From: Candidatus Zixiibacteriota bacterium
Lineage (GTDB): Bacteria > Zixibacteria > MSB-5A5 > WJJR01
DNA: 57,254 nt
Reading direction: 5' to 3'
Assembly: GCA_040752595.1 (NCBI GenBank)
Contig: JBFMGX010000047.1
Coordinates: 49,935 to 107,188, forward strand
Below are positions 1 to 57,254 of this stretch, one piece after another. The stretch's first letter is position 1. Every line of letters starts with the position of its first letter. The notes below the pieces were generated by a model that made no database searches, was not told the DNA's origin, and worked only from the letters and a program-made list of their open reading frames with translations. Made by a program: the position numbers and the translations under genes.

Positions 1-388
1 GATCGCGGTTTCTCAATGGGTCCCTTTCATCCGCGATCAGAGATCGCGGCCACACGACTGCCACAGTTGTGGCAACCCGCCACCTCGCCCTTGTTGCGTG
101 CCCGCGATCTGTGATCGCGGTTTCTCAATGGGTCCCTTTCATCCGCGATCAGAGATCGCGGCCACACGACTGCCACAATTGTGGCAACCCGCCACCTCGC
201 CCTTGTTGCGTGCCCGCGACCCGTGATCGCGGTCCTCTGACGATGCCGTCCATCCGCGATCAGAGATCGCGGGCACACGACTGCCACAATTGTGGCAACC
301 CGCCACCTCGCCCTTGTTGCGTGCCCGCGATCTGTGATCGCGGTTTCTCGATGGGTCCCTTTCATCCGCGATCAGAGATCGCGGCCAC
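1..388. repeat. Tandem array of ~112-bp palindrome-rich units
   Basis: About 3.5 copies of a unit of roughly 112 bp. The palindrome CCGCGATC-AGA-GATCGCGG begins at 31, 143, 254 and 366, giving periods of 112, 111 and 112. Each unit also holds a second palindrome, CCGCGATC-TGT-GATCGCGG (degenerate in the third unit), and a CCACAATTGTGG-type palindrome. The array abuts the 3' end of the helicase gene and reaches the left edge, so its full length is unknown. Short open frames across it are by-products of the repetition. Confidence 0.9.
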
Positions 389-406
389 ACACATGACCCC
401 GTCCGT

Positions 407-3193
407 TTACGCCGCCGCGGTGGCCGACCCCGCCGCGGCCAACTGCTCCGCGCGCGACCGGATGTCCCAATCGTCATGCGCCAACAACCGCGGTAGATCG
501 AAACGGATCGCCTGCGGCGGCAACGTCAGGCGATAGTGCCCGCCGCCGTCGTTCTCGATCAACCCGTCGGCTTTCTGTCCGGCAGCGCTCAACTCGCGTC
601 GTAACTGGTAGAGGTACTTGATTTGATTCTCGCCCGTCTCGATGTCGTGCTTGGCGATCCAGCCGTCGCGCGTCAACAAGCGCGCCGCCGCCAGCGCCAG
701 CAGGTACTTGAAGCTCTTGGCGCGCAGCATCACCGTCCGCCCGGCCAGTTGCACCGACATGCGGGCCCGGCAGGCGGCACCGTCGAGACATAGAATGGGT
801 GACATGGAAACCTCCCCTCCGCCGGTCGTGGACAAGGCGGAGTCAACCGGTGTGTTGTTTGTATCTGATGGGGATCTGTCTTCTCTCTGTGCCTGCACCC
901 AGCGACGGCAGCGCTGCAGGATGCGCTCAATGAGCGGCCCCGGCGTCAGACCGGCCAGATCGTCGGCGGCGCGTGACGCCAGCACCGCCGGGTGATCCCA
1001 GCCGCGCGCGATCAAATCGAGCAGCGTCTGACGCGGCAGAATCGTCGCCAGCGCCTCGATCAGCGCCGATGCGCTTTGACGCACACCGTGGCGGGTCTCG
1101 AAGGCCGCGCGCTGCAGATCGGCAACGAGGAACGCCGTCTCGGGGAGCGTCGTCGCCAGCGCCGCCGTCGTCTCGAAAATCCACGAGATCGTGTCCGCCA
1201 CCGGTTCGAGGCGTCCGATCGGCAACCGGAACTCATGCTCCAGTTCGGGTGTGGGACGGCCGCCCGCCCAGTCATCCAGAACCAGCGCCGTCAACATCGC
1301 CCGCCCCTGCGCAGCGGCATTGGGGAAGTGGACCGTGAGCGCCTCGGGTGCCCGGACGAAACGGCGCTCGATCGCCGCCACGAATTCCTCGCCGAAACGT
1401 GCCCGCCACAACGCCGCGATCGGGTCGGCGCCGTGGGTACAGCGCCGCACATTGGTCATCAGACGGGCGTCGGCGGCCTCGGGCAGAGTGGAGAAAAACG
1501 CCGACCACAGCGCCGGATCGAAATCGCTGCATGCCGTCAACGCCCGCACGACTGCGGCCGCCGTGTCGATGCCGATCCCGGATGACGCCACCATCGATCC
1601 ACGCGGCGTGGGAAAGAGATGGTTGTCGCCGTCCCGGCATACCAATCCGGTTGCGATCAGGCGGTCGAGTGCGGCGGCCCAGGGATCGACGCCATCTCCA
1701 ACCGTAGGGGCGTATTGCCATACGCCCCCACGATCCTGGCCAAAGGGGGAACGATCGGCCAACGCTCGCGCCTCGTCGAGCGACCGTGTCAGCCCGGAAA
1801 CGATCCAATCCAGAAGACGCCGTTCCGCCGGAAATGCGCCGGGGAAGCCGTTGCTTTTGTCGGGGCTCCTGTAGGGGCGGGGCTCAGACCCGCCCGTGTC
1901 CGTCTCCGGCGCGATGTACGCCTGCCACAACAGATCGGCCTCGCAGGGTGTGCGGCCCCAGAGAATCCCGCGTCCGATCTGATCGGGTCGTCCCAACCCG
2001 AGGCGACCGGCACGTCCCGCCATCCCGGCGAATTCGAGTCGTTCGAGGGGAACAGGGAGAACCCGACCGGCATAGGCACCGCCGGAGTACTTCTCCGCAT
2101 CGACAAAGACCGTCGTCGCCGGCAGATGGATTCCCCAAGCGAGCGTCCCGGTGCAGAAGAGAACCGATATCCGCCCGCCCACAAACAGCGATTCGACCAG
2201 TGCCCGCTGATGGCGCGTCAGATCAGCATGATGCACGCCGACGCCGCGCGTCAGCCATCCGGCCAGGGGCGCCGCCAATCCCGGCCCGCTCTCCAATTGC
2301 CAACACTCATCCTCGTTGAGAGAATCACCCGCCATCCGCCGTTCGGCCAGCGCACCGGCCCGACGGTGGCACTCCGCCTTCGAGGGACAAAACACGAGAA
2401 TCCGTTCACCGCGCTCTGCCAGCGTATTGAGGAGCACCAATGGTCGTTCGGCTTCCGGCACGGCGGTATCCCAGGGGAGGGGTTCATCACCGATCTCGCT
2501 GGAGTTGTGCTCCCGGAAATGAAAACGGCCTTCATGCAGAACACCCAGGCGCAGCTCCACCGGACGGCGATGCACGGTTTGAACCGGCGCGCGCAGGTAC
2601 GCCGCCACCGCCTTTGCCTGCGGCAGATGCGCGGTCAGAAGCAGCACACGCGGCGCCTGGGCCGCCGCGGCCATCGCATCCAGAATCGCCGCCACCACCG
2701 GGCCGCGCTTGGGATCGCCCAATAGTTGCGGCTCATCGAGAATCACCAAGTCGACCGTGGCCAGTAAATCGAGATGGGTGACGAGCAGACTGTGCCATTT
2801 CTCATACACCGTCACCGCGACATCGAAATCGCCGCGCCGCAGACGGGCATCGTCGGCGCGCTGGTCGCGCGTCGACACCACCACGCGGAATCCGAGCGGG
2901 GGAGAGGCGAAGACCTCACGGAAGCGCCGGTATTTCTGCGCCACCAGCGCCTTGAGCGGCGCGACATACACCACCTTGCGACGCCGCGTTAAGGCCGCCG
3001 TCGCCGCCATCTCCGCCAGAAACGTCTTCCCCGAGGAGGTCGGCGCCATCACGATCAGACTGCCGTTGCCGAACAGATCAAACTGCCGGACCGCATCGGC
3101 CTGCCAGTCGAGCAGCTCCGGCCCGATCGTCGCCGTCCACCGTTCGATGAACGCCGGCGGAATGCCGAACTCCTGCAGCCGCGCCATTTTCAT
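407..3193 (-). CDS. Ski2-like superfamily 2 DEAD/DEAH-box helicase with C-terminal winged-helix-like domain
   Basis: Predicted ATP-dependent nucleic-acid helicase of about 928 aa. The ATG at 3193 has GGTGGAG upstream; a GTG at 3208 is an alternative start. Visible motifs: Walker A APTSSGKT (residues 50-57), Walker B LVILDEPQ, LLTAHLP in place of the usual SAT motif, motif V TGTLAWGIHLPA and motif VI GMAGRAGR. This set is typical of the Ski2/Hel308 group. The last 110 or so residues, after a linker near residue 780, look like a winged helix of the OmpR C-terminal type (a YLYQLRREL helix, then GGGHYRL), which is unusual for this family. Two palindromic repeats lie inside the frame, at 1704-1731 and 1871-1898. 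The gene follows a Zn-ribbon gene and probably shares its promoter. A DNA-repair role is inferred. Confidence 0.85.
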   Translation of the reverse strand: MKMARLQEFGIPPAFIERWTATIGPELLDWQADAVRQFDLFGNGSLIVMAPTSSGKTFLAEMAATAALTRRRKVVYVAPLKALVAQKYRRFREVFASPPLGFRVVVSTRDQRADDARLRRGDFDVAVTVYEKWHSLLVTHLDLLATVDLVILDEPQLLGDPKRGPVVAAILDAMAAAAQAPRVLLLTAHLPQAKAVAAYLRAPVQTVHRRPVELRLGVLHEGRFHFREHNSSEIGDEPLPWDTAVPEAERPLVLLNTLAERGERILVFCPSKAECHRRAGALAERRMAGDSLNEDECWQLESGPGLAAPLAGWLTRGVGVHHADLTRHQRALVESLFVGGRISVLFCTGTLAWGIHLPATTVFVDAEKYSGGAYAGRVLPVPLERLEFAGMAGRAGRLGLGRPDQIGRGILWGRTPCEADLLWQAYIAPETDTGGSEPRPYRSPDKSNGFPGAFPAERRLLDWIVSGLTRSLDEARALADRSPFGQDRGGVWQYAPTVGDGVDPWAAALDRLIATGLVCRDGDNHLFPTPRGSMVASSGIGIDTAAAVVRALTACSDFDPALWSAFFSTLPEAADARLMTNVRRCTHGADPIAALWRARFGEEFVAAIERRFVRAPEALTVHFPNAAAQGRAMLTALVLDDWAGGRPTPELEHEFRLPIGRLEPVADTISWIFETTAALATTLPETAFLVADLQRAAFETRHGVRQSASALIEALATILPRQTLLDLIARGWDHPAVLASRAADDLAGLTPGPLIERILQRCRRWVQAQREDRSPSDTNNTPVDSALSTTGGGEVSMSPILCLDGAACRARMSVQLAGRTVMLRAKSFKYLLALAAARLLTRDGWIAKHDIETGENQIKYLYQLRRELSAAGQKADGLIENDGGGHYRLTLPPQAIRFDLPRLLAHDDWDIRSRAEQLAAAGSATAAA
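1704..1731. repeat. Intragenic GTAGGGGC-type palindrome
   Basis: GTAGGGGCGTAT, 4 nt, then ATACGCCCCCAC, with one mismatch between arms. It lies in frame in the helicase gene and encodes part of GVWQYAPTVG on the minus strand. A near-copy is intergenic at 6893-6922. Confidence 0.8.
1871..1898. repeat. Intragenic GTAGGGGC-type palindrome
   Basis: GTAGGGGCGGG followed after a short loop by ACCCGCCC. It lies in frame in the helicase gene and encodes the TDTGGSEPRPYRSP stretch. Related GGGCGGG hairpins occur between genes at 3276-3294 and around 50300-50322. Confidence 0.75.
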
Positions 3194-3226
3194 CGGGGAT
3201 TTCTCCACCGCGTCTTTGCGTCATTT

Positions 3227-3294
3227 GGGCACGGCGTGCCGTGCCCGGCCGCACCGACGCATTGGTGTGGTACAGGGGCGGGGTTTCCCCGCCC
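3227..3294. repeat. Two hairpins between the Zn-ribbon gene and the helicase gene
   Basis: GGGCACGGC-GT-GCCGTGCCC at 3227-3246 is a perfect hairpin. A second hairpin, GGGCGGGG-TTT-CCCCGCCC, lies at 3276-3294. Both fall in the 154-bp gap inside the presumed transcription unit and belong to dispersed families seen elsewhere in the window. They could attenuate helicase expression; that is inference. Confidence 0.7.
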
Positions 3295-3347
3295 TTGTTT
3301 GGATCCGGGCACGGAGACCGCACCCCTACAAAGGCCGCCCTGTCGCT

Positions 3348-3593
3348 TCACCCGCATTCCCCTGCACCGCAGATCGTGCAGACATCGCACCCGCCGCGAC
3401 GCGCCAACATCCCGCCGCACTCGCGGCAGAAGGCCCGACCACAATGCGTGCACAGCCAGCGCGTGACCGCGCCCACAACGCTCCCCGAAACCAACGGCGT
3501 TCCGCACAGACACACAGGCCCGTACACTTCCTTCGGGGAGGCAAACCAACCGGCCACCGCTGCGGCGACCGCAACCGATCCTGGCGACGACAT
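3348..3593 (-). CDS. Small cysteine-rich zinc-ribbon protein
   Basis: An 81-aa protein with ten cysteines, arranged as C28-x-C30, C48-x2-C51, C56-x2-C59 and C69-x2-C72-x2-C75, plus C80. That spacing suits two treble-clef or zinc-ribbon knuckles. The ATG at 3593 has a strong AAGGAG (3601-3606 on the + strand) seven bases upstream. A well-formed minus-strand promoter lies at 3659-3687. It is first in the transcription unit, with the helicase next. No family is recognised; a nucleic-acid-binding or metal-sensing partner of the helicase is possible. Confidence 0.65.
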   Translation of the reverse strand: MSSPGSVAVAAAVAGWFASPKEVYGPVCLCGTPLVSGSVVGAVTRWLCTHCGRAFCRECGGMLARRGGCDVCTICGAGECG

Positions 3594-3658
3594 GACATCA
3601 CTCCTTGACTGTGGTCCAAACCCTGAGTCCCCGCTGGGGCCCCCAAGTATCTATACGG

Positions 3659-3687
3659 ACGATACTGAACAAATGTTCAGACGTCAA
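3659..3687 (-). promoter_or_regulatory. Promoter with SOS-box-like operator in its spacer
   Basis: On the minus strand: -35 TTGACG, a 17-nt spacer, -10 TATCGT. The spacer is almost entirely the perfect palindrome CTGAACA-AA-TGTTCAG (3665-3680). Its core GAAC-N4-GTTC matches the Gram-positive-type LexA (DinR) box pattern. A repressor bound there would block polymerase. It drives the Zn-ribbon gene and probably the helicase. That LexA is the regulator is inferred. Confidence 0.6.
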
Positions 3688-3814
3688 GGGCAATTTGCGG
3701 AATCGGAACAAGGAAGTGACATGGTCGGCGTAAGTCGTTGTGTGCAAACAGGCACCCTGCCGCAGTCGTCGGGATGATCAGATCGGGCGCTGGGCTGCAT
3801 CTACCGAATACCAC

Positions 3815-3842
3815 TTGACCGGCCCATCGGAAGTCTTATCAT
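3815..3842 (+). promoter_or_regulatory. Promoter of the TSP3/dockerin-like gene
   Basis: TTGACC, 16-nt spacer, TATCAT, about 144 bp before the ATG at 3986. It matches the architecture found upstream of several other secreted-protein genes here. Confidence 0.5.
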
Positions 3843-3985
3843 GTTTGCACCAACGTGCGGTGAGGGAACGCCGCTTCGGTGGGTGCGGAACTCGTCTGCG
3901 CGCTTCTGCCCCTGCGGTATCTTCACCGGTTCTTGCTTGGTCCGCCGTTCACGAACACATACCCCACAGCCGGAGGGCTGACAAC

Positions 3986-6784
3986 ATGAAGAAGAGAATG
4001 GGCTTCGCAGGCCGCGCCACAAGCGTGGCATGTCTGACGTGCATCCTGTTGACAGTGGCGTCCGCAGGTCCCGTACGGGCTGATTCTGCCAGCGGCCACA
4101 GAGTCACCATCGCGCCCGTGGCGCAGGCGAGTTGGGATCAGCTCAGGGAGATGGAGATTCTGGCGCCGGCGCCTGACGGGGTCTTGCAAGAGGCGCCGTT
4201 CATGCCGGCGCCGCATGCGCAATTGTCGGCCTACATCGAAGAGCGACCGACGGTCGCCGACGTGCTCAGGCAAGAAGCAGCGATGATGCCCCCGCTGGGA
4301 GTCAACTTCCAGGCGTTGCCCGACAACGGCACAGTCATCCCTCCCGACACGCATGGCGCCGTCGCGACTGGTCACGTGATGACCATGCTCAACAGCCAGG
4401 TGCGCATTCAGAACCGCACCGGCGGCGTGATCAGCACCGTCGGTCTGACGACATTCTGGGCGCCTGCCGGGGGCAGCGGGTTCTTTGATCCCCGGATCAT
4501 CTTCGATCCCGAAGCCGATCGCTGGCTGGCCACGTGCCTGTCGAATTCACGGTCGGCGGCCTCCTCAGTGCTCTTCGCCATCAGCGCCACCGACAATCCC
4601 ACCGGAACCTGGACCTACTATCGCATCGACGCCGACCCCACCGACGTCGACTGGGCCGATTTCCCCGACATCGGCTGCAACCTGACCTGGATTGCCATCA
4701 CCAACAACATGTTCACTGTCGCCGCCGATGCATTCAGCGGCCGTGCCATGTGGGTGATCGACAAGTCGACCGCTCTCGCCGGCGGTGCCCTCACGTTTAT
4801 GTTCTATCCGGTCGGTTCCGACGCCTTTGGCGGGTATAGTGGCGGGACGCTTCGCGTCTGCCAGACCTTCGGGGCCGAACCGAAACTCTACATCGTAGAT
4901 CACTACTGGATGATCGGCGGGACTCACGTCATGCGCCTGACCGAAATCACCGGCACCGGTCCGGCACCGGTGTGGTCGGCAACGCCCGGCTCGGCGATTC
5001 CCGGTTACCCCGGCACCGGCTGGTTCAATATCGCCAACGACTTTGACTGGACACACATCGACGCCTCCCAGTTGGGGACGGCGGTACGGATTGAGACCAA
5101 TGACTATCGGATGCTCAATGCGGTGTATCGCAACGGTCACATTTGGTGCACGCACACAGGCGGCCTCCCCGTCGGTGCCGTCGACCGGACCGCCGTGTTC
5201 TGGTACGAGATCAACCCCGCCGCCATGCCGACGCCGATCGTGCAGTCCGGCGTGCTCGACGGTGGACCGGACGTTCACTACTTCTTTCCCAGCATCACTG
5301 CTAACGCCAACAACGACGTCCTGATCGGTTTCTCGCGCTCCGACCCGACGCGATACGCCGAGGGTGTCTATACCGGACGGATGGCCGCCGACCCGCCCGG
5401 GACGATGGGCGCGATCACGGTCTTGAAAGCCGGGGAGGATTCCTACGAGAAATACTTCAGCTCGGGCCGGATTCGTTGGGGCGACTACAGCGCCACCGTC
5501 GTCGACCCGGTCGATGATCTCTCCTTCTGGACGATCCAGGAGTACGCCGCCCCGGACGTCGGGCCGAATCCCACCGACGACCGCTGGGGCACGTGGTGGG
5601 GGCGCGTGTCCGATGACTACGACAGCGACGGCATTCCGGACGCCACCGACAACTGTCCGACGACCTACAATCCCGGACAGGAAGACGGCGATGGCGACGG
5701 CTTGGGCGATGTGTGCGACAACTGCCCGGCCATTGCCAATCCCACCCAGTCCGACGGCGATGGTGACGGTGTCGGCGACGCCTGCGACAATTGTCCGCTC
5801 GTGGCCAATGCCAACCAGGCCGATGCCGAGGGCGACGGGGTCGGCAATGTCTGCGACAACTGCCAGTTTGTCGCCAATCCCGATCAGACGGATACGGACA
5901 CAGACGGACGCGGCGACGTGTGCGACAACTGTCCCACGGTTGCCAATCCCACCCAAGTGGATGCCGATGGTGACGGGATCGGCGACCTCTGCGACGAATG
6001 CACCGACTTCGATGGCGACGGCTACGGCAATCCGGGATACCCGGCCAACACCTGTGCCGTCGACAACTGCCCCTTCGATCACAATCCACTGCAGGCCGAT
6101 TTCGACGGCGACGGCGTCGGTGACACATGCGACGAATGCACCGATACCGACGGCGATGAGCTCGGGAATCCCGGTTTTCCCGCCAATACCTGCGCGCTCG
6201 ACAACTGTCCCAATACCTACAATCCATACCAAGACGACCAGGACGCCGATGGCGTCGGCGACGACTGCGACAATTGTCCCGGCTCGGCCAATCCCGCGCA
6301 GGCCGATGGCGATGCCGACGGCGTCGGCGACATCTGCGACAACTGCCCGGCGGCCGCCAATCCCACGCAGGCGGACGGTGACGGCGACGGGGTCGGCGAT
6401 GCGTGCGACAATTGCCCGGTGCTCGCCAATCCGTCGCAGACCGACGGTGACGGCGACGGGGTCGGCGATCTCTGCGACAACTGCCCGTACTTCCCCAACC
6501 CCGACCAGATCGGCTGCATCTGCCATGGTGACCCGGTGTGCGACGGGGCCGCCAACGTCCAGGACGTCGTTGCGACTGTCGGCGTCGCCTTCCGCGGGGT
6601 GTCGCCCACGCTTGATCCCTCGTGCTCGCATTCTCCCGGTGGACGGACCGATCTGAACTGTGATGGGGTCGCCACCGTGATCGACGTCGTGCGCATGGTC
6701 GATGTCGCCTTCCGCGGAGTTGATCCGGGGGCGCAGATCTGCAACCCTTGCGCTTGCAACCCGTACCCAACCGGGTGCCCGTAG
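3986..6784 (+). CDS. Secreted protein with TSP3 repeats and C-terminal dockerin-like domain
   Basis: About 932 aa. The ATG at 3986 follows GGAGGG and begins a signal peptide (cleavage probably after PVRA, near residue 33). Residues 90-540 form a repetitive beta-rich domain of unrecognised family. From about 543 to 840 run roughly a dozen calcium-binding thrombospondin type 3 repeats of the form DNCP..NP.Q.D.DGDG.GD.CDNCP. The last 90 residues hold two dockerin-like repeats ([18 protein letters not shown] and [19 protein letters not shown]) and a Cys/Pro-rich end. An extracellular or cell-surface location is expected. An upstream in-frame extension is possible but lacks a signal peptide. A strong hairpin follows the stop codon. 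Confidence 0.8.
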
Positions 6785-6810
6785 ACGCGCCGGTGTCGCG
6801 GGCGAATCAC

Positions 6811-6855
6811 AGGGGCACGGCTCACGGGGCCGTGCCCCTCTCCTTTGTGTTGTTT
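6811..6855 (+). terminator. Intrinsic terminator-like hairpin
   Basis: AGGGGCACGGC, 7-nt loop, GCCGTGCCCCT (perfect 11-bp stem at 6811-6839), then a T-rich stretch. It lies just after the TSP3 gene. Confidence 0.65.
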
Positions 6856-6892
6856 GACAAGTGCCACTCTCATATCATCCTCGTGGATTTTC

Positions 6893-6922
6893 GTAGGGTA
6901 CGTATTGCGATACGCCCCTACG
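6893..6922. repeat. GTAGGG...CCCTAC palindrome upstream of recN
   Basis: An imperfect inverted repeat ending in GATACGCCCCTAC. It is the intergenic counterpart of the palindrome inside the helicase gene at 1704-1731. Confidence 0.6.
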
Positions 6923-6950
6923 GTCCGTGAGTTACGCGTGGGCTTTTCCG

Positions 6951-8660
6951 ATGCTGTACACCCTCCGCATCAAGAACTTCGCGATCGTCGAATCGCTGGA
7001 AATCCCATTCGAGGGCGGCCTGAGCGTCTTCACCGGCGAGACTGGGGCTGGGAAGACGATTCTGGTTGAGGCGATCCGTTTTCTCCTCGGGGGCAGGACC
7101 GGCGTCGAGATGGTTCGTACCGGCGCCGACGGGGCAGTGGTCGAGGCGCAGTTCGACGCCGTGAAGAACGCGCCTGTCGCCGGGATCGATGCCGATGCCA
7201 TCGCCGTGCCGTTCTGGCTGCGACGCGAGTTGTCGCCGACTGGCACGGCGCGCGCCTTCCTGAACAACCGTCAGATCACCCGCACCGCGCTGCAGGCACT
7301 CGGCGAGCATCTGGCCGATCTCTGCGGCCAGCACCAGCACCAGGTGCTCCTCGATCCCGAACGGCATGTCGAATGGCTCGATCGCTATGCGGGCAATGGC
7401 GATTGGCTCGCGGAACTGGCGACGGAATGGACCGCGCTCGCTGAGGCGCGTCGCCGTCAGATCGCGCTCGCCGTGACGCTGACCGAACGACGCCGCCAGG
7501 AAGAACTACGTCGCTTTCAGTTGACAGAACTGCGTGCCGCCAATGTGCAGCCGGACGAGGACGAGCGACTCAGGACGGAGGCAACGGTCTTGAAGAACGC
7601 CCGCCGTCTCGCTGAAGCCGCCGAGTCGGCGCTGACCGCTTTAACTGAAGACGAGCAAGCCACGGAGACCGTCTTGGGCCGTCTGCGACGCGAGGCGGAG
7701 AATTGCCGTTCACTCGATCCTCGCTGGGAGATGATCCTCGAACCGCTCACCGCCGCGCTCGATGCCACCACTGAGACCATTCGCGCCCTCGCGGCCTATC
7801 GTGAGCAGTTGACCTTCGACCCGACCCGGCTCGATCAGATCGAATCCCGTCTGGCCGAGTTGCACCGACTGAAGAGCAAGTATGGCGGTTCGTGTGCATC
7901 GGTGGGTGAAGCGCTGCTCCGGCTCGAAGGCGAAGAACATGACAACGACTCGCTCGAACGGCAGATTGCGCAAAGCAGGGAGTCCGTGCTGGCAGGGGAA
8001 CGGGAAGTCCTGCGACTGGCAACCGAACTCACCGCGGGTCGTCGCGATGCCGCCTTGGCCCTCGGCAAGACGGTAACGGCCGCCATCGCGCGGCTCGGCA
8101 TGGCCGGAGCACGCATCGACGTGGAGCTCACGCCGCACACGGACGGAGAGCTCGCGATCACGACCGGACAGGGGACCGTTCACATCCATGCCGACGGTGC
8201 CGAGCGGGCACGGTTCCTTTTCGAGGCCAATCCGCGCGAGGGATTCAAGCCGCTCGACAAGATCGCCTCGGGCGGCGAGTTGTCGCGTCTCCTGTTGGCA
8301 TTCAAGTCGATCACCGCAGCACCCGGCGATGCCACCTTGTCGATCTTCGATGAAATCGACGCCGGTCTTGGCGGTCAGACCGCCCACATGGTCGCGGAAC
8401 AAATCCACACCCTGGCCCGCACGTCACAGGTCTTTCTCATCAGCCACCTGCAGCAATTGGCGGCGGTCGCCGATCAGCACTACCGCATCACCAAGAAGAC
8501 TATCGGTGGACGTGCGCGTGTATCGATCACACGCCTCGACGAGGAAGAACGTGTCCGTGAACTCGCTCGCATGGTCGCCGGCGATGCGGTCACCGAACGA
8601 ACGCTCCAGTTCGCATCGGAGTTGACGCAGCCGCGCCCCTCGCCCCGCAAGCGACGGTAG
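6951..8660 (+). CDS. recN: DNA repair protein RecN
   Basis: SMC-like ATPase that acts on double-strand breaks during recombinational repair. The 569-aa length fits the family. MLYTLRIKNFAIV is the characteristic RecN start, so the ATG at 6951 is preferred over a GTG at 6927. Walker A is GETGAGKT (near residues 30-37). The middle is a long coiled coil (about residues 150-360). The C-terminal half carries the ABC signature SGGELSRLLLAFKS and a Walker B/D-loop region containing DEIDAGLGGQ. A zinc-hook or hinge is not evident, as usual for RecN. No SOS-like box was seen upstream. Confidence 0.95.
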   Translation: MLYTLRIKNFAIVESLEIPFEGGLSVFTGETGAGKTILVEAIRFLLGGRTGVEMVRTGADGAVVEAQFDAVKNAPVAGIDADAIAVPFWLRRELSPTGTARAFLNNRQITRTALQALGEHLADLCGQHQHQVLLDPERHVEWLDRYAGNGDWLAELATEWTALAEARRRQIALAVTLTERRRQEELRRFQLTELRAANVQPDEDERLRTEATVLKNARRLAEAAESALTALTEDEQATETVLGRLRREAENCRSLDPRWEMILEPLTAALDATTETIRALAAYREQLTFDPTRLDQIESRLAELHRLKSKYGGSCASVGEALLRLEGEEHDNDSLERQIAQSRESVLAGEREVLRLATELTAGRRDAALALGKTVTAAIARLGMAGARIDVELTPHTDGELAITTGQGTVHIHADGAERARFLFEANPREGFKPLDKIASGGELSRLLLAFKSITAAPGDATLSIFDEIDAGLGGQTAHMVAEQIHTLARTSQVFLISHLQQLAAVADQHYRITKKTIGGRARVSITRLDEEERVRELARMVAGDAVTERTLQFASELTQPRPSPRKRR

Positions 8661-8677
8661 ACGCCCTCTGCGCCTGC

Positions 8678-8846
8678 CCGCAATCTGCAATCGCGGCCGA
8701 CATGTCAGGAGCACAGGGCTCCTGACCTACGTGTGTTCTCCCTCGGAAAGGAGCGTCGCAACCTCTCCCTCCGGGAGAGGTCGATTCGGCCCAATAGGGC
8801 CGAATCGGGTGAGGGAATCCCGTGTGCCCGCGATCTGTGATCGCGG
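8678..8846. repeat. Cluster of four repeat families downstream of recN
   Basis: In order: a degenerate CCGCGATC palindrome (8678-8696); GTCAGGAGC-ACAGG-GCTCCTGAC (8704-8726); a CTCTCCC...GGGAGAGGTCG...GGGTGAGGG element with an inner CGATTCGGCCC/GGGCCGAATCG stem (8762-8818); and a perfect CCGCGATC-TGT-GATCGCGG (8828-8846). The gap lies between convergent genes and may serve as a bidirectional terminator. Confidence 0.75.
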
Positions 8847-8927
8847 ACGATGGCTTCGTCCGCACAGAACACGGCCGGGCGACAATCCCTGTAGCCCGGC
8901 CGTCATGACCTGCGCTGTCAATCACTA

Positions 8928-10346
8928 CTACTTCAGCAACACCATCTTCTTCGTGTCGCTCGTGCCGCCGGCGATGAGACGATAGAAGTACATCCCCGAT
9001 GCCACTGTCTGCCCGCGCTCATCACGGCCGGTCCATGAGACCTCGTGCGGTCCGGCGCTCTCAAACCGGTCGACGAGTGTCGTTACCCGCCGCCCGAGGA
9101 CATCGAACACATCCAGCCGCACCGGACCGTCGTCCGCCAGTGAATAGGTGATGGTCGTCGCGGCATTGAAGGGATTCGGGATGTTGGTCCCCAGCCCAAA
9201 CGGCGCCATGGCCTCGGCCCCCGCGAGATTGCGCACGCCGAGGTGCTTGTACACAACGCAATCCTGGCCGACCGCCGGCATCTGCGTGCAGGTCCGCGCG
9301 GTGAGCGCCAGGGTCCGCACCTCGCCTTCGTTCCACGGTCCGAGCATCTCCATCAGCTTGGCGCGGTCGAAATAGAACACCATGTCGTCATAGCCATCCG
9401 GACCCCGATCCGTGCATTCGCACTTTCCCGACTCGCGCGAGACCAGCGGGCGGGCAATGTCGCGATACTCGTATTTGAATGGCGCCATCCCTTCCAGACG
9501 GATCGATCCCGAGTCGAGACAGTGGGCATCGAAGTTCTCGCTCCCCAGTACGGCGACCGGGAGAGCCGGCAGCGGGGGCATCGCCCTGGCCGACATCGGT
9601 CGCAAGCTCACCAGGTCCATCTCCCGCAACGGCGGGCTGATCAGGTTCGGGCATGCCCTCGGCAGGATGTCGATGTCGATGGTCAGCGTCGGCAGGAAGT
9701 CGAAGCTGAGATCATCAAGGACCCACACGCAGACCCCTGCGAGATCAATCACAAACGTGGATATCCCACCGTTGGATTGCACTTCAATCGGCTGAAGGTT
9801 CGCGCTCAGCACGATGCTGCCCGAATCCACGGCCACGCCGCTGGAATTGCGCGCGATGAAATGGAGTGTCTTCCCCGCATCGGTGTTGCTGCCCACGAGG
9901 GCCGAGGCCCTGCGCACAGGCCGGGAGAACATCAGTACCTCCGGTCCGCGCGGCACGCCGCTGTCGCTCAGGAACGCATTACAGTTGAACGCCAGGAAAT
10001 TGGGCTGTGAGTACCCATTGACGTGGAAGTTGCCGCAATCATCCAGAACAGCCCCACCATCCTTCCCGCCCGGACCCATGAATCGGACTTCCTGACCGGC
10101 GTACTCATTGCGCAGCGCCACAGTCTGGACAAAGAGGCACGGCCTCACCGTGTCATCGAAATTGATGAACACGTCGCTGTTGGGAACTGCGTCAATCGCG
10201 CGCGGCCGGCTCGTCGGCCAATCCGGGAGATCCCCGGTGACAACCACGCCGTTTTCCACGGCATCCGTTGTTTGGGCGAACGCCGATCCGGGCGCCACCG
10301 CGATGCCGAACGTGAGAAGCAGAGTGACCACAATCGCCTTTCGCAT
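8928..10346 (-). CDS. Secreted protein with C-terminal FlgD-Ig-type domain
   Basis: A 472-aa exported protein. The ATG at 10346 follows GGGGGAGGT. The signal peptide ends near AFAQ (about residue 25). The body (residues 30-370) is beta-rich and of unrecognised family. The last 85 residues are a FlgD-Ig-like C-terminal domain: IPNPFNAATTITYSL, then VRLDVFDVLGRRV, then ASGMYFYRL and a KKMVLLK end. Such domains act as sorting or anchoring signals in the FCB group, including type IX secretion-like cargo. No secretion gene is present here, so the route is inferred. Confidence 0.8.
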   Translation of the reverse strand: MRKAIVVTLLLTFGIAVAPGSAFAQTTDAVENGVVVTGDLPDWPTSRPRAIDAVPNSDVFINFDDTVRPCLFVQTVALRNEYAGQEVRFMGPGGKDGGAVLDDCGNFHVNGYSQPNFLAFNCNAFLSDSGVPRGPEVLMFSRPVRRASALVGSNTDAGKTLHFIARNSSGVAVDSGSIVLSANLQPIEVQSNGGISTFVIDLAGVCVWVLDDLSFDFLPTLTIDIDILPRACPNLISPPLREMDLVSLRPMSARAMPPLPALPVAVLGSENFDAHCLDSGSIRLEGMAPFKYEYRDIARPLVSRESGKCECTDRGPDGYDDMVFYFDRAKLMEMLGPWNEGEVRTLALTARTCTQMPAVGQDCVVYKHLGVRNLAGAEAMAPFGLGTNIPNPFNAATTITYSLADDGPVRLDVFDVLGRRVTTLVDRFESAGPHEVSWTGRDERGQTVASGMYFYRLIAGGTSDTKKMVLLK

Positions 10347-10762
10347 GCTGACCTCCCCCGTCCCGCTCGCAGCGGAACGGACTTCGGTGGTGAGGGTGAG
10401 ATGTTGCCGTTCGAACCGATCCCGTCAGTAACTCGACATGAACACGCGACCGGTCCGCGTAGCGCGCACCGGCCAACGTGCTTTTACGTGGCGCACGCAG
10501 CGATGTTGCACGTCGTTGTCATCTCTTAACAGAGCGACCCGAGTTCGGCAGTGTCTCCATACATGAAGTGTCACTTCAACACTCTCGCGCATCCGTCGTG
10601 ACAGCAATGGACAAGCCCCGAATCTCCCACCGCCCGACTCGTTCATACCCACTTTCCCGGTCTTCGTTTTCGACCCCGCTTCGGGGGTGATTGTCTCAGG
10701 ACCGGGAAGGGTGGGAGGCGGTGTGACGCGATCGCCGATCGCGCACGGCCGCAGAATGATCC
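10347..10762. promoter_or_regulatory. Divergent intergenic region with palindrome and nested RNA-like stem
   Basis: A 416-bp gap between the minus-strand FlgD-Ig gene and the capsid block. It holds the perfect palindrome TGAAGTG-T-CACTTCA (10564-10578), a possible operator. A large nested inverted repeat spans about 10648-10715: an outer TTCCCGGTC/GACCGGGAA stem encloses a CCCCG-CTT-CGGGG hairpin. A CGCGATC-GCC-GATCGCG palindrome lies at 10727-10743, 20 bp before the prohead protease start. No clear promoter was found. Confidence 0.5.
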
Positions 10763-11653
10763 ATGAGCATACTGATCGGTTCCTTGTCTGCCCGGCCGCT
10801 ACGCTTCAGCGAGCAACAAGACGCGGTCTCTGGTGATGGGTACCGCGATCTGATTGAGCAGATCAACCAGCGCGTTCGTCCACCGGCGCCGGTGACCCCA
10901 GACGACGTCCACATTCGTGCGCTGCGTCTCGTCTCCGATGACGTCAACGATCACGGCGGCCGCTTTCCGCGTGAGGAGCACGACCGGCTGTCCGCGCTCT
11001 TGATTGACACCCCGGTCCTGGTCGGGCATGACCGCACCCGGCTCCCGGTGGCCCGCAACTTCGCCGCCCGCTGCGTCTCCGAAGGGGATCGCCAGTGGAT
11101 CGAAGTCTGGTTCTATTGGCTGCGGGGCGATGGACCGTTTCAGGATCAACTGGCGGGCGACATCGATGCCGGCGTGGTCAAGGAGGGCTCGATCGGCTTT
11201 GAGTTTCGGCGTCCGCAATGCTCGATCTGCGGTCGCGACATCCGGACCTGCGAGCATATCCCCGATCAGGAGTACATTGGAGACGACGGCACCCTCCGCA
11301 CGGCCCATTACGAATACCGCGACATCGTCCGTGTCTTGGAGACGTCGCTGGTCTACCGCGGTGCGACACCGGGGACGCACTTTGCGCGTCCGCCGCTGTT
11401 CGGCAAGCCGCACGTTGAGTCGCCAGCACTGTCCGGTCCTGCCGGTGCTGTCGGTGACGCAATCATGGCGCGCTCGCTTTACCTCTACAGCACGGGCGGC
11501 CGTCCACAGCAGGCGTTTCGACTCCCTCTCCGGGTGTCTCTTCACGCGCGGTGCCGCCGTTCACCGTTCGCACGGCGGCGTCGTGCCATCGGACTCGCCC
11601 TCCGTGCGATCTATGGCAACGGCACGTCGCCATGGGGAAGGAGCACGTCGTGA
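10763..11653 (+). CDS. Phage prohead maturation protease (HK97 type)
   Basis: A 296-aa protein resembling HK97-type prohead serine proteases, which cleave scaffold and capsid proteins during head assembly. VLVGHDRTRLPVARNF (catalytic His probably H89) and VVKEGSIGFEF (nucleophile probably S143) are the two family blocks. An inserted C153-x2-C156...C163-x-H165 motif may bind zinc. Residues after about 235 are Arg-rich and poorly conserved in appearance. The ATG at 10763 has no strong Shine-Dalgarno. The stop overlaps the next start (GTGA), so the genes are translationally coupled. Family assignment rests on motif recognition only. Confidence 0.7.
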   Translation: MSILIGSLSARPLRFSEQQDAVSGDGYRDLIEQINQRVRPPAPVTPDDVHIRALRLVSDDVNDHGGRFPREEHDRLSALLIDTPVLVGHDRTRLPVARNFAARCVSEGDRQWIEVWFYWLRGDGPFQDQLAGDIDAGVVKEGSIGFEFRRPQCSICGRDIRTCEHIPDQEYIGDDGTLRTAHYEYRDIVRVLETSLVYRGATPGTHFARPPLFGKPHVESPALSGPAGAVGDAIMARSLYLYSTGGRPQQAFRLPLRVSLHARCRRSPFARRRRAIGLALRAIYGNGTSPWGRSTS

Positions 11654-11961
11654 GCCGAACGGCCAAATCGAGCCCAAAGTACACTCCCGTCTCCTGGTGG
11701 CGACCGGCGTTGACGGTCCTGGTCGTCGTCACCAGTGCCCTGGCTGCCTATTACACGACGGTCTATGGCATTCGCCTGACCGTCACCGAGAAGGCCGATC
11801 GGGTCACCGTGGACCAGATTGACCGACGCTTGGTCGAAATCGAGACAACGTTGCGCACTGATGTGGCCCGTCGCCGTGATCTGGCGTCGTTGGAAACGGC
11901 GCTCGACGCCCGGCTGACGCGCATCGAAACCCTCTTGGAGGAAAGGAGAATGTCACGGTGA
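11650..11961 (+). CDS. Small membrane-anchored coiled-coil protein of the capsid block
   Basis: A 103-aa protein. The GTG at 11650 follows AAGGAG and overlaps the upstream stop by 4 nt. It has one transmembrane segment (about residues 14-38) and then a heptad-like amphipathic helix (residues 45-100). The gene order (protease, then this, then decoration and capsid genes) leaves open a scaffold-like, holin-like or membrane-tethering role. No family is recognised. Confidence 0.6.
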   Translation: MSRTAKSSPKYTPVSWWRPALTVLVVVTSALAAYYTTVYGIRLTVTEKADRVTVDQIDRRLVEIETTLRTDVARRRDLASLETALDARLTRIETLLEERRMSR

Positions 11962-12320
11962 TCGTCCCCGAGGCAGCACCCGTCCCCACGGTCGATCGGG
12001 CCTTGCGCGGCGCAACCGACAAGACACCCGCGCCATCGGCCGAAGAAAACTGGCAGACGCTGCGAACTCTGCTGCGGGAACGGATCCGTCGCCGCTGGCT
12101 GGCTTTGTCCCGTCTGTCCCCGGAGGCGTATCCCGGCGAGGTGCTGGAGGCGCGATTGTCGGCGATCGCCGACGACGGCATGGCGCTCTGGCGCTGCGCC
12201 GAGGGCCTCGATCGCGCCCTCGATGTGGCTTTCGCGCCGCGGGCCTGTCGCTGCGGTCGCGACATCACTCCGGCCAAGACGACTCCCGCTCCGCACTCAG
12301 ACGAGTTCAAGGTTCGTTGA
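11958..12320 (+). CDS. Hypothetical protein of the capsid block
   Basis: A 120-aa, mostly helical, Arg-rich protein whose GTG start overlaps the upstream stop (GTGA). It ends with a CRCGRDI motif near residue 97, which echoes the CSICGRDIRTC motif of the upstream prohead protease. No family is recognised. It is followed by a CCGCGATC palindrome at 12333-12351. Confidence 0.55.
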   Translation: MIVPEAAPVPTVDRALRGATDKTPAPSAEENWQTLRTLLRERIRRRWLALSRLSPEAYPGEVLEARLSAIADDGMALWRCAEGLDRALDVAFAPRACRCGRDITPAKTTPAPHSDEFKVR

Positions 12321-12332
12321 CCGGGAGGCGAT

Positions 12333-12351
12333 CCGCGATCGGAGATCGCGG
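12333..12351. repeat. CCGCGATC palindrome in capsid block
   Basis: Perfect CCGCGATC-GGA-GATCGCGG between two capsid-block genes. It is the same family as the left-edge array. Confidence 0.9.
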
Positions 12352-12410
12352 GGACGCACCACGACACGCATGTCACCTGTAACGTCACTGCGATGCGATA
12401 GGAGGATCCT

Positions 12411-12833
12411 TTGACTGTTCGCGATCACAATCTGGAATCGATCGGCGAGGTCTTCGCCACATTCAAGGTCAAGCAGACCGGCGGCGTGGACGATCTCACC
12501 GACGCACACATTGGCAAGGCGGTCACGTCAACCGACTCCCATGAGGTCGGTCCGGGGACCGACGGCGCCATCCTGTTGGGTAAACTCGTCGACCTGACGC
12601 TGGAGGACCGCGACACCGGCCAACGGCTGGCCACGGTCCAGATCGGTGGCGTCTGTCGGCTGCCGATCACAACGACGTATCCCGTCGTGGGCAACCGCGT
12701 CGTTTGCGGTGCCAATGCGACCGTCAAGCAGGCGCCCGCTCTGGTCGGCAACGACCCTGCCGGCGGCAACATCGCCCGCGGTACGGTCTTGGCCGTCAAC
12801 GGCACCACCGACTGCACGATCCTGCTCAACTGA
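12411..12833 (+). CDS. Probable capsid decoration protein (DUF2190-like)
   Basis: A 140-aa all-beta protein. The TTG at 12411 is chosen because a strong GGAGGA (12401-12406) lies just upstream. The pattern of an early Gly-rich turn, a central LVDLTLED...VQIGGVCRLP and a C-terminal RGTVLAVNGTT stretch resembles small head-decoration or head-fibre proteins of the DUF2190 type, which sit on the outer capsid surface. Its place directly before the major capsid gene fits. The assignment is by pattern only. Confidence 0.5.
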   Translation: MTVRDHNLESIGEVFATFKVKQTGGVDDLTDAHIGKAVTSTDSHEVGPGTDGAILLGKLVDLTLEDRDTGQRLATVQIGGVCRLPITTTYPVVGNRVVCGANATVKQAPALVGNDPAGGNIARGTVLAVNGTTDCTILLN

Positions 12834-12856
12834 CATCTGTCAGCATGATGGCGTGC

Positions 12857-12920
12857 CCGCGATCTCCGATCGCGGTTGACAAAGGGAAGTCACGAGCACA
12901 GGGCTGCTGACCTACACCAG
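12857..12920. repeat. CCGCGATC palindrome plus degenerate GAGCACAGGGCT repeat
   Basis: Perfect CCGCGATC-TCC-GATCGCGG at 12857-12875, followed by a decayed copy of the GTCAGGAGC family (GAGCACAGGGCTGCTGACC). Both lie between the decoration and capsid genes. Confidence 0.75.
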
Positions 12921-12937
12921 TGTAAAGGACACGTATC

Positions 12938-14044
12938 ATGGATCTCGACAAACTCTTCACTGAAACATCCCCCGCACTTCTGGCGCAGGCGACCGCCGAG
13001 CCCCGCACCGAGGGGACGGTGGATTTGCGCCGTGCCCAGCAACTGACGATCACGCGCGACACCTACCTCGAAGCCGAGTCCCGGGGATTGACGCTCTCGG
13101 AGCTGCTGGAGTCAACCGACTATGACCCATCACCGCTCGATTCGCCATTGGACGCCTTTGAGCGCCAATTGGCCGCGCGCGGCATCCGTGTCGGCGGCGC
13201 CAATCCGCTGACCGTCGAGTTGTTCTATCGCGGTGCCCCGGCGTTGCTGCCGGAGTTCATGCTGCGTGAGATTCGTCACGGGCAGTCGCTGCGCCCCGAG
13301 CTCAACGGGCTGGTCGGCTCCTCGTCGCATGTCCCCGGCAACCGCTACACGCCGTTCGACATCGAAGCCCAGGCCGGCGATGCCCGCTGGTCGATGCGTC
13401 CCGTCGGCGACGGCGCCAATGTCCCGGCCGTCGTCGTGACGGAACGTGTCAATTCGATCGACGTCCGCGACTACGGCCTGGCGCTGAAGGCCTCTTACAA
13501 GGCCCTGCGCCACCGCACTACGCCGCAGTTCAAGGTACTTCTGTGGTACATCGGGTATCGCATGCAGGTCGACAAACTGGGAATGCTGGTCGACGTGCTC
13601 ATCAACGGCGACGGCAATGACAACGCCGCCACGGTCATCAACACCGCGTCCTCCGGCACGCTCGCCTATGCCGACCTCGTCGCCTTCTGGGCCGAGCTGC
13701 ACCCCTTCGAGATGAACACGATGATCTGCTCGAAGGACAAGATCAAGACGATCCTCACCATGACCGAGTTCAAGGATCCGCTCGCGGGGTTCCGTTTCCA
13801 GGGGACCGGCGAACTGGTCAGCCCATTGGGCGCCTCGCTGGTGCGTTCCGATGAGGTCGCCACCGACCGCGTCATCGGGATGGACAAGCGCTTCGCCGCC
13901 GAAGAAATCGTCACGCAAGCGCTGACGGTCGAGTACGACAAGATCATCGAGCAGAAGTTCGAGGAGGCGGTCATCTCCGAGTCCGTGGCCTATGCCAAGG
14001 TCGTCCCCGATGCCGTCAAGGTGCTCGACTCGGTGTGGACGTAG
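12938..14044 (+). CDS. Phage-type major capsid protein (HK97-like fold predicted)
   Basis: A 368-aa protein that builds the head shell in tailed phages and related particles. An N-terminal helical region (residues 1-105) could be the part removed by the prohead protease. The core includes LMLREIRHGQS-like and GYRMQVDKLGMLVDVLINGDG segments, and the C-terminal FAAEEIVTQALTVEYDKIIE region looks like the A-domain end of such proteins. It is too long and different in pattern for an encapsulin. Downstream lie a composite palindromic repeat and a tail-like gene. The frame is fully open. The call rests on sequence appearance and on neighbours. Confidence 0.65.
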   Translation: MDLDKLFTETSPALLAQATAEPRTEGTVDLRRAQQLTITRDTYLEAESRGLTLSELLESTDYDPSPLDSPLDAFERQLAARGIRVGGANPLTVELFYRGAPALLPEFMLREIRHGQSLRPELNGLVGSSSHVPGNRYTPFDIEAQAGDARWSMRPVGDGANVPAVVVTERVNSIDVRDYGLALKASYKALRHRTTPQFKVLLWYIGYRMQVDKLGMLVDVLINGDGNDNAATVINTASSGTLAYADLVAFWAELHPFEMNTMICSKDKIKTILTMTEFKDPLAGFRFQGTGELVSPLGASLVRSDEVATDRVIGMDKRFAAEEIVTQALTVEYDKIIEQKFEEAVISESVAYAKVVPDAVKVLDSVWT

Positions 14045-14076
14045 ACGTCTGTCACAAGACATCCCTCGGTGAATCG

Positions 14077-14145
14077 GTAGGGGCGACCCGGTGGGTCGCC
14101 CTCTTTCCTCCGCCACCAAAGGGCGAGGCACCGCCTCGCCCCTAC
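14077..14145. repeat. 69-bp composite GTAGGGGC...GCCCCTAC element
   Basis: Terminal inverted repeat GTAGGGGC/GCCCCTAC enclosing two hairpins, GGGCGACCC-GGT-GGGTCGCCC and GGGCGAGGC-ACC-GCCTCGCCC, separated by a 19-nt variable spacer. The element at 27691-27759 has the same design and length in reverse orientation. Confidence 0.85.
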
Positions 14146-14184
14146 GCCGTTGCCGGTTACCGGAATCCCAGAAACGGAACCACC

Positions 14185-15612
14185 ATGATTCACGCGCTGA
14201 TCGACACCAGCACAGCCGCCGCCCCAACCGGTCTGGCGACGCAGCACAAGCTCTTCCGCGTCGAGAAGGGACCATTCGCCGGTCGGCTCTTGGCGCTGTT
14301 TGCGCGGACGCCGACCAACCTGGCGCTGTCGTACACGAGCGACCCATACACGTCATGGCTCGACCCCGGCGATTTCGTCACCGACGCGGCGGACCTCCCG
14401 TTCGACGCGGTCGCCGACGAAAACGCCGACGTCTGGGTGGCGTACACACAGCAGACGACCGGGGCCCTGATCTGTGTCCGGCTGATCTTTGTCAATGGTA
14501 CCTGGGTGGCGCAGACGCCGGCCACGGTGTACGATTCGCCGAGCTCGACCAACAAACACCCTACGGTTCTGAAAGACATGTACGGCCGGATCTGGGTGGC
14601 CTGGACCCGGGAGGACAGCGGCACCTACACGCTGCGCGTGAAATCGTCGTTGGATCTGGGTCAGACATTCGGCAGCGGCCCCACCGACGCCGGCACCGAT
14701 TTGTCGGGGAACACGTCATCGTGTTACGGCACGCTGATCGCCCGCGCCAACTACATTCACTGCCTGTTCGCGATCGCGGGCACGACCCTGAAGAACCGCG
14801 AGATCGAAATCGACGCCGCGCTCTGGAACGCCGCGGTGACGCTGTACACCGGCGCCGGCCTCGGCAGCGACCTCGCCGCCGCGGTCTCCTCCGAGGGTAT
14901 GCTCGGTGCCCTCTTCGCCGCCGACAGCAAGTTGTACTTGAAGGAATACGACGGCGCAGTCTGGGGCGCGCTCCAGACCGTCAGCACACAACCGGCGGCA
15001 TCGCCGGCGCTACGGTACATGGGCACGGCGCCCTACGCTCTCTTCCTGCACAATGTCGGCACGGATCAGAACGAACTGTACGAGTCACATCGTGTCGGCA
15101 GCTCCTTCGCGGCTCCGACTTCCGTGCTCAGCCAGGCCCAGCCGTTTGCGTCGGTCTTCTGCTTCGACGCCGACGCTGGGACACCATACGCCGACGTCAC
15201 CACGGCGGCCGCATCAAGCGCCGCCGCCGATGTCTTCCATCCAACGTCCGAAAAGCTGCTCCAAGCGGTCGGCGACGCGGTCTTCCTCGGATCGGACGAC
15301 CGTTTCAGTTTCATCCGCATTCTGCTGTCGACTGCCGGTGCCGGTGGAGCCGTGACATGGTCATACTGGAACGGGGCGTGGACGGACTTCATCCCTGCCT
15401 CCGGCGCGTCGGGCTTCGATGCCGTCAATGACGGCGTCCGGCTGTTCAACGACGGGATCGGAACGCCCGTCGATTGGCAAAAGACCGTCATCAATGGTGC
15501 CAATCGCTACTGGATCCGCGCCGTCGTCGGCACGGCATTCACCACCGCCCCGGTCGGAACGCAGCTCACCGCGGTCCCCAACATGAGCGGCGTCGTACCG
15601 CGGGTGGCATGA
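14185..15612 (+). CDS. Tail-like beta-propeller protein of the capsid block
   Basis: About 475 aa; the ATG at 14185 lies after the repeat element. Residues 1-340 contain repeated blocks such as DENADVWVAYTQQ and DMYGRIWVAWTRED, typical of BNR/sialidase-like propellers. The last 130 residues carry a VTWSYWNGAWTDF...DWQKTVINGANRYWIRAVV module of a kind seen in phage baseplate or tail-associated proteins. No signal peptide is visible. A virion surface or receptor-binding role is inferred. Confidence 0.5.
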   Translation: MIHALIDTSTAAAPTGLATQHKLFRVEKGPFAGRLLALFARTPTNLALSYTSDPYTSWLDPGDFVTDAADLPFDAVADENADVWVAYTQQTTGALICVRLIFVNGTWVAQTPATVYDSPSSTNKHPTVLKDMYGRIWVAWTREDSGTYTLRVKSSLDLGQTFGSGPTDAGTDLSGNTSSCYGTLIARANYIHCLFAIAGTTLKNREIEIDAALWNAAVTLYTGAGLGSDLAAAVSSEGMLGALFAADSKLYLKEYDGAVWGALQTVSTQPAASPALRYMGTAPYALFLHNVGTDQNELYESHRVGSSFAAPTSVLSQAQPFASVFCFDADAGTPYADVTTAAASSAAADVFHPTSEKLLQAVGDAVFLGSDDRFSFIRILLSTAGAGGAVTWSYWNGAWTDFIPASGASGFDAVNDGVRLFNDGIGTPVDWQKTVINGANRYWIRAVVGTAFTTAPVGTQLTAVPNMSGVVPRVA

Positions 15613-15624
15613 GGGGAGTCGAGC

Positions 15625-16449
15625 ATGGCATTCACATCACCCGAACTCGTACGCGCCCATCTCGACGTTCTCCGTTTGGGAGAAACGCGGATCGACAACC
15701 ATGGCGTCGTCCTCAACGGGACGACCCCGGTCCAACTCCCGCACACCGGTCTGGTCGAGGGATCGCTCGTTGTGAAGTGCCGCAGGGGAGAGGCACCGAC
15801 TCGGGAACTCGCTGTCCTGGCCGATGCCTGGGTTTCTTTGTCGCATGACTCACTGGTTCCCGACAGCGTTGTGATTGCTTCCGACAGCTCGCTTGGTGTC
15901 GTCTTCCAAGAGAACGTCGACTTCATCGTCGACTACACCGCCGGGCGCGTGCGACGCATCGTCGACGGAGCCATCGGCGGCGGCCAGACGGTTGTCGTAT
16001 GGTTCGAGTACCACCATGTCTTCACGGCCGGGGATGATTACACCATTACGTACACGTCCGGCCAGTTGGCGCGCCGCAGCACAGGCGCCATCGCCGACGG
16101 GCAGTCGGTCCTCGTGGAGTACGCCGTGGCCAATGGCTTTGTCTCCGACGCCGTGATCGAGCAGGCGATGGCCGAATCGGGCGAGGCGGTCCTGGCGATG
16201 GTCGATTCACCCGACGAGGAGCAGCCGGCGCCCGCGCTGGTGATCGGCGCCACGCATTGGACGGTGGCGGCCGTGGCGCGGATGCGTGCGGCCGCCGCGC
16301 TCGCCTCATCCGCCGCCGACAGCGCCGCGGTGCGGAACATCACCCAGGCCTGGCTCGACCTAGCCGACCGCTATGAGCAATCGGGTCGGCAGTTCCTTTC
16401 GCGCTTTGCCGCACCGGTGCCGTCCCTGCAATCGTTGCGCCACGGCTAA
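15625..16449 (+). CDS. Hypothetical virion-like protein (possible connector or adaptor)
   Basis: A 274-aa protein whose ATG lies 12 bp after the previous stop, with GAGGGGAG upstream. The first 180 residues are beta-rich, with two similar blocks (FQENVDFIVDYTAGRVRRI and TAGDDYTITYTSGQLARRS). The last 90 residues are helical and Ala-rich. Such a two-part layout and its position suggest a structural or head-tail joining protein. No family is recognised. Confidence 0.5.
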   Translation: MAFTSPELVRAHLDVLRLGETRIDNHGVVLNGTTPVQLPHTGLVEGSLVVKCRRGEAPTRELAVLADAWVSLSHDSLVPDSVVIASDSSLGVVFQENVDFIVDYTAGRVRRIVDGAIGGGQTVVVWFEYHHVFTAGDDYTITYTSGQLARRSTGAIADGQSVLVEYAVANGFVSDAVIEQAMAESGEAVLAMVDSPDEEQPAPALVIGATHWTVAAVARMRAAAALASSAADSAAVRNITQAWLDLADRYEQSGRQFLSRFAAPVPSLQSLRHG

Positions 16450-16484
16450 TCGTCGGCAGAACACTCGATCTCCGCACGATGAGG

Positions 16485-16581
16485 ACAAGGGGCTTCAGCC
16501 CCTTGTGGATCTGTGCCACATCGTTGACACGGAGATCGGCAAGACCGCACCCAACCGTAGGGGCACGGCGTGCCGTGCCCA
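16485..16581. repeat. ACAAGGGGCT hairpin plus GTAGGGGCACGGC hairpin in capsid block
   Basis: ACAAGGGGCT-TC-AGCCCCTTGT at 16485-16506, then GTAGGGGCACGGC-GT-GCCGTGCCC near 16558-16581. Both families recur at distant host loci in the window. Confidence 0.85.
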
Positions 16582-16595
16582 CTTGACCGTGTATT

Positions 16596-16970
16596 ATGAA
16601 CACAACCTACGCCTACCTGACCGGCCGACGTGCCTGGTTTGTGCCCGCCGTCTCCATCTGGGGCGAGCTTGGGGCCGAGACCATCGATGCACTGGCCACC
16701 GAAACCGATGATGCCGCCACACGCGTCGTCTTTCAGCGCTTCACGATCGGCGGTATGGCGCAGGACATCGCCTTCTCGGCGCTCACCGACCATCGCGGCA
16801 ACTCGCTGCCGGATCAGATCGATCATCCCGTCGTGATCCCGGTCGCCAAGAATGCCGTGAGCATCGCTGTCATCGGAACGCCCGGCAACACGTCATTCCG
16901 CGTCGGCAAAGGCGAGGCCGCCGCCGAGGATGGCATGGCCGACCTCTGGATCATCGAGGCGGGCTCATGA
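16596..16970 (+). CDS. Hypothetical protein of the capsid block
   Basis: A 124-aa beta-rich protein without a signal peptide. Its last four bases overlap the next small frame (ATGA). No family is recognised. Its size and place before a small possible tail-assembly protein would allow a tail-tube or tail-terminator role, but nothing in the sequence proves it. Confidence 0.5.
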   Translation: MNTTYAYLTGRRAWFVPAVSIWGELGAETIDALATETDDAATRVVFQRFTIGGMAQDIAFSALTDHRGNSLPDQIDHPVVIPVAKNAVSIAVIGTPGNTSFRVGKGEAAAEDGMADLWIIEAGS

Positions 16971-17101
16971 GCGGGACCGGCCCGATGCGGCTCCCGCCGT
17001 GGTCGCAGGTCTGCTCCCTGGGGTTTCGCCTCCGACCTCGCCGACTGGCGGGGTCGCAATCGCGCGAGGCATTCAATGAAATGGGAACTGTTGGAGGATG
17101 A
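16967..17101 (+). CDS. Possible small tail-assembly protein
   Basis: A 44-aa frame coupled to the preceding gene by an ATGA overlap and itself overlapping the next gene by 26 bp. The layout W..........LGFRLRP..L....SREAF..M resembles the short tail-assembly chaperones of gene-transfer-agent-like clusters, which sit at this kind of position. Support is weak: there is no Shine-Dalgarno and the match is only by eye. Confidence 0.3.
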   Translation: MSGTGPMRLPPWSQVCSLGFRLRPRRLAGSQSREAFNEMGTVGG

Positions 17102-17474
17102 CCGGTCCGTGGATGTCGACCGCTCAGTTAGTGCCGTTCCCGCACCCCATGAGATCCCCCAAAGACCGCTCTCCTCCGATTCGTCGCATCGTGACCTTGA
17201 GCTGGTCGAGCAGCTCCTCGACCGCTGCTGGCGGGAAATCGACTCCAGCGATCTCAACGTCAAGCTGACCGACCTTGTGCGTCTGCTGGAATTCAAGGAG
17301 AAGCTCCGTCCGGCCGTCGAAGCGCAGAAGACCTTCTGGGCGATGGTGGACCAAATGCGCCGGGAGGAACTGGCACAGTTCAGTGATGGGTGCCCGGACG
17401 AACCAAGACCACCGACTGATGAGGATGACAGCACAAATGACAGTGGACATCATGCAACCGAGGATCACGAGTAG
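17076..17474 (+). CDS. Hypothetical acidic helical protein of the capsid block
   Basis: A 132-aa protein with a central helix-rich region (residues 40-98, LVEQLLDRCWREIDSSDLNVKLTDLVRLLEFKEKLRP without breaks) and an acidic, disordered tail. It overlaps the upstream small frame and, by 38 bp, the following secreted-protein gene. No family is recognised. Confidence 0.45.
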   Translation: MKWELLEDDRSVDVDRSVSAVPAPHEIPQRPLSSDSSHRDLELVEQLLDRCWREIDSSDLNVKLTDLVRLLEFKEKLRPAVEAQKTFWAMVDQMRREELAQFSDGCPDEPRPPTDEDDSTNDSGHHATEDHE

Positions 17475-18129
17475 AACGGCGCTGGTGCTCGGCTTCCTGG
17501 TGGTCGTTGTGATCGCACCGTCCGGCATTTGCCACGCCGCAACATTCGGCAACACCGGCCTGCAAACCTCGACGCTGAACACCGAGAACCAGATTACGGC
17601 GGGACGCTTCGTAGCGCCCTCCGGCGGCACCGCCGACAGCATCACCGTCTACCTCGATTTCGGCGGCGACTACGACGTTTTCAAGATCCGCTGCGCGCTG
17701 TACGACTACAATGATGGAACGCCGGCGCTCCTGGATACCTCTGCCGAACTACAGGTCAACTGCGGTGTCATCTGCGTCGACGGCTGGCGGTCTTTTGCCC
17801 TCTTGAACCACGCTTCGCTGGTATCGGGCGCGACCTATGATCTGTGCGTCTGGATCAGCTACGGTACCACCGACAATGCCGGAGTACGGGTCAATTCCGG
17901 CCAATCCGGCAACTTCACCGATTATCAGAGCGCCACCTACGGCGTTTGGCCATCCACGTTGACCGAATCGACACTCAACGGCTTCCTGATGTCGATCTAC
18001 TGCACGTACACCCCCGGTGGAACCACCGGCGCACCGTCGCGGCGCCGGCGACTGACAGAAGCTCCGGGTCAGTCTCCGAAACCTGAGTTGTCCCTCGCAC
18101 AAGCAGGGTATTCACATGATGAAGATTAA
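17437..18129 (+). CDS. Secreted hypothetical protein at the end of the capsid block
   Basis: About 230 aa from the ATG at 17437; the ATG at 17452 is an alternative. A clear signal peptide spans roughly residues 10-32, with cleavage near ICHA-ATF. The body is a beta-sandwich-like domain (TVYLDFGGDYDVFKIRCALYDYNDGTPALL ... YDLCVWISYG). It overlaps the upstream virion-like gene by 38 bp and the downstream gene by 14 bp, so it appears to belong to the same operon. A signal peptide on a gene coupled to capsid genes is unusual. Confidence 0.55.
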   Translation: MTVDIMQPRITSRTALVLGFLVVVVIAPSGICHAATFGNTGLQTSTLNTENQITAGRFVAPSGGTADSITVYLDFGGDYDVFKIRCALYDYNDGTPALLDTSAELQVNCGVICVDGWRSFALLNHASLVSGATYDLCVWISYGTTDNAGVRVNSGQSGNFTDYQSATYGVWPSTLTESTLNGFLMSIYCTYTPGGTTGAPSRRRRLTEAPGQSPKPELSLAQAGYSHDED

Positions 18130-19810
18130 CGGCGTTCTCCTGATCGCAGCGGCATTCAGCGTCGCGGGGCCGGCCGTCGCGGGAATCGTCCACAATGACG
18201 GCACGGCCTATGAGGATTCGCTGGCCGTCAGTTTCCAATTGCTGGACTCGCTCGGCAATCCCGTGCCGCGCTCCTCCGGGGATTCGCTCTGGTTCTTCGT
18301 CTACGACCCGGGCGGGACGCTGGTGTACACCGATTCGGCGCGCCTTCTCAGCGACGCCAAGATCACCTACCGGCCGCTGAATTTCCGCGCCAAGAACCTG
18401 TCCTTCATGTCCTACAAGCGGGCCATCGCCGACATTGACGGAGCCGGTGTCAACGGCACATACAAATGGACGCTGGTCGCCGGCGATTCGTCGCTGGCCC
18501 TGCTGTCAACCTACAACGGGGAGTTCCAAGTTGTAACCCAAGGCAATCTCGCTGGAATTCTCGATTCCATCAACAGGAACTCGATGGTGAGCGGTGATGC
18601 CGCTGCCGCCGACAATCTCGAAGCCATGCTCGACGGGACAGGGGGAGTCGACCTCTCGCTGCGCCGTCTGCGAGTCAACAACACCAGCAGCGCCGGGCCA
18701 GCCGTCTCGTGCTCGTCACAAGTGACAAGCGCCGCCGGATTCTACACGACGGGAACGCTGGTCGCACCTCACACGGAGGTCATCCGTGTCAAGGCGGGCG
18801 GGACTGGGAACCAAAACGGATTCTGGATTTCTGGGTTGGGCAGCGCTCACGGCATCGACATCGATGGCGGCAGTAACGGTAGCGGCATTGTCGCGTATGG
18901 ATATGGTGCGGGGAGTGGTATCAAGGCACTGTCCCAAACCAGCGGACAGGGAATCTATGCTGCGGCGGGCGGTACTGGCGCGGGATTGCGAGTCGAGTCT
19001 TCCAACGGGTCCGCCTTGTATGTCGTCAGCGGCGCGGAATTCGGCGACAACGAACCGGCTGTGAAGATCGAGGTTGTGGAGAATGATTCGGCTGCCGTCG
19101 TTCTCTCTTCGTCCACGAAAGTCCCGGCGGGATTTCGCTCCGTTCTGGCGGCGTCGGATTCGATCAACGCCCATGCCCCACACAGCGACAATTGGGCCGC
19201 CGTCGGTGGTGGCGGGACCGGGGCGATCCCCTGCACCCTGTCCGTCGCCGCCGTCATCGGGACCGACACTGTGGCCGTCGCGAGTGCCTTCGTACGCGTC
19301 TACAATGCCGGCGAGACCGCGACCGCCGCGTTCGGCACGACCGACGCCTCCGGAAGGGCCATCTTCGCGCTGGAGGCGACGACGTACCATGCCTACGGCT
19401 ACCTCAGCGGATACATCTTCGCGCCCCAGCCGACCATCGTCGCAGTGGGGACCTCAGGGGGGCATGATACGCTGTGGGCCACACCCTTCGATCCCGGCAC
19501 GCCGGCGACTGCCGAACTGTGCCGTGTCTATGGCTGGGTGTCGAACCTCTCCGGCAACGAACTGTCGGGGGTCATGGTCCGAGCGCGCATTCCCGAGTCG
19601 CCGCTGCGATACCAGAATGTTGTCATCTCCCCCTATGAGCGTCAGACGACCACGGATTCTGCCGGGCACTGGTTCATGGACCTGTACCCATCGTCGGTGC
19701 TGACGCCCAATTCGACCCGCTACGAGTTCGAAATCCGGCTCGAATCCGGCGCGGTTCTACGCCGCCGGATCAGCGTTCCGGATTCCGCCTCGTGGCTGCT
19801 GACCTGGTAA
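18116..19810 (+). CDS. Secreted fibre-like protein with carboxypeptidase-regulatory-like domains
   Basis: A 564-aa protein. The signal peptide ends near AVAG (residue 23). Residues 24-140 form an Ig-like domain. Residues 160-340 are a Gly/Ser-rich repetitive stretch (NGFWISGLGSAHGIDIDGGSNGSG and similar) of the type found in fibres or adhesins. The C-terminal 200 residues contain two carboxypeptidase-regulatory-like beta-sandwich modules (VRVYNAGETATAAFGTTD... and VYGWVSNLSGNELSGVMV...). It overlaps the preceding gene by 14 bp. It could be a surface adhesin or a tail fibre that has acquired a signal peptide. Confidence 0.5.
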   Translation: MMKINGVLLIAAAFSVAGPAVAGIVHNDGTAYEDSLAVSFQLLDSLGNPVPRSSGDSLWFFVYDPGGTLVYTDSARLLSDAKITYRPLNFRAKNLSFMSYKRAIADIDGAGVNGTYKWTLVAGDSSLALLSTYNGEFQVVTQGNLAGILDSINRNSMVSGDAAAADNLEAMLDGTGGVDLSLRRLRVNNTSSAGPAVSCSSQVTSAAGFYTTGTLVAPHTEVIRVKAGGTGNQNGFWISGLGSAHGIDIDGGSNGSGIVAYGYGAGSGIKALSQTSGQGIYAAAGGTGAGLRVESSNGSALYVVSGAEFGDNEPAVKIEVVENDSAAVVLSSSTKVPAGFRSVLAASDSINAHAPHSDNWAAVGGGGTGAIPCTLSVAAVIGTDTVAVASAFVRVYNAGETATAAFGTTDASGRAIFALEATTYHAYGYLSGYIFAPQPTIVAVGTSGGHDTLWATPFDPGTPATAELCRVYGWVSNLSGNELSGVMVRARIPESPLRYQNVVISPYERQTTTDSAGHWFMDLYPSSVLTPNSTRYEFEIRLESGAVLRRRISVPDSASWLLTW

Positions 19811-19816
19811 TCACTA

Positions 19817-19910
19817 ACCTCTCCCACGGGTTTATCCCGAACGGAGTGAGGGAGAGAGGTCGATCCCTGCCTGCCGGCAGGCACGGCGCCGCAGGCGGAT
19901 CGGGTGAGGG
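19817..19910. repeat. CTCTCCC...GGGTGAGGG element
   Basis: A long copy of the ACCTCTCCC ... GGGAGAGAGGTCG ... CGGGTGAGGG family, with an inner CCTGCCTGCCGGCAGGCA palindrome. It lies directly after the last capsid-block gene. Confidence 0.7.
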
Positions 19911-20092
19911 CGTTCTTCATCTGTTCCCGACGCCACAGGTCCCGAGAAACGGAAATCCATCAATCCGGCGAGAACCCCTGACAGGTTCTGTCACGCCCTA
20001 CTCGTAACGTAGATCGGGCCACGTGATCCATCCCGTCCGGCTCGGACCTGGCCGGATCGGCACTCCGGATCGCTGAGGGCGCAACCACGAGG

Positions 20093-20149
20093 GCGGCCCC
20101 GCTCACGCAGGCGGGGCCGCTGTCTATTGTGCCCCACCCGAAGGGTGGG
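20093..20149 (+). terminator. Two hairpins upstream of der
   Basis: GCGGCCCCGC, 8-nt loop, GCGGGGCCGC (perfect 10-bp stem at 20093-20120) followed by TGTCTATTGTG. Then comes CCCACCC-GAA-GGGTGGG, a hairpin repeated near 51706-51722. The first may terminate transcription from the capsid block. Confidence 0.5.
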
Positions 20150-20332
20150 ACTGACTTTGTCGTCTTCGTTCCGCTCACCATCCCCCAACTCCCGCCTATC
20201 GACCCCGCTCCGGGCCGATGCCGAAAGGCATCGCCCCTCCCGCCTCGCTCAACACTTGGACTCTTCGTATATTCGCACCGGGCCGAATGTGCCGATCGTG
20301 GCACCCTCCGGACCCGAATCGCTGGGTCGATC

Positions 20333-21652
20333 ATGTCTCTGCCTATTGTCTGCATCATCGGCCGCCCCAATGTGGGCAAGTCGACCTTGTTCAACCGCAT
20401 CCTGCGCCGCAGGCAGGCGGTGGTCGATCCCACTCCGGGGGTGACCCGCGACCGTCACTATGCCGTGGCCGAGTGGGCCGGGCGGAGCTTCGCGCTCGTC
20501 GACACCGGCGGACTGATCCTGCAATCCGATGAAGAAATGACGCGCGCCATCGCGGATCAGGCCCGTCTCGCCATCGAGGAAGCCGATCTGGTCCTGCTCA
20601 TCCTCGATGGTACCGTGACCGTTCATCCCGACGATGCCGCCATTGCCCGCTTGGTCCTGCGCTCGGGCAAGCCGTCGGTCATGGCAATCAACAAGATCGA
20701 TGACGAGCGCCGCGACGCCGACGTCTATGAATTCGCCCGCTTGGGACCGATCGAACCGATCGGAATCTCGGCGATGAATGGCCGTGCCATCGGCGATCTG
20801 CTCGACTTGGTCATAACGGCACTTCCACCCATGCCGGAGCCGATGGAGGCACCCGATGCACCGATCCACCTGGCGATTGTGGGCCGTCCCAATGTCGGGA
20901 AATCATCGCTGGTCAACCGCCTGCTCGGTGCCTCACGCATGATCGTCTCTCCGGTCCCCGGCACCACGCGCGATGCGGTCGACACGGCGCTGGAGTCCGA
21001 CGGTCGGCAATTCGTGTTGATCGACACCGGCGGCTTGCGCAAGGCGGCGCGCGTGACCGATCAAATCGAATTCTACACGGCGCTACGCAGCATCCGCGCC
21101 ATCCAGCGCGCCGACGTCGTCTGTGTTCTCCTCGATGCTTCGCAGGAGCTCTCGGTGCAGGACCTGAGGATCGCGACGATGGCCGCCGACTCCGGCTGCG
21201 GCGTCTTCTTCGGCGTGAACAAATGGGACCTGATCGAAAAGGACACGGACACCGCCGGAGCCTACGCGAAGGACTTGCAGGCCCGGGCGCAGACATTCGG
21301 CTGGGTTCCGGTGCTCTTTCTCTCCGCGCTGACCGGACAGCGCGCCGCCCGAACCCTGGAGTTTGCCGCCACCATCGCCGCCGAACGTTTACGACACATT
21401 CCCACACCGGAACTGAATCAGACCGTCCTTGCCGACATCACAGCCAAACCGCCGCCGGCCGTCAAGGGTCGGTTCATCAAGATTCACTACGTCACCCAAG
21501 CCCCCGAGCCGCCGCCGACGTTCGTTATCTTCGGGAACCACCCGGAGTTGATCGGAGCACCGTACGAGCGCTATGTGATCAACCGTCTGCGCGAGCGATA
21601 CGGCTTTGCCGGCGTGCCGATCCGCCTACGCTGGCGCAAGAGGGGAAGATGA
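20333..21652 (+). CDS. der: Ribosome-associated GTPase Der (EngA)
   Basis: A 439-aa double-domain GTPase needed for 50S subunit assembly. G domain 1: GRPNVGKST, DTGG and NKID. G domain 2: GRPNVGKSS, DTGG and NKWD. The C-terminal KH-like domain (about residues 350-439) ends in a basic RWRKRGR. Both G domains look intact. The start at 20333 gives the family-typical MSLPIVCIIGRPNVG; longer in-frame extensions have no conserved sequence. Confidence 0.95.
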   Translation: MSLPIVCIIGRPNVGKSTLFNRILRRRQAVVDPTPGVTRDRHYAVAEWAGRSFALVDTGGLILQSDEEMTRAIADQARLAIEEADLVLLILDGTVTVHPDDAAIARLVLRSGKPSVMAINKIDDERRDADVYEFARLGPIEPIGISAMNGRAIGDLLDLVITALPPMPEPMEAPDAPIHLAIVGRPNVGKSSLVNRLLGASRMIVSPVPGTTRDAVDTALESDGRQFVLIDTGGLRKAARVTDQIEFYTALRSIRAIQRADVVCVLLDASQELSVQDLRIATMAADSGCGVFFGVNKWDLIEKDTDTAGAYAKDLQARAQTFGWVPVLFLSALTGQRAARTLEFAATIAAERLRHIPTPELNQTVLADITAKPPPAVKGRFIKIHYVTQAPEPPPTFVIFGNHPELIGAPYERYVINRLRERYGFAGVPIRLRWRKRGR

Positions 21653-21677
21653 TCAGACGTGGATGGCACATGCGTGG

Positions 21678-21943
21678 CCGCGATCTCCGATCGCGGTCCC
21701 ATGCGGCAGGGCGGACAGACGCCGCGAACACAGATCGCGGGCACACACACCCGTCATGGATTGAGGACAAGGGGCGGAAGCCCCTTGTTTACCCACTCGG
21801 GGATCGAGGAGAAATGAGTGACATGATGTTCTTGTAGGGGCACGGCGTGCCGTGCTGCACTCGGAGGAAAACACTGCCGCGATCAGAGATCGCAGGCACA
21901 CACACACGTCACGGATCGAGGACAAGGGGCTTAAGCCCCTTGT
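21678..21943. repeat. Repeat island between der and the DUF6504-like gene
   Basis: Holds a CCGCGATC-TCC-GATCGCGG palindrome (21678-21696), a degenerate copy near 21725-21745, an ACAAGGGGC...GCCCCTTGT hairpin (21767-21788), a GTAGGGGCACGGC-GT-GCCGTGC hairpin (about 21836-21856), a degenerate CCGCGATC palindrome (21877-21895) and a perfect 22-bp palindrome with ACAAGGGGCT/AGCCCCTTGT arms (21922-21943). No gene is seen in the 323-bp gap. Confidence 0.85.
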
Positions 21944-21975
21944 TTACCCTCACATAAGTCCCTATCTGTACTGCC

Positions 21976-22272
21976 ATGGCCGCGCAATTCATCGGCGAGA
22001 AGATTGAGGTCGAGACCGGTGGGAGAGCTATCGAGCCGGTGTCGATGAGCTGGCGGGGCGCCCGCTACCACATCACCGAGATCGTCACGACCTGGCATGA
22101 TTGGGGATTCCCCTCCGGCGCCAAGCAGCGCGACTGGCGTACCCGCCGCCACCGGAACTACTTTCGCGTCCGCACCGATGCGGGCGATATCTTCGAGATC
22201 TATCTCGATCGTTCCCGGGGCCCGGGGGAGTGGTTTCTGTACCAGCGGCTCGGGGATGAGGCGGCATCGTGA
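21976..22272 (+). CDS. DUF6504-like small protein
   Basis: A 98-aa basic protein with a WRGARYHITEIVTTWHDWG segment and RTRRHRNYFRVRTDAGDIFEIYLDR, the pattern of the uncharacterised DUF6504 family. Function is unknown. The last 4 nt overlap the plsY start (GTGA), so the two genes are translationally coupled. Confidence 0.6.
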   Translation: MAAQFIGEKIEVETGGRAIEPVSMSWRGARYHITEIVTTWHDWGFPSGAKQRDWRTRRHRNYFRVRTDAGDIFEIYLDRSRGPGEWFLYQRLGDEAAS

Positions 22273-22907
22273 TGGTTCTGGCGCTGGCGATTCTGCTCTC
22301 ATATTTGGCGGGATCGATTCCGGCCGCCGTGTGGATCGGCCGCATGGTGCGCGGCATCGATATCCGTCAACATGGCTCCGGCAATGCGGGGGCGACCAAT
22401 GCCGCGCGCGTCCTGGGCGTTCCCTGGGGCATTCTCGTCGGGGTGATCGACGTGTTCAAGGGTTTTGCCCCGGTCTTTTGGCTCGGACCCATGGCCGCCG
22501 CAGGCAGTGGACTTGGCACAGCCGAAACACGACTGATACTGGGGATCGCGGCGATCGTCGGTCATTTGTATCCGATCTTCGCCGCCTTCCGCGGCGGCAA
22601 GGGTGTCCTCACCGCACTCGGTGTGTTCGCCGCGCTTCTGCCGTTGGAAGCCGCCATCGCCACTGGTGTGTGGGTGATCGTCTTCGCGCTCACGCGCATC
22701 GTCTCGGTCGGGTCGCTGGTAGCTGTGACGGCATTTGTCGGCGCCGTCCTGATCCGGCGCTTCGTGTTGCATGTACCGATCCCCAATGCGCTGGTCGTGG
22801 CTGCGTTGCTGGTCGCCGCGCTGGTGTTCTTCACGCACAGATCCAATCTCCGTCGCCTGAGACACGGTGATGAGGCACGATTCGGCCGCCGCCAGGACGG
22901 TCCCTGA
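22269..22907 (+). CDS. plsY: Glycerol-3-phosphate acyltransferase PlsY
   Basis: A 212-aa integral membrane enzyme that moves the acyl group from acyl-phosphate to glycerol 3-phosphate, the first acylation in phospholipid synthesis. It has five or so hydrophobic segments. Family motifs GSGNAGATN (residues 38-46) and FRGGKGV (near 110-117) are intact. The start is a GTG at 22269 (overlapping the previous stop) or the adjacent ATG at 22272. It depends on the product of gpsA, encoded at 38817, for its substrate. Confidence 0.95.
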   Translation: MMVLALAILLSYLAGSIPAAVWIGRMVRGIDIRQHGSGNAGATNAARVLGVPWGILVGVIDVFKGFAPVFWLGPMAAAGSGLGTAETRLILGIAAIVGHLYPIFAAFRGGKGVLTALGVFAALLPLEAAIATGVWVIVFALTRIVSVGSLVAVTAFVGAVLIRRFVLHVPIPNALVVAALLVAALVFFTHRSNLRRLRHGDEARFGRRQDGP

Positions 22908-22941
22908 CGATACGACCAAGCTCGCCGGGATCTCCATGAAT

Positions 22942-23014
22942 GGGAGGGCGAGGCTCCTGCCGAGCCATCATGTTCTGCACGCGAGGAGCGGCTCCGCGGG
23001 AGCGTCGCCCTTCC
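22942..23014. repeat. 73-bp composite GGGAGGGCGA element
   Basis: GGGAGGGCGAGGCTCCTGCC at the left end and GGAGCGTCGCCCTTCC at the right, with inner GAGCGGCTC-type arms. The same design and exact length occur at 34641-34713. Confidence 0.8.
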
Positions 23015-23063
23015 GGGGCATTCTGCATTGCCGCTATGCCATGAATCCGACGGACGCAACCGC

Positions 23064-24371
23064 GTGAATCTGCCTCGCACGGCCGACATCGCGATCATCG
23101 GCGCTGGGGCCGCCGGTCTGGCCGCGGCGATTTCGGCCGGTGAGGCGGCTGGCAGGGATGTTTCTATAGTCCTCCTGGAAAGCGCGCAACGCCCCGGCGC
23201 CAAAATCCTCGTCAGCGGCGGCGGCCGCTGCAATGTCACCAACCAGCATGTCACCCCCGACGATTTCTACGGCGGCCCACGGCCGACCATCCGCAAGGTC
23301 CTGGGCGCATTCGATGACAAGCAGACGATCGCCTGGTTTACCTCGCTGGGCGTCCCACTGAAACTCGAATCATCCGGGAAGTACTTCCCATCGTCGAATC
23401 GGGCACGCGATGTCCTCGATGCCCTCTTGCATCGCGTCCATCAGATCGGCATCCCCTTGGTCCCCGGCACACCCGTCACTGACATTCGTCTCTCTCCCGA
23501 TGGCTTCGAACTACGCATGGTGCGGTCCCCCACAGCGCCATCGCCTGTGCACGGCGCTATGTGCGCACGCCGTCTGATCGTCGCCACCGGAGGCCTGGCG
23601 TTCCCGAAATCGGGAAGCGACGGCGCCGGTCTCGCTTGGATGCGTCGCCTCGGCCACACGATCATTCCCACCACGCCGGCACTCACGCCTCTGATTCTCA
23701 AGAAGAGCACCGATCTCGGCGGACGTCTCTCCCAGTTCAGCGGCGTCTCATTCGACGCTCGTTTGCGCCTCTACCAGGAGACACAGGCATGGCCGCGGCG
23801 GAAGTTGGCCCAAGTCGAGGGACCGGTCTTACTCACGCACTTTGGGATCAGCGGACCGGCCACGCTCGATCTCTCCCGACACTGGCTACGTGCCGCTCAC
23901 GATGATCCTGCTGGCCGCCTGCGCCTATACCTTGGCGTCTTGCCGCTGGCTACCACCGACGCGGCCGACGCCTGGCTCCGCGAGCAGGGGACCGACCATC
24001 CACGACGACAGATCTCCACAACGCTCCGAGACATCCTCCCCGTGCGTCTCGCCGAAGCCTTCGCCGCCGAAGTCGGACGGGAAACTCCCCTCTCTCAACT
24101 CGATCGCAAGGCCCGACGCCGCCTGGCAGAAACCCTTACGATGCTTGAACTCCCGGTGGTCGGAACACGCGGTTACACGCATGCCGAGGCCACGGCAGGG
24201 GGCATCGATCTGCGCGAGATCGATGCCCGCACGATGGAGTCGCGCCTTGTGCCCGGTCTGTACCTCTGCGGCGAAATCCTCGACGTCGACGGCCGCATTG
24301 GTGGATTCAACTTCCAGTGGGCCTGGTCGAGCGGGCACGTCGCCGGACGAGGCGCCGTCGCTTCGCTGTAA
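23064..24371 (+). CDS. FAD-dependent oxidoreductase of the BaiN/HI0933 family
   Basis: About 435 aa from the GTG at 23064 (a TTG at 23028 is an alternative). The N-terminus holds the dinucleotide-binding IIGAGAAGLAAAISA, followed by the family-specific GAKILVSGGGRCNVTNQ (about residues 45-62). The C-terminus has GRIGGFNFQWAWSSG preceded by LCGEILDVDG. Members are flavoproteins with poorly known substrates; some reduce double bonds in bile acids. It follows plsY with a repeat element between. Confidence 0.85.
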   Translation: MNLPRTADIAIIGAGAAGLAAAISAGEAAGRDVSIVLLESAQRPGAKILVSGGGRCNVTNQHVTPDDFYGGPRPTIRKVLGAFDDKQTIAWFTSLGVPLKLESSGKYFPSSNRARDVLDALLHRVHQIGIPLVPGTPVTDIRLSPDGFELRMVRSPTAPSPVHGAMCARRLIVATGGLAFPKSGSDGAGLAWMRRLGHTIIPTTPALTPLILKKSTDLGGRLSQFSGVSFDARLRLYQETQAWPRRKLAQVEGPVLLTHFGISGPATLDLSRHWLRAAHDDPAGRLRLYLGVLPLATTDAADAWLREQGTDHPRRQISTTLRDILPVRLAEAFAAEVGRETPLSQLDRKARRRLAETLTMLELPVVGTRGYTHAEATAGGIDLREIDARTMESRLVPGLYLCGEILDVDGRIGGFNFQWAWSSGHVAGRGAVASL

Positions 24372-24474
24372 TGGCCGAGGTGATGAGTCTGGGCGAATTG
24401 CCACTCGTGGTGAACCGCTCGCGGTGAACCATACGCCCCTCCAGAAGCATCAGAGTACATTCCCACATTCCCCC

Positions 24475-24502
24475 TTGTCGGGCCTCGTGAAATGGGTATC
24501 TT
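24475..24502 (+). promoter_or_regulatory. Promoter of the first M28 peptidase gene
   Basis: TTGTCG, 16-nt spacer, TATCTT, 42 bp before the GTG start at 24545. GGAGG lies near 24529. Confidence 0.5.
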
Positions 24503-24544
24503 TACACGGTAGAGGTCGCTTACTCCTCCGGGAGGTCCTGGACT

Positions 24545-27500
24545 GTGAAAGCAAAATTCCGCCGTATCGGCCGCAGCGCCAGGGTCGAAAACTCCCATCG
24601 ACCCGCGGCGTCGCGCCTCATCCTATCGACAGCGTTCTTCCTTCTGGGACTGGGGACAGCTCGCCTGCACGCCGCTGATCTCTACCGCGTGTCCCTGCAC
24701 GGCCATCGCGATGCCCGGATGCTGAAGGCCTGCGATGTCGAGCCGGTGATGCACCTGGGAAACGATTACCTTGTCTTGGTTGATCCCGACGCGGCCGAGA
24801 ACCTGACTCTCTATCGCCTCGACCACGCTCTGGTTGCCCGCAAGCTCAATCACGACCAACTCGCCATCGATCACCGTCCTGACGCGCAGTACGTGGGTCC
24901 ATTCCCGGTGATCTATCAAGTCGGCGCGGCCCGTCTGCTGCGCATCGATCCGGCAACTCCAAAGGCGGCCCTCGCCGAATCCGACGTCATGCCGGTGGCC
25001 GGTCGGCACCTGGAGATTCGCTATACGCCACCCCGCGCCGGTGCCCATGCCGTCGCGCCGATGGCGCTCGACCTGCGTACACTGATCGACCGTGTCAGCC
25101 AGGATTCCGTGACTTCGTACCTCTATCGTCTCCAGGCCTTCAATGGGCGCGTGGCCGGCACGGCCAATCTGCGCGCTGCCCGCGACTGGGTGATGGGCAA
25201 GTTCCACGACTACGGGTATGCCTCGGCCTACGTCGACAGCTTCATCGGCGCCTACTACGGCGGCTATTATCCGGTCTACAACGTCGTGGCCGTCAAGGAG
25301 GGGACGCTCTATCCCGACGTACACGTTGTCGTCGGCGCCCACTACGACGCCGTCCCCGGTTCGCCGGGCGTCGACGACAACGGCACCGGCACGGCCTGCG
25401 TGCTGGAGCTCGCCCGCGTCCTCCGCGACGTGCCCACGAATGTCTCCTTCACATTTGTCACATTCGACGCCGAAGAAGCGTGGATGGTCGGTTCATACCA
25501 TTTTGTCGACAGTCTCTATGACGCCGGGGCCAAGATTCTCGTCATGTACAATCCCGACATGATCGGCGAGCTGTCCAATTACGACATGGCGAATCTGTAC
25601 TATGGGGCGACCACCAAGGGCGCCCAGACCTGGATCGATCTGGCCGATACCCTGGTCGGTATCACCGGCGTCCTCGCCGGAGCCACCGCCTCGGACCATG
25701 AACCGTTCATCGAGAAGGGATACGACGGCGTCTTTGTCCAGGAGTACTATTTCTCCACGGTCTACCACCAGCCGAACGACAGCACGACGCATATCAACTT
25801 CGACTATACCACGCGCATGGTCAAGGCGACGCTCGCCGCCGCCTACGTCACGGCGATGGATCCGGACTTTGACGACGACGGCATCCCCACCGACCAGGAC
25901 AACTGCCCGTTTGTCTACAATCCGGGGCAGGGGGAGTATGACGGCGACGGCTTGGGCGACGTGTGCGATAACTGCCCGACACGGTCCAATCTGGATCAGC
26001 ACGACACCGATGGCGACGGCATCGGCGACGCGTGCGATCCCTGCGCCGTCGATGTACCTAAGCACACCTTCACCGGATCGCAGGAGGGACTGGGACTCGG
26101 TTGGAGTGTGAGTGGCGCCGGGGATGTCAACGGCGACGGCTTTGAGGACATCGTCTTTGGAATCAACGGCCAGCGTCCCGGTCCCGGAGAACCGGGTCGG
26201 GCGTATGTCCATTCCGGTCGTGATGGGACGCTCATGTACTATCTGACCGGCCAGGCGCCGCGCGACTGGTTCGGATCGGCGGTCGCCGCTGCCGGAGACG
26301 TTAATCGCGATGGATATGACGACATCATTGTCGGCGCGATGGCCAACGACGCGGCGACATTCAATGCCGGACGCGTGTACGTGTTCTACGGGCGTTCCGG
26401 GCCCTTCCCGGTAACCGTCCCCGCCGGCAGCGCCGATATCATCCTGACCGGTGATGCTGAGGCGGATTACTTCGGCGCGTCAATCGCCGGGTTGCGCGAC
26501 GTTGACGGTGACACCGTCCCTGATTTCCTCATCGGGGCACCCAGCTATACGGTCGGCACCCCCGGTCCCGGCCGCGCCTTCATCTACTCCGGACACACCG
26601 GTTCACGTCTGCGCACCTTCACCGGGCAGGCCTCCGGCGACCAGTTCGGACTGGCGGTTGCCAACGCCGGTGACGTCGACGGCGACGGCATCGATGATGC
26701 CATCGTCGGCGCCAAGTACAACGACGCCATGGGCCCGCAGTGCGGCCGCGCCTACGTCTACTCCGGCGCCACCGGCGCGCTGCTGCGCACATTCACAGGC
26801 GATGCGGAGGGGGATGAGTTCGGAACCGCCGTGGCGGCTGCCGGCGACGTGAATGGCGATGGCCGCGCCGATCTGATCGTCTCGGCAATCAACAACGATC
26901 TCGGCGGCACCGATGCGGGTCGAGTCTATGTCTATTCCGGCATAAATGGCGCGCTCCTCTACACGCACGACGGCGGCACAGCGGCCGAAGAAGTGTACGG
27001 CAACTCGGTCTGTGGGCTGGGGGACATCGACGGCGACGGCCACGACGACTACAGCGTCGGCGCGCCGGGGCGCGACCGCGTCTACCTGTACTCCGGTGGG
27101 TATGGCACGCTCATGTACGCCTATTCCGGCTCCCATCAGGATCCCAGCGAGTGGTTCGGCGATGCCATTGCCGCCGCCGACCTGAATGCCGACGGCTTCC
27201 GCGATCTGGTCATCGGCGCCTGCTGGAACGGCGCCGGCGGGACCGATGCGGGGCAGGTGCGCACTTATCTTCTGGGCGATGCTGATGGCGATGTAACCTT
27301 CGCGGGCTGTGACAACTGCCCGACCACGATCAACCCCGACCAGCTCGACAGCGACGGCGACGGTCTCGGCAACGCCTGCGACAATTGCCCGTTGGTCTAC
27401 AATCCCGACCAGACCGACCTCGACAGCAATGGCGTCGGTGATGTCTGCGAGTGCATCTGCGCCTGCCACGGCGATCCGGTCTGCGATGCGACCACCAATC

Positions 27501-27694
27501 TCCAGGACGTTGTCAGTACAATCGACGTGGCGTTCCGCGGCGCACCACCGGCATCCGACCCCCACTGCCCGAACCACGCCACCGACGTCAATTGCGACGG
27601 CGTCAGCACCGTTGTCGACGTCGTGAAGACGGTTAACGTCGCTTTCCGCGGCGCAGACAAAGCGACGGAGTTTTGCGATCCCTGCGGACCGTAG
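24545..27694 (+). CDS. Secreted M28 metallopeptidase with TSP3 repeats, FG-GAP propeller and dockerin-like tail
   Basis: 1049 aa, GTG start. A signal peptide ends near HAAD (residue 44). Residues 45-180 are a pro-region shared with the paralogue at 30051. The M28 zinc aminopeptidase-like domain has its ligands and catalytic residues in place: H266 (GAHYDAV), D278 (DDNGTG), E310/E311 (DAEEAW), D338 (NPDMIG) and H408 (VYHQP). TSP3 calcium-binding repeats follow (about 440-500), then seven FG-GAP repeats (about 515-915) that would form an integrin-alpha-like propeller. More TSP3 repeats and two dockerin-like repeats follow, ending in FCDPCGP. The stop codon TAG lies inside a GTAGGGGC repeat. An extracellular protein- or peptide-degrading role is inferred. 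Confidence 0.85.
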
Positions 27695-27759
27695 GGGCGA
27701 GGCGTGGCCTCGCCCTTCGTCCCGCGCACGGGGAGGGCGACCCACCGGGTCGCCCCTAC
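27691..27759. repeat. 69-bp composite GTAGGGGC...GCCCCTAC element
   Basis: GTAGGGGCGAGGC-GTG-GCCTCGCCC, 19-nt spacer, GGGCGACCC-ACC-GGGTCGCCCCTAC. It is the inverse-oriented counterpart of 14077-14145. It supplies the stop codon of the upstream peptidase gene. Confidence 0.85.
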
Positions 27760-27809
27760 GAAATATCGCGCCGTGCACCCGGCGGGCAGTCTCCGACGCC
27801 GCCGTGATA

Positions 27810-27837
27810 TTGACAAGACGCCAATACTGGTTATCTT
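27810..27837 (+). promoter_or_regulatory. Promoter of the 27925 secreted-protein operon
   Basis: TTGACA, 16-nt spacer, TATCTT: the best-formed example of the recurring promoter in this window. It lies 87 bp upstream of the ATG at 27925. Confidence 0.6.
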
Positions 27838-27924
27838 CCATTGTGGGAGTGCCCGGCTCCGGGTCCCAGGTCCTCCGCGCCGCATGTTCCGGCCGCGGGT
27901 CGCAGCTCTTCTTGGAGGTGACAC

Positions 27925-29277
27925 ATGCGCAACGTTCTCTTCGTCGGAGCATTGGTGTGTCTGTTGGCCGGTGTTGGTCGGGCCGATGTGCCGACCAGCA
28001 TGAACATCCAGGGGCGTTTGACCGACAGCGCCGGGGTCCCAGTCCCGGCGGGGCTCTATGGTATTTCATTCCGCATCTGGAGTCGCGATGTTGGCGGCAA
28101 GGCGATCTGGCCCATGGCCGGTCCGGAGATCCAACAAGTCACAATCGAAGACGGTGGCCTCTGGAACGCCCACGTCGGCGCGGAGGAGCCGTTGACCGCG
28201 GACATATTCAGCGACACCGCCCGCTGGCTGGAGATCGTGGTCGACGACGGTGTCAATCCCCCGCAGACGTTCCCGCGACTCAAGCTCAATAGTGGGCCGT
28301 TCGCCTACTCGGCGCCGGGTGACGACAACCGCTATGTCAATGTGACAGGCGATTCAATGTCCGGGGCCCTGATTGTGCCGCTGGTCGCCGTTGGCTGGCC
28401 GGGGCAGTGGGGCGCCCTCTACACCCGGGATGACGCGGGCAACACGACGATCGCGCTGGAGCCCGATGTGTCGGGTGAGGGAGGATACCTGGCGGTCAGA
28501 CGTTCCACCACAACCGCTGGGTTCAGCGTTGACCGCAACTACCTTGGGACTCTCAGTCCCAAGGTGTCCATCACCGGCCCGAGCCGTTCCGCGGTATTCA
28601 ACATGGCCAGTTCCGGCGATGCTTCTGTCGTGCTGCCCGACGACGCCATTGCCGCCGATGAGACGGCCAATGAAACCGGCATCGCGGCGACCGCTCAGTC
28701 CGCGGCGAAGACGTTTACGCAGGGCGCGGCCGATTTCTCGGATGTGGTGACCGTCTCGATCACCGTTCCCTCCGCGGGTTACATCGTCGTGCAGGCACGG
28801 GGGCTCTTCTCGCCGTACAACACGACAGGCTGTAACCGGATACATGTGCAGATCGACGAAACCGAAGGCGGAGGATCGGACATGGACAATCAAATCACTG
28901 TCGGTCTTCCCCAGTACGCCTCGGTGACCGCCGGAGACTATGCCTTCCCGTTCTACGTGGATCGCATCTACTATGCGGCCGCGGCGGGGACATACGAGTA
29001 CCGATTGGAGGGAAAGGCGCACCCGGACAACGCCGTCGGGGCCGTGTCACGCTGTTTCTACCGTGGGATCACAGCGACTTTTCACCCGACATCCTACGGC
29101 TCGGTGGTCGTGCCGATGGCCGCCCAAGTTGGCAATCCGGCCACCGGGGGCTCCACGGAAGTCGATTTGCGTGAATTGGAGATCAGGACCTTGCGCGCTC
29201 GGATCGAGGCCGAGCGCCTCGCACGCGAGCTGGAAGAGACGCAGTCACACCAGCAGTCGCCGGACGGGGAGCGCTGA
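27925..29277 (+). CDS. Secreted hypothetical protein with C-terminal coiled coil
   Basis: 450 aa. The signal peptide ends near GRAD (residue 21) and the start is preceded by GGAGGTG. Residues 25-140 begin MNIQGRLTDSAGVPVPAGLYGISFRIW, a beta-sandwich opening common in secreted proteins of this type of bacterium. A central beta-rich section follows. The end (residues 405-445) is a charged helix predicted to be coiled coil. It is co-transcribed with the short dockerin-like gene 3 bp downstream. Function unknown. Confidence 0.65.
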   Translation: MRNVLFVGALVCLLAGVGRADVPTSMNIQGRLTDSAGVPVPAGLYGISFRIWSRDVGGKAIWPMAGPEIQQVTIEDGGLWNAHVGAEEPLTADIFSDTARWLEIVVDDGVNPPQTFPRLKLNSGPFAYSAPGDDNRYVNVTGDSMSGALIVPLVAVGWPGQWGALYTRDDAGNTTIALEPDVSGEGGYLAVRRSTTTAGFSVDRNYLGTLSPKVSITGPSRSAVFNMASSGDASVVLPDDAIAADETANETGIAATAQSAAKTFTQGAADFSDVVTVSITVPSAGYIVVQARGLFSPYNTTGCNRIHVQIDETEGGGSDMDNQITVGLPQYASVTAGDYAFPFYVDRIYYAAAAGTYEYRLEGKAHPDNAVGAVSRCFYRGITATFHPTSYGSVVVPMAAQVGNPATGGSTEVDLRELEIRTLRARIEAERLARELEETQSHQQSPDGER

Positions 29278-29280
29278 GAG

Positions 29281-29844
29281 ATGATGCGCCGGTCCGGACC
29301 ATACCTGGCCCTGCTTATCGCTGCGGTTGTCGCGGCAGCGGGCGAAGACCAGCCCCGCGCAACAGGAGAGCCCCCGTCAGCAAATGACAGCGCTCGTGTT
29401 CGCGATGATCGGACAACCGCGTCGCCGCCTGTTCCATATCAGCTCGATTGGGTCTCCATCAACAGCGGCGGAGTCGTAGGCGCCGCCGCCGGAAACCTGC
29501 GTTTTGGCGCCTCTGCGGCCCAACATGCGGCCGGACTCGTGGCCTCGCCGACACACACGTTGGGGATTGGATTCTGGTACGGCATCGCCACCCCCTGCGA
29601 CTGCGATTGCCATGCCGATCCGAAGTGCGACGGCGTGACGAATGTGTTCGACGTTGTGCTGGCTGTCGATGTCGCCTTTCGCAGCGAACCGGAGATCCCC
29701 GACTCCAACGCGCTCTGCCCCCGGATGACCACGGACGTCGACTGCGACGGCGTGACCAAGGTCTATGACGTGGTTCACCTCGTCAACGTCGCCTTCCGCG
29801 GCGGGAATGCGGCAACGGAGTTCTGCAATCCCTGCGGGCCGTAG
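29281..29844 (+). CDS. Small secreted protein with dockerin-like tail
   Basis: 187 aa with a hydrophobic N-terminus (residues 6-22). A linker region lacks known domains. From residue 105 on there is the duplicated dockerin-like module: CDCDCHADPKCDGVTNVFDVVLAVDVAFRS, split here as two repeats, each with a D.CDG....DVV..V.VAFR core, ending in FCNPCGP. It is the smallest carrier of the module in the window and could serve as a scaffold or adaptor. It lies 3 bp after the previous gene. Confidence 0.65.
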   Translation: MMRRSGPYLALLIAAVVAAAGEDQPRATGEPPSANDSARVRDDRTTASPPVPYQLDWVSINSGGVVGAAAGNLRFGASAAQHAAGLVASPTHTLGIGFWYGIATPCDCDCHADPKCDGVTNVFDVVLAVDVAFRSEPEIPDSNALCPRMTTDVDCDGVTKVYDVVHLVNVAFRGGNAATEFCNPCGP

Positions 29845-29988
29845 ACGCCCCAGACCCCCACCCGCTTGGACCTTCGGTCCAAGCGGATGGGGGAAGACCG
29901 CCGGTCGACCGCTGAGTCACCACCTTGTTCAAACAACCCTGAGAGCGTGGCCCCAAGTGGCATTCGCCACCCTCGCGCCCCGTTTCAC

Positions 29989-30016
29989 TTGGATTGCGGG
30001 CGGAATGAGTTATCTT
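29989..30016 (+). promoter_or_regulatory. Promoter of the second M28 peptidase gene
   Basis: TTGGAT, 16-nt spacer, TATCTT, followed by GAGGAG before the ATG at 30051. Confidence 0.5.
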
Positions 30017-30050
30017 ACCCGCGGGGATGTAACCTCGAGGAGTACCCGCC

Positions 30051-32366
30051 ATGAAACGACTGCTGTACTGCACCATCCTGATCATCGCGCTGGCGGCACC
30101 CGCCGTCGCCGGTGACCTCTACCGCGTCACTCTGCATTCGCCGCAGGATGCCGAACTCTTGCGCGCTTCAGGTGCCGAGGCATTGGTGGCGTTGGGCAAC
30201 GACTACCTCGTGCTCGCCGACTCGGCCATCGCCGGGCAATGGACGCTCTCCAGCCTCGATGTCGAATTACTGGCCAAGGGAGTCGCAAAGAACGAGTTGG
30301 CCATCGACCGCCGCATGGACCGTCTCAATGTCCAGCGCTACCCGCTCCTCTATGAAAAGGACCAGATTCGCGTCCTGCGTGTCACTCCGCTCGATCTGGA
30401 ACCGACCGACGCCACGACGGAGTTGCTGCCGATCCGCAACGAAAACGTGAAGATCACCTACACGCAGTCGGTGACAGGGGAGAAGGCGCTCTGGGCGCCC
30501 ATGTTCGACATCGATTCGCTGGTCGGACTCATTGAACAGGATTCGATCACGTCCTATCTCAATCGCCTGCAGGCGTTCTACCGCCGTGTCGCCGGTACCG
30601 ACTCGGTGCGCGCCGCGCGTGATTGGATCCACGCCAAATTCCAGTCGTTTGGGTACGATTCGGTCTACAATGACCCGTTCTGGGCCAACGTCTCCGGCGG
30701 CTATAAGGAGAACTACAACGTCGTCGCCGCCAAGCCGGGCACGCTCTATCCGGAGCTGCAGATCATCGTCGGTGCTCACTTTGACGGCGTCAACAACTCC
30801 CCCGCAGCCGATGACAACGGCACGGGTACCGCCGCGGTGCTCGAGATCGCCCGTGTTCTCCGCGACATCCCCACGGAAGTCACGTTCCTTTTCATCACGT
30901 TTGACGCGGAAGAGTACGGGCTTTTGGGATCGTACCACTATGCCAACACCGCGGTCGCCAACGGCGATCAGATCGTGTTGATGTTCAACATGGACATGAT
31001 CGGCCACATCTACAACGACACGCAAGCCCGGCTCTATCACGGCCCCACCAGCGCCTATGCGCAGTTGTGGATCAACCTGGCCGCGCCGCTGGCCGGCATC
31101 ACGGGGTACCTGTCCGGCATCTCCGGCGGTTCCGACCACTATCCCTTCTATCAAATGGGATATAATGCCGTCTTCCTGCACGAGTACAACTTCTCCAGCG
31201 TCTACCATTCGTACCGTGACAGCACGACGTATGTCAACTTCGACTATGCCACGCGCATGGTCAAGGCGTCGCTGGCGACGGTCTACACGGTCAGCGGCGA
31301 TGTCGACAACGACGGCATCCCCAATGCCGACGACAACTGCCTGCGGACGGCGAACGCCGCGCAGGGCAACGCCGATGGCGACCCCTTCGGCGATGCCTGT
31401 GACAACTGCCGGTATGTGATCAATCCCTCGCAAACCAACTCGGACAGCGACACGCTCGGTGACGCCTGCGACAATTGCGACTTCACGGCCAACAACTACC
31501 AGGCCAATTCCGACCTCGACACGCTCGGCAACGTCTGCGACAACTGCGTGAACACATCGAATGACGATCAGGCCGATACCGACGGCGATGGCGTGGGGAA
31601 TGTCTGCGACAACTGCCCGTATGCGCCGAATCCCACCCAGTTGGATTACGACGCCGATAACTTCGCCGACGCCTGCGACAACTGCCCCTCGGTCGCCAAT
31701 CCCGATCAGACCGACACCGACGGCGACGGTAAAGGGGATGCCTGCGACAACTGCCGGTATGTCGCCAATCCCTGGCAGCAGGACTCCGAACTGGACGGGT
31801 CCGGCGAGCCGTCACCCGACGGCGTCGGTGACACCTGCGACAACTGTCCGACAATCGTCAATCCCGATCAGGCCGACGCCGATGGTGACGGCAGAGGGAA
31901 TCTCTGCGACAACTGTCCGACCGTCGCCAATCCGTCACAAACCGACACCGACGGCGACGGCAAAGGCGACGCCTGCGATAATTGTCCCACGCTTGCCAAC
32001 GCCAATCAGGCGGACGCCGACGGCGACGGCGTCGGTGATCTGTGCGACAATTGCGTGGCCGTCGCCAATCCCTCCCAGATCGACCGCGACCATGACAGTC
32101 TGGGCGACGCCTGCGATCCCTGCACGTGTCCCTGTCAGGCCGATCCCGATTGCGATGGCATCCACTCCGATGTACTCGCCGTCGTGGGCACAATCGACGT
32201 CGCCTTCCGCGGCACACCGCCGCCGATCGATGACGGCTGCCCGCGCCAGCGCACCGATGTCGACAACAGCGGCCAGACTGATCTGGTCGATGTGACCAAG
32301 GTGATCAACGTCGCCTTCCGCGGCGCCAACCCGGCCACGACCTACACATCGCCCTGCGGGCCATAG
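30051..32366 (+). CDS. Secreted M28 metallopeptidase with TSP3 repeats and dockerin-like tail
   Basis: 771 aa, paralogue of the gene at 24545. The signal peptide ends near AVAG (residue 21). The M28 residues are H243 (GAHFDGV), D255 (DDNGTG), E287/E288 (DAEEYG), D315 (NMDMIG) and H386 (VYHSY). From residue 420 to about 690 there is a long run of TSP3 repeats (DNC..V.NP.Q.D.DGDG.GD.CDNC). The last 80 residues are a dockerin-like pair ending in YTSPCGP; the first repeat ([21 protein letters not shown]) diverges from the consensus. Unlike the paralogue it has no FG-GAP propeller. A direct paralogue 5.5 kb away implies duplication. Confidence 0.85.
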
Positions 32367-32540
32367 GACCCGCACACGTAGTGGCACGGCCTGACGTGCC
32401 CGCCGTTGCACATCCATCGCCCGAGACGACATCTCCGGCCCAAAAGTGGACGCAATTAGTCTGCCTTGCGGCCACGTATTCATTGTCATGAATGCAGAAC
32501 GGATGCCGAATCACATGATGGAGAGAAACGGAGAACGACC

Positions 32541-33470
32541 ATGGCCGCAATCGCCCAGGACATCACGCAGTTGATCGGCAAGACCCCGTTGGTCCGCCTC
32601 GGCAAGATCGGGAAAGGCCTCAAAGCGGATGTGATCGCCAAGTTGGAGTTCTACAATCCGTGCGCCAGCGTCAAAGACCGCATCGGCCTGAGCATGATCG
32701 ATGCCGCACTGGCGGCGGGAATGATCAAGAAGGACACGGTCCTGATCGAACCGACCAGCGGCAACACCGGAATCGCATTGGCCTTTGTCGCCGCGGCGCG
32801 GGGACTGAAGCTGATTCTGACCATGCCCGACACGATGAGCATCGAACGGCGCAAATCGCTGGCGGCATTCGGCGCCGAGCTGGTGCTGACGCCGGGCGCC
32901 GAAGGCATGCGCGGCGCCATCCGCCGGGCCGAGGAACTGGCGCAGGCGAATTCCAATTATCTCATGCTCCAGCAGTTTGAGAATCCGGCCAACCCGGAAA
33001 TCCACCGCAAGACCACCGCCGAGGAAATTTGGCGCGACACCGACGGCAAAGTGGACATCCTGATCTCCGGTGTCGGCACCGGCGGCACGATCACCGGTGT
33101 TTCGGAGATCATCAAACCGCGGAAGCCGTCATTCCGCGCGATTGCCGTCGAGCCGACCGACTCGCCGGTTCTCTCCGGGGGCAAACCGGGGCCGCACAAG
33201 ATTCAGGGAATCGGCGCCGGATTCGTCCCCGGCGTGCTGCGCACCGATCTCATCGACGAGATCATTCAGGTCACGTCCGACCAAGCCGGGCAGATGGCGC
33301 GTCGCCTGGCACGGGAAGAGGGAATACTCGCCGGGATCTCATCCGGCGCGGCATTGTATGCCGCCACGCAAGTGGCCGCCCGTCCGGAGAACGCGGGAAA
33401 GATGCTGGTCGTCGTGCTTCCCGACACCGGCGAACGGTATCTGAGCACCTGGCTATTCGAGGAAGGCTAA
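32541..33470 (+). CDS. cysK: Cysteine synthase (O-acetylserine sulfhydrylase)
   Basis: A 309-aa PLP enzyme that makes cysteine from O-acetylserine and sulfide. The Schiff-base lysine is K45 in [17 protein letters not shown] (residues 72-77) binds substrate; [10 protein letters not shown] binds the PLP phosphate. The ATG at 32541 has GGAG 8 bp upstream and gives the standard N-terminus [13 protein letters not shown]. The serine acetyltransferase gene follows after 8 bp, so the two steps are co-expressed. Confidence 0.95.
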
Positions 33471-33478
33471 GATTGATC

Positions 33479-34426
33479 ATGTCCGCCGCTTCACCGAACC
33501 CATCCGATCCTGTCGATGCGACCACATTGGACGCCGTTGTCGCCCGTTTATGCTCAACCAGTGACCATCTGACGCACACGCGCTCGGCCAACGGCGGCGA
33601 TCACAAGCTGCCGTCGCGCGACGCCATTGTTGAGATGGTGGAGGGATTGCGCGCCGTCTTGTTCCCCGGGTATTTCGGTACATCCGAGCTGAGTCCCGAG
33701 AGTCTGCGCTTCCATGTCGGCGCCACTCTCGACCGCGTTCTTCGTGTGCTGCGGGAACAGGTCGAGCGCTGCCTGTTGTTCACCAGCGACGCGAAACCAC
33801 TCGACGACGAGGCCCGCGCGGAGCGGGCATCGGAAGTCACACGGGAATTCCTGAAACGCCTGCCGGAGGTGCGTCGACTATTGGCGACCGATGTCAAGGC
33901 CGCATACGAAGGTGATCCGGCCGCCCCGTCGCCGGATGAGACGATCTTCTGCTATCCGGGGATTCTGGCGGTCGCCAACTACCGCCTGGCCCACGAGCTC
34001 TACCGCCTCGGCATCCCACTGTTGCCGCGCATGATCACCGAGCACGCGCACAGCATCACCGGGATCGACATCCACCCCGGCGCCCAGATCGGCCCGGAGT
34101 TCTTCATCGACCACGGCACCGGCGTGGTGATCGGGGAGACCTGCGTGATCGGCACCCGCGTGCGCGTCTATCAGGGCGTGACGCTCGGCGCCAAGAGTTT
34201 CCCGCTGGATGAAAAAGGCAATCCCATCAAGGGGATTCCGCGTCATCCGATCGTCGAGGACGACGTCATCATCTACGGCGGCGCGACCATTCTCGGCCGC
34301 GTTACCATCGGCCGCGGTTCGACGATCGGCGGCAATGTCTGGCTCACCCACAGCGTCCCGCCCGGCAGCCGTGTCTCCCAGGCGCAGACACAGCTCAACG
34401 AATTCCGCGCCGGCGCGGGGATCTGA
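33479..34426 (+). CDS. cysE: Serine O-acetyltransferase (EpsC type)
   Basis: 315 aa; transfers acetyl from acetyl-CoA to serine, supplying cysK. The N-terminal 150 residues are helical, longer than in E. coli CysE and like the EpsC subgroup. The C-terminal left-handed beta-helix shows hexapeptide repeats (IHPGAQIGPEFFIDHGTGVVIGETCVIG and beyond) with the active-site DHGTG. The ATG at 33479 follows GAGGAAGG in the cysK end. The C-terminus ends in AGAGI; a terminal Ile is the usual contact for the CysK active site, consistent with a cysteine synthase complex. Confidence 0.9.
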   Translation: MSAASPNPSDPVDATTLDAVVARLCSTSDHLTHTRSANGGDHKLPSRDAIVEMVEGLRAVLFPGYFGTSELSPESLRFHVGATLDRVLRVLREQVERCLLFTSDAKPLDDEARAERASEVTREFLKRLPEVRRLLATDVKAAYEGDPAAPSPDETIFCYPGILAVANYRLAHELYRLGIPLLPRMITEHAHSITGIDIHPGAQIGPEFFIDHGTGVVIGETCVIGTRVRVYQGVTLGAKSFPLDEKGNPIKGIPRHPIVEDDVIIYGGATILGRVTIGRGSTIGGNVWLTHSVPPGSRVSQAQTQLNEFRAGAGI

Positions 34427-34527
34427 CGAGCAGTTGAAGTCCGCCAAAACACTTATGCTCCAACTGTCATCCCGAGTCCGCCCATGGCGGACGAGGGATC
34501 TGCTGTTTTGATGATGGCAACCTGTAG

Positions 34528-34578
34528 GTCAGGTGCCCTGCGCACCTGACGAGAGTCGCAGGAGCACAGGGCTCCTGC
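34528..34578. repeat. Two adjacent GTCAGG/GCAGGAGC hairpins
   Basis: GTCAGGTGC-CCTGC-GCACCTGAC (34528-34550) and GCAGGAGC-ACAGG-GCTCCTGC (34558-34578). They are relatives of the hairpin at 8704-8726. Confidence 0.85.
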
Positions 34579-34640
34579 GCTCCGAACTGCCGACGACGCG
34601 CACGAGCAGGCGTTCAACACGAGAACGTGGTAGTTCATCC

Positions 34641-34713
34641 GGGAGGGCGAGGCTCCTGCCGGGCCATTTTGACGTGCCTATGGAAAGAGGCTCAGCAGGA
34701 GCTTCGCCCTCCC
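34641..34713. repeat. 73-bp composite GGGAGGGCGA...TCGCCCTCCC element
   Basis: Long inverted repeat: GGGAGGGCGAGGCTCCTGC on the left and GCAGGAGCTTCGCCCTCCC on the right. Same length as the copy at 22942-23014. Confidence 0.85.
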
Positions 34714-34731
34714 AAATAACATCAAGGGCAA

Positions 34732-34871
34732 ACAAGGGGCTTAAGCCCCTTGTCCACCGGTGTCATTGCGAACCTGAACGGTGAGGGCGTGACGATAACC
34801 TCTCCCACCGGCTTGCCCCGAGCCGGGTCGAGGGGGAGAGGTCGCCCGCCTGCGGCGGGCGGGTGAGGGAA
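34732..34871. repeat. ACAAGGGGCT palindrome and CTCTCCC...GGTGAGGG element
   Basis: A perfect 22-bp palindrome at 34732-34753, then a CTCTCCC-GGGGAGAGGTCG-GGGTGAGGG family copy at about 34800-34871 with an inner GCCCGCCTGCGGCGGGC hairpin. Together with the two preceding entries these fill the 487-bp convergent gap; no gene is seen. Confidence 0.8.
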
Positions 34872-34913
34872 TCCGCATCGATCTTTCGACAGCGCAGCCA
34901 CATCGCGACGCGT

Positions 34914-35915
34914 TCAATGCGCGTGCGTCAACACCGCCCGGTATCGCACTTTCCCATCGATCAACCGCTGCAGCGTCTCGTTGACCCGTTCGAGCGGGTA
35001 GATCTCGAGCTTGGGACGGACCTTGCCGCGCGCGGCGAGGTCGAGAACCTCCATCAGGTCTCGCCGGCGATTTTGCATCGAGAACTTCACCGTGACCTGA
35101 CCCATCAGATTCATGAAAGGCACGAGTGAAATCGGCTCGGCGCCGACACCCATGATCACGAGTCGTCCCTCCGGGCGCAGTCCGGCAAGGACATCGGCAT
35201 TCTGGTTCATCGCGTTGGTGGACGACAATACCAGATCGGCACCGCCGGCTGCGGCGAGTTCCTTGCCGGCGTGCTCTTTCACCACGACGACGTCATCAGC
35301 CCCCAGTTCCAGAAGCTCGGTCTTCTTGGACGCCGTGCCGGTCACCGCGATCGTCTCGTGCCCCATCGCCTTGGCGACTTGTAGTGCGAGGTGCCCCAGC
35401 CCGCCGACGCCGAGGATAGCGATCCGGTCTCCCGTACGCGGCTGACCATTGCGATACCCACTCATCACCGTGAACCCGGCGCAAAACATCGGCGCGGCAT
35501 TCTCCCATGACAACGCCTCCGGAATGAGAATGCAACCGGTGGCTTCGGCGATCATGAACGCCGACCAGCCGCCGCCGTTCTCCATCCAAGTGCGGGCCTC
35601 GGTGCAATAGATCTCATGATGTTCGACGCACGCCGGGCAGCGCCCGCATCCCGACTGCACCCACGGCACCCCGACACGATCGCCCTTCGCAAGCCATGTC
35701 ACCCCGTCACCGAGCTTCTCAATCGTTCCCACCGGTTCATGTCCCAGGACAATCGGCGGCGTGGACGGGAATAGACCGCGCCAGACATGCACGTCCGTGC
35801 CGCACATCCCGCAGGCATGCATGCGAATCAACGCCTGCCCCGGTCCCGGCTCGGGGATCGGTAGTTCCTCAAACGCGAACGGCTGATTGTGGGTCTTCAA
35901 CACGGCAGCTTTCAT
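34914..35915 (-). CDS. Zinc-dependent alcohol dehydrogenase (MDR family)
   Basis: 333-aa medium-chain dehydrogenase, probably oxidising or reducing alcohols/aldehydes with NAD(P). The ATG at 35915 has GGAGGT 5 bp upstream. Catalytic zinc ligands: C38 (CGMCGTDVH), with H59-E60 in LGHE. The structural zinc lobe CGRCPACVEHHEIYC has all four cysteines. The Rossmann motif is GVGGLGH (about residues 167-173). The layout is closest to the propanol-preferring/AdhA group. It stands alone, convergent with cysE. Confidence 0.9.
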   Translation of the reverse strand: MKAAVLKTHNQPFAFEELPIPEPGPGQALIRMHACGMCGTDVHVWRGLFPSTPPIVLGHEPVGTIEKLGDGVTWLAKGDRVGVPWVQSGCGRCPACVEHHEIYCTEARTWMENGGGWSAFMIAEATGCILIPEALSWENAAPMFCAGFTVMSGYRNGQPRTGDRIAILGVGGLGHLALQVAKAMGHETIAVTGTASKKTELLELGADDVVVVKEHAGKELAAAGGADLVLSSTNAMNQNADVLAGLRPEGRLVIMGVGAEPISLVPFMNLMGQVTVKFSMQNRRRDLMEVLDLAARGKVRPKLEIYPLERVNETLQRLIDGKVRYRAVLTHAH

Positions 35916-36051
35916 GGCAGACCTCCTCGGCATGTCGGTACAATACAGACTATCGCGTGACAAAGAAAGCTCTACGACGCCCATGGCAAGCGTATCCGGT
36001 CGGACTGGCCCGGTGTGCCCAAGTCGTTCACAACCATGTCCACAAAGACAC

Positions 36052-36080
36052 TTGACATCGTGACAATTCCCGCGCATCTT
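36052..36080 (+). promoter_or_regulatory. Promoter of the 36173 gene
   Basis: A consensus -35 TTGACA, 17-nt spacer, CATCTT, 92 bp before the ATG at 36173. Confidence 0.5.
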
Positions 36081-36172
36081 GCATGGGAGAAGTGGGTCCG
36101 TTCGCTACGGGGATCGGACCTGGTTCCACATTGTCCTGCAACACGCTACAACCCCAGAGCCAGGAGGTGGCC

Positions 36173-38718
36173 ATGCCTCGCCGTTCCGCGATTGGGCTTG
36201 TACTCGAGAGCACTATCCTATCGATGATACTGATCGTTTGGCCGGCCTCACCGGTATTGTCCCAACCGCCGCCGTTGCCGCCGGGATTGGACATTGCCCG
36301 CACCGCCTGGGACATGCAGCACCGGTTTGCCATGGGATATCAGGTGGCCCACAATCCCGGTACCGATTACGTCCACTTCCTTTGGACCGGATGGAGTCAG
36401 GTACCGGCCTCACTCTACGACGACGACCGTGGGGTCTACTACAACTGCTACCAGATTTCGACCGCTTTTCTGACGGAAGCATACGGTGGCGTCCCGGTTG
36501 TCGTCTACCCAGGAGTCAGTCGTTCGGGGTTCGTCGACTGTGACTTGGGGGATGACGACCAGTTGCAGGCAACCCTCCATCAGCGCCAGGACTATGTGCC
36601 GTACACGTCCTGGCGCCTGTGGTTCCCATTTCCCGGTACCGCGCTGCACATAGACACGGAATTGGGGCCATCGACCACCGCGTGGCCCCGCATAGCTGTG
36701 CAGCAGAAACAACCTGATGACATTGTGCACATCCTCGCGACCGACTGCGCCCCTGAGGAGTTCTTCGGCCCTGAGTCGGATCACTTGCCGACCCCTGTGC
36801 CGTGCGCCGCACCGATGCTCTATTGGCGGTACGACGGAACCGCCTGGCAGGGCCCCGTTACCATGGAGAACCAGACTTTGTCCCCGGCATACCTTTTGAC
36901 CTCCGACCGAGGCTCCGATAAGGTCGCCTTCGTGTTCGTCTCGAATCTGGAACCCGGAATGAACGGCATGGCGAACGTGGTCTACTACGAATCGCCGACC
37001 GCGGGCGCCGGCTGGATCAGCGGCGCGGAACTCGACCCCGCCTTCCGGCACGTGATCACGAACTACAATGTCGCTGGTGGACCGCAGGCCGGGATGGACA
37101 TCGCCGCGGCCTATGACAACGCCGGTAATCTGCACATCGTCTGGGCCGAGCAACGAGTCCCGACGAAGAGCCAAGTCGCAATCCGGCACTGGAGCACCGC
37201 GACCGCAAGCATCAGGCCCGTCGCCTTCGGTTATTGGGACAATCCGGTGTCGAACGGCAACTCAATCTTCGACCTCAATTTTGCCAAGTTGACGCTCGGG
37301 GTCGGCGATGGCGGGACCATCTGCGCCGGAACCCCAAACACGGACTACCTCTATCTGGTCTTCACGCAATTCGGCGGGTTCACCGCGGCGGAATTGGCGG
37401 ACTACTCGGCCGGCGGCTACATGAACGGCGAGCTCTATCTGACGGTGTCGCCGTGGGGCGGCCTTGGCTGGTCGGTGCCTGCCAATCTGACAAACACCCA
37501 GACCCCGGGATGCGACCCGGGGGCCGTGCCTCCGGGTGGCAACGACCCGCCGCGGCCTGACGATGTGTGCCGCTCCGAGCATTGGGCCAGCATCGGCCAG
37601 GATGTGCATGACATCGACATTCTGTTCGTTGTCGACCAGGACGCCGGCGTAGTGGCACAAGGGGAGGGGACCTGGCAGTGGAATTACATGATGTATCAGC
37701 GGCATCCGGGCGGCGTAGCCGACGCGCCCTACGTCTGCCCCTTGATCGCCCCGCAGATCGGGACCGTCTTTCCCACCACCGATCCGCCCAACACGTTCCA
37801 TGTCCTCCCCGGCGACGTGTTGACAGGGGAGAGCTTCTCCGTCGCGAATCTGGGCCTGAGCGAGCTTGACGGTGAGGTGACCGTCACGATGGGCGCGCGT
37901 GGTTGAGTGCGGTTCCGTCCGGCGCCTTCACCGTCCCGGTCTCGTCGCCTCCCCATGTCGTGGACCTCACCATGAATGCCACTGCTCTCCCCGTGGGGAA
38001 CTACAACGGAGAAATCACGATCCTCCACAACGCCACCAACCAGGCCTCGCCGATCGTCTGGCCGATCACCCTTGCCGTGGCGTACGGTTGGACTCCCGTT
38101 GGCACGAACGTGACGGCGACCGTCTCCGACGACATCAATGTCACGTTCGGCGAAGTGACAGCGTCCGGCACCACAACCGTTGATGTCGGCACGGTCGGCC
38201 CCCCACCGCCGGATGGATTCGCGATCATTCCTCTGGCGCAACCGACGTACTTTGATATTCAGACGACCGCCGTCTACGATCCGCCGGTGACCGTCTGCCT
38301 CGAATACGACCCGGCCTGGTTGTACGGACCGGAGTCGGATCTCACTCTGTGGCATTGGGACACGGGCCTGGCGGCGTGGGTGGATGTGACCACTTCGTTG
38401 GATATGGTGAACAACATCATCTGCGGCGAAGTGAACTCACTGTCACCGTTCGCCCTGATGCAACCGGCGGCGGCTTGCTCCTGCCCCTGTCATGGCGACC
38501 CGCAGTGCGATGGGATTCCCAACATCCAGGATGTCGTTCAGACGGTGAACGTCGCCTTCCGTGGCAGCGCGCCGGTGTTCGACCCGCAATGTCCCAAGGA
38601 GCGCACGGACGTGAACTGCGACGACGTCACGACCGTGCAGGACGTGGTTAAGGTCGTTAACGTCGCGTTCCGCGGTGCGAATCCGGCGACCGAGTTCTGC
38701 GATCCCTGTGCGCCGTAG
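36173..38718 (+). pseudogene. Secreted dockerin-like protein, frameshifted
   Basis: Two frames form one gene: 36173-37906 (577 aa) and 37903-38718. The ATG at 36173 follows AGGAGGTG and starts a signal peptide (cleavage near VLSQ, residue 30). The first part is a repetitive beta-rich domain homologous to the gene at 43525. The break is near 37891-37903: before it the protein reads GEVTVTMGA, and in the next frame it resumes as WLSAVPSGAFTVP, matching SVTAIY...QWLTINGQ...FSIP of the paralogue. The rest has an Ig-like GNYNGEITI domain, then two dockerin-like repeats ending in FCDPCAP. A real mutation or an assembly error in the GCGCGCG run are both possible. A strong terminator follows. Confidence 0.8.
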
Positions 38719-38743
38719 GAGAACCACAGAGTGTGTATTCGAA

Positions 38744-38777
38744 GCCTGCGGGGACCCACCCCGCAGGCTTCTCTTTT
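38744..38777 (+). terminator. Intrinsic terminator
   Basis: GCCTGCGGGG-ACCCA-CCCCGCAGGC (perfect 10-bp stem, 38744-38768) followed by TTCTCTTTT. It ends the 36173 transcription unit. Confidence 0.85.
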
Positions 38778-38816
38778 CGATTGATTCGCTCGTGATTGCC
38801 CGCCTATCGTGACCGC

Positions 38817-39839
38817 GTGATTGATGCTGCGAAAGGACAGACAATCGCCGTTCTCGGCGCCGGGAGTTGGGGTCTGGCGGTCGCCCGACATCTCAATGTG
38901 CTCGGGCATGAGGTTCGATTGTGGGAGTTCGACTCGGCCGCGGCGGCACGATTGGCCGAGGCGCGGACCCTTCCCGACAAATTGCCGGGCATCATCTTAG
39001 CCGCGTCAGTTGAAGTGACGGATGACATAGCGCGGGCGGCCTCGGCGGCCGACTGCGTTGCCTTTGTCACGCCATCGACAGCGATTCGGACCACAGCAGA
39101 AAAGGTCCGAGAGTTCCTCCATTCTCAGGTGACGCTCGTCGTCCTGACCAAGGGAATCGAGGTCGATACCGGCCTGCGCATGACCGAAATCGTCGCCTCC
39201 ACATCCGGAAGCAAACGCGTGGTTGCATTGGTCGGACCATCCCATGCGGAGGAAGTTGCACGCGGCGTGCCCACGGCGCTTGTGGCCGCCAGTCCCGACT
39301 CAGAGGCCGCGCGACAGGTCCAAGCAACCTTCAGCTCGGACACGTTGCGTGTCTACACCAGCGACGACGTCATCGGCGTGGAGTTGGCCGCGGCCTTGAA
39401 GAATATCATTGCCATCGCCGCCGGGATTGTCGACGGGCTCGGGTATGAGTCGGCCGACAACCTGAAAGGGGCGCTGATCACCCGCGGCCTGGCGGAGATC
39501 ACACGTCTCGGCGTCAAAATGGGTGCCGAGCCGGAGACGTTTGCCGGTCTTTCCGGCGTCGGCGACCTGATCACGACCTGTTTGTCGCGCCATTCACGCA
39601 ACCGGCATGTCGGCGAACAGGTCGGCCGCGGGCGGGCGCTATCGGGCGTCCTCTCCGGGATGTCGATGGTTGCCGAGGGTGTGACCACGACACAGGCGGC
39701 GGTACGTTTGGCCAACGTCCACGATGTCGACATGCCGATCACCTGCGCCGTGGCCGACGTTCTCTTCGCGGGGAAACCGGCGGCGACCGCGCTGGCGGAA
39801 CTGATGGCCCGCCCGGCGCAACCGGAAATCCGGCGATGA
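38817..39839 (+). CDS. gpsA: Glycerol-3-phosphate dehydrogenase [NAD(P)+]
   Basis: About 340 aa; reduces dihydroxyacetone phosphate to sn-glycerol 3-phosphate for phospholipid synthesis. Nucleotide-binding GAGSWGLAVA is near the N-terminus. TKGIE, ALVGPSHAEEVARG and ELAAALKNIIAIAAGIVDGL (the last containing the catalytic lysine) are conserved. RGLAEITRLG and FAGLSGVGDLITTC follow. The GTG at 38817 is chosen as closest to the usual N-terminus; a TTG at 38796 is possible. Its product feeds plsY, 16 kb upstream. Confidence 0.95.
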   Translation: MIDAAKGQTIAVLGAGSWGLAVARHLNVLGHEVRLWEFDSAAAARLAEARTLPDKLPGIILAASVEVTDDIARAASAADCVAFVTPSTAIRTTAEKVREFLHSQVTLVVLTKGIEVDTGLRMTEIVASTSGSKRVVALVGPSHAEEVARGVPTALVAASPDSEAARQVQATFSSDTLRVYTSDDVIGVELAAALKNIIAIAAGIVDGLGYESADNLKGALITRGLAEITRLGVKMGAEPETFAGLSGVGDLITTCLSRHSRNRHVGEQVGRGRALSGVLSGMSMVAEGVTTTQAAVRLANVHDVDMPITCAVADVLFAGKPAATALAELMARPAQPEIRR

Positions 39840-39875
39840 TCTCGGATGACCTTCTCTGTCGCGCAAACTTACGGC

Positions 39876-39903
39876 TTGGCTTCCGCGCGCAATCCTGTAT
39901 CTT
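39876..39903 (+). promoter_or_regulatory. Possible promoter of the MerR-family gene
   Basis: TTGGCT, 16-nt spacer, TATCTT, 56 bp before the ATG at 39959. Confidence 0.4.
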
Positions 39904-39958
39904 ACCCTATGCCAGGCCCCTGGTTTTGACCCCAACCGCGTAGCGACGGACATCGCCT

Positions 39959-40357
39959 ATGACCGAAGAGCAATTGGTTGAGACCGAAAGCGCATTGGGC
40001 TCGATTCCGCGTCTGAAGCTCAGACGCCTCCCGGAACGGAAATACTATTCGATCTCCGAGGTGGCGGAGGAATGCGAGTTGAAGCCGTATGTGCTGCGCT
40101 TTTGGGAGAAGGAATTCGCCTTACTCCGTCCGAAGAAAAACCGGGCGGGGAACCGCACCTACCAGCGTAAGGACATCGATCTGGTCATGCGCATCAAGCA
40201 TCTCCTCTACCAGGAAGGTTACACGATCGAGGGCGCCCGGCAACGCCTGCGCGCCGAGGTGATGGGGGAGGAAACTCCACCGGATACGATGCGCGCCAAG
40301 CGGCTCCTCGGCGACCTCCGCCGTGAGCTGGAGGCGATCGTCGCGCTGTTGCCCTAG
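39959..40357 (+). CDS. MerR-family transcriptional regulator
   Basis: 132 aa. The winged-helix HTH spans residues 29-95 (YYSISEVAEECELKPYVLRFWEKEF, then RTYQRKDIDLVMRIKHLLYQEGYTIEGAR, split across two helices). The C-terminal part is a short dimerisation helix with no metal-binding cysteines. That short form next to gpsA is common in several phyla; its target is unknown. Confidence 0.85.
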   Translation: MTEEQLVETESALGSIPRLKLRRLPERKYYSISEVAEECELKPYVLRFWEKEFALLRPKKNRAGNRTYQRKDIDLVMRIKHLLYQEGYTIEGARQRLRAEVMGEETPPDTMRAKRLLGDLRRELEAIVALLP

Positions 40358-40566
40358 CAGGGTGCGGAAGAACACTCCCAGAAGCCGGGAGAAAAGGCCT
40401 GTCATGCTGAGCGCAACGAAGCATCTGCTTTCCCTCCCCTGTGAAGAAACAGCAGATTCTTCACCCCGCCGAAGAGCGGCGGGGTTCAGAATGACGGTGT
40501 GGGGTGGTTCTTCCCCAACCTGATCGATACCCTCAGCTCCGGGGATGACATGTCCCCGCCGTCAAA

Positions 40567-40581
40567 TCGGTTGTTTTTCTG
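40567..40581 (+). promoter_or_regulatory. Conserved element upstream of tRNA-Pro(GGG)
   Basis: TCGGTTGTTTTTCTG, with 95 nt between its end and the tRNA. The second tRNA-Pro has TCGGTTGTTTTCCTG at exactly the same distance (45824-45838). It could be a promoter part or the start of a conserved leader RNA. Confidence 0.5.
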
Positions 40582-40676
40582 TCGTCTGGAAGCGATGTTT
40601 GTGTGCTGATCCGGCTCAACCGAGTCGGGATTGGCGACTGCCGCCACCCAGCAGCGGTCGAAAGGGCCTTCGGCCT

Positions 40677-40754
40677 CGGGGCGTAGCGCAGCCTGGTTAG
40701 CGCACTTGCTTGGGGTGCAAGTGGTCGGCCGTTCAAATCGGCTCGCCCCGACCA
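40677..40754 (+). tRNA. tRNA-Pro (anticodon GGG)
   Basis: The acceptor CGGGGCG pairs fully with CGCCCCG. The D-arm has GCGC stems, the anticodon stem is CTTGC/GCAAG with loop TTGGGGT (anticodon GGG), and the T-arm is GGCCG-TTCAAAT-CGGCT. The 3' ACCA is encoded. A GGCC-TTC-GGCC hairpin lies immediately upstream. Confidence 0.95.
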
Positions 40755-40775
40755 TTGGGAGTGTGATATACCTTT

Positions 40776-40835
40776 GGTGGGGCAGACATTCCTGTCTGCC
40801 CATTATCGTGCGCAGGCGGGAATGCCTGCGCCACC
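40776..40835. repeat. 60-bp composite GGTGG...CCACC element
   Basis: Contains the hairpins GGGCAGACA-TTCC-TGTCTGCCC and GCGCAGGCGGGAATGCCTGCGC between GGTGG and CCACC ends. It is the same kind of build as the 69- and 73-bp composite elements. Confidence 0.7.
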
Positions 40836-40901
40836 ATCGCGCGGAGGGTCCCGCTGTGAGTGGGGCGATCTCTCAAACCAATGGGCACAATCCTTCGGTC
40901 A

Positions 40902-40923
40902 ACAAGGGGCTGAAGCCCCTTGT
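40902..40923. repeat. ACAAGGGGCT hairpin
   Basis: ACAAGGGGCT-GA-AGCCCCTTGT just before the glycosyltransferase gene. Confidence 0.9.
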
Positions 40924-40938
40924 CCTCGTAGGTGACGT

Positions 40939-41649
40939 TTGCTCCATGGGTCTGCCTTGACCTACCTGATCGCCATCCCGGCGTACAACGCGGCGGCGAC
41001 ACTCCCCGAGCTGGTGTCCCGCATCCGTCGCGCTGTGCCGGGAATCGAGATTATGATCGTCGACGACGGATCCCGGGATCTGACGGCGCAGGTCGCCGAC
41101 TCCCTCGGTGTATCGTTGTTGCGTCATGACCAGAACCGCGGCAAGGGAGAGGCCCTGCGCACCGCCTTTGCCGAAGCGCTCCGCCGGGGTGTCGACGCTG
41201 TGATCCACCTCGACGCCGATGGCCAGCACGATCCTGTGCACCTGCCCGCGTTTGCCGACATGTTCGCGACGGGGACCTACGACATCCTCATCGGCACACG
41301 CGACTTCCATTCGGGAGAAATGCCGTGGCTGCGCCGCCTGACCAACCGCTGGACATCATGGTGGGTATCCCGCATGGCGGGAACGCCCATTGCCGACTCG
41401 CAGTCCGGGTACCGCTTGATCGGTTTACGCGCTCTGGAGACGATCCATCCCGTCAGCCACCGATATGACTTCGAGTCGGAGTACTTGATTCGTGCCGGTC
41501 GCGCTGGTCTTCGCATCGGGGCGGTGCCGATCTCCACTGTCTATCAAGGCGAAGTCAGTTTCATCAATCCGTTTCGCGACACCTGGAGGTTCATTCGTTT
41601 GATCCGGCAGTTCTGGTTTTCGCGACCGCATGGGCCGGTCGCCATTTGA
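40939..41649 (+). CDS. Family 2 glycosyltransferase
   Basis: 236 aa with a GT-A fold: IPAYNAAATLPEL at the N-terminus, IVDDGSRD (nucleotide-sugar binding), and HLDADGQHDP (metal-binding DxD-like). The TTG at 40939 follows AGGTGA; a TTG at 40957 is the alternative. It resembles dolichol/undecaprenyl-phosphate sugar transferases but lacks C-terminal membrane helices. The sugar is unknown. It is co-directional with surE, 42 bp downstream. Confidence 0.85.
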   Translation: MLHGSALTYLIAIPAYNAAATLPELVSRIRRAVPGIEIMIVDDGSRDLTAQVADSLGVSLLRHDQNRGKGEALRTAFAEALRRGVDAVIHLDADGQHDPVHLPAFADMFATGTYDILIGTRDFHSGEMPWLRRLTNRWTSWWVSRMAGTPIADSQSGYRLIGLRALETIHPVSHRYDFESEYLIRAGRAGLRIGAVPISTVYQGEVSFINPFRDTWRFIRLIRQFWFSRPHGPVAI

Positions 41650-41663
41650 GGACAAACCCGAAG

Positions 41664-41683
41664 GGGCGGTTCGCGAACCGCCC
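41664..41683. repeat. 20-bp perfect palindrome before surE
   Basis: GGGCGGTTCGCGAACCGCCC, ending 8 bp before the surE ATG where a Shine-Dalgarno would be expected. If transcribed, it would form a hairpin next to the start codon. Confidence 0.8.
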
Positions 41684-41691
41684 GCAGCACC

Positions 41692-42444
41692 ATGAAACTC
41701 CGCATCCTCATCTCCAATGACGACGGCGTCCATGCCGCGGGACTGAAGGCGTTGACCAAGGAGATGCGCCGCTTGGGGGACGTGGTCGTGGTCGCTCCGG
41801 ACCTCGACCAATCGTCGGTCAGTCACTCGCTGACGCTGACCCGCCCGCTCCGGATCAAGCGCCACGATGACAACGTCTATTCGGTCGATGGCACGCCCAC
41901 CGATTGCGTCATGCTCGCCTTCCACGAGATCCTGAAACATCGCCGCCCGCACATCGTCGTCTCCGGTCTCAACCACGGCAGCAACATGGGGGAGGATGTG
42001 ACCTATTCGGGGACCGTCGCGGCGGCGATCGAGGGAGCGATCATGGATGTCCCGGCCGTCGCCGCCTCGGTCGTATCCAGCGGGCTGACCGAGCCGTCCT
42101 TCGCCTCGGCGGCGCGCTTCATCCGACGTCTGGTCGCCGCGATGATCGGACGCATGCCGCCGGCGACGCTCTTGAACGTGAATTTCCCCCGCATGCCGCG
42201 CGGCGGCTATCGCTCCTACCAGATCACCCGCTTGGGGCAGCGCGTCTACACCGACATCATCTCCGCCAAGACCGATCCGAGAGGGAAGAAGTACTTCTGG
42301 ATCGGCGGCGAGCCGACCTGGGACCGCACCGATGACACCGACGCGGGAGCCGTCGGACGGGGCCGGGTCTCGATCACGCCGCTCAATCTCGACATGACCG
42401 ACCGGGCGCTCTTGGAGCGGATGCGCACCTGGCGCCTGCGATAG
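41692..42444 (+). CDS. surE: 5'/3'-nucleotidase SurE
   Basis: 250-aa metal-dependent survival protein phosphatase that dephosphorylates nucleoside monophosphates. The N-terminal ISNDDGVHAAG carries the metal-binding Asp pair (D10, D11). SSVSHSLTL and VSGLNHGSNMGEDVTYSGTV complete the active site. Length matches the family. A hairpin sits between it and the preceding glycosyltransferase gene. Confidence 0.95.
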   Translation: MKLRILISNDDGVHAAGLKALTKEMRRLGDVVVVAPDLDQSSVSHSLTLTRPLRIKRHDDNVYSVDGTPTDCVMLAFHEILKHRRPHIVVSGLNHGSNMGEDVTYSGTVAAAIEGAIMDVPAVAASVVSSGLTEPSFASAARFIRRLVAAMIGRMPPATLLNVNFPRMPRGGYRSYQITRLGQRVYTDIISAKTDPRGKKYFWIGGEPTWDRTDDTDAGAVGRGRVSITPLNLDMTDRALLERMRTWRLR

Positions 42445-42606
42445 TCCCGCCTCCGCCTCGGCAACGCTCTCCCTGACAATGTCCATCCGGCAGAATCGAG
42501 GCCGTCTTGGATCGGCAGGGCATGTCGGAGAGGCACGAGAAAACACAACATGATTGTCATTTTCATCTTGTCCTTGTTGCAACATTGGGGTAGAATGCGG
42601 CTGAGC

Positions 42607-42626
42607 GGCTCCGAATAACCGGAGCC
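42607..42626. terminator. Hairpin between surE and the cytochrome gene
   Basis: GGCTCCG-AATAAC-CGGAGCC, without a T-tract. It lies 160 bp after surE and 47 bp before the cytochrome start. Nothing else is recognised in the 228-bp gap. Confidence 0.4.
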
Positions 42627-42672
42627 GGGCTCACAATGGGTGCACCACCATCACGCAACGAGCAGACGGAAG

Positions 42673-43278
42673 ATGAACACGATCAACACCCCGAAGCCCC
42701 GCCGGGTCATGATGTGGGCCACGCTCGGAATCCTCACGGTCGCGGCCGCCGCCGAGATCGTCACGGCACAAACCAAAGGCACGCCGGCCGCGCCATCGTC
42801 CGCTCAGGTCGAGCGCGGCAAGTACCTCGTCACGGGCATGGGGTGCAACGATTGCCACACCCCATGGGAGATGACGCCGCAGGGACCGCAGCCGAACATG
42901 AAGCTGATGCTCTCCGGCCATCCCGAGACGTTGAAGATGCCGTCGGCACCGGCGCCGTCGGGTCCCTGGCTCTGGCAGGGAAGCGGCACGATGACCGCCT
43001 TCGCCGGACCATGGGGCGTCTCTTATGCCGCCAACATCACCCCCGATCAGGCGACCGGCCTCGGCTCATGGACCGCCGATACCTTCATCAAGGCGATGCG
43101 TAACGGCAAACATGCCGGTACCGGCGCCGCCTTGCTTCCGCCGATGCCGTGGATCTGGTATAAGATACTGACCGACGACGATCTGGCGGCCATGTTCGCC
43201 TATCTGCAGTCGGTTCCCCCGATCAAGAACCGCGGCCCTGCGAACGAAGTCGCGCCGCCGCCCTCGGGGATGAAGTAG
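42673..43278 (+). CDS. Exported mono-haem cytochrome c
   Basis: 201 aa. A signal peptide or membrane anchor covers residues 11-33. One haem-binding motif, C-x2-CH, sits in GMGCNDCHTPWEM (near residue 58), and the C-terminal DDLAAMFAYLQSVPPIKN stretch is typical of small class I cytochromes. Met residues able to act as the sixth ligand are present, but the ligand is not certain. It would carry electrons in the periplasm. It is monocistronic, with terminator-like hairpins after it. Confidence 0.8.
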   Translation: MNTINTPKPRRVMMWATLGILTVAAAAEIVTAQTKGTPAAPSSAQVERGKYLVTGMGCNDCHTPWEMTPQGPQPNMKLMLSGHPETLKMPSAPAPSGPWLWQGSGTMTAFAGPWGVSYAANITPDQATGLGSWTADTFIKAMRNGKHAGTGAALLPPMPWIWYKILTDDDLAAMFAYLQSVPPIKNRGPANEVAPPPSGMK

Positions 43279-43302
43279 TCCCATCGCTCTCACGCCGTGA
43301 TG

Positions 43303-43334
43303 AATCGGGGCAGCCCACGCTGCCCCGATTTCGA
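43303..43334 (+). terminator. Terminator-like hairpin after the cytochrome gene
   Basis: AATCGGGGCAGC-CCAC-GCTGCCCCGATT (perfect 12-bp stem) followed by TCGATTG. Confidence 0.6.
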
Positions 43335-43415
43335 TTGTGGTCGCGGCGCCAGTGTGGTCATAGCACACCCTCCATCGGATCAGGAGGACACCCGCCGGCG
43401 GCGGGCTGCCTGTCC

Positions 43416-43447
43416 GGACAGACGGGAACGTCTGTCCTCCTTTTCGT
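43416..43447 (+). terminator. Terminator-like hairpin
   Basis: GGACAGACG-GGAA-CGTCTGTCC followed by TCCTTTTCG. The -35 of the next promoter begins at 43448. Confidence 0.6.
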
Positions 43448-43475
43448 TTGTCTCCCGAGGGAGGCGCACTATCTT
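43448..43475 (+). promoter_or_regulatory. Promoter of the 43525 gene
   Basis: TTGTCT, 16-nt spacer, TATCTT, 49 bp before the GTG start. Confidence 0.5.
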
Positions 43476-43524
43476 ATGGGTGGCCGTTGTCGACGACCGC
43501 GGGCCTCAGCTCGAGAGGTGTGTC

Positions 43525-45764
43525 GTGCGGGTATTGTGGGGATCTTCCCGAAGGGTAGGGGAGATCGGGCTTGTTGTGCTCGTCCTGACTGTCGCCCTCG
43601 CAATTCGGACAGGAAGTGAACCGACAGCGGGACCGGAACGCTCCATTGTCAGGGACAACTCCCCGCTGGTCAATCCCCTCTTCCAGACCTCGCCCAATGC
43701 TCCGCCGCCCTCGCCGGGGTTGCAGGTCGGTAGAACGGCGATGGACTGGCAACATTACCTTTCGGCCGGGTATCAGGTTGGTCGAGCTCCGGGCGCGGAC
43801 ATCGTGCATTTGTGTTGGATGCAGATGGATCGGCCTCCAGGACTCGATGCCGATCGCTGGGTCGCTTACAACTCCTACAGTGTCAGTACAGGGGCGTTGA
43901 ATCAGGGACCGTTCGGGATCAAGCTGGGGGATATCAACAACAGAGCGGGCTATCCGAACCTCGCAGTCGATGACAGCAATGGCGCCCATGTCGCTCTCCA
44001 CCAACGCTCCGAGCCGGGTTCTCCCTACACGTCGTGGCGCCTCTACTTCCCCATGCCGGGCAGCGGACTTCACATCGATGATGAACTCGTGAGTACGCCC
44101 CTGTTCGGCGAGGTTCTCTGGCCACGCATCGAGGTTGAGCGGAATGCGGGCGGCTTCGGCGTTTGCCACATGCTCGCCCACAGCGCGAACTACGACCCGG
44201 CCGACCGGATTGTGTACTGGCGGTTCAATGGCGCCACATGGGATGGCCCCGTGGCGATAGACTCGAACGACCGACTCAGTTATGTGATCGCCGCCGATCC
44301 CAATTCGGACAAGGTCGCCATCGTCATCACCACCGACCGCGAGCCGCAGCTCAATGGCATGCGCAACATCGCCTGCTACGAATCACAGACGGAAGGAGTC
44401 GGGTGGATTTCTGGCGCTGAAGCTCAATGGCATGCGCAACATCACTGGGCGATCACAACAAGCAGTTCATTACGAGCTACTCCAACCTCACCGGGCCGGA
44501 GGCGTGGGGACATATATCGACGGCATATGACAACTCCAACGTGCTCCACATCATCTGGGATGAGCAACTGATCGCGGGGACTTCGCAAGATGTCGCGATC
44601 CGTCATTGGAACGACTCGCGCCGGACCATTCGGACCGTCGCTCAATCGGACTGGCCATCGCCGACCCGGTGGGTGGCACAGGACCTCCATCTCTCCAAGA
44701 TGACGCTTGGGATCGGTGATGGCGCCACACCCTGTCAAAGTGGTACGGAGTCGAATTCCGGCTATCTCTATGTCGTCTACACGCAGTTTGGCGGACCGAC
44801 GCCTGCCGAGCAGGCCGATTTCTCGGCGGCTGTCTACTACAACGGGGAGTTGCATCTTGCCGTGTCACGAGACGGCGGGAATTCGTGGTCTCGCACTCAA
44901 AACGTGACCAACACCAAAACCCCGGGGTGCAACCCCGGGTCCACCTTCCCGTATTCATGCCAGTGTCCCCGTCCGGATTCCGTGTGTCGTTCCGAGCACT
45001 GGGCGACCATTGGTAAGATCGTTCACGACATCGACATCTTCTTCATCAGCGACTTGGACGCGGGCGCTATCGCGTGGGGTGAGGGGACCTGGCAATGCAG
45101 CCCGGTCATGTACCTCCGCCTCCCCGGCGGGACCACCGATGCACCATACTTGTGCCCGCCCTTGGAACCCTTGCTGTCCACCGAGATGATACCGCCCGAC
45201 ACGAGCGGGTATCATGGCACGTGCCACCAGCAGGATTCCGCGGCGTTGATACTTGGCAACCACGGGAACTGGACCTTGGAGGGGAGCGTAACGGCCATCT
45301 ACACAGACCCACAGACGCCGCCGACACAATGGCTGACTATCAATGGGCAGCAGACCACGACATTCTCGATCCCCGCCGGGAGTGAAGATGAGACGCTCCA
45401 CGTGGCAATGTCCGCCTCCGGCCTGCCGCCTGGCACCTACCGCGCCATTGTCAGCGTCTGGCACAACGACACGACCCAGGTCAGCCCGGTCAACTATCCC
45501 TTTGAGTTCTGGGTCGGGGATTGCGTCTGCCACGGCGACCCGCTCTGCGACAGCGTGACCAACCTGCAGGACGTTGTGGCGGTCATCAACGAGGCCTTCC
45601 GCGGCGGCGCGCCGATAGTCGACTCGCTGTGTCCGCACGCGAGCCGCGGTGATGTCAATTGCGACTGCACTGCCAGTGTGGTTGACGTCGTTCTGATGGT
45701 GAACCACGCCTTCCGCGGGGATGTGACGCCATTCTGCCAGCCCTGTAACCGTCCCTGTCAATGA
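43525..45764 (+). pseudogene. Secreted dockerin-like protein disrupted by a 23-bp duplication
   Basis: Paralogue of the gene at 36173. The GTG at 43525 has GAGAGGTG upstream and begins a signal-type hydrophobic stretch. The frame runs open to 44571, while the remainder of the protein is in another frame to 45764. At 44421-44443 lies an exact copy of the 23 bp at 44348-44370 (AGCTCAATGG...CAACATC). Removing those 23 bases joins GAE to LGDHNKQFIT, matching GAELDPAFRHVIT of the paralogue, and gives one open frame. The C-terminus has an Ig-like WLTINGQ...PPGTYRAIVSV domain and two dockerin-like repeats ending FCQPCNRPCQ. Real mutation or assembly artefact cannot be told apart here. Confidence 0.85.
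44348..44443. repeat. 23-bp direct repeat, copies 73 bp apart
   Basis: Copies at 44348-44370 (encoding QLNGMRNI in the native frame) and 44421-44443. The second is the frameshifting insert. Confidence 0.95.
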
Positions 45765-45771
45765 GATGAGG

Positions 45772-45793
45772 GCAAGGGGCTGAAGCCCCTTGT
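45772..45793. repeat. CAAGGGGCT hairpin
   Basis: GCAAGGGGCT-GA-AGCCCCTTGT, directly after the disrupted dockerin-like gene. Confidence 0.85.
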
Positions 45794-45823
45794 TTACCAA
45801 GTCCAGTTGGGTGAACATCGAAT

Positions 45824-45838
45824 TCGGTTGTTTTCCTG
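45824..45838 (+). promoter_or_regulatory. Conserved element upstream of tRNA-Pro(CGG)
   Basis: TCGGTTGTTTTCCTG, 95 nt before the tRNA. TTGTTT, 16 nt, TAATAC here could be a promoter, but the -10 is not kept at the other tRNA-Pro locus. Confidence 0.5.
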
Positions 45839-45933
45839 CCGTTGAATGGTAATACTTAAGCCTCGGTCCGAGGCCGCAGTGCCAGGACCGACGACTCCCG
45901 CACCCGAGCGGCAGTCGAAAGGGCCTTCGGCCC

Positions 45934-46010
45934 CGGGGCGTAGCGCAGGCTGGTAGCGCACTTGGTTCGGGACCAAGGAGTCGTCCGTTCAAATCGGATC
46001 GCCCCGACCA
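45934..46010 (+). tRNA. tRNA-Pro (anticodon CGG)
   Basis: Acceptor CGGGGCG/CGCCCCG, anticodon stem CTTGG/CCAAG with loop TTCGGGA (anticodon CGG), T-arm GTCCG-TTCAAAT-CGGAT, encoded ACCA. The GGGCC-TTC-GGCCC hairpin just upstream is also present at the other tRNA-Pro. Confidence 0.95.
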
Positions 46011-46129
46011 TCTGAAGTCAGACGGACCGGCACAGACCGGTTCGTTTTCATGTTGGCACCACCAAGCCGATTCCTGTTGCTCCCGACTGGATTGCCTGTT
46101 TGTTTGGACTTGTGCCGCCCCGCCCACCG

Positions 46130-46594
46130 ATGATCGCTGTCTGCGGGGGTGCCACGGCCGATTCCCCAACCGCTGCGTTGGCCGAGGCGGTCGGCGCCGC
46201 GCTGGCACAGGCGGGCGCGGTCGTGGTTTGTGGCGGCTTGGGCGGAGTGATGGAGGCGGCCTGTCGCGGCGCCAAACGTGTGGGTGGAACGACGGTTGGC
46301 ATTGTACCGGGCACGGATGCACACACAGCCAATGCCTATGTCGACATCCCCATCGCCAGCGGTATGGCGCAGGGACGCAATGCGATCATCGTCCACACCG
46401 CCGACGGCGTTATCGCGCTTCCGGGATCATATGGAACGCTTTCGGAGGTCGCCCTGGCACTGAACATGGGAAAGCCGGTGGTCGCGCTGGGCGGGTCACG
46501 TCCGGATGACGCGGTGCAGGTTGCAGATGACCCCCAGACAGCGGTGCAGATGATATTGGCCTTGTTGCCGGGGAGTGGCAGGAGGATGGGTTGA
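46130..46594 (+). CDS. LOG-family Rossmann-like protein (TIGR00725 type)
   Basis: About 154 aa from the ATG at 46130 (alternatives 46100 and 46112). IAVCGGATADS at the start, GGLGGVMEAACRGA (about residues 35-48) and PGSYGTLSEVALAL (about 99-112) mark the lysine-decarboxylase-like/LOG superfamily. The second motif differs from the canonical PGGxGT (PGSYGT), as in the TIGR00725 branch, whose function is not established. The stop overlaps the acyP start by one base (TGATG). Confidence 0.8.
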   Translation: MIAVCGGATADSPTAALAEAVGAALAQAGAVVVCGGLGGVMEAACRGAKRVGGTTVGIVPGTDAHTANAYVDIPIASGMAQGRNAIIVHTADGVIALPGSYGTLSEVALALNMGKPVVALGGSRPDDAVQVADDPQTAVQMILALLPGSGRRMG

Positions 46595-46866
46595 TGGGAC
46601 GGCTCAGCGCCCAGGTGCATGGCATGGTCCAAGGTGTCGGCTATCGCTATTTCGTGGCCCGACGCGCCCGCGAGAACAATCTGACCGGATGGGTCAAGAA
46701 TCGATCGGACGGCACCGTAGAAATCGAAGCGGTTGGACCGCGCGACACACTGGAGGAATTCCTCAGCTACGTCCGTGTCGGCCCACCGGCGGCGCGTGTG
46801 GCCGATGTCGGCGTGCGCTGGTTCGACGATGAACCCCGGTACGAGGGATTCCAAGTACGATTCTGA
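46594..46866 (+). CDS. acyP: Acylphosphatase
   Basis: About 90 aa; hydrolyses acyl phosphates. VHGMVQGVGYRYFV holds the catalytic Arg and the phosphate loop, and GWVKNRSDGTVEIEA the catalytic Asn. The ATG at 46594 has GGAGGA 7 bp upstream. It is coupled to the preceding gene; apt follows 17 bp later. Confidence 0.9.
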   Translation: MGRLSAQVHGMVQGVGYRYFVARRARENNLTGWVKNRSDGTVEIEAVGPRDTLEEFLSYVRVGPPAARVADVGVRWFDDEPRYEGFQVRF

Positions 46867-46883
46867 TCTACGAAGGAGCCCGC

Positions 46884-47414
46884 GTGAACTACGACCTTAT
46901 CAAGAAGGCGATCCGTGATATCCCCGACTACCCGAAACCGGGGATCGTCTTCAAAGACATCACGACGCTGCTGAAGGACAAGGATGCCTTCCAGATGGCC
47001 CAGCAGGCGCTCTTGGACCGGTATCGCTCCCGGCCCATTGATCTGGTCGCCGCCATCGAGGCCCGGGGGTTCATCTTCGGGGGGGCAATCGCGCTCGCGC
47101 TGGGATGCGGATTCATCCCCTTACGTAAACCGGGGAAGCTGCCGGCGGACTCCCTGTCGGAATCGTATGCCTTGGAGTACGGTGAGGATCAGCTCCACAT
47201 GCATGCGGATGCCGTCCTCAAAGGACAGCGGGTGTTGCTGATCGACGATCTGTTGGCCACGGGCGGGACGCTGGCGGCGGCGACCCGACTCGTCGAAAAG
47301 GCGCAGGGAACCGTTGCCGGCATCGGCGTGGTGGTCGAGTTATCCTTCCTGGACGGCCGTCACCGGTTGCGGGATTACGACGTCTTCGCGGTGGTCAGTT
47401 ACGACTCGGAATAG
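46884..47414 (+). CDS. apt: Adenine phosphoribosyltransferase
   Basis: 176-aa purine-salvage enzyme making AMP from adenine and PRPP. The PRPP-binding motif VLLIDDLLATGGTLAAA is near residues 115-131, and the IPDYPKPGIVFKDIT N-terminus is diagnostic. GTG start with GAAGGAG 7 bp upstream. It is the last gene of the LOG-acyP-apt unit, with tRNA-Arg 19 bp downstream. Confidence 0.95.
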   Translation: MNYDLIKKAIRDIPDYPKPGIVFKDITTLLKDKDAFQMAQQALLDRYRSRPIDLVAAIEARGFIFGGAIALALGCGFIPLRKPGKLPADSLSESYALEYGEDQLHMHADAVLKGQRVLLIDDLLATGGTLAAATRLVEKAQGTVAGIGVVVELSFLDGRHRLRDYDVFAVVSYDSE

Positions 47415-47433
47415 CCGGCCAGAGCACAACCTC

Positions 47434-47509
47434 GCCCCCGTAGCTCAGCAACGGACAGAGCAGCGGTTTCCTAAACCGCGTGTCGGCGGTTCGACTCCGC
47501 CCGGGGGTA
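47434..47509 (+). tRNA. tRNA-Arg (anticodon CCT)
   Basis: Acceptor GCCCCCG/CGGGGGT (G-U closing pair), anticodon stem GCGGT/ACCGC with loop TTCCTAA (CCT), T-arm GGCGG-TTCGACT-CCGCC. CCA is not encoded, unlike the tRNA-Pro and tRNA-Ala genes here. Confidence 0.95.
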
Positions 47510-47520
47510 TGTTCTCGTTT

Positions 47521-47608
47521 ACCCTCTCCCTCCGGCAGTGTCCCGAACGAAGGGAGGGAGAGAGGTCGCTCCGATCCGCCTTGGCGAATCGGAGCGGGTG
47601 AGAGAGTT
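47521..47608. repeat. CTCTCCC...GGGTGAGAG element
   Basis: ACCCTCTCCC ... GGGAGAGAGGTCG ... GGGTGAGAGA, with an inner CTCCGATCCGCC/GGCGAATCGGAG stem. It sits directly after tRNA-Arg. Confidence 0.7.
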
Positions 47609-47711
47609 CCTGGCGATGCCGCCGCGATCCGATGGGAATAAAGGCACGCGCTGACGGTAATTGTCCGGTGACAGCCGGGTCGGCGCGGCTGACAGAAAAC
47701 CGAATCGAGGG

Positions 47712-47740
47712 TTGACAATCGGCTTGTGCGCGAATAAGTT
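47712..47740 (+). promoter_or_regulatory. Possible promoter of the FadL-like gene
   Basis: TTGACA, 17-nt spacer, TAAGTT, 100 bp before the ATG at 47841. Confidence 0.4.
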
Positions 47741-47840
47741 TTGAGTCTTGCGCAGGGGCGGAAGGGTCCCAGCCGAGGGCAATTCAAAAGGAAAAACACT
47801 GGCGGGAGTGCTTCGGGAACTGACGGAGGATTGGGAAACG

Positions 47841-49382
47841 ATGAGATGGCGATTGGTACTGGCGGTGTGTGTGCTCTCCGCCGCGACTGTCCTCAGTGGG
47901 TCCGATCCGGCCGGGGCACAGGGCCTGATCGCAAGCTCGTATCAGAACTGGAACTTCCTGGGCGGTGGTGCCCGATCCCGCGGCATGGGCGGCGCCTACT
48001 TGGGCATTTCGGATGATGCCCACGCCGGGAGTTGGAACCCGGCCGGCCTGGTCTACAACGAGGGCGTGCTCACGGCGTTCGATTTCGAACTCTCGCATGA
48101 CGGCGTCGGTCTGGACAACGCCCCGCTCGGGCAGACAACGCGCAATCTGTCGACGAGCCGCGGATTCTCCAATCTGTCCTCGGCCTCGTTCGTCTCGCCG
48201 TTCACCGTCGTCGGCCACGAGGTCATCCTGACCGCATTCTACAACCGCGTCCAGGATATATACGCGCGCGGCAATTTCCGGGCGGACATCGACCCCATTC
48301 TCGGTTCGCCGTTTGACGTCAGCTACCGGCAGAGCGGCAACGTGGCCGTGGCTGGCGCCTCGTTTGGGACCGTGATGTACAAGCAGCTCACGGTCGGCGG
48401 CACGCTGAATCTGGTCACGGGGAACGGCATCAGCGCGCACAATCTCGATCTGGACTCGACGCGCGACACGTCCGCCTTCTTCCAGCATGTGAGTTGGCGG
48501 GATCGCTCCGACCTCGATTACAATGGACTGTTCTTCACGCTGGGTGCGCTCTACCGCGCTCCGCGCTGGTCCGTGGGGGCGGTCTTCTCGCCGAACTGGA
48601 CTCTCGAGGAAAGAGTCGATTTCCAGACACAGCGGATTGGCACTCACAACCAGATTCCGTATCCTTCACCGCCCATTCTCGCCCCGTTGAAGGGGACCGT
48701 CAACGAGATCGACATTCCCTACACGATCGGCCTGGGCGGGTCGTACAAGGTCAGCGAACGTCTGCTGTTGGCCGCCGACTACCAACTCCGGGCCTTCGGC
48801 CGGAATTCCTTCAAGTCCGCCGACAGCACGTCGGGATACCGCGTTCAGTTGGAACCGGCCGAGCCGGGGACGCCGCTCGAAGCGCAGCCGGTCAAGTGGT
48901 TCAACCTGCATCAGATCCGCCTCGGCATGGAATATCGGTACCAGACACGCTATGGCCTGGTGCCGTTGCGCCTCGGCCTACGCAATGAGCCGATGCTCCT
49001 CGGCGACAACACCAACGCCTATGTGCTGCTTGACCAGCGTCTCGACCAACGGACGACGGCGGAGTTCCCGTATTACCGGCCGCTGTCCGACCCGACCACG
49101 ACCGGATCACAAGTGCGCGGCTGGACCCTGGCCATCGGCTCGGGCATCCAGTGGTCTCAGGTCCGGCTCGACTTGGCCCTCGAGTGGACCGGTTTCACCT
49201 ACCATGAGACCGGTTCGCTGGCCATGATCCAAGGGTGCTCGGATTGCGATCCGAACATCGACCCGACCGTCGAGGTCAGCGACAAGTGGGGCCGGCGCAA
49301 GCTGTACAACTGGGGTGAATTCACCCGCACGTACGAGAGTGACCGGATTCGTTTGTCGATCAATTTCACCGGGACCTTCTGA
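47841..49382 (+). CDS. FadL/OmpP1-like outer-membrane beta-barrel protein
   Basis: 513 aa. The signal peptide ends near GAQG (residue 26); the ATG at 47841 follows GGAGGA. The early GGGARSRGMGGAYLGISDDAHAGSWNPAGL is the hallmark of FadL/OmpP1-type or PorV-like barrels, whose N-terminal region plugs the pore. The rest alternates amphipathic strands and ends in a terminal aromatic (INFTGTF), as needed for barrel assembly. It may import hydrophobic compounds; substrate unknown. A strong terminator follows. Confidence 0.8.
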   Translation: MRWRLVLAVCVLSAATVLSGSDPAGAQGLIASSYQNWNFLGGGARSRGMGGAYLGISDDAHAGSWNPAGLVYNEGVLTAFDFELSHDGVGLDNAPLGQTTRNLSTSRGFSNLSSASFVSPFTVVGHEVILTAFYNRVQDIYARGNFRADIDPILGSPFDVSYRQSGNVAVAGASFGTVMYKQLTVGGTLNLVTGNGISAHNLDLDSTRDTSAFFQHVSWRDRSDLDYNGLFFTLGALYRAPRWSVGAVFSPNWTLEERVDFQTQRIGTHNQIPYPSPPILAPLKGTVNEIDIPYTIGLGGSYKVSERLLLAADYQLRAFGRNSFKSADSTSGYRVQLEPAEPGTPLEAQPVKWFNLHQIRLGMEYRYQTRYGLVPLRLGLRNEPMLLGDNTNAYVLLDQRLDQRTTAEFPYYRPLSDPTTTGSQVRGWTLAIGSGIQWSQVRLDLALEWTGFTYHETGSLAMIQGCSDCDPNIDPTVEVSDKWGRRKLYNWGEFTRTYESDRIRLSINFTGTF

Positions 49383-49404
49383 TCGATCGTGACGGCGATC
49401 TTCC

Positions 49405-49436
49405 GCCCGGGTGGTCGCGAGTCCATCCGGGCTTTT
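49405..49436 (+). terminator. Intrinsic terminator
   Basis: GCCCGGGTGG, 8-nt loop, CCATCCGGGC (10-bp stem with one G-T pair), followed by TTTTCATT. Confidence 0.75.
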
Positions 49437-49479
49437 CATTCAAGCCAGGGACAAACCAAGACGATGCCTTATCCGGGAC

Positions 49480-49508
49480 TTGCGATTGTGGGGTGGGGAC
49501 GTTATTCT
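49480..49508 (+). promoter_or_regulatory. Possible promoter of the TPR gene
   Basis: TTGCGA, 17-nt spacer, TATTCT, 57 bp before the ATG at 49565. Confidence 0.35.
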
Positions 49509-49564
49509 TATGGTTTGGCCGGGAACCTGTGGATTAAGATGGTCAAAACAGGAAAGGTCCAACG

Positions 49565-50269
49565 ATGCCGACGGCACGAGCGCAGCGGCGCCTCTCGAAA
49601 CATGATCTGAAGACCGACAGTTTTACGACCTCGATCTTCGCCGCGCGCGAATGGGTCGAGGCGAATCTCCGAACGGCGTTGATCGTTGCCGCCGGGGTCA
49701 TCGCGATGGCCGCGATTGTCTGGGGCGTTGTCGCTTGGCGCAGCGCCCAGACCCGCGAGGCGATGGCTCTCTTCGGAGAAGCCGGTGTGGAAATGCGCTC
49801 CGGCAACCCCGCCGTGGCGATCGCCCAGTTGCAGAAGGTCCTCGATGAGCATTCCGGCGCCAAGGTGGCGGGACCGGCATGTTTCCAGTTGGCCGAACTG
49901 CAGTTTCGCCAACGGAACTTCGATGACGCCCGCGTGCTGTTCCAGCGCTATCTGGACGATTACGGCGACGATCCCATGTTGAAAGCCGCGGCTTGGGCCG
50001 GTCTGGGGGCGGTCGATGAGCAGGCCAACTCGCCGGAGGAGGCCAGCGCCAAGTTCCAGAAGGCCTATGAGGTTGACCCCAAGGGATTCCGCGCTCCCGA
50101 GTACCTTCACATGGCGATCCGCGCCGCCATCACCGCCAATGACTCCACCAAGGCGCTTGATACATTCACGACGCTGCGGAGAGAGTTCCCCCGGGAATCT
50201 CAGACCCTCAATCAGGTCCGGCAGGCATTGATCGAACACGGTTACCTGGATCCCGGCGCGCGCCTGTAG
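49565..50269 (+). CDS. Membrane-anchored tetratricopeptide-repeat protein
   Basis: 234 aa. A single transmembrane helix at residues 38-58 leaves the N-terminus in the cytoplasm and the remainder outside. At least three TPR-like helix pairs follow (residues 65-200; for example AMALFGEAGVEMRSGNPAVAIAQLQKVL with a break, then FQLAELQFRQRNFDDARVL). The layout is like YfgM/ancillary SecYEG-translocon proteins, but identity is not proven. AGGAAAGG precedes the ATG. Confidence 0.7.
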   Translation: MPTARAQRRLSKHDLKTDSFTTSIFAAREWVEANLRTALIVAAGVIAMAAIVWGVVAWRSAQTREAMALFGEAGVEMRSGNPAVAIAQLQKVLDEHSGAKVAGPACFQLAELQFRQRNFDDARVLFQRYLDDYGDDPMLKAAAWAGLGAVDEQANSPEEASAKFQKAYEVDPKGFRAPEYLHMAIRAAITANDSTKALDTFTTLRREFPRESQTLNQVRQALIEHGYLDPGARL

Positions 50270-50299
50270 GACATCCGTCACAAGGATTTGGTGAATATA

Positions 50300-50537
50300 G
50301 GGGCGGGTGACGGACCCGCCCCTTTGCTATGCGCCCTCGGTCCATCCCCCACCCCAACCCTCCCCGCCCGCGGGGAGGGAGCTCATCCTCCCTCCGTGGA
50401 CGGGGGGAGTCAGAGTCCAAATCACGCGGGACACCATCACCCCCATTCCCCCCCTCCGTGGACGGGGGGAGTCAGAGTCCAAATCACGCGGGACACCATC
50501 ACCACCATTCCTCCCCCCGTGGACGGGGGGAGTCAGA
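50300..50537. repeat. GGGCGGGT hairpin followed by 61-62-bp tandem repeats
   Basis: A GGGGCGGGT-GACGG-ACCCGCCCC hairpin near 50302-50324, then a CCCTCCCCGC/GCGGGGAGGG hairpin, then direct repeats with GTGGACGGGGGG at 50396, 50458 and 50519 (periods 62 and 61). The 352-bp gap has no gene; open frames in it are repeat artefacts. Confidence 0.85.
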
Positions 50538-50621
50538 GGGAGGGATAACCTCACTTGCAATCCGCCATTGCCCGGAATCCACCACCCCCATATCATTCCC
50601 CGCACACAGGGGGCGTTGACC

Positions 50622-51041
50622 ATGGACGAACAGAAGCCCGATCCAATTGCTGCTCAAGCACCCGATGCAGCGCCGTCGGCGGTCGTGCCGGAACCGGATT
50701 CATTCACCGAGCTTGAAGCCCGCTACGAAAAGCAGGAGGAGGTCGACATCGGGCGCGGGCCTGCGATTCTCGCCTATGTTCCCTTCGGTTGCTTCCTGGC
50801 GCTGGTGCGCTATCGCGACAACAAGTTCGCCGTGCGTCACGGGAAGCAGGGTCTGCTTTTGACCTTTCTCGAATTGCTCGCCGGTCTGTTCCTGATCCCC
50901 CGTCTCTCCGAGTATTTCTGGGTGACGGTCGTCTTTGCCTGCCTCGCCTCGATCGTCACCGGGATCTACAACGCCGTGCAGGGGCGGGAGTGGACGATCC
51001 CGGTGGTCGGCGAGTGGTTTGAAAAGCAGGTCAAGTTGTAG
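50622..51041 (+). CDS. Small membrane protein (Tic20/DUF4870-like)
   Basis: 139 aa. The first 40 residues are disordered and Pro/Ala-rich. After EVDIGRGPAILAYVPFGCFLALVRYRDNKFAVRH there are three transmembrane segments (about 48-62, 75-97 and 100-118). The pairing of a polar KFAVRHGKQGLLL turn between helices matches the DUF4870/Tic20-like family of bacterial membrane proteins. Function is unknown. Confidence 0.65.
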   Translation: MDEQKPDPIAAQAPDAAPSAVVPEPDSFTELEARYEKQEEVDIGRGPAILAYVPFGCFLALVRYRDNKFAVRHGKQGLLLTFLELLAGLFLIPRLSEYFWVTVVFACLASIVTGIYNAVQGREWTIPVVGEWFEKQVKL

Positions 51042-51082
51042 GGCGGCTTGTGGGCAGCCGACTCGGTCGAGCCATTCGGCAA

Positions 51083-51103
51083 ACAAGGGGCTTCAGCCCC
51101 TTG
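51083..51103. repeat. ACAAGGGGCT hairpin
   Basis: ACAAGGGGCT-TC-AGCCCCTTG, between the Tic20-like gene and the beta-barrel gene. Confidence 0.85.
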
Positions 51104-51148
51104 AGCATGGAGATGCAGTCCAACGCAGTATTCGCACGGAGGTGATTC

Positions 51149-51697
51149 ATGTCACATTCGCGCAATCTGCTGGGAATCATGTCGGTCGGCATTGCGGTCA
51201 TCCTCTGGATGCGGCCGGCGGCCGCCCAAGTGACGCGCCACGGCAGCGTCGAATTCGCCATCCTCCCCTCACTGAATCTGGCATCGTTTGATGAGGACAA
51301 CGTCACGGCCCTGACGTTTCCCACCGTCACACCGGGCATACGAATGACTTTCTGGAGCCAATCGCGAATGACAGTCGACTTCGGACTCTCCTTCCTGCAT
51401 TACAGTGAGGAGGAATGGGACGACGTGAGCGTGCTCTGCCTCGAAGGTGGGCCGGGCGTCGACCTGGGCGGAAAGGGCGCTGCGTGGAGACCATTCGTCA
51501 ACGGCATCGTCGGCATGCTCTCGATTTCGTCGGGTGACTCCGAGACCGAGATGTATGTGGGCGGACAGGTCGGCCTTCGTCATTTCGTGAAGGACTACGC
51601 GGCCACCCGGCTGCAGATCGGGTATCGACGGACGCTGGGAGACTTCTTCGAGCTGAGCAATATCGAGATCGCCGGCGGGGTGAGTTTCTTCTTGTAG
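51149..51697 (+). CDS. Small outer-membrane beta-barrel-like protein
   Basis: 182 aa. The signal peptide ends near AAAQ (residue 27). The mature part has alternating hydrophobic strands and ends in VSFFL with an aromatic-rich C-terminus, consistent with an OmpX/OmpA-like eight-stranded barrel. GGAGG lies 8 bp upstream of the ATG. No specific function is recognised. Confidence 0.6.
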   Translation: MSHSRNLLGIMSVGIAVILWMRPAAAQVTRHGSVEFAILPSLNLASFDEDNVTALTFPTVTPGIRMTFWSQSRMTVDFGLSFLHYSEEEWDDVSVLCLEGGPGVDLGGKGAAWRPFVNGIVGMLSISSGDSETEMYVGGQVGLRHFVKDYAATRLQIGYRRTLGDFFELSNIEIAGGVSFFL

Positions 51698-51702
51698 TGA
51701 TG

Positions 51703-51888
51703 TGCCCCACCCGAAGGGTGGGAAAGATCGTAGGGCGGCCTTGGGCCGCCGGGGATATGGCGATCGGATCACGCAGCCACAAGCGCGGACGAATAGAAGG
51801 TGCGGGTCAGCCCTTGGGCTGACCTCGGACCCGAAGGGTCCGTCAGAACATCGCCGCTCTGCGGCGAACGTCAGCCCAAGGGCTGACC
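51703..51888. repeat. Chain of six short hairpins
   Basis: In order: CCCACCC-GAA-GGGTGGG, GGCGGCC-TT-GGGCCGCC, GGTCAGCCC-TT-GGGCTGACC, CGGACCC-GAA-GGGTCCG, CGCCGC-TCT-GCGGCG, and GTCAGCCC-AA-GGGCTGAC. They fill most of the 243-bp gap after the beta-barrel gene. Confidence 0.85.
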
Positions 51889-51940
51889 GGCACAACAGGA
51901 GCTTGGGCAGCGAGAGCCAACGCATGCGTGGGACACAAGA

Positions 51941-52597
51941 ATGCAGTCGTGGACCTTCCTTTTTGTTCTCTTTGTTTTCGGGGTCGGCTCGTTCGTAGCA
52001 GAGAAATTGTACCCCCCAGCACAGGGGCTGTCGACATTGGTGGTTCTTATTGTGACGGCTTGGATCTTTCTCCTGCAGCGTGAGGAATTGCGCCAAACCC
52101 GATTAGATGTAAGACAGGAGCGTCAGTGGAGGCTCCGACCGGATGTAAGAGTGATTGTGGAGAGGCACGGTGTGGCAGTCGACACCAGGGTCGTGCTCGA
52201 ATCGCGTGGCACAACGGACGTGAATGTGGCAGTGGAAGCGATTTCCACTGTCAGAATTGACGGAGTGCTCAGGGTATTTCGGGCGAAGTCCCCCCTTGAC
52301 GGACTCACGACCATCCCACTCAGACCGGGAGATTCCTTCCCAGTACGCGTCGAGAGATTGCTATCCCTCCTCTACACGGCCGAAGCGAACGATGGAGCGA
52401 TGGTGCAGGAGTTCTTGAGCAATGTCCATCGAAAACCAAACCACATTCACCTTGAGATAAGAATGCGCGCGACACCCATCGGGCAAGGTGGTCAGTCAAT
52501 CGATCGGACACAGTACTGGAAGCGAGATCTTCAGGTGAGTAACGATGATTGGAGACAAGAACTCGAGCCAGCGGATCGGTTCTTTGCCACACGCTGA
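51941..52597 (+). CDS. Membrane-anchored hypothetical protein
   Basis: 218 aa. Two hydrophobic segments (residues 3-20 and 29-46) are followed by an Arg/Glu-rich helix and a beta-rich domain. Base composition looks somewhat lower in GC than its neighbours, and codon choice (AGG, AGA) differs, which may reflect transfer. It overlaps the M48 protease gene by 53 bp. No family is recognised. Confidence 0.55.
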   Translation: MQSWTFLFVLFVFGVGSFVAEKLYPPAQGLSTLVVLIVTAWIFLLQREELRQTRLDVRQERQWRLRPDVRVIVERHGVAVDTRVVLESRGTTDVNVAVEAISTVRIDGVLRVFRAKSPLDGLTTIPLRPGDSFPVRVERLLSLLYTAEANDGAMVQEFLSNVHRKPNHIHLEIRMRATPIGQGGQSIDRTQYWKRDLQVSNDDWRQELEPADRFFATR

Positions 52598-53456
52598 CGC
52601 CACGAACAGGCGTAGATACGCACCAACAGCCCCGCTTCTCGCCCTTGTAGTCGCTGGTGCGCTTCTGACATCCTCCTGCGTCACCACCGGCCCCGGTGGG
52701 GAGAAGTCGTTCATCCTGATTTCCGATGCCGAGGAGGCCCAGATCGGTCATGATGTCGATTCCACCGTCCGGGCGGAGAACACGCTGCTCCCCGACACGG
52801 CGTGGCAAAACTATCTCACTCGCGTGGGGGAGAGGATTGTCAAGGTTTGCGACCGTCCCAACCTGGAATGGGAATTCCATGTGATCGAATCCGACCAGAT
52901 CAATGCCTTCGCCATTCCCGGCGGGCATGTCTACTTCTATACCGGCATTCTACGGATGATGGACGACGAAGCTGAGCTGGCGGCGGTGATGGCGCATGAG
53001 GTCTCCCATGTCGTCGGGCGTCACTCAGTCAAGAGTCTGCAGGCGGCACTGGGCGGCGTGCTTGCGTTGCAGATCGCTCTCGGCGACAGATCCGAGGGTG
53101 CCGCTGGAAAACTCGCCGGGATGGCATTGGGCATCGCGCTGACCGGGTATGGACGTGGCCACGAGCTCGAGGCCGACCGCTACGGCGTTTACTACATGCA
53201 AAAGGCGGGATACAATCCCTCCGGCGCCCGCAGCATGTTCACCAAACTGGCCGAGTTGGGCGGTGGCCAGTCGCACGGGTTCTTCGAGAAGCTGGCATCG
53301 ACCCACCCGGAGACGCAGGAACGCATTGCGAAGATCGACGCCCAGATTGCCGCCATGCCGCGCTCCGTTGACACTCTGCCCACCTACAAAGAGCGCTACC
53401 AAACGCTGAAGAAGCGTCTCCCACCTCCGGCCCCGGATTCCACGAAGACCCGGTAG
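52545..53456 (+). CDS. M48-family metalloprotease lipoprotein
   Basis: 303 aa. A basic N-terminus and hydrophobic stretch end in a lipobox-like LTSSC (Cys near residue 45), suggesting lipid anchoring in the envelope. The zinc-protease motif HEVSH (MAHEVSHVVGRH, about residues 149-153) and the third ligand in ELEADRYG (near 207) are present. This fits periplasmic BepA/YcaL/LoiP-type quality-control proteases. The ATG at 52545 lies inside the upstream gene; no better start is seen before the lipobox. Confidence 0.85.
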   Translation: MIGDKNSSQRIGSLPHADATNRRRYAPTAPLLALVVAGALLTSSCVTTGPGGEKSFILISDAEEAQIGHDVDSTVRAENTLLPDTAWQNYLTRVGERIVKVCDRPNLEWEFHVIESDQINAFAIPGGHVYFYTGILRMMDDEAELAAVMAHEVSHVVGRHSVKSLQAALGGVLALQIALGDRSEGAAGKLAGMALGIALTGYGRGHELEADRYGVYYMQKAGYNPSGARSMFTKLAELGGGQSHGFFEKLASTHPETQERIAKIDAQIAAMPRSVDTLPTYKERYQTLKKRLPPPAPDSTKTR

Positions 53457-53618
53457 GCGGGTGACCCGGTGCTTGCGCGCCTCTGGCGCGGGTCGCCCGT
53501 GGGCGCACGCCGTGCGCCCCGACGCCCATCAATGGATCCCATTCTGACACAATAGCATACTGCGCGTATCTCATCGGTTGCATCAGGCGCTATGGTGTAC
53601 AGGGACGCGTGTGCCACG

Positions 53619-53654
53619 CACAAGCCCTTGGGGCTGCAACCCCAAGAGCTTGTG
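53619..53654. repeat. Imperfect hairpin between the M48 and lipoprotein genes
   Basis: CACAAGC-C-CTTGGGG, 6-nt loop, CCCCAAG-A-GCTTGTG: 14 pairs with one mismatch. The rest of the 277-bp gap holds a GTGGGCGCACGCCGTGCGCCC-like inverted repeat near 53500 and nothing else recognised. Confidence 0.75.
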
Positions 53655-53733
53655 AGTGCCACCCAGTCGACGGCGACAGGCAATCCCGGGAATAATGCGG
53701 ACCCTGAGCGGTAGTGCATGTGGGAGAGGCGCG

Positions 53734-54411
53734 ATGAGTAGATACCGGACATTCGTATTCGCAGCCCCCTTCGCCGCATTGCTGATCTCCGCCATCTGGT
53801 GTACAGGCGCCATCCTCACCGGCTGCCACTCCAACGCCAACGGCGGCAATTCATTGGGCGACTCGTTTTTCCCGCTCGCCAAAGGGAATCGCTGGGTCTT
53901 TGCCTGGTTCGAGCACGGGCGGGAAATGGGACACGACACGGTCACGATCGACATGGCGGCCGTGGTCGACGGCGTCAAGTACTACCGCGCGCAGGCGCAC
54001 TGGCCGGGATTCGCGGGCGGACTGTGGATCAGGCGCGACGCGGCCGGTAATCTCGGCTGGGTGGAGCATCCGGGGCAACGACAGACCGTGTTCCTGTACC
54101 CCTCGGCCAAAGTCGGTGAGCGCTGGGCCACGGGGTTCGCCGCTGACCCATGCGCCGACACTTTCGCGATGTCGGATGATTATGCCATCATCGCGACGCC
54201 CTACGGGTTGTTTGACGGCACGCGACAGATCAGCGCGGTGAACCAGTGCGCCGATAACGGCTGGGGCATCTCGCTGGCTCGTGGTATCGGCCCGGTGAGT
54301 TGGGAGGCGATCACGATTGCCGGACCACGCCACTGGCTCTTGATCGCGGCCGACATCCATGATGACCCGCTCAATCCCAGGGCGACCGCTCGTGTAGTGG
54401 ACGGGGATTGA
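53734..54411 (+). CDS. Hypothetical lipoprotein
   Basis: 225 aa. The start at 53734 gives a signal peptide with lipobox ILTGC (Cys near residue 30). The mature region begins FFPLAKGNRWVFAWFEHGREMG, a pattern common in bacterial lipoproteins with a beta-sandwich or barrel-like lipocalin-type domain. Function unknown. Confidence 0.65.
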   Translation: MSRYRTFVFAAPFAALLISAIWCTGAILTGCHSNANGGNSLGDSFFPLAKGNRWVFAWFEHGREMGHDTVTIDMAAVVDGVKYYRAQAHWPGFAGGLWIRRDAAGNLGWVEHPGQRQTVFLYPSAKVGERWATGFAADPCADTFAMSDDYAIIATPYGLFDGTRQISAVNQCADNGWGISLARGIGPVSWEAITIAGPRHWLLIAADIHDDPLNPRATARVVDGD

Positions 54412-54778
54412 TCGGCCGGCTCGCCACACCTTAACAGAGGACTCACGGTTGGTTGACTGATGTGATCCGGAGTGGTGTTGGTGCCGGGCCTCATCCCCGG
54501 CGCAGTGAGGCAATGCCACTTCTGCGGTCCGGCCCCTTTCGGCGCCCTCCCGGAAGGGGCCACACCCCATCCGAAGTGCCCCTTCACCGATTCGATGCAG
54601 CAGCGGGGGCCTCACCCGCGGTCGCTGACTCAGACTGACATCGCGCTCTTCGTGACCAACGATGCCGGAACGTTCGCTCGTCATCGGCGGGACCCATGAT
54701 CGTCCGGACAGGGATTGCTCCACGACCGGACACCCCTGGGACGAGCGCTCCTGACAACCAGCCGCCGGTGAAAGACCT
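54412..54778. repeat. Gap with nested inverted repeat
   Basis: GCCGGG/CCCGGC hairpin near 54482-54500. A nested inverted repeat follows with outer CACTTC (54517-54522)/GAAGTG (54573-54578) and inner GGCCCCTT (54531-54538)/AAGGGGCC (54554-54561). No coding region with protein-like composition was found. Confidence 0.6.
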
Positions 54779-54806
54779 TTGACGCCGTCCGGCGCGGGCG
54801 TATATT
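54779..54806 (+). promoter_or_regulatory. Promoter of tRNA-Ala
   Basis: TTGACG, 16-nt spacer, TATATT, 11 bp before the tRNA. Near-consensus and well placed. Confidence 0.7.
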
Positions 54807-54817
54807 TCGACCATGCC

Positions 54818-54893
54818 GGGGCTGTAGTTCAGTTGGGAGAACGCTTGACTGGCAGTCAAGAGGTCACGGGTTCGACTCCCGTCAGCTCCACCA
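54818..54893 (+). tRNA. tRNA-Ala (anticodon GGC)
   Basis: Acceptor GGGGCTG/CAGCTCC (one G-U pair), anticodon stem CTTGA/TCAAG with loop CTGGCAG (GGC), T-arm ACGGG-TTCGACT-CCCGT, encoded ACCA. Confidence 0.95.
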
Positions 54894-54907
54894 AGATCGG
54901 GCCAGAG

Positions 54908-54930
54908 GGCCCCGTTCGCCGAGCGGGGCC
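54908..54930 (+). terminator. Hairpin between tRNA-Ala and the deacetylase gene
   Basis: GGCCCCG-TTC-GCC-GAG-CGGGGCC: ten pairs with one T-G. No T-tract, so termination or 3' processing is uncertain. Confidence 0.5.
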
Positions 54931-54949
54931 TTCGGTCTACGTGAACAAC

Positions 54950-55741
54950 ATGCTGGTGTTGACCTTCCATCGCGTCGAGGCGCCGACCGGGCTGGAAATC
55001 ACCCGCGTTGGCCCCAGGCGATTCGCCCGGCTTGTGACGATACTGCGGGACACGGGCCTCCAAGTGGCGGCGGTCGGCTCGGACCCGCTCGCCGATGGCG
55101 CAGACGTTGTGCTCACATTCGATGACGGCTTCGCGTCGGCGGCGGAGAATGCGCTTCCCGTCATCCGGGAACAGGGCTGGACTGCGATTGTCTTTTTGAT
55201 TGCTGGTGCCATCGGGAAGGACGATGATTGGGATGTGCGCATTCTGGGGCGCAAACGGTCGATGATGACGTGGGCACAGGCGAGGGAGTGGTCACAGGCC
55301 GGGATCGAGTTCGGCTCGCATACGGTGACACACGCCGACTTGACCGCGCTGTCGTCGCGCGCGCTCGAACGCGAGCTGGCGGAATCGCGACAGCGAATCT
55401 CCGATGAGCTCGGAGCGCCGGTCCGTTACTTGGCATACCCCTTCGGGCGTCACCATGAACGCGTGCGCGCCGCCGCCCGGGAAGCCGGGTACGCTGCCGC
55501 CTTTGCGAGTGACGCCACCCTCGACACCGGGGACGATCGCTTCGCGATCTCGCGCGTGACCGTGCATGGCCTCATGACCCTCTTTCAGTACCGCCGGCTG
55601 TTGGCTCAGGCAGTGGACGCATCGTCACGGTCATGGTTCGGCCGCGCCCGTACCCGGTTATTCACGTCACTCTCAGCCGGAAGCGCGATCGCAACCGACC
55701 TCCGCCGCATCGCGACCCAGACGGTCGCGGGAACACGATAA
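54950..55741 (+). CDS. Polysaccharide deacetylase (NodB-like, CE4)
   Basis: 263 aa; removes N- or O-acetyl groups from polysaccharides or peptidoglycan in the envelope. LTFDDGFASAAENALP holds the catalytic and metal-binding Asp pair, SHTVTHADL the two zinc-binding His, and YLAYPFGRHHERV the family motif 3. ATG at 54950; a GTG at 54941 is nearly equivalent. No signal peptide is seen. asnS follows 22 bp later. Confidence 0.85.
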   Translation: MLVLTFHRVEAPTGLEITRVGPRRFARLVTILRDTGLQVAAVGSDPLADGADVVLTFDDGFASAAENALPVIREQGWTAIVFLIAGAIGKDDDWDVRILGRKRSMMTWAQAREWSQAGIEFGSHTVTHADLTALSSRALERELAESRQRISDELGAPVRYLAYPFGRHHERVRAAAREAGYAAAFASDATLDTGDDRFAISRVTVHGLMTLFQYRRLLAQAVDASSRSWFGRARTRLFTSLSAGSAIATDLRRIATQTVAGTR

Positions 55742-55763
55742 TCCCGTATCGGAGTCCGCAATT

Positions 55764-57068
55764 GTGACCATTCCGACACTTGTACGCATCAACGAGCTGA
55801 CGCATCACGTCGGCCAGACCGTGACCGTCCGCGGCTGGCTCTTCCAGAAGCGCTCCAGCGGCAAGATCAAATTCGCCGTGCTGCGCGACGGGAGCGGGTA
55901 CTTGCAGGGGGTGTTGGCGCAGGGTGAATGCACCGAACAGGCACTCGCCGATTTCGAACAACTGACCCAGGAATCCTCGTTCACGATGACGGGGACGATT
56001 CGCGTCGACAAACGTGCCCCCGGCGGATTCGAGATGACCGTGGCCGACCTGGCGATCATCCAGATTGCCGGGGAATACCCCATCCAACCCAAGGAGCATA
56101 CGCCCGGCTTCCTCATGGAGCACCGTCACCTCTGGCTGCGCTCCTCGCGCCAGCATGCGATCATGCGCGTGCGCAATGAGATCATCATGGCGATCCGGCG
56201 GTTTTTCTATGACCGCGGTTTCATTCTGATCGACACGCCGATTCTGACCGGCGCCATCGGCGAGACGGCGACGACGCTGTTCGAGACCGAGTACTTCGAT
56301 CTCGGCAAGGCGTATCTGGCGCAAACGGGACAATTGTATGTCGAGGCGGCGGCGATGGCGCACGGAAAGGTCTTTTGCTTCGGGCCAACCTTTCGCGCCG
56401 AGAAATCCAAGACGCGCAAACACCTCAACGAGTTCTGGATGCTCGAACCGGAGGTCGCCTTCGCCGATTCCGAAGACAACATGCAACTGCAAGAGGACCT
56501 GATCTGTTACATCGTCGAGTGGGTCTTGCGGACCTCTCGCGCTGAGTTGGAGACTCTCAAACGCGATTTCGGCAAGCTGGAGGCGATCCGTGCCCCGTTC
56601 CCGCGCCTGACATATGATGACGCGATCGCGCGATTGCAGAAGGCGGGGATGCCGATCCAATGGGGATCGGATTTCGGCGCACCGGACGAAGAGAAACTCA
56701 TGGAGGAATTCGACCGGCCGTTGTTTGTCTTCAACTGGCCGACCGTGTGCAAGGCGTTCTATATGAAACGCAATCCCGAGCGCCCGGAGACGGTTCTCTG
56801 CGACGACCTTCTGGCGCCGGAAGGGTACGGCGAGATCATCGGCGGCTCACAACGCGAGGACGACCATGATCTGCTGGTGGAGAGGATCCGCGCGCAGGGT
56901 CTGCCGGAGGCGGCCTACGCCTGGTATCTCGATCTGCGGCGCTATGGATCGGTGCCGCATTCCGGTTTTGGCCTGGGGTTGGAGCGCACGGTCGGATGGA
57001 TATGCGGCCTGGACCATGTGCGCGAGACGATCCCGTTTGCGCGCACGTTGGGGCGGTTGTATCCGTGA
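55764..57068 (+). CDS. asnS: Asparaginyl-tRNA synthetase
   Basis: 434-aa class II synthetase that charges tRNA-Asn. The N-terminal OB-fold anticodon-binding domain (residues 15-105) begins TVTVRGWLFQKRSSGKI. Motif 2 is FRAEKSKTRKHLNEFWMLEPE, broken here only by length; motif 3 is GFGLGLERTVGWICGL. The AsnRS-type GAIGETATTLFE region supports AsnRS over AspRS. GTG start. Confidence 0.93.
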   Translation: MTIPTLVRINELTHHVGQTVTVRGWLFQKRSSGKIKFAVLRDGSGYLQGVLAQGECTEQALADFEQLTQESSFTMTGTIRVDKRAPGGFEMTVADLAIIQIAGEYPIQPKEHTPGFLMEHRHLWLRSSRQHAIMRVRNEIIMAIRRFFYDRGFILIDTPILTGAIGETATTLFETEYFDLGKAYLAQTGQLYVEAAAMAHGKVFCFGPTFRAEKSKTRKHLNEFWMLEPEVAFADSEDNMQLQEDLICYIVEWVLRTSRAELETLKRDFGKLEAIRAPFPRLTYDDAIARLQKAGMPIQWGSDFGAPDEEKLMEEFDRPLFVFNWPTVCKAFYMKRNPERPETVLCDDLLAPEGYGEIIGGSQREDDHDLLVERIRAQGLPEAAYAWYLDLRRYGSVPHSGFGLGLERTVGWICGLDHVRETIPFARTLGRLYP

Positions 57069-57089
57069 GGCATAGGCCAGCAGATGTGT

Positions 57090-57111
57090 AGGGGCACGGC
57101 CTGCCGTGCCA
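57090..57111. repeat. GTAGGGGCACGGC hairpin
   Basis: GTAGGGGCACGGC-CT-GCCGTGCC, between asnS and the insertion-sequence end. Confidence 0.8.
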
Positions 57112-57156
57112 GAATCTGTCGCGAATTGTAGCAACTGTGTTCTTTTTTCACGCGGT

Positions 57157-57254
57157 TCAGGCGTGATTGGGCTGCCAATGTACTCCGTCTCGGACCATCG
57201 CATTCAGGATGACCAGCAGTTTGCGAATGCAGGCGACCTGGGTGACTTTGAAGG
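57157..57254 (-). mobile_element. IS110-family transposase, 3' end (cut by window edge)
   Basis: The last 31 codons of a minus-strand gene: FKVTQVACIRKLLVILNAMV then RDGVHWQPNHA and a TGA stop. An ACxRKLLxILNAMxRDG ending is characteristic of IS110/IS116-type DEDD transposases. Only the C-terminus is in the window; the serine-containing C-terminal domain and DEDD core lie outside. The end of the element should fall in 57070-57157. Confidence 0.75.

Follow-up and report, generated by a model that had tools for sequence, protein, structure and literature searches.

A phage-derived head and DNA-packaging locus conserved across Zixibacteria, probably a gene transfer agent-like element

The capsid block and its genes

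The DNA analysed here, referred to as the window, is a stretch of 57,254 nucleotides from a genome of Candidatus Zixiibacteriota, in which a block of phage-type capsid genes on the forward strand is flanked by recN, der and plsY and ends at position 19810, upstream of der. All frames of the block are open, and overlaps of 4 nt join the protease gene to gene B and gene B to gene C; the decoration protein and the major capsid protein (MCP) come next, followed by genes F to K. Gene A (10763..11653) encodes a prohead-protease-like protein (phrog_16951, 2e-15) and stands beside the MCP gene in every family whose clusters were fetched. The product of gene B (11650..11961) is a small transmembrane protein with an N-terminal hydrophobic segment, matched by profile in 108 fetched loci and showing the hydrophobic N-terminus in 73 of these, while the small protein encoded by gene C (11958..12320) belongs mainly to the window's own family, with BLAST matches in only 4 of the 20-kb stretches from 20 relatives, all of family f1. 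Gene D (12411..12833) encodes a decoration or virion structural protein (phrog_4588, 5e-4); it is syntenic in all fetched loci, and its orthologue in locus L029 matches the same family at 1e-7. Gene E (12938..14044) is the MCP gene, with a match to the major head protein family phrog_3922 at 1e-56, and PF25209 (Phage_capsid_4) is matched by 19 of 32 MCP orthologues, at best with 1.8e-10. An earlier note, made from the DNA letters, had placed a protease, a probable decoration and a capsid gene here with short overlaps and intact frames, which is confirmed, the stated positions included.

The putative HK97 fold of the MCP rests on these sequence families, because the prediction of its structure was too poor: the AlphaFold2 model reached a pLDDT of 51.5, and Foldseek returned E-values above 0.8, many of the listed chains being HK97-type capsids. 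Profile searches of the PDB with MCP and portal gave zero matches.

Downstream of the capsid gene, gene F (14185..15612) encodes a beta-propeller protein with a lectin/sialidase fold, modelled by AlphaFold2 with a mean pLDDT of 95. Its Foldseek matches include PLL/PHL lectins and sialidases, and the third in the list is chain M of the LME-1 phage portal-tail complex, at a low TM-score; F may be a receptor-binding or short-tail component. Gene G (15625..16449) encodes a protein resembling head-to-tail connectors or adaptors (partial matches to phrog_807 and phrog_18315), with apparent Ig-like repeats, and it is probably a head-completion protein, since in other classes its homologues are neighbours of D and MCP (3e-68 in L216). 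Gene H (16596..16970) encodes a small virion-associated protein with syntenic orthologues across families and a dN/dS below 0.4. Homologues of the small protein encoded by gene I (17076..17474) lie between portal and the large terminase subunit (TerL) in families f4, f17 and f18 (L036, L092, L094, L150, L178 and L090; profile E-values from 1e-8 to 4e-12), at the place where a small terminase is expected, which weakly suggests that I could be one.

The last two genes, J (17437..18129) and K (18116..19810), encode exported proteins with signal-like N-termini, which are hydrophobic in 17 of 23 and 46 of 50 orthologues, respectively; K is fibre- or adhesin-like, with a weak CarboxypepD_reg match in a relative. 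Such Sec-signal-like N-termini within a phage-derived cluster (17437-19810) are odd for virion parts. In other families K is followed by a small membrane protein that is holin-like by its sequence character alone and that matched no family model. Among the genes of the cluster, none was recognised as coding for a tail tube, a tape measure or a baseplate, and PHROG and Pfam scans of the block in the window recognised no integrase or replication gene.

Host repeats in the gaps

Short repeats occupy several intergenic gaps of the block. The palindrome GCGATCNNNGATCGC, without strand assignment, lies upstream of the block at 10728..10742 and again in the gaps at 12335 and 12859, and it occurs at 63 sites genome-wide, a control with the reversed pattern giving 0. 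A second repeat family, AAGGGGCT..AGCCCCTT, is found at 16487 and has 7 copies in the window where 0 are expected, while a third palindrome, at 14077, recurs as a perfect copy once, at 27735. The view that the gap palindromes are genuine host repeats is thereby upheld. At the left edge of the window (33-382) stands a dense GCGATCNNNGATCGC array, which runs on to position 49587 of the contig (C47), beyond the window.

Packaging genes on the same contig

Neither terminase nor portal is encoded within the capsid block. A profile search of the genome located both on the window's own contig but beyond the window, the portal gene at C47:1517-2845 and the TerL gene at C47:2832-4196; TerL lies upstream, and its end is separated from the protease start by 56.5 kb. 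The earlier note was right that packaging genes are absent from the block. Yet these genes are not lost: they are relocated on the same contig and conserved across the phylum, and the search for orphan terminase and portal genes that the note had proposed found both. A capsid without packaging functions was accordingly ruled out. In the TerL of the window's genome, Walker A (GNRWGKS), Walker B (FDEAAFE) and the STP motif are intact, as are the aspartates of the nuclease, and in the PDB the TerL profile matches phage terminases of solved structure.

In 9 of 20 related loci, portal (phrog_3753, 5e-22) and TerL (phrog_2, 2e-38) are directly upstream of the protease, and in most other Zixibacteria families they immediately precede it, so that head and packaging genes form one cluster of ~13-14 kb, which leaves no space for integrase or replication genes. 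Where MCP and TerL were found on one contig, they lie at most 8.2 kb apart in 56 of 65 genomes; the 9 genomes in which they are further apart include that of the window, and the split also occurs in other families. In RBG-1 (G010; L030, L091), MCP and portal are kept and TerL was not found by profile; in G010, several exported repeat proteins are encoded between portal and protease.

These findings bear on the proposal, also made in the earlier note, that the capsid gene serves a nanocompartment. Encapsulins are HK97-type shell proteins kept by their hosts, and an encapsulin-like compartment that has lost DNA packaging would account for the lack of any visible packaging gene within the window and for the lineage RBG-1 with its undetectable TerL. 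Unlike in encapsulins, however, portal and terminase motor are conserved in Zixibacteria: 113-116 of 133 genomes have them, the motor and nuclease motifs being intact, and they co-evolve with the MCP, which makes a nanocompartment very unlikely.

Distribution and inheritance across Zixibacteria

Among the 133 genomes of the source phylum, MCP was found in 112, TerL in 116 and portal in 113; at least one of the three is present in 125 genomes, all three in 98 and none in 8, where most genomes are metagenome-assembled and an absence may reflect assembly loss. The three genes are nearly always single-copy, and their frames are open except in two TerL matches, each interrupted by one stop. Of 254 control genomes from outside the phylum, 8 matched at first, and these 8 belong to other class-wide sets, described below. 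Across families, the comparison of 20 genomes revealed the recurrent order portal-TerL-A-B-D-MCP-F-G-H-I-(J)-K-holin-like, with local swaps, H preceding G in some families, for example. Furthermore, the site near recN and der is kept in the window's family, and a complete prophage at this site, which had been named beforehand as evidence against a retained particle, was seen in none of the relatives examined.

Trees, built by quick searches from sampled genomes, cover MCP (40 rows, 16 families), TerL (44 rows, 14 families) and portal (45 rows, 14 families). In all three, the number of label changes is the fewest possible, and each GTDB family represented by several rows makes up one whole side of a branch. 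Distances correlate between MCP and the housekeeping GTPase Der (Mantel r 0.73) and between TerL and portal (0.95), with 0 of 2000 permutations as high, and MCP distances are 0.67 times those of Der, the capsid protein thus evolving more slowly. Among the listed pairs, dN/dS is 0.013-0.14 for MCP and 0.05-0.14 for TerL, with G, H and K generally above these, values which are pairwise and, at dS > 1, rough only; conservation is strongest in head and motor, not in the fibre-like K. Relaxed selection, another sign that might have spoken against retention, is not what these low ratios indicate. Judged from these genomes, the locus is inherited vertically by nearly every sequenced Zixibacteria genome and is under strong selection. 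The reading of the block as a retained, domesticated phage-derived particle is strongly supported by its single-copy presence throughout the phylum, its synteny, the family-congruent trees and the low dN/dS. A decaying prophage remnant, for which the split locus alone could be adduced, has a negligible probability in view of frames that are open almost throughout and of the strong purifying selection.

Relatives outside the phylum and among viruses

The same MCP occurs outside the phylum in 13 of 14 genomes of one class (that of G275), in 9 of 13 of a second (G287), in 4 of 6 of a third (G186 and G329) and in both genomes of the class of G139; by its sequence matches, it is class-wide in at least three classes beyond Zixibacteria. 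The clusters from these classes (L259-L278) hold decoration protein, MCP and G together with portal and protease in reshuffled orders; two of the classes also have TerL, next to G or portal, and one has a small terminase. For the class of G287, an apparent absence of TerL was rejected: the search with the Zixibacteria profile was empty for lack of reach, because the TerL that the cluster does hold belongs to another branch of phrog_2. When the outside classes are included in the MCP tree, each class forms one clade, and Zixibacteria, two outside classes (cY and cZ) and G139 together fall into one clade (support 100), in which none of the 25 viral contigs is placed. The class-wide MCP sets may go back to one origin, to several domestications or to transfer between classes.

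A scan of IMG/VR with the single MCP sequence found no close free phage, and a scan with the MCP profile found 27 contigs, of which one (L220) is a Zixibacteria fragment and the others are distant (27-42% identity). Contig L220, catalogued as viral (IMGVR_UViG_3300027896_005586), is a Zixibacteria GTA-like cluster reaching from portal to F, with an MCP 61% identical. The phages with phrog_3922/PF25209 capsids (L221-L246) share with Zixibacteria a portal-protease-decoration-MCP block of the same families; their MCPs, in contrast, are only 27-42% identical, homologues of F to K were not found in them, and they fall outside the chromosomal MCP clade except for L221 and L222, whose placement is weakly supported. 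A further sequence, deposited as 'Bacteriophage sp.' from human faeces (MT835508.1, 1-46673; L181), encodes SecY, methionine aminopeptidase and RpoA next to a TerS-TerL-portal-protease-MCP set; on its gene content it is a piece of bacterial chromosome, and possibly DNA packaged by a GTA.

The phage-type character of all core genes and the related blocks in IMG/VR could also reflect an ordinary temperate prophage lineage that infects Zixibacteria very frequently. Such a lineage hardly fits the near-universal single copy, the family-congruent trees, the site fixed near recN/der within the window's family, the gaps that carry host repeats, the packaging genes at a separate locus, the cluster without visible integrase or replication genes and the MCP clade free of viral contigs, and we regard it as extremely improbable.

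Interpretation as a gene transfer agent-like element

On the genomic side, a gene transfer agent (GTA) is a vertically inherited, selected, phage-derived head and DNA motor without visible propagation genes (PMC9662315). The Zixibacteria locus is of tailed-phage origin, as seen from MCP, portal, TerL and protease, it is transmitted vertically, and in some genomes, the window's among them, it is spread over more than one host locus. A deeply conserved, independently domesticated GTA-like element is the best explanation of these data; we put the probability that the block in the window is the larger part of such an element, resident in the Zixibacteria genome, at about two in three, and the phage-derived particle locus as a whole is probably an ancient, undescribed GTA. 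The literature searched, which is short of subscription papers and preprints in many cases, yielded no account of a Zixibacteria GTA or capsid.

In the proposed mode of action, MCP and protease would form a small head, into which TerL would pump DNA through the portal, and G and H would seal the head and serve as a short or minimal delivery end. The beta-propeller F, possibly together with the exported K and J, would bind cell surfaces, and the holin-like protein of other families might aid release. The packaged DNA would be mostly that of the host, because no replication, integration or excision genes were seen with the cluster and its parts lie at separate loci.

The same head and packaging genes would look identical in a phage-derived particle that packages host DNA without transferring it, for example a killing particle like PBSX; no complete tail was recognised, and K, J and F could serve as weapons or adhesins. 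The cluster, however, is without tailocin-type sheath, tube and baseplate genes, and it is the head and motor that are most conserved, the fibre-like K being less so, which leaves this alternative unlikely. The GTA-like reading can be extended to one ancient GTA lineage that was domesticated while several phyla were splitting or earlier. This lineage would be active to this day in Zixibacteria as well as in at least three further classes, its gene order reshuffled between classes, and would deliver DNA via a minimal tail with beta-propeller and exported fibres; the wider scenario is tentative and less likely than not.

Comparison with known systems and meaning

The main cluster of RcGTA-type elements spans ~14 kb, similar to the Zixibacteria cluster. 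The formally recognised GTAs comprise three families, Rhodogtaviriformidae (RcGTA-type), Bartogtaviriformidae and Brachygtaviriformidae, mainly from Alphaproteobacteria and Brachyspira (PMC9662315). Like the locus described here, they have Caudoviricete-type head and packaging genes that are chromosomally fixed, inherited vertically and located at more than one locus (PMC9662315). Compared by description and from genes alone, the Zixibacteria locus differs in that it belongs to other phyla, spans a whole phylum and further classes, encodes the exported K and J and the beta-propeller F and has no recognisable long-tail genes.

A resemblance in layout is also offered by FpGTA of Faecalibacterium, a compact TerS-TerL-portal-head operon at two loci with no obvious tail, for which its authors suggested a short-tailed type and demonstrated experimentally particles with ~9 kb of DNA (PMC12946183). 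Again compared by description, the two systems share the compact head-packaging operon, the second locus and the lack of an obvious tail, whereas FpGTA has a genus-level range in a Gram-positive genus and its particles have been observed, the Zixibacteria locus being phylum-wide and known from its genes. PBSX of Bacillus subtilis, in turn, is a chromosomal phage-like particle that packages host DNA, does not inject it and acts as a tailocin (PMC12946183), in contrast to the Zixibacteria cluster, which has no such tail genes.

Viral databases contain GTA-like loci of this kind as 'phages', and the GTA reading yields predictions for existing virus-particle metagenomes. If it is true, domesticated DNA-packaging particles of phylum age would be kept by almost the whole of an uncultured phylum, and programmed gene exchange would likely be a core trait of Zixibacteria.
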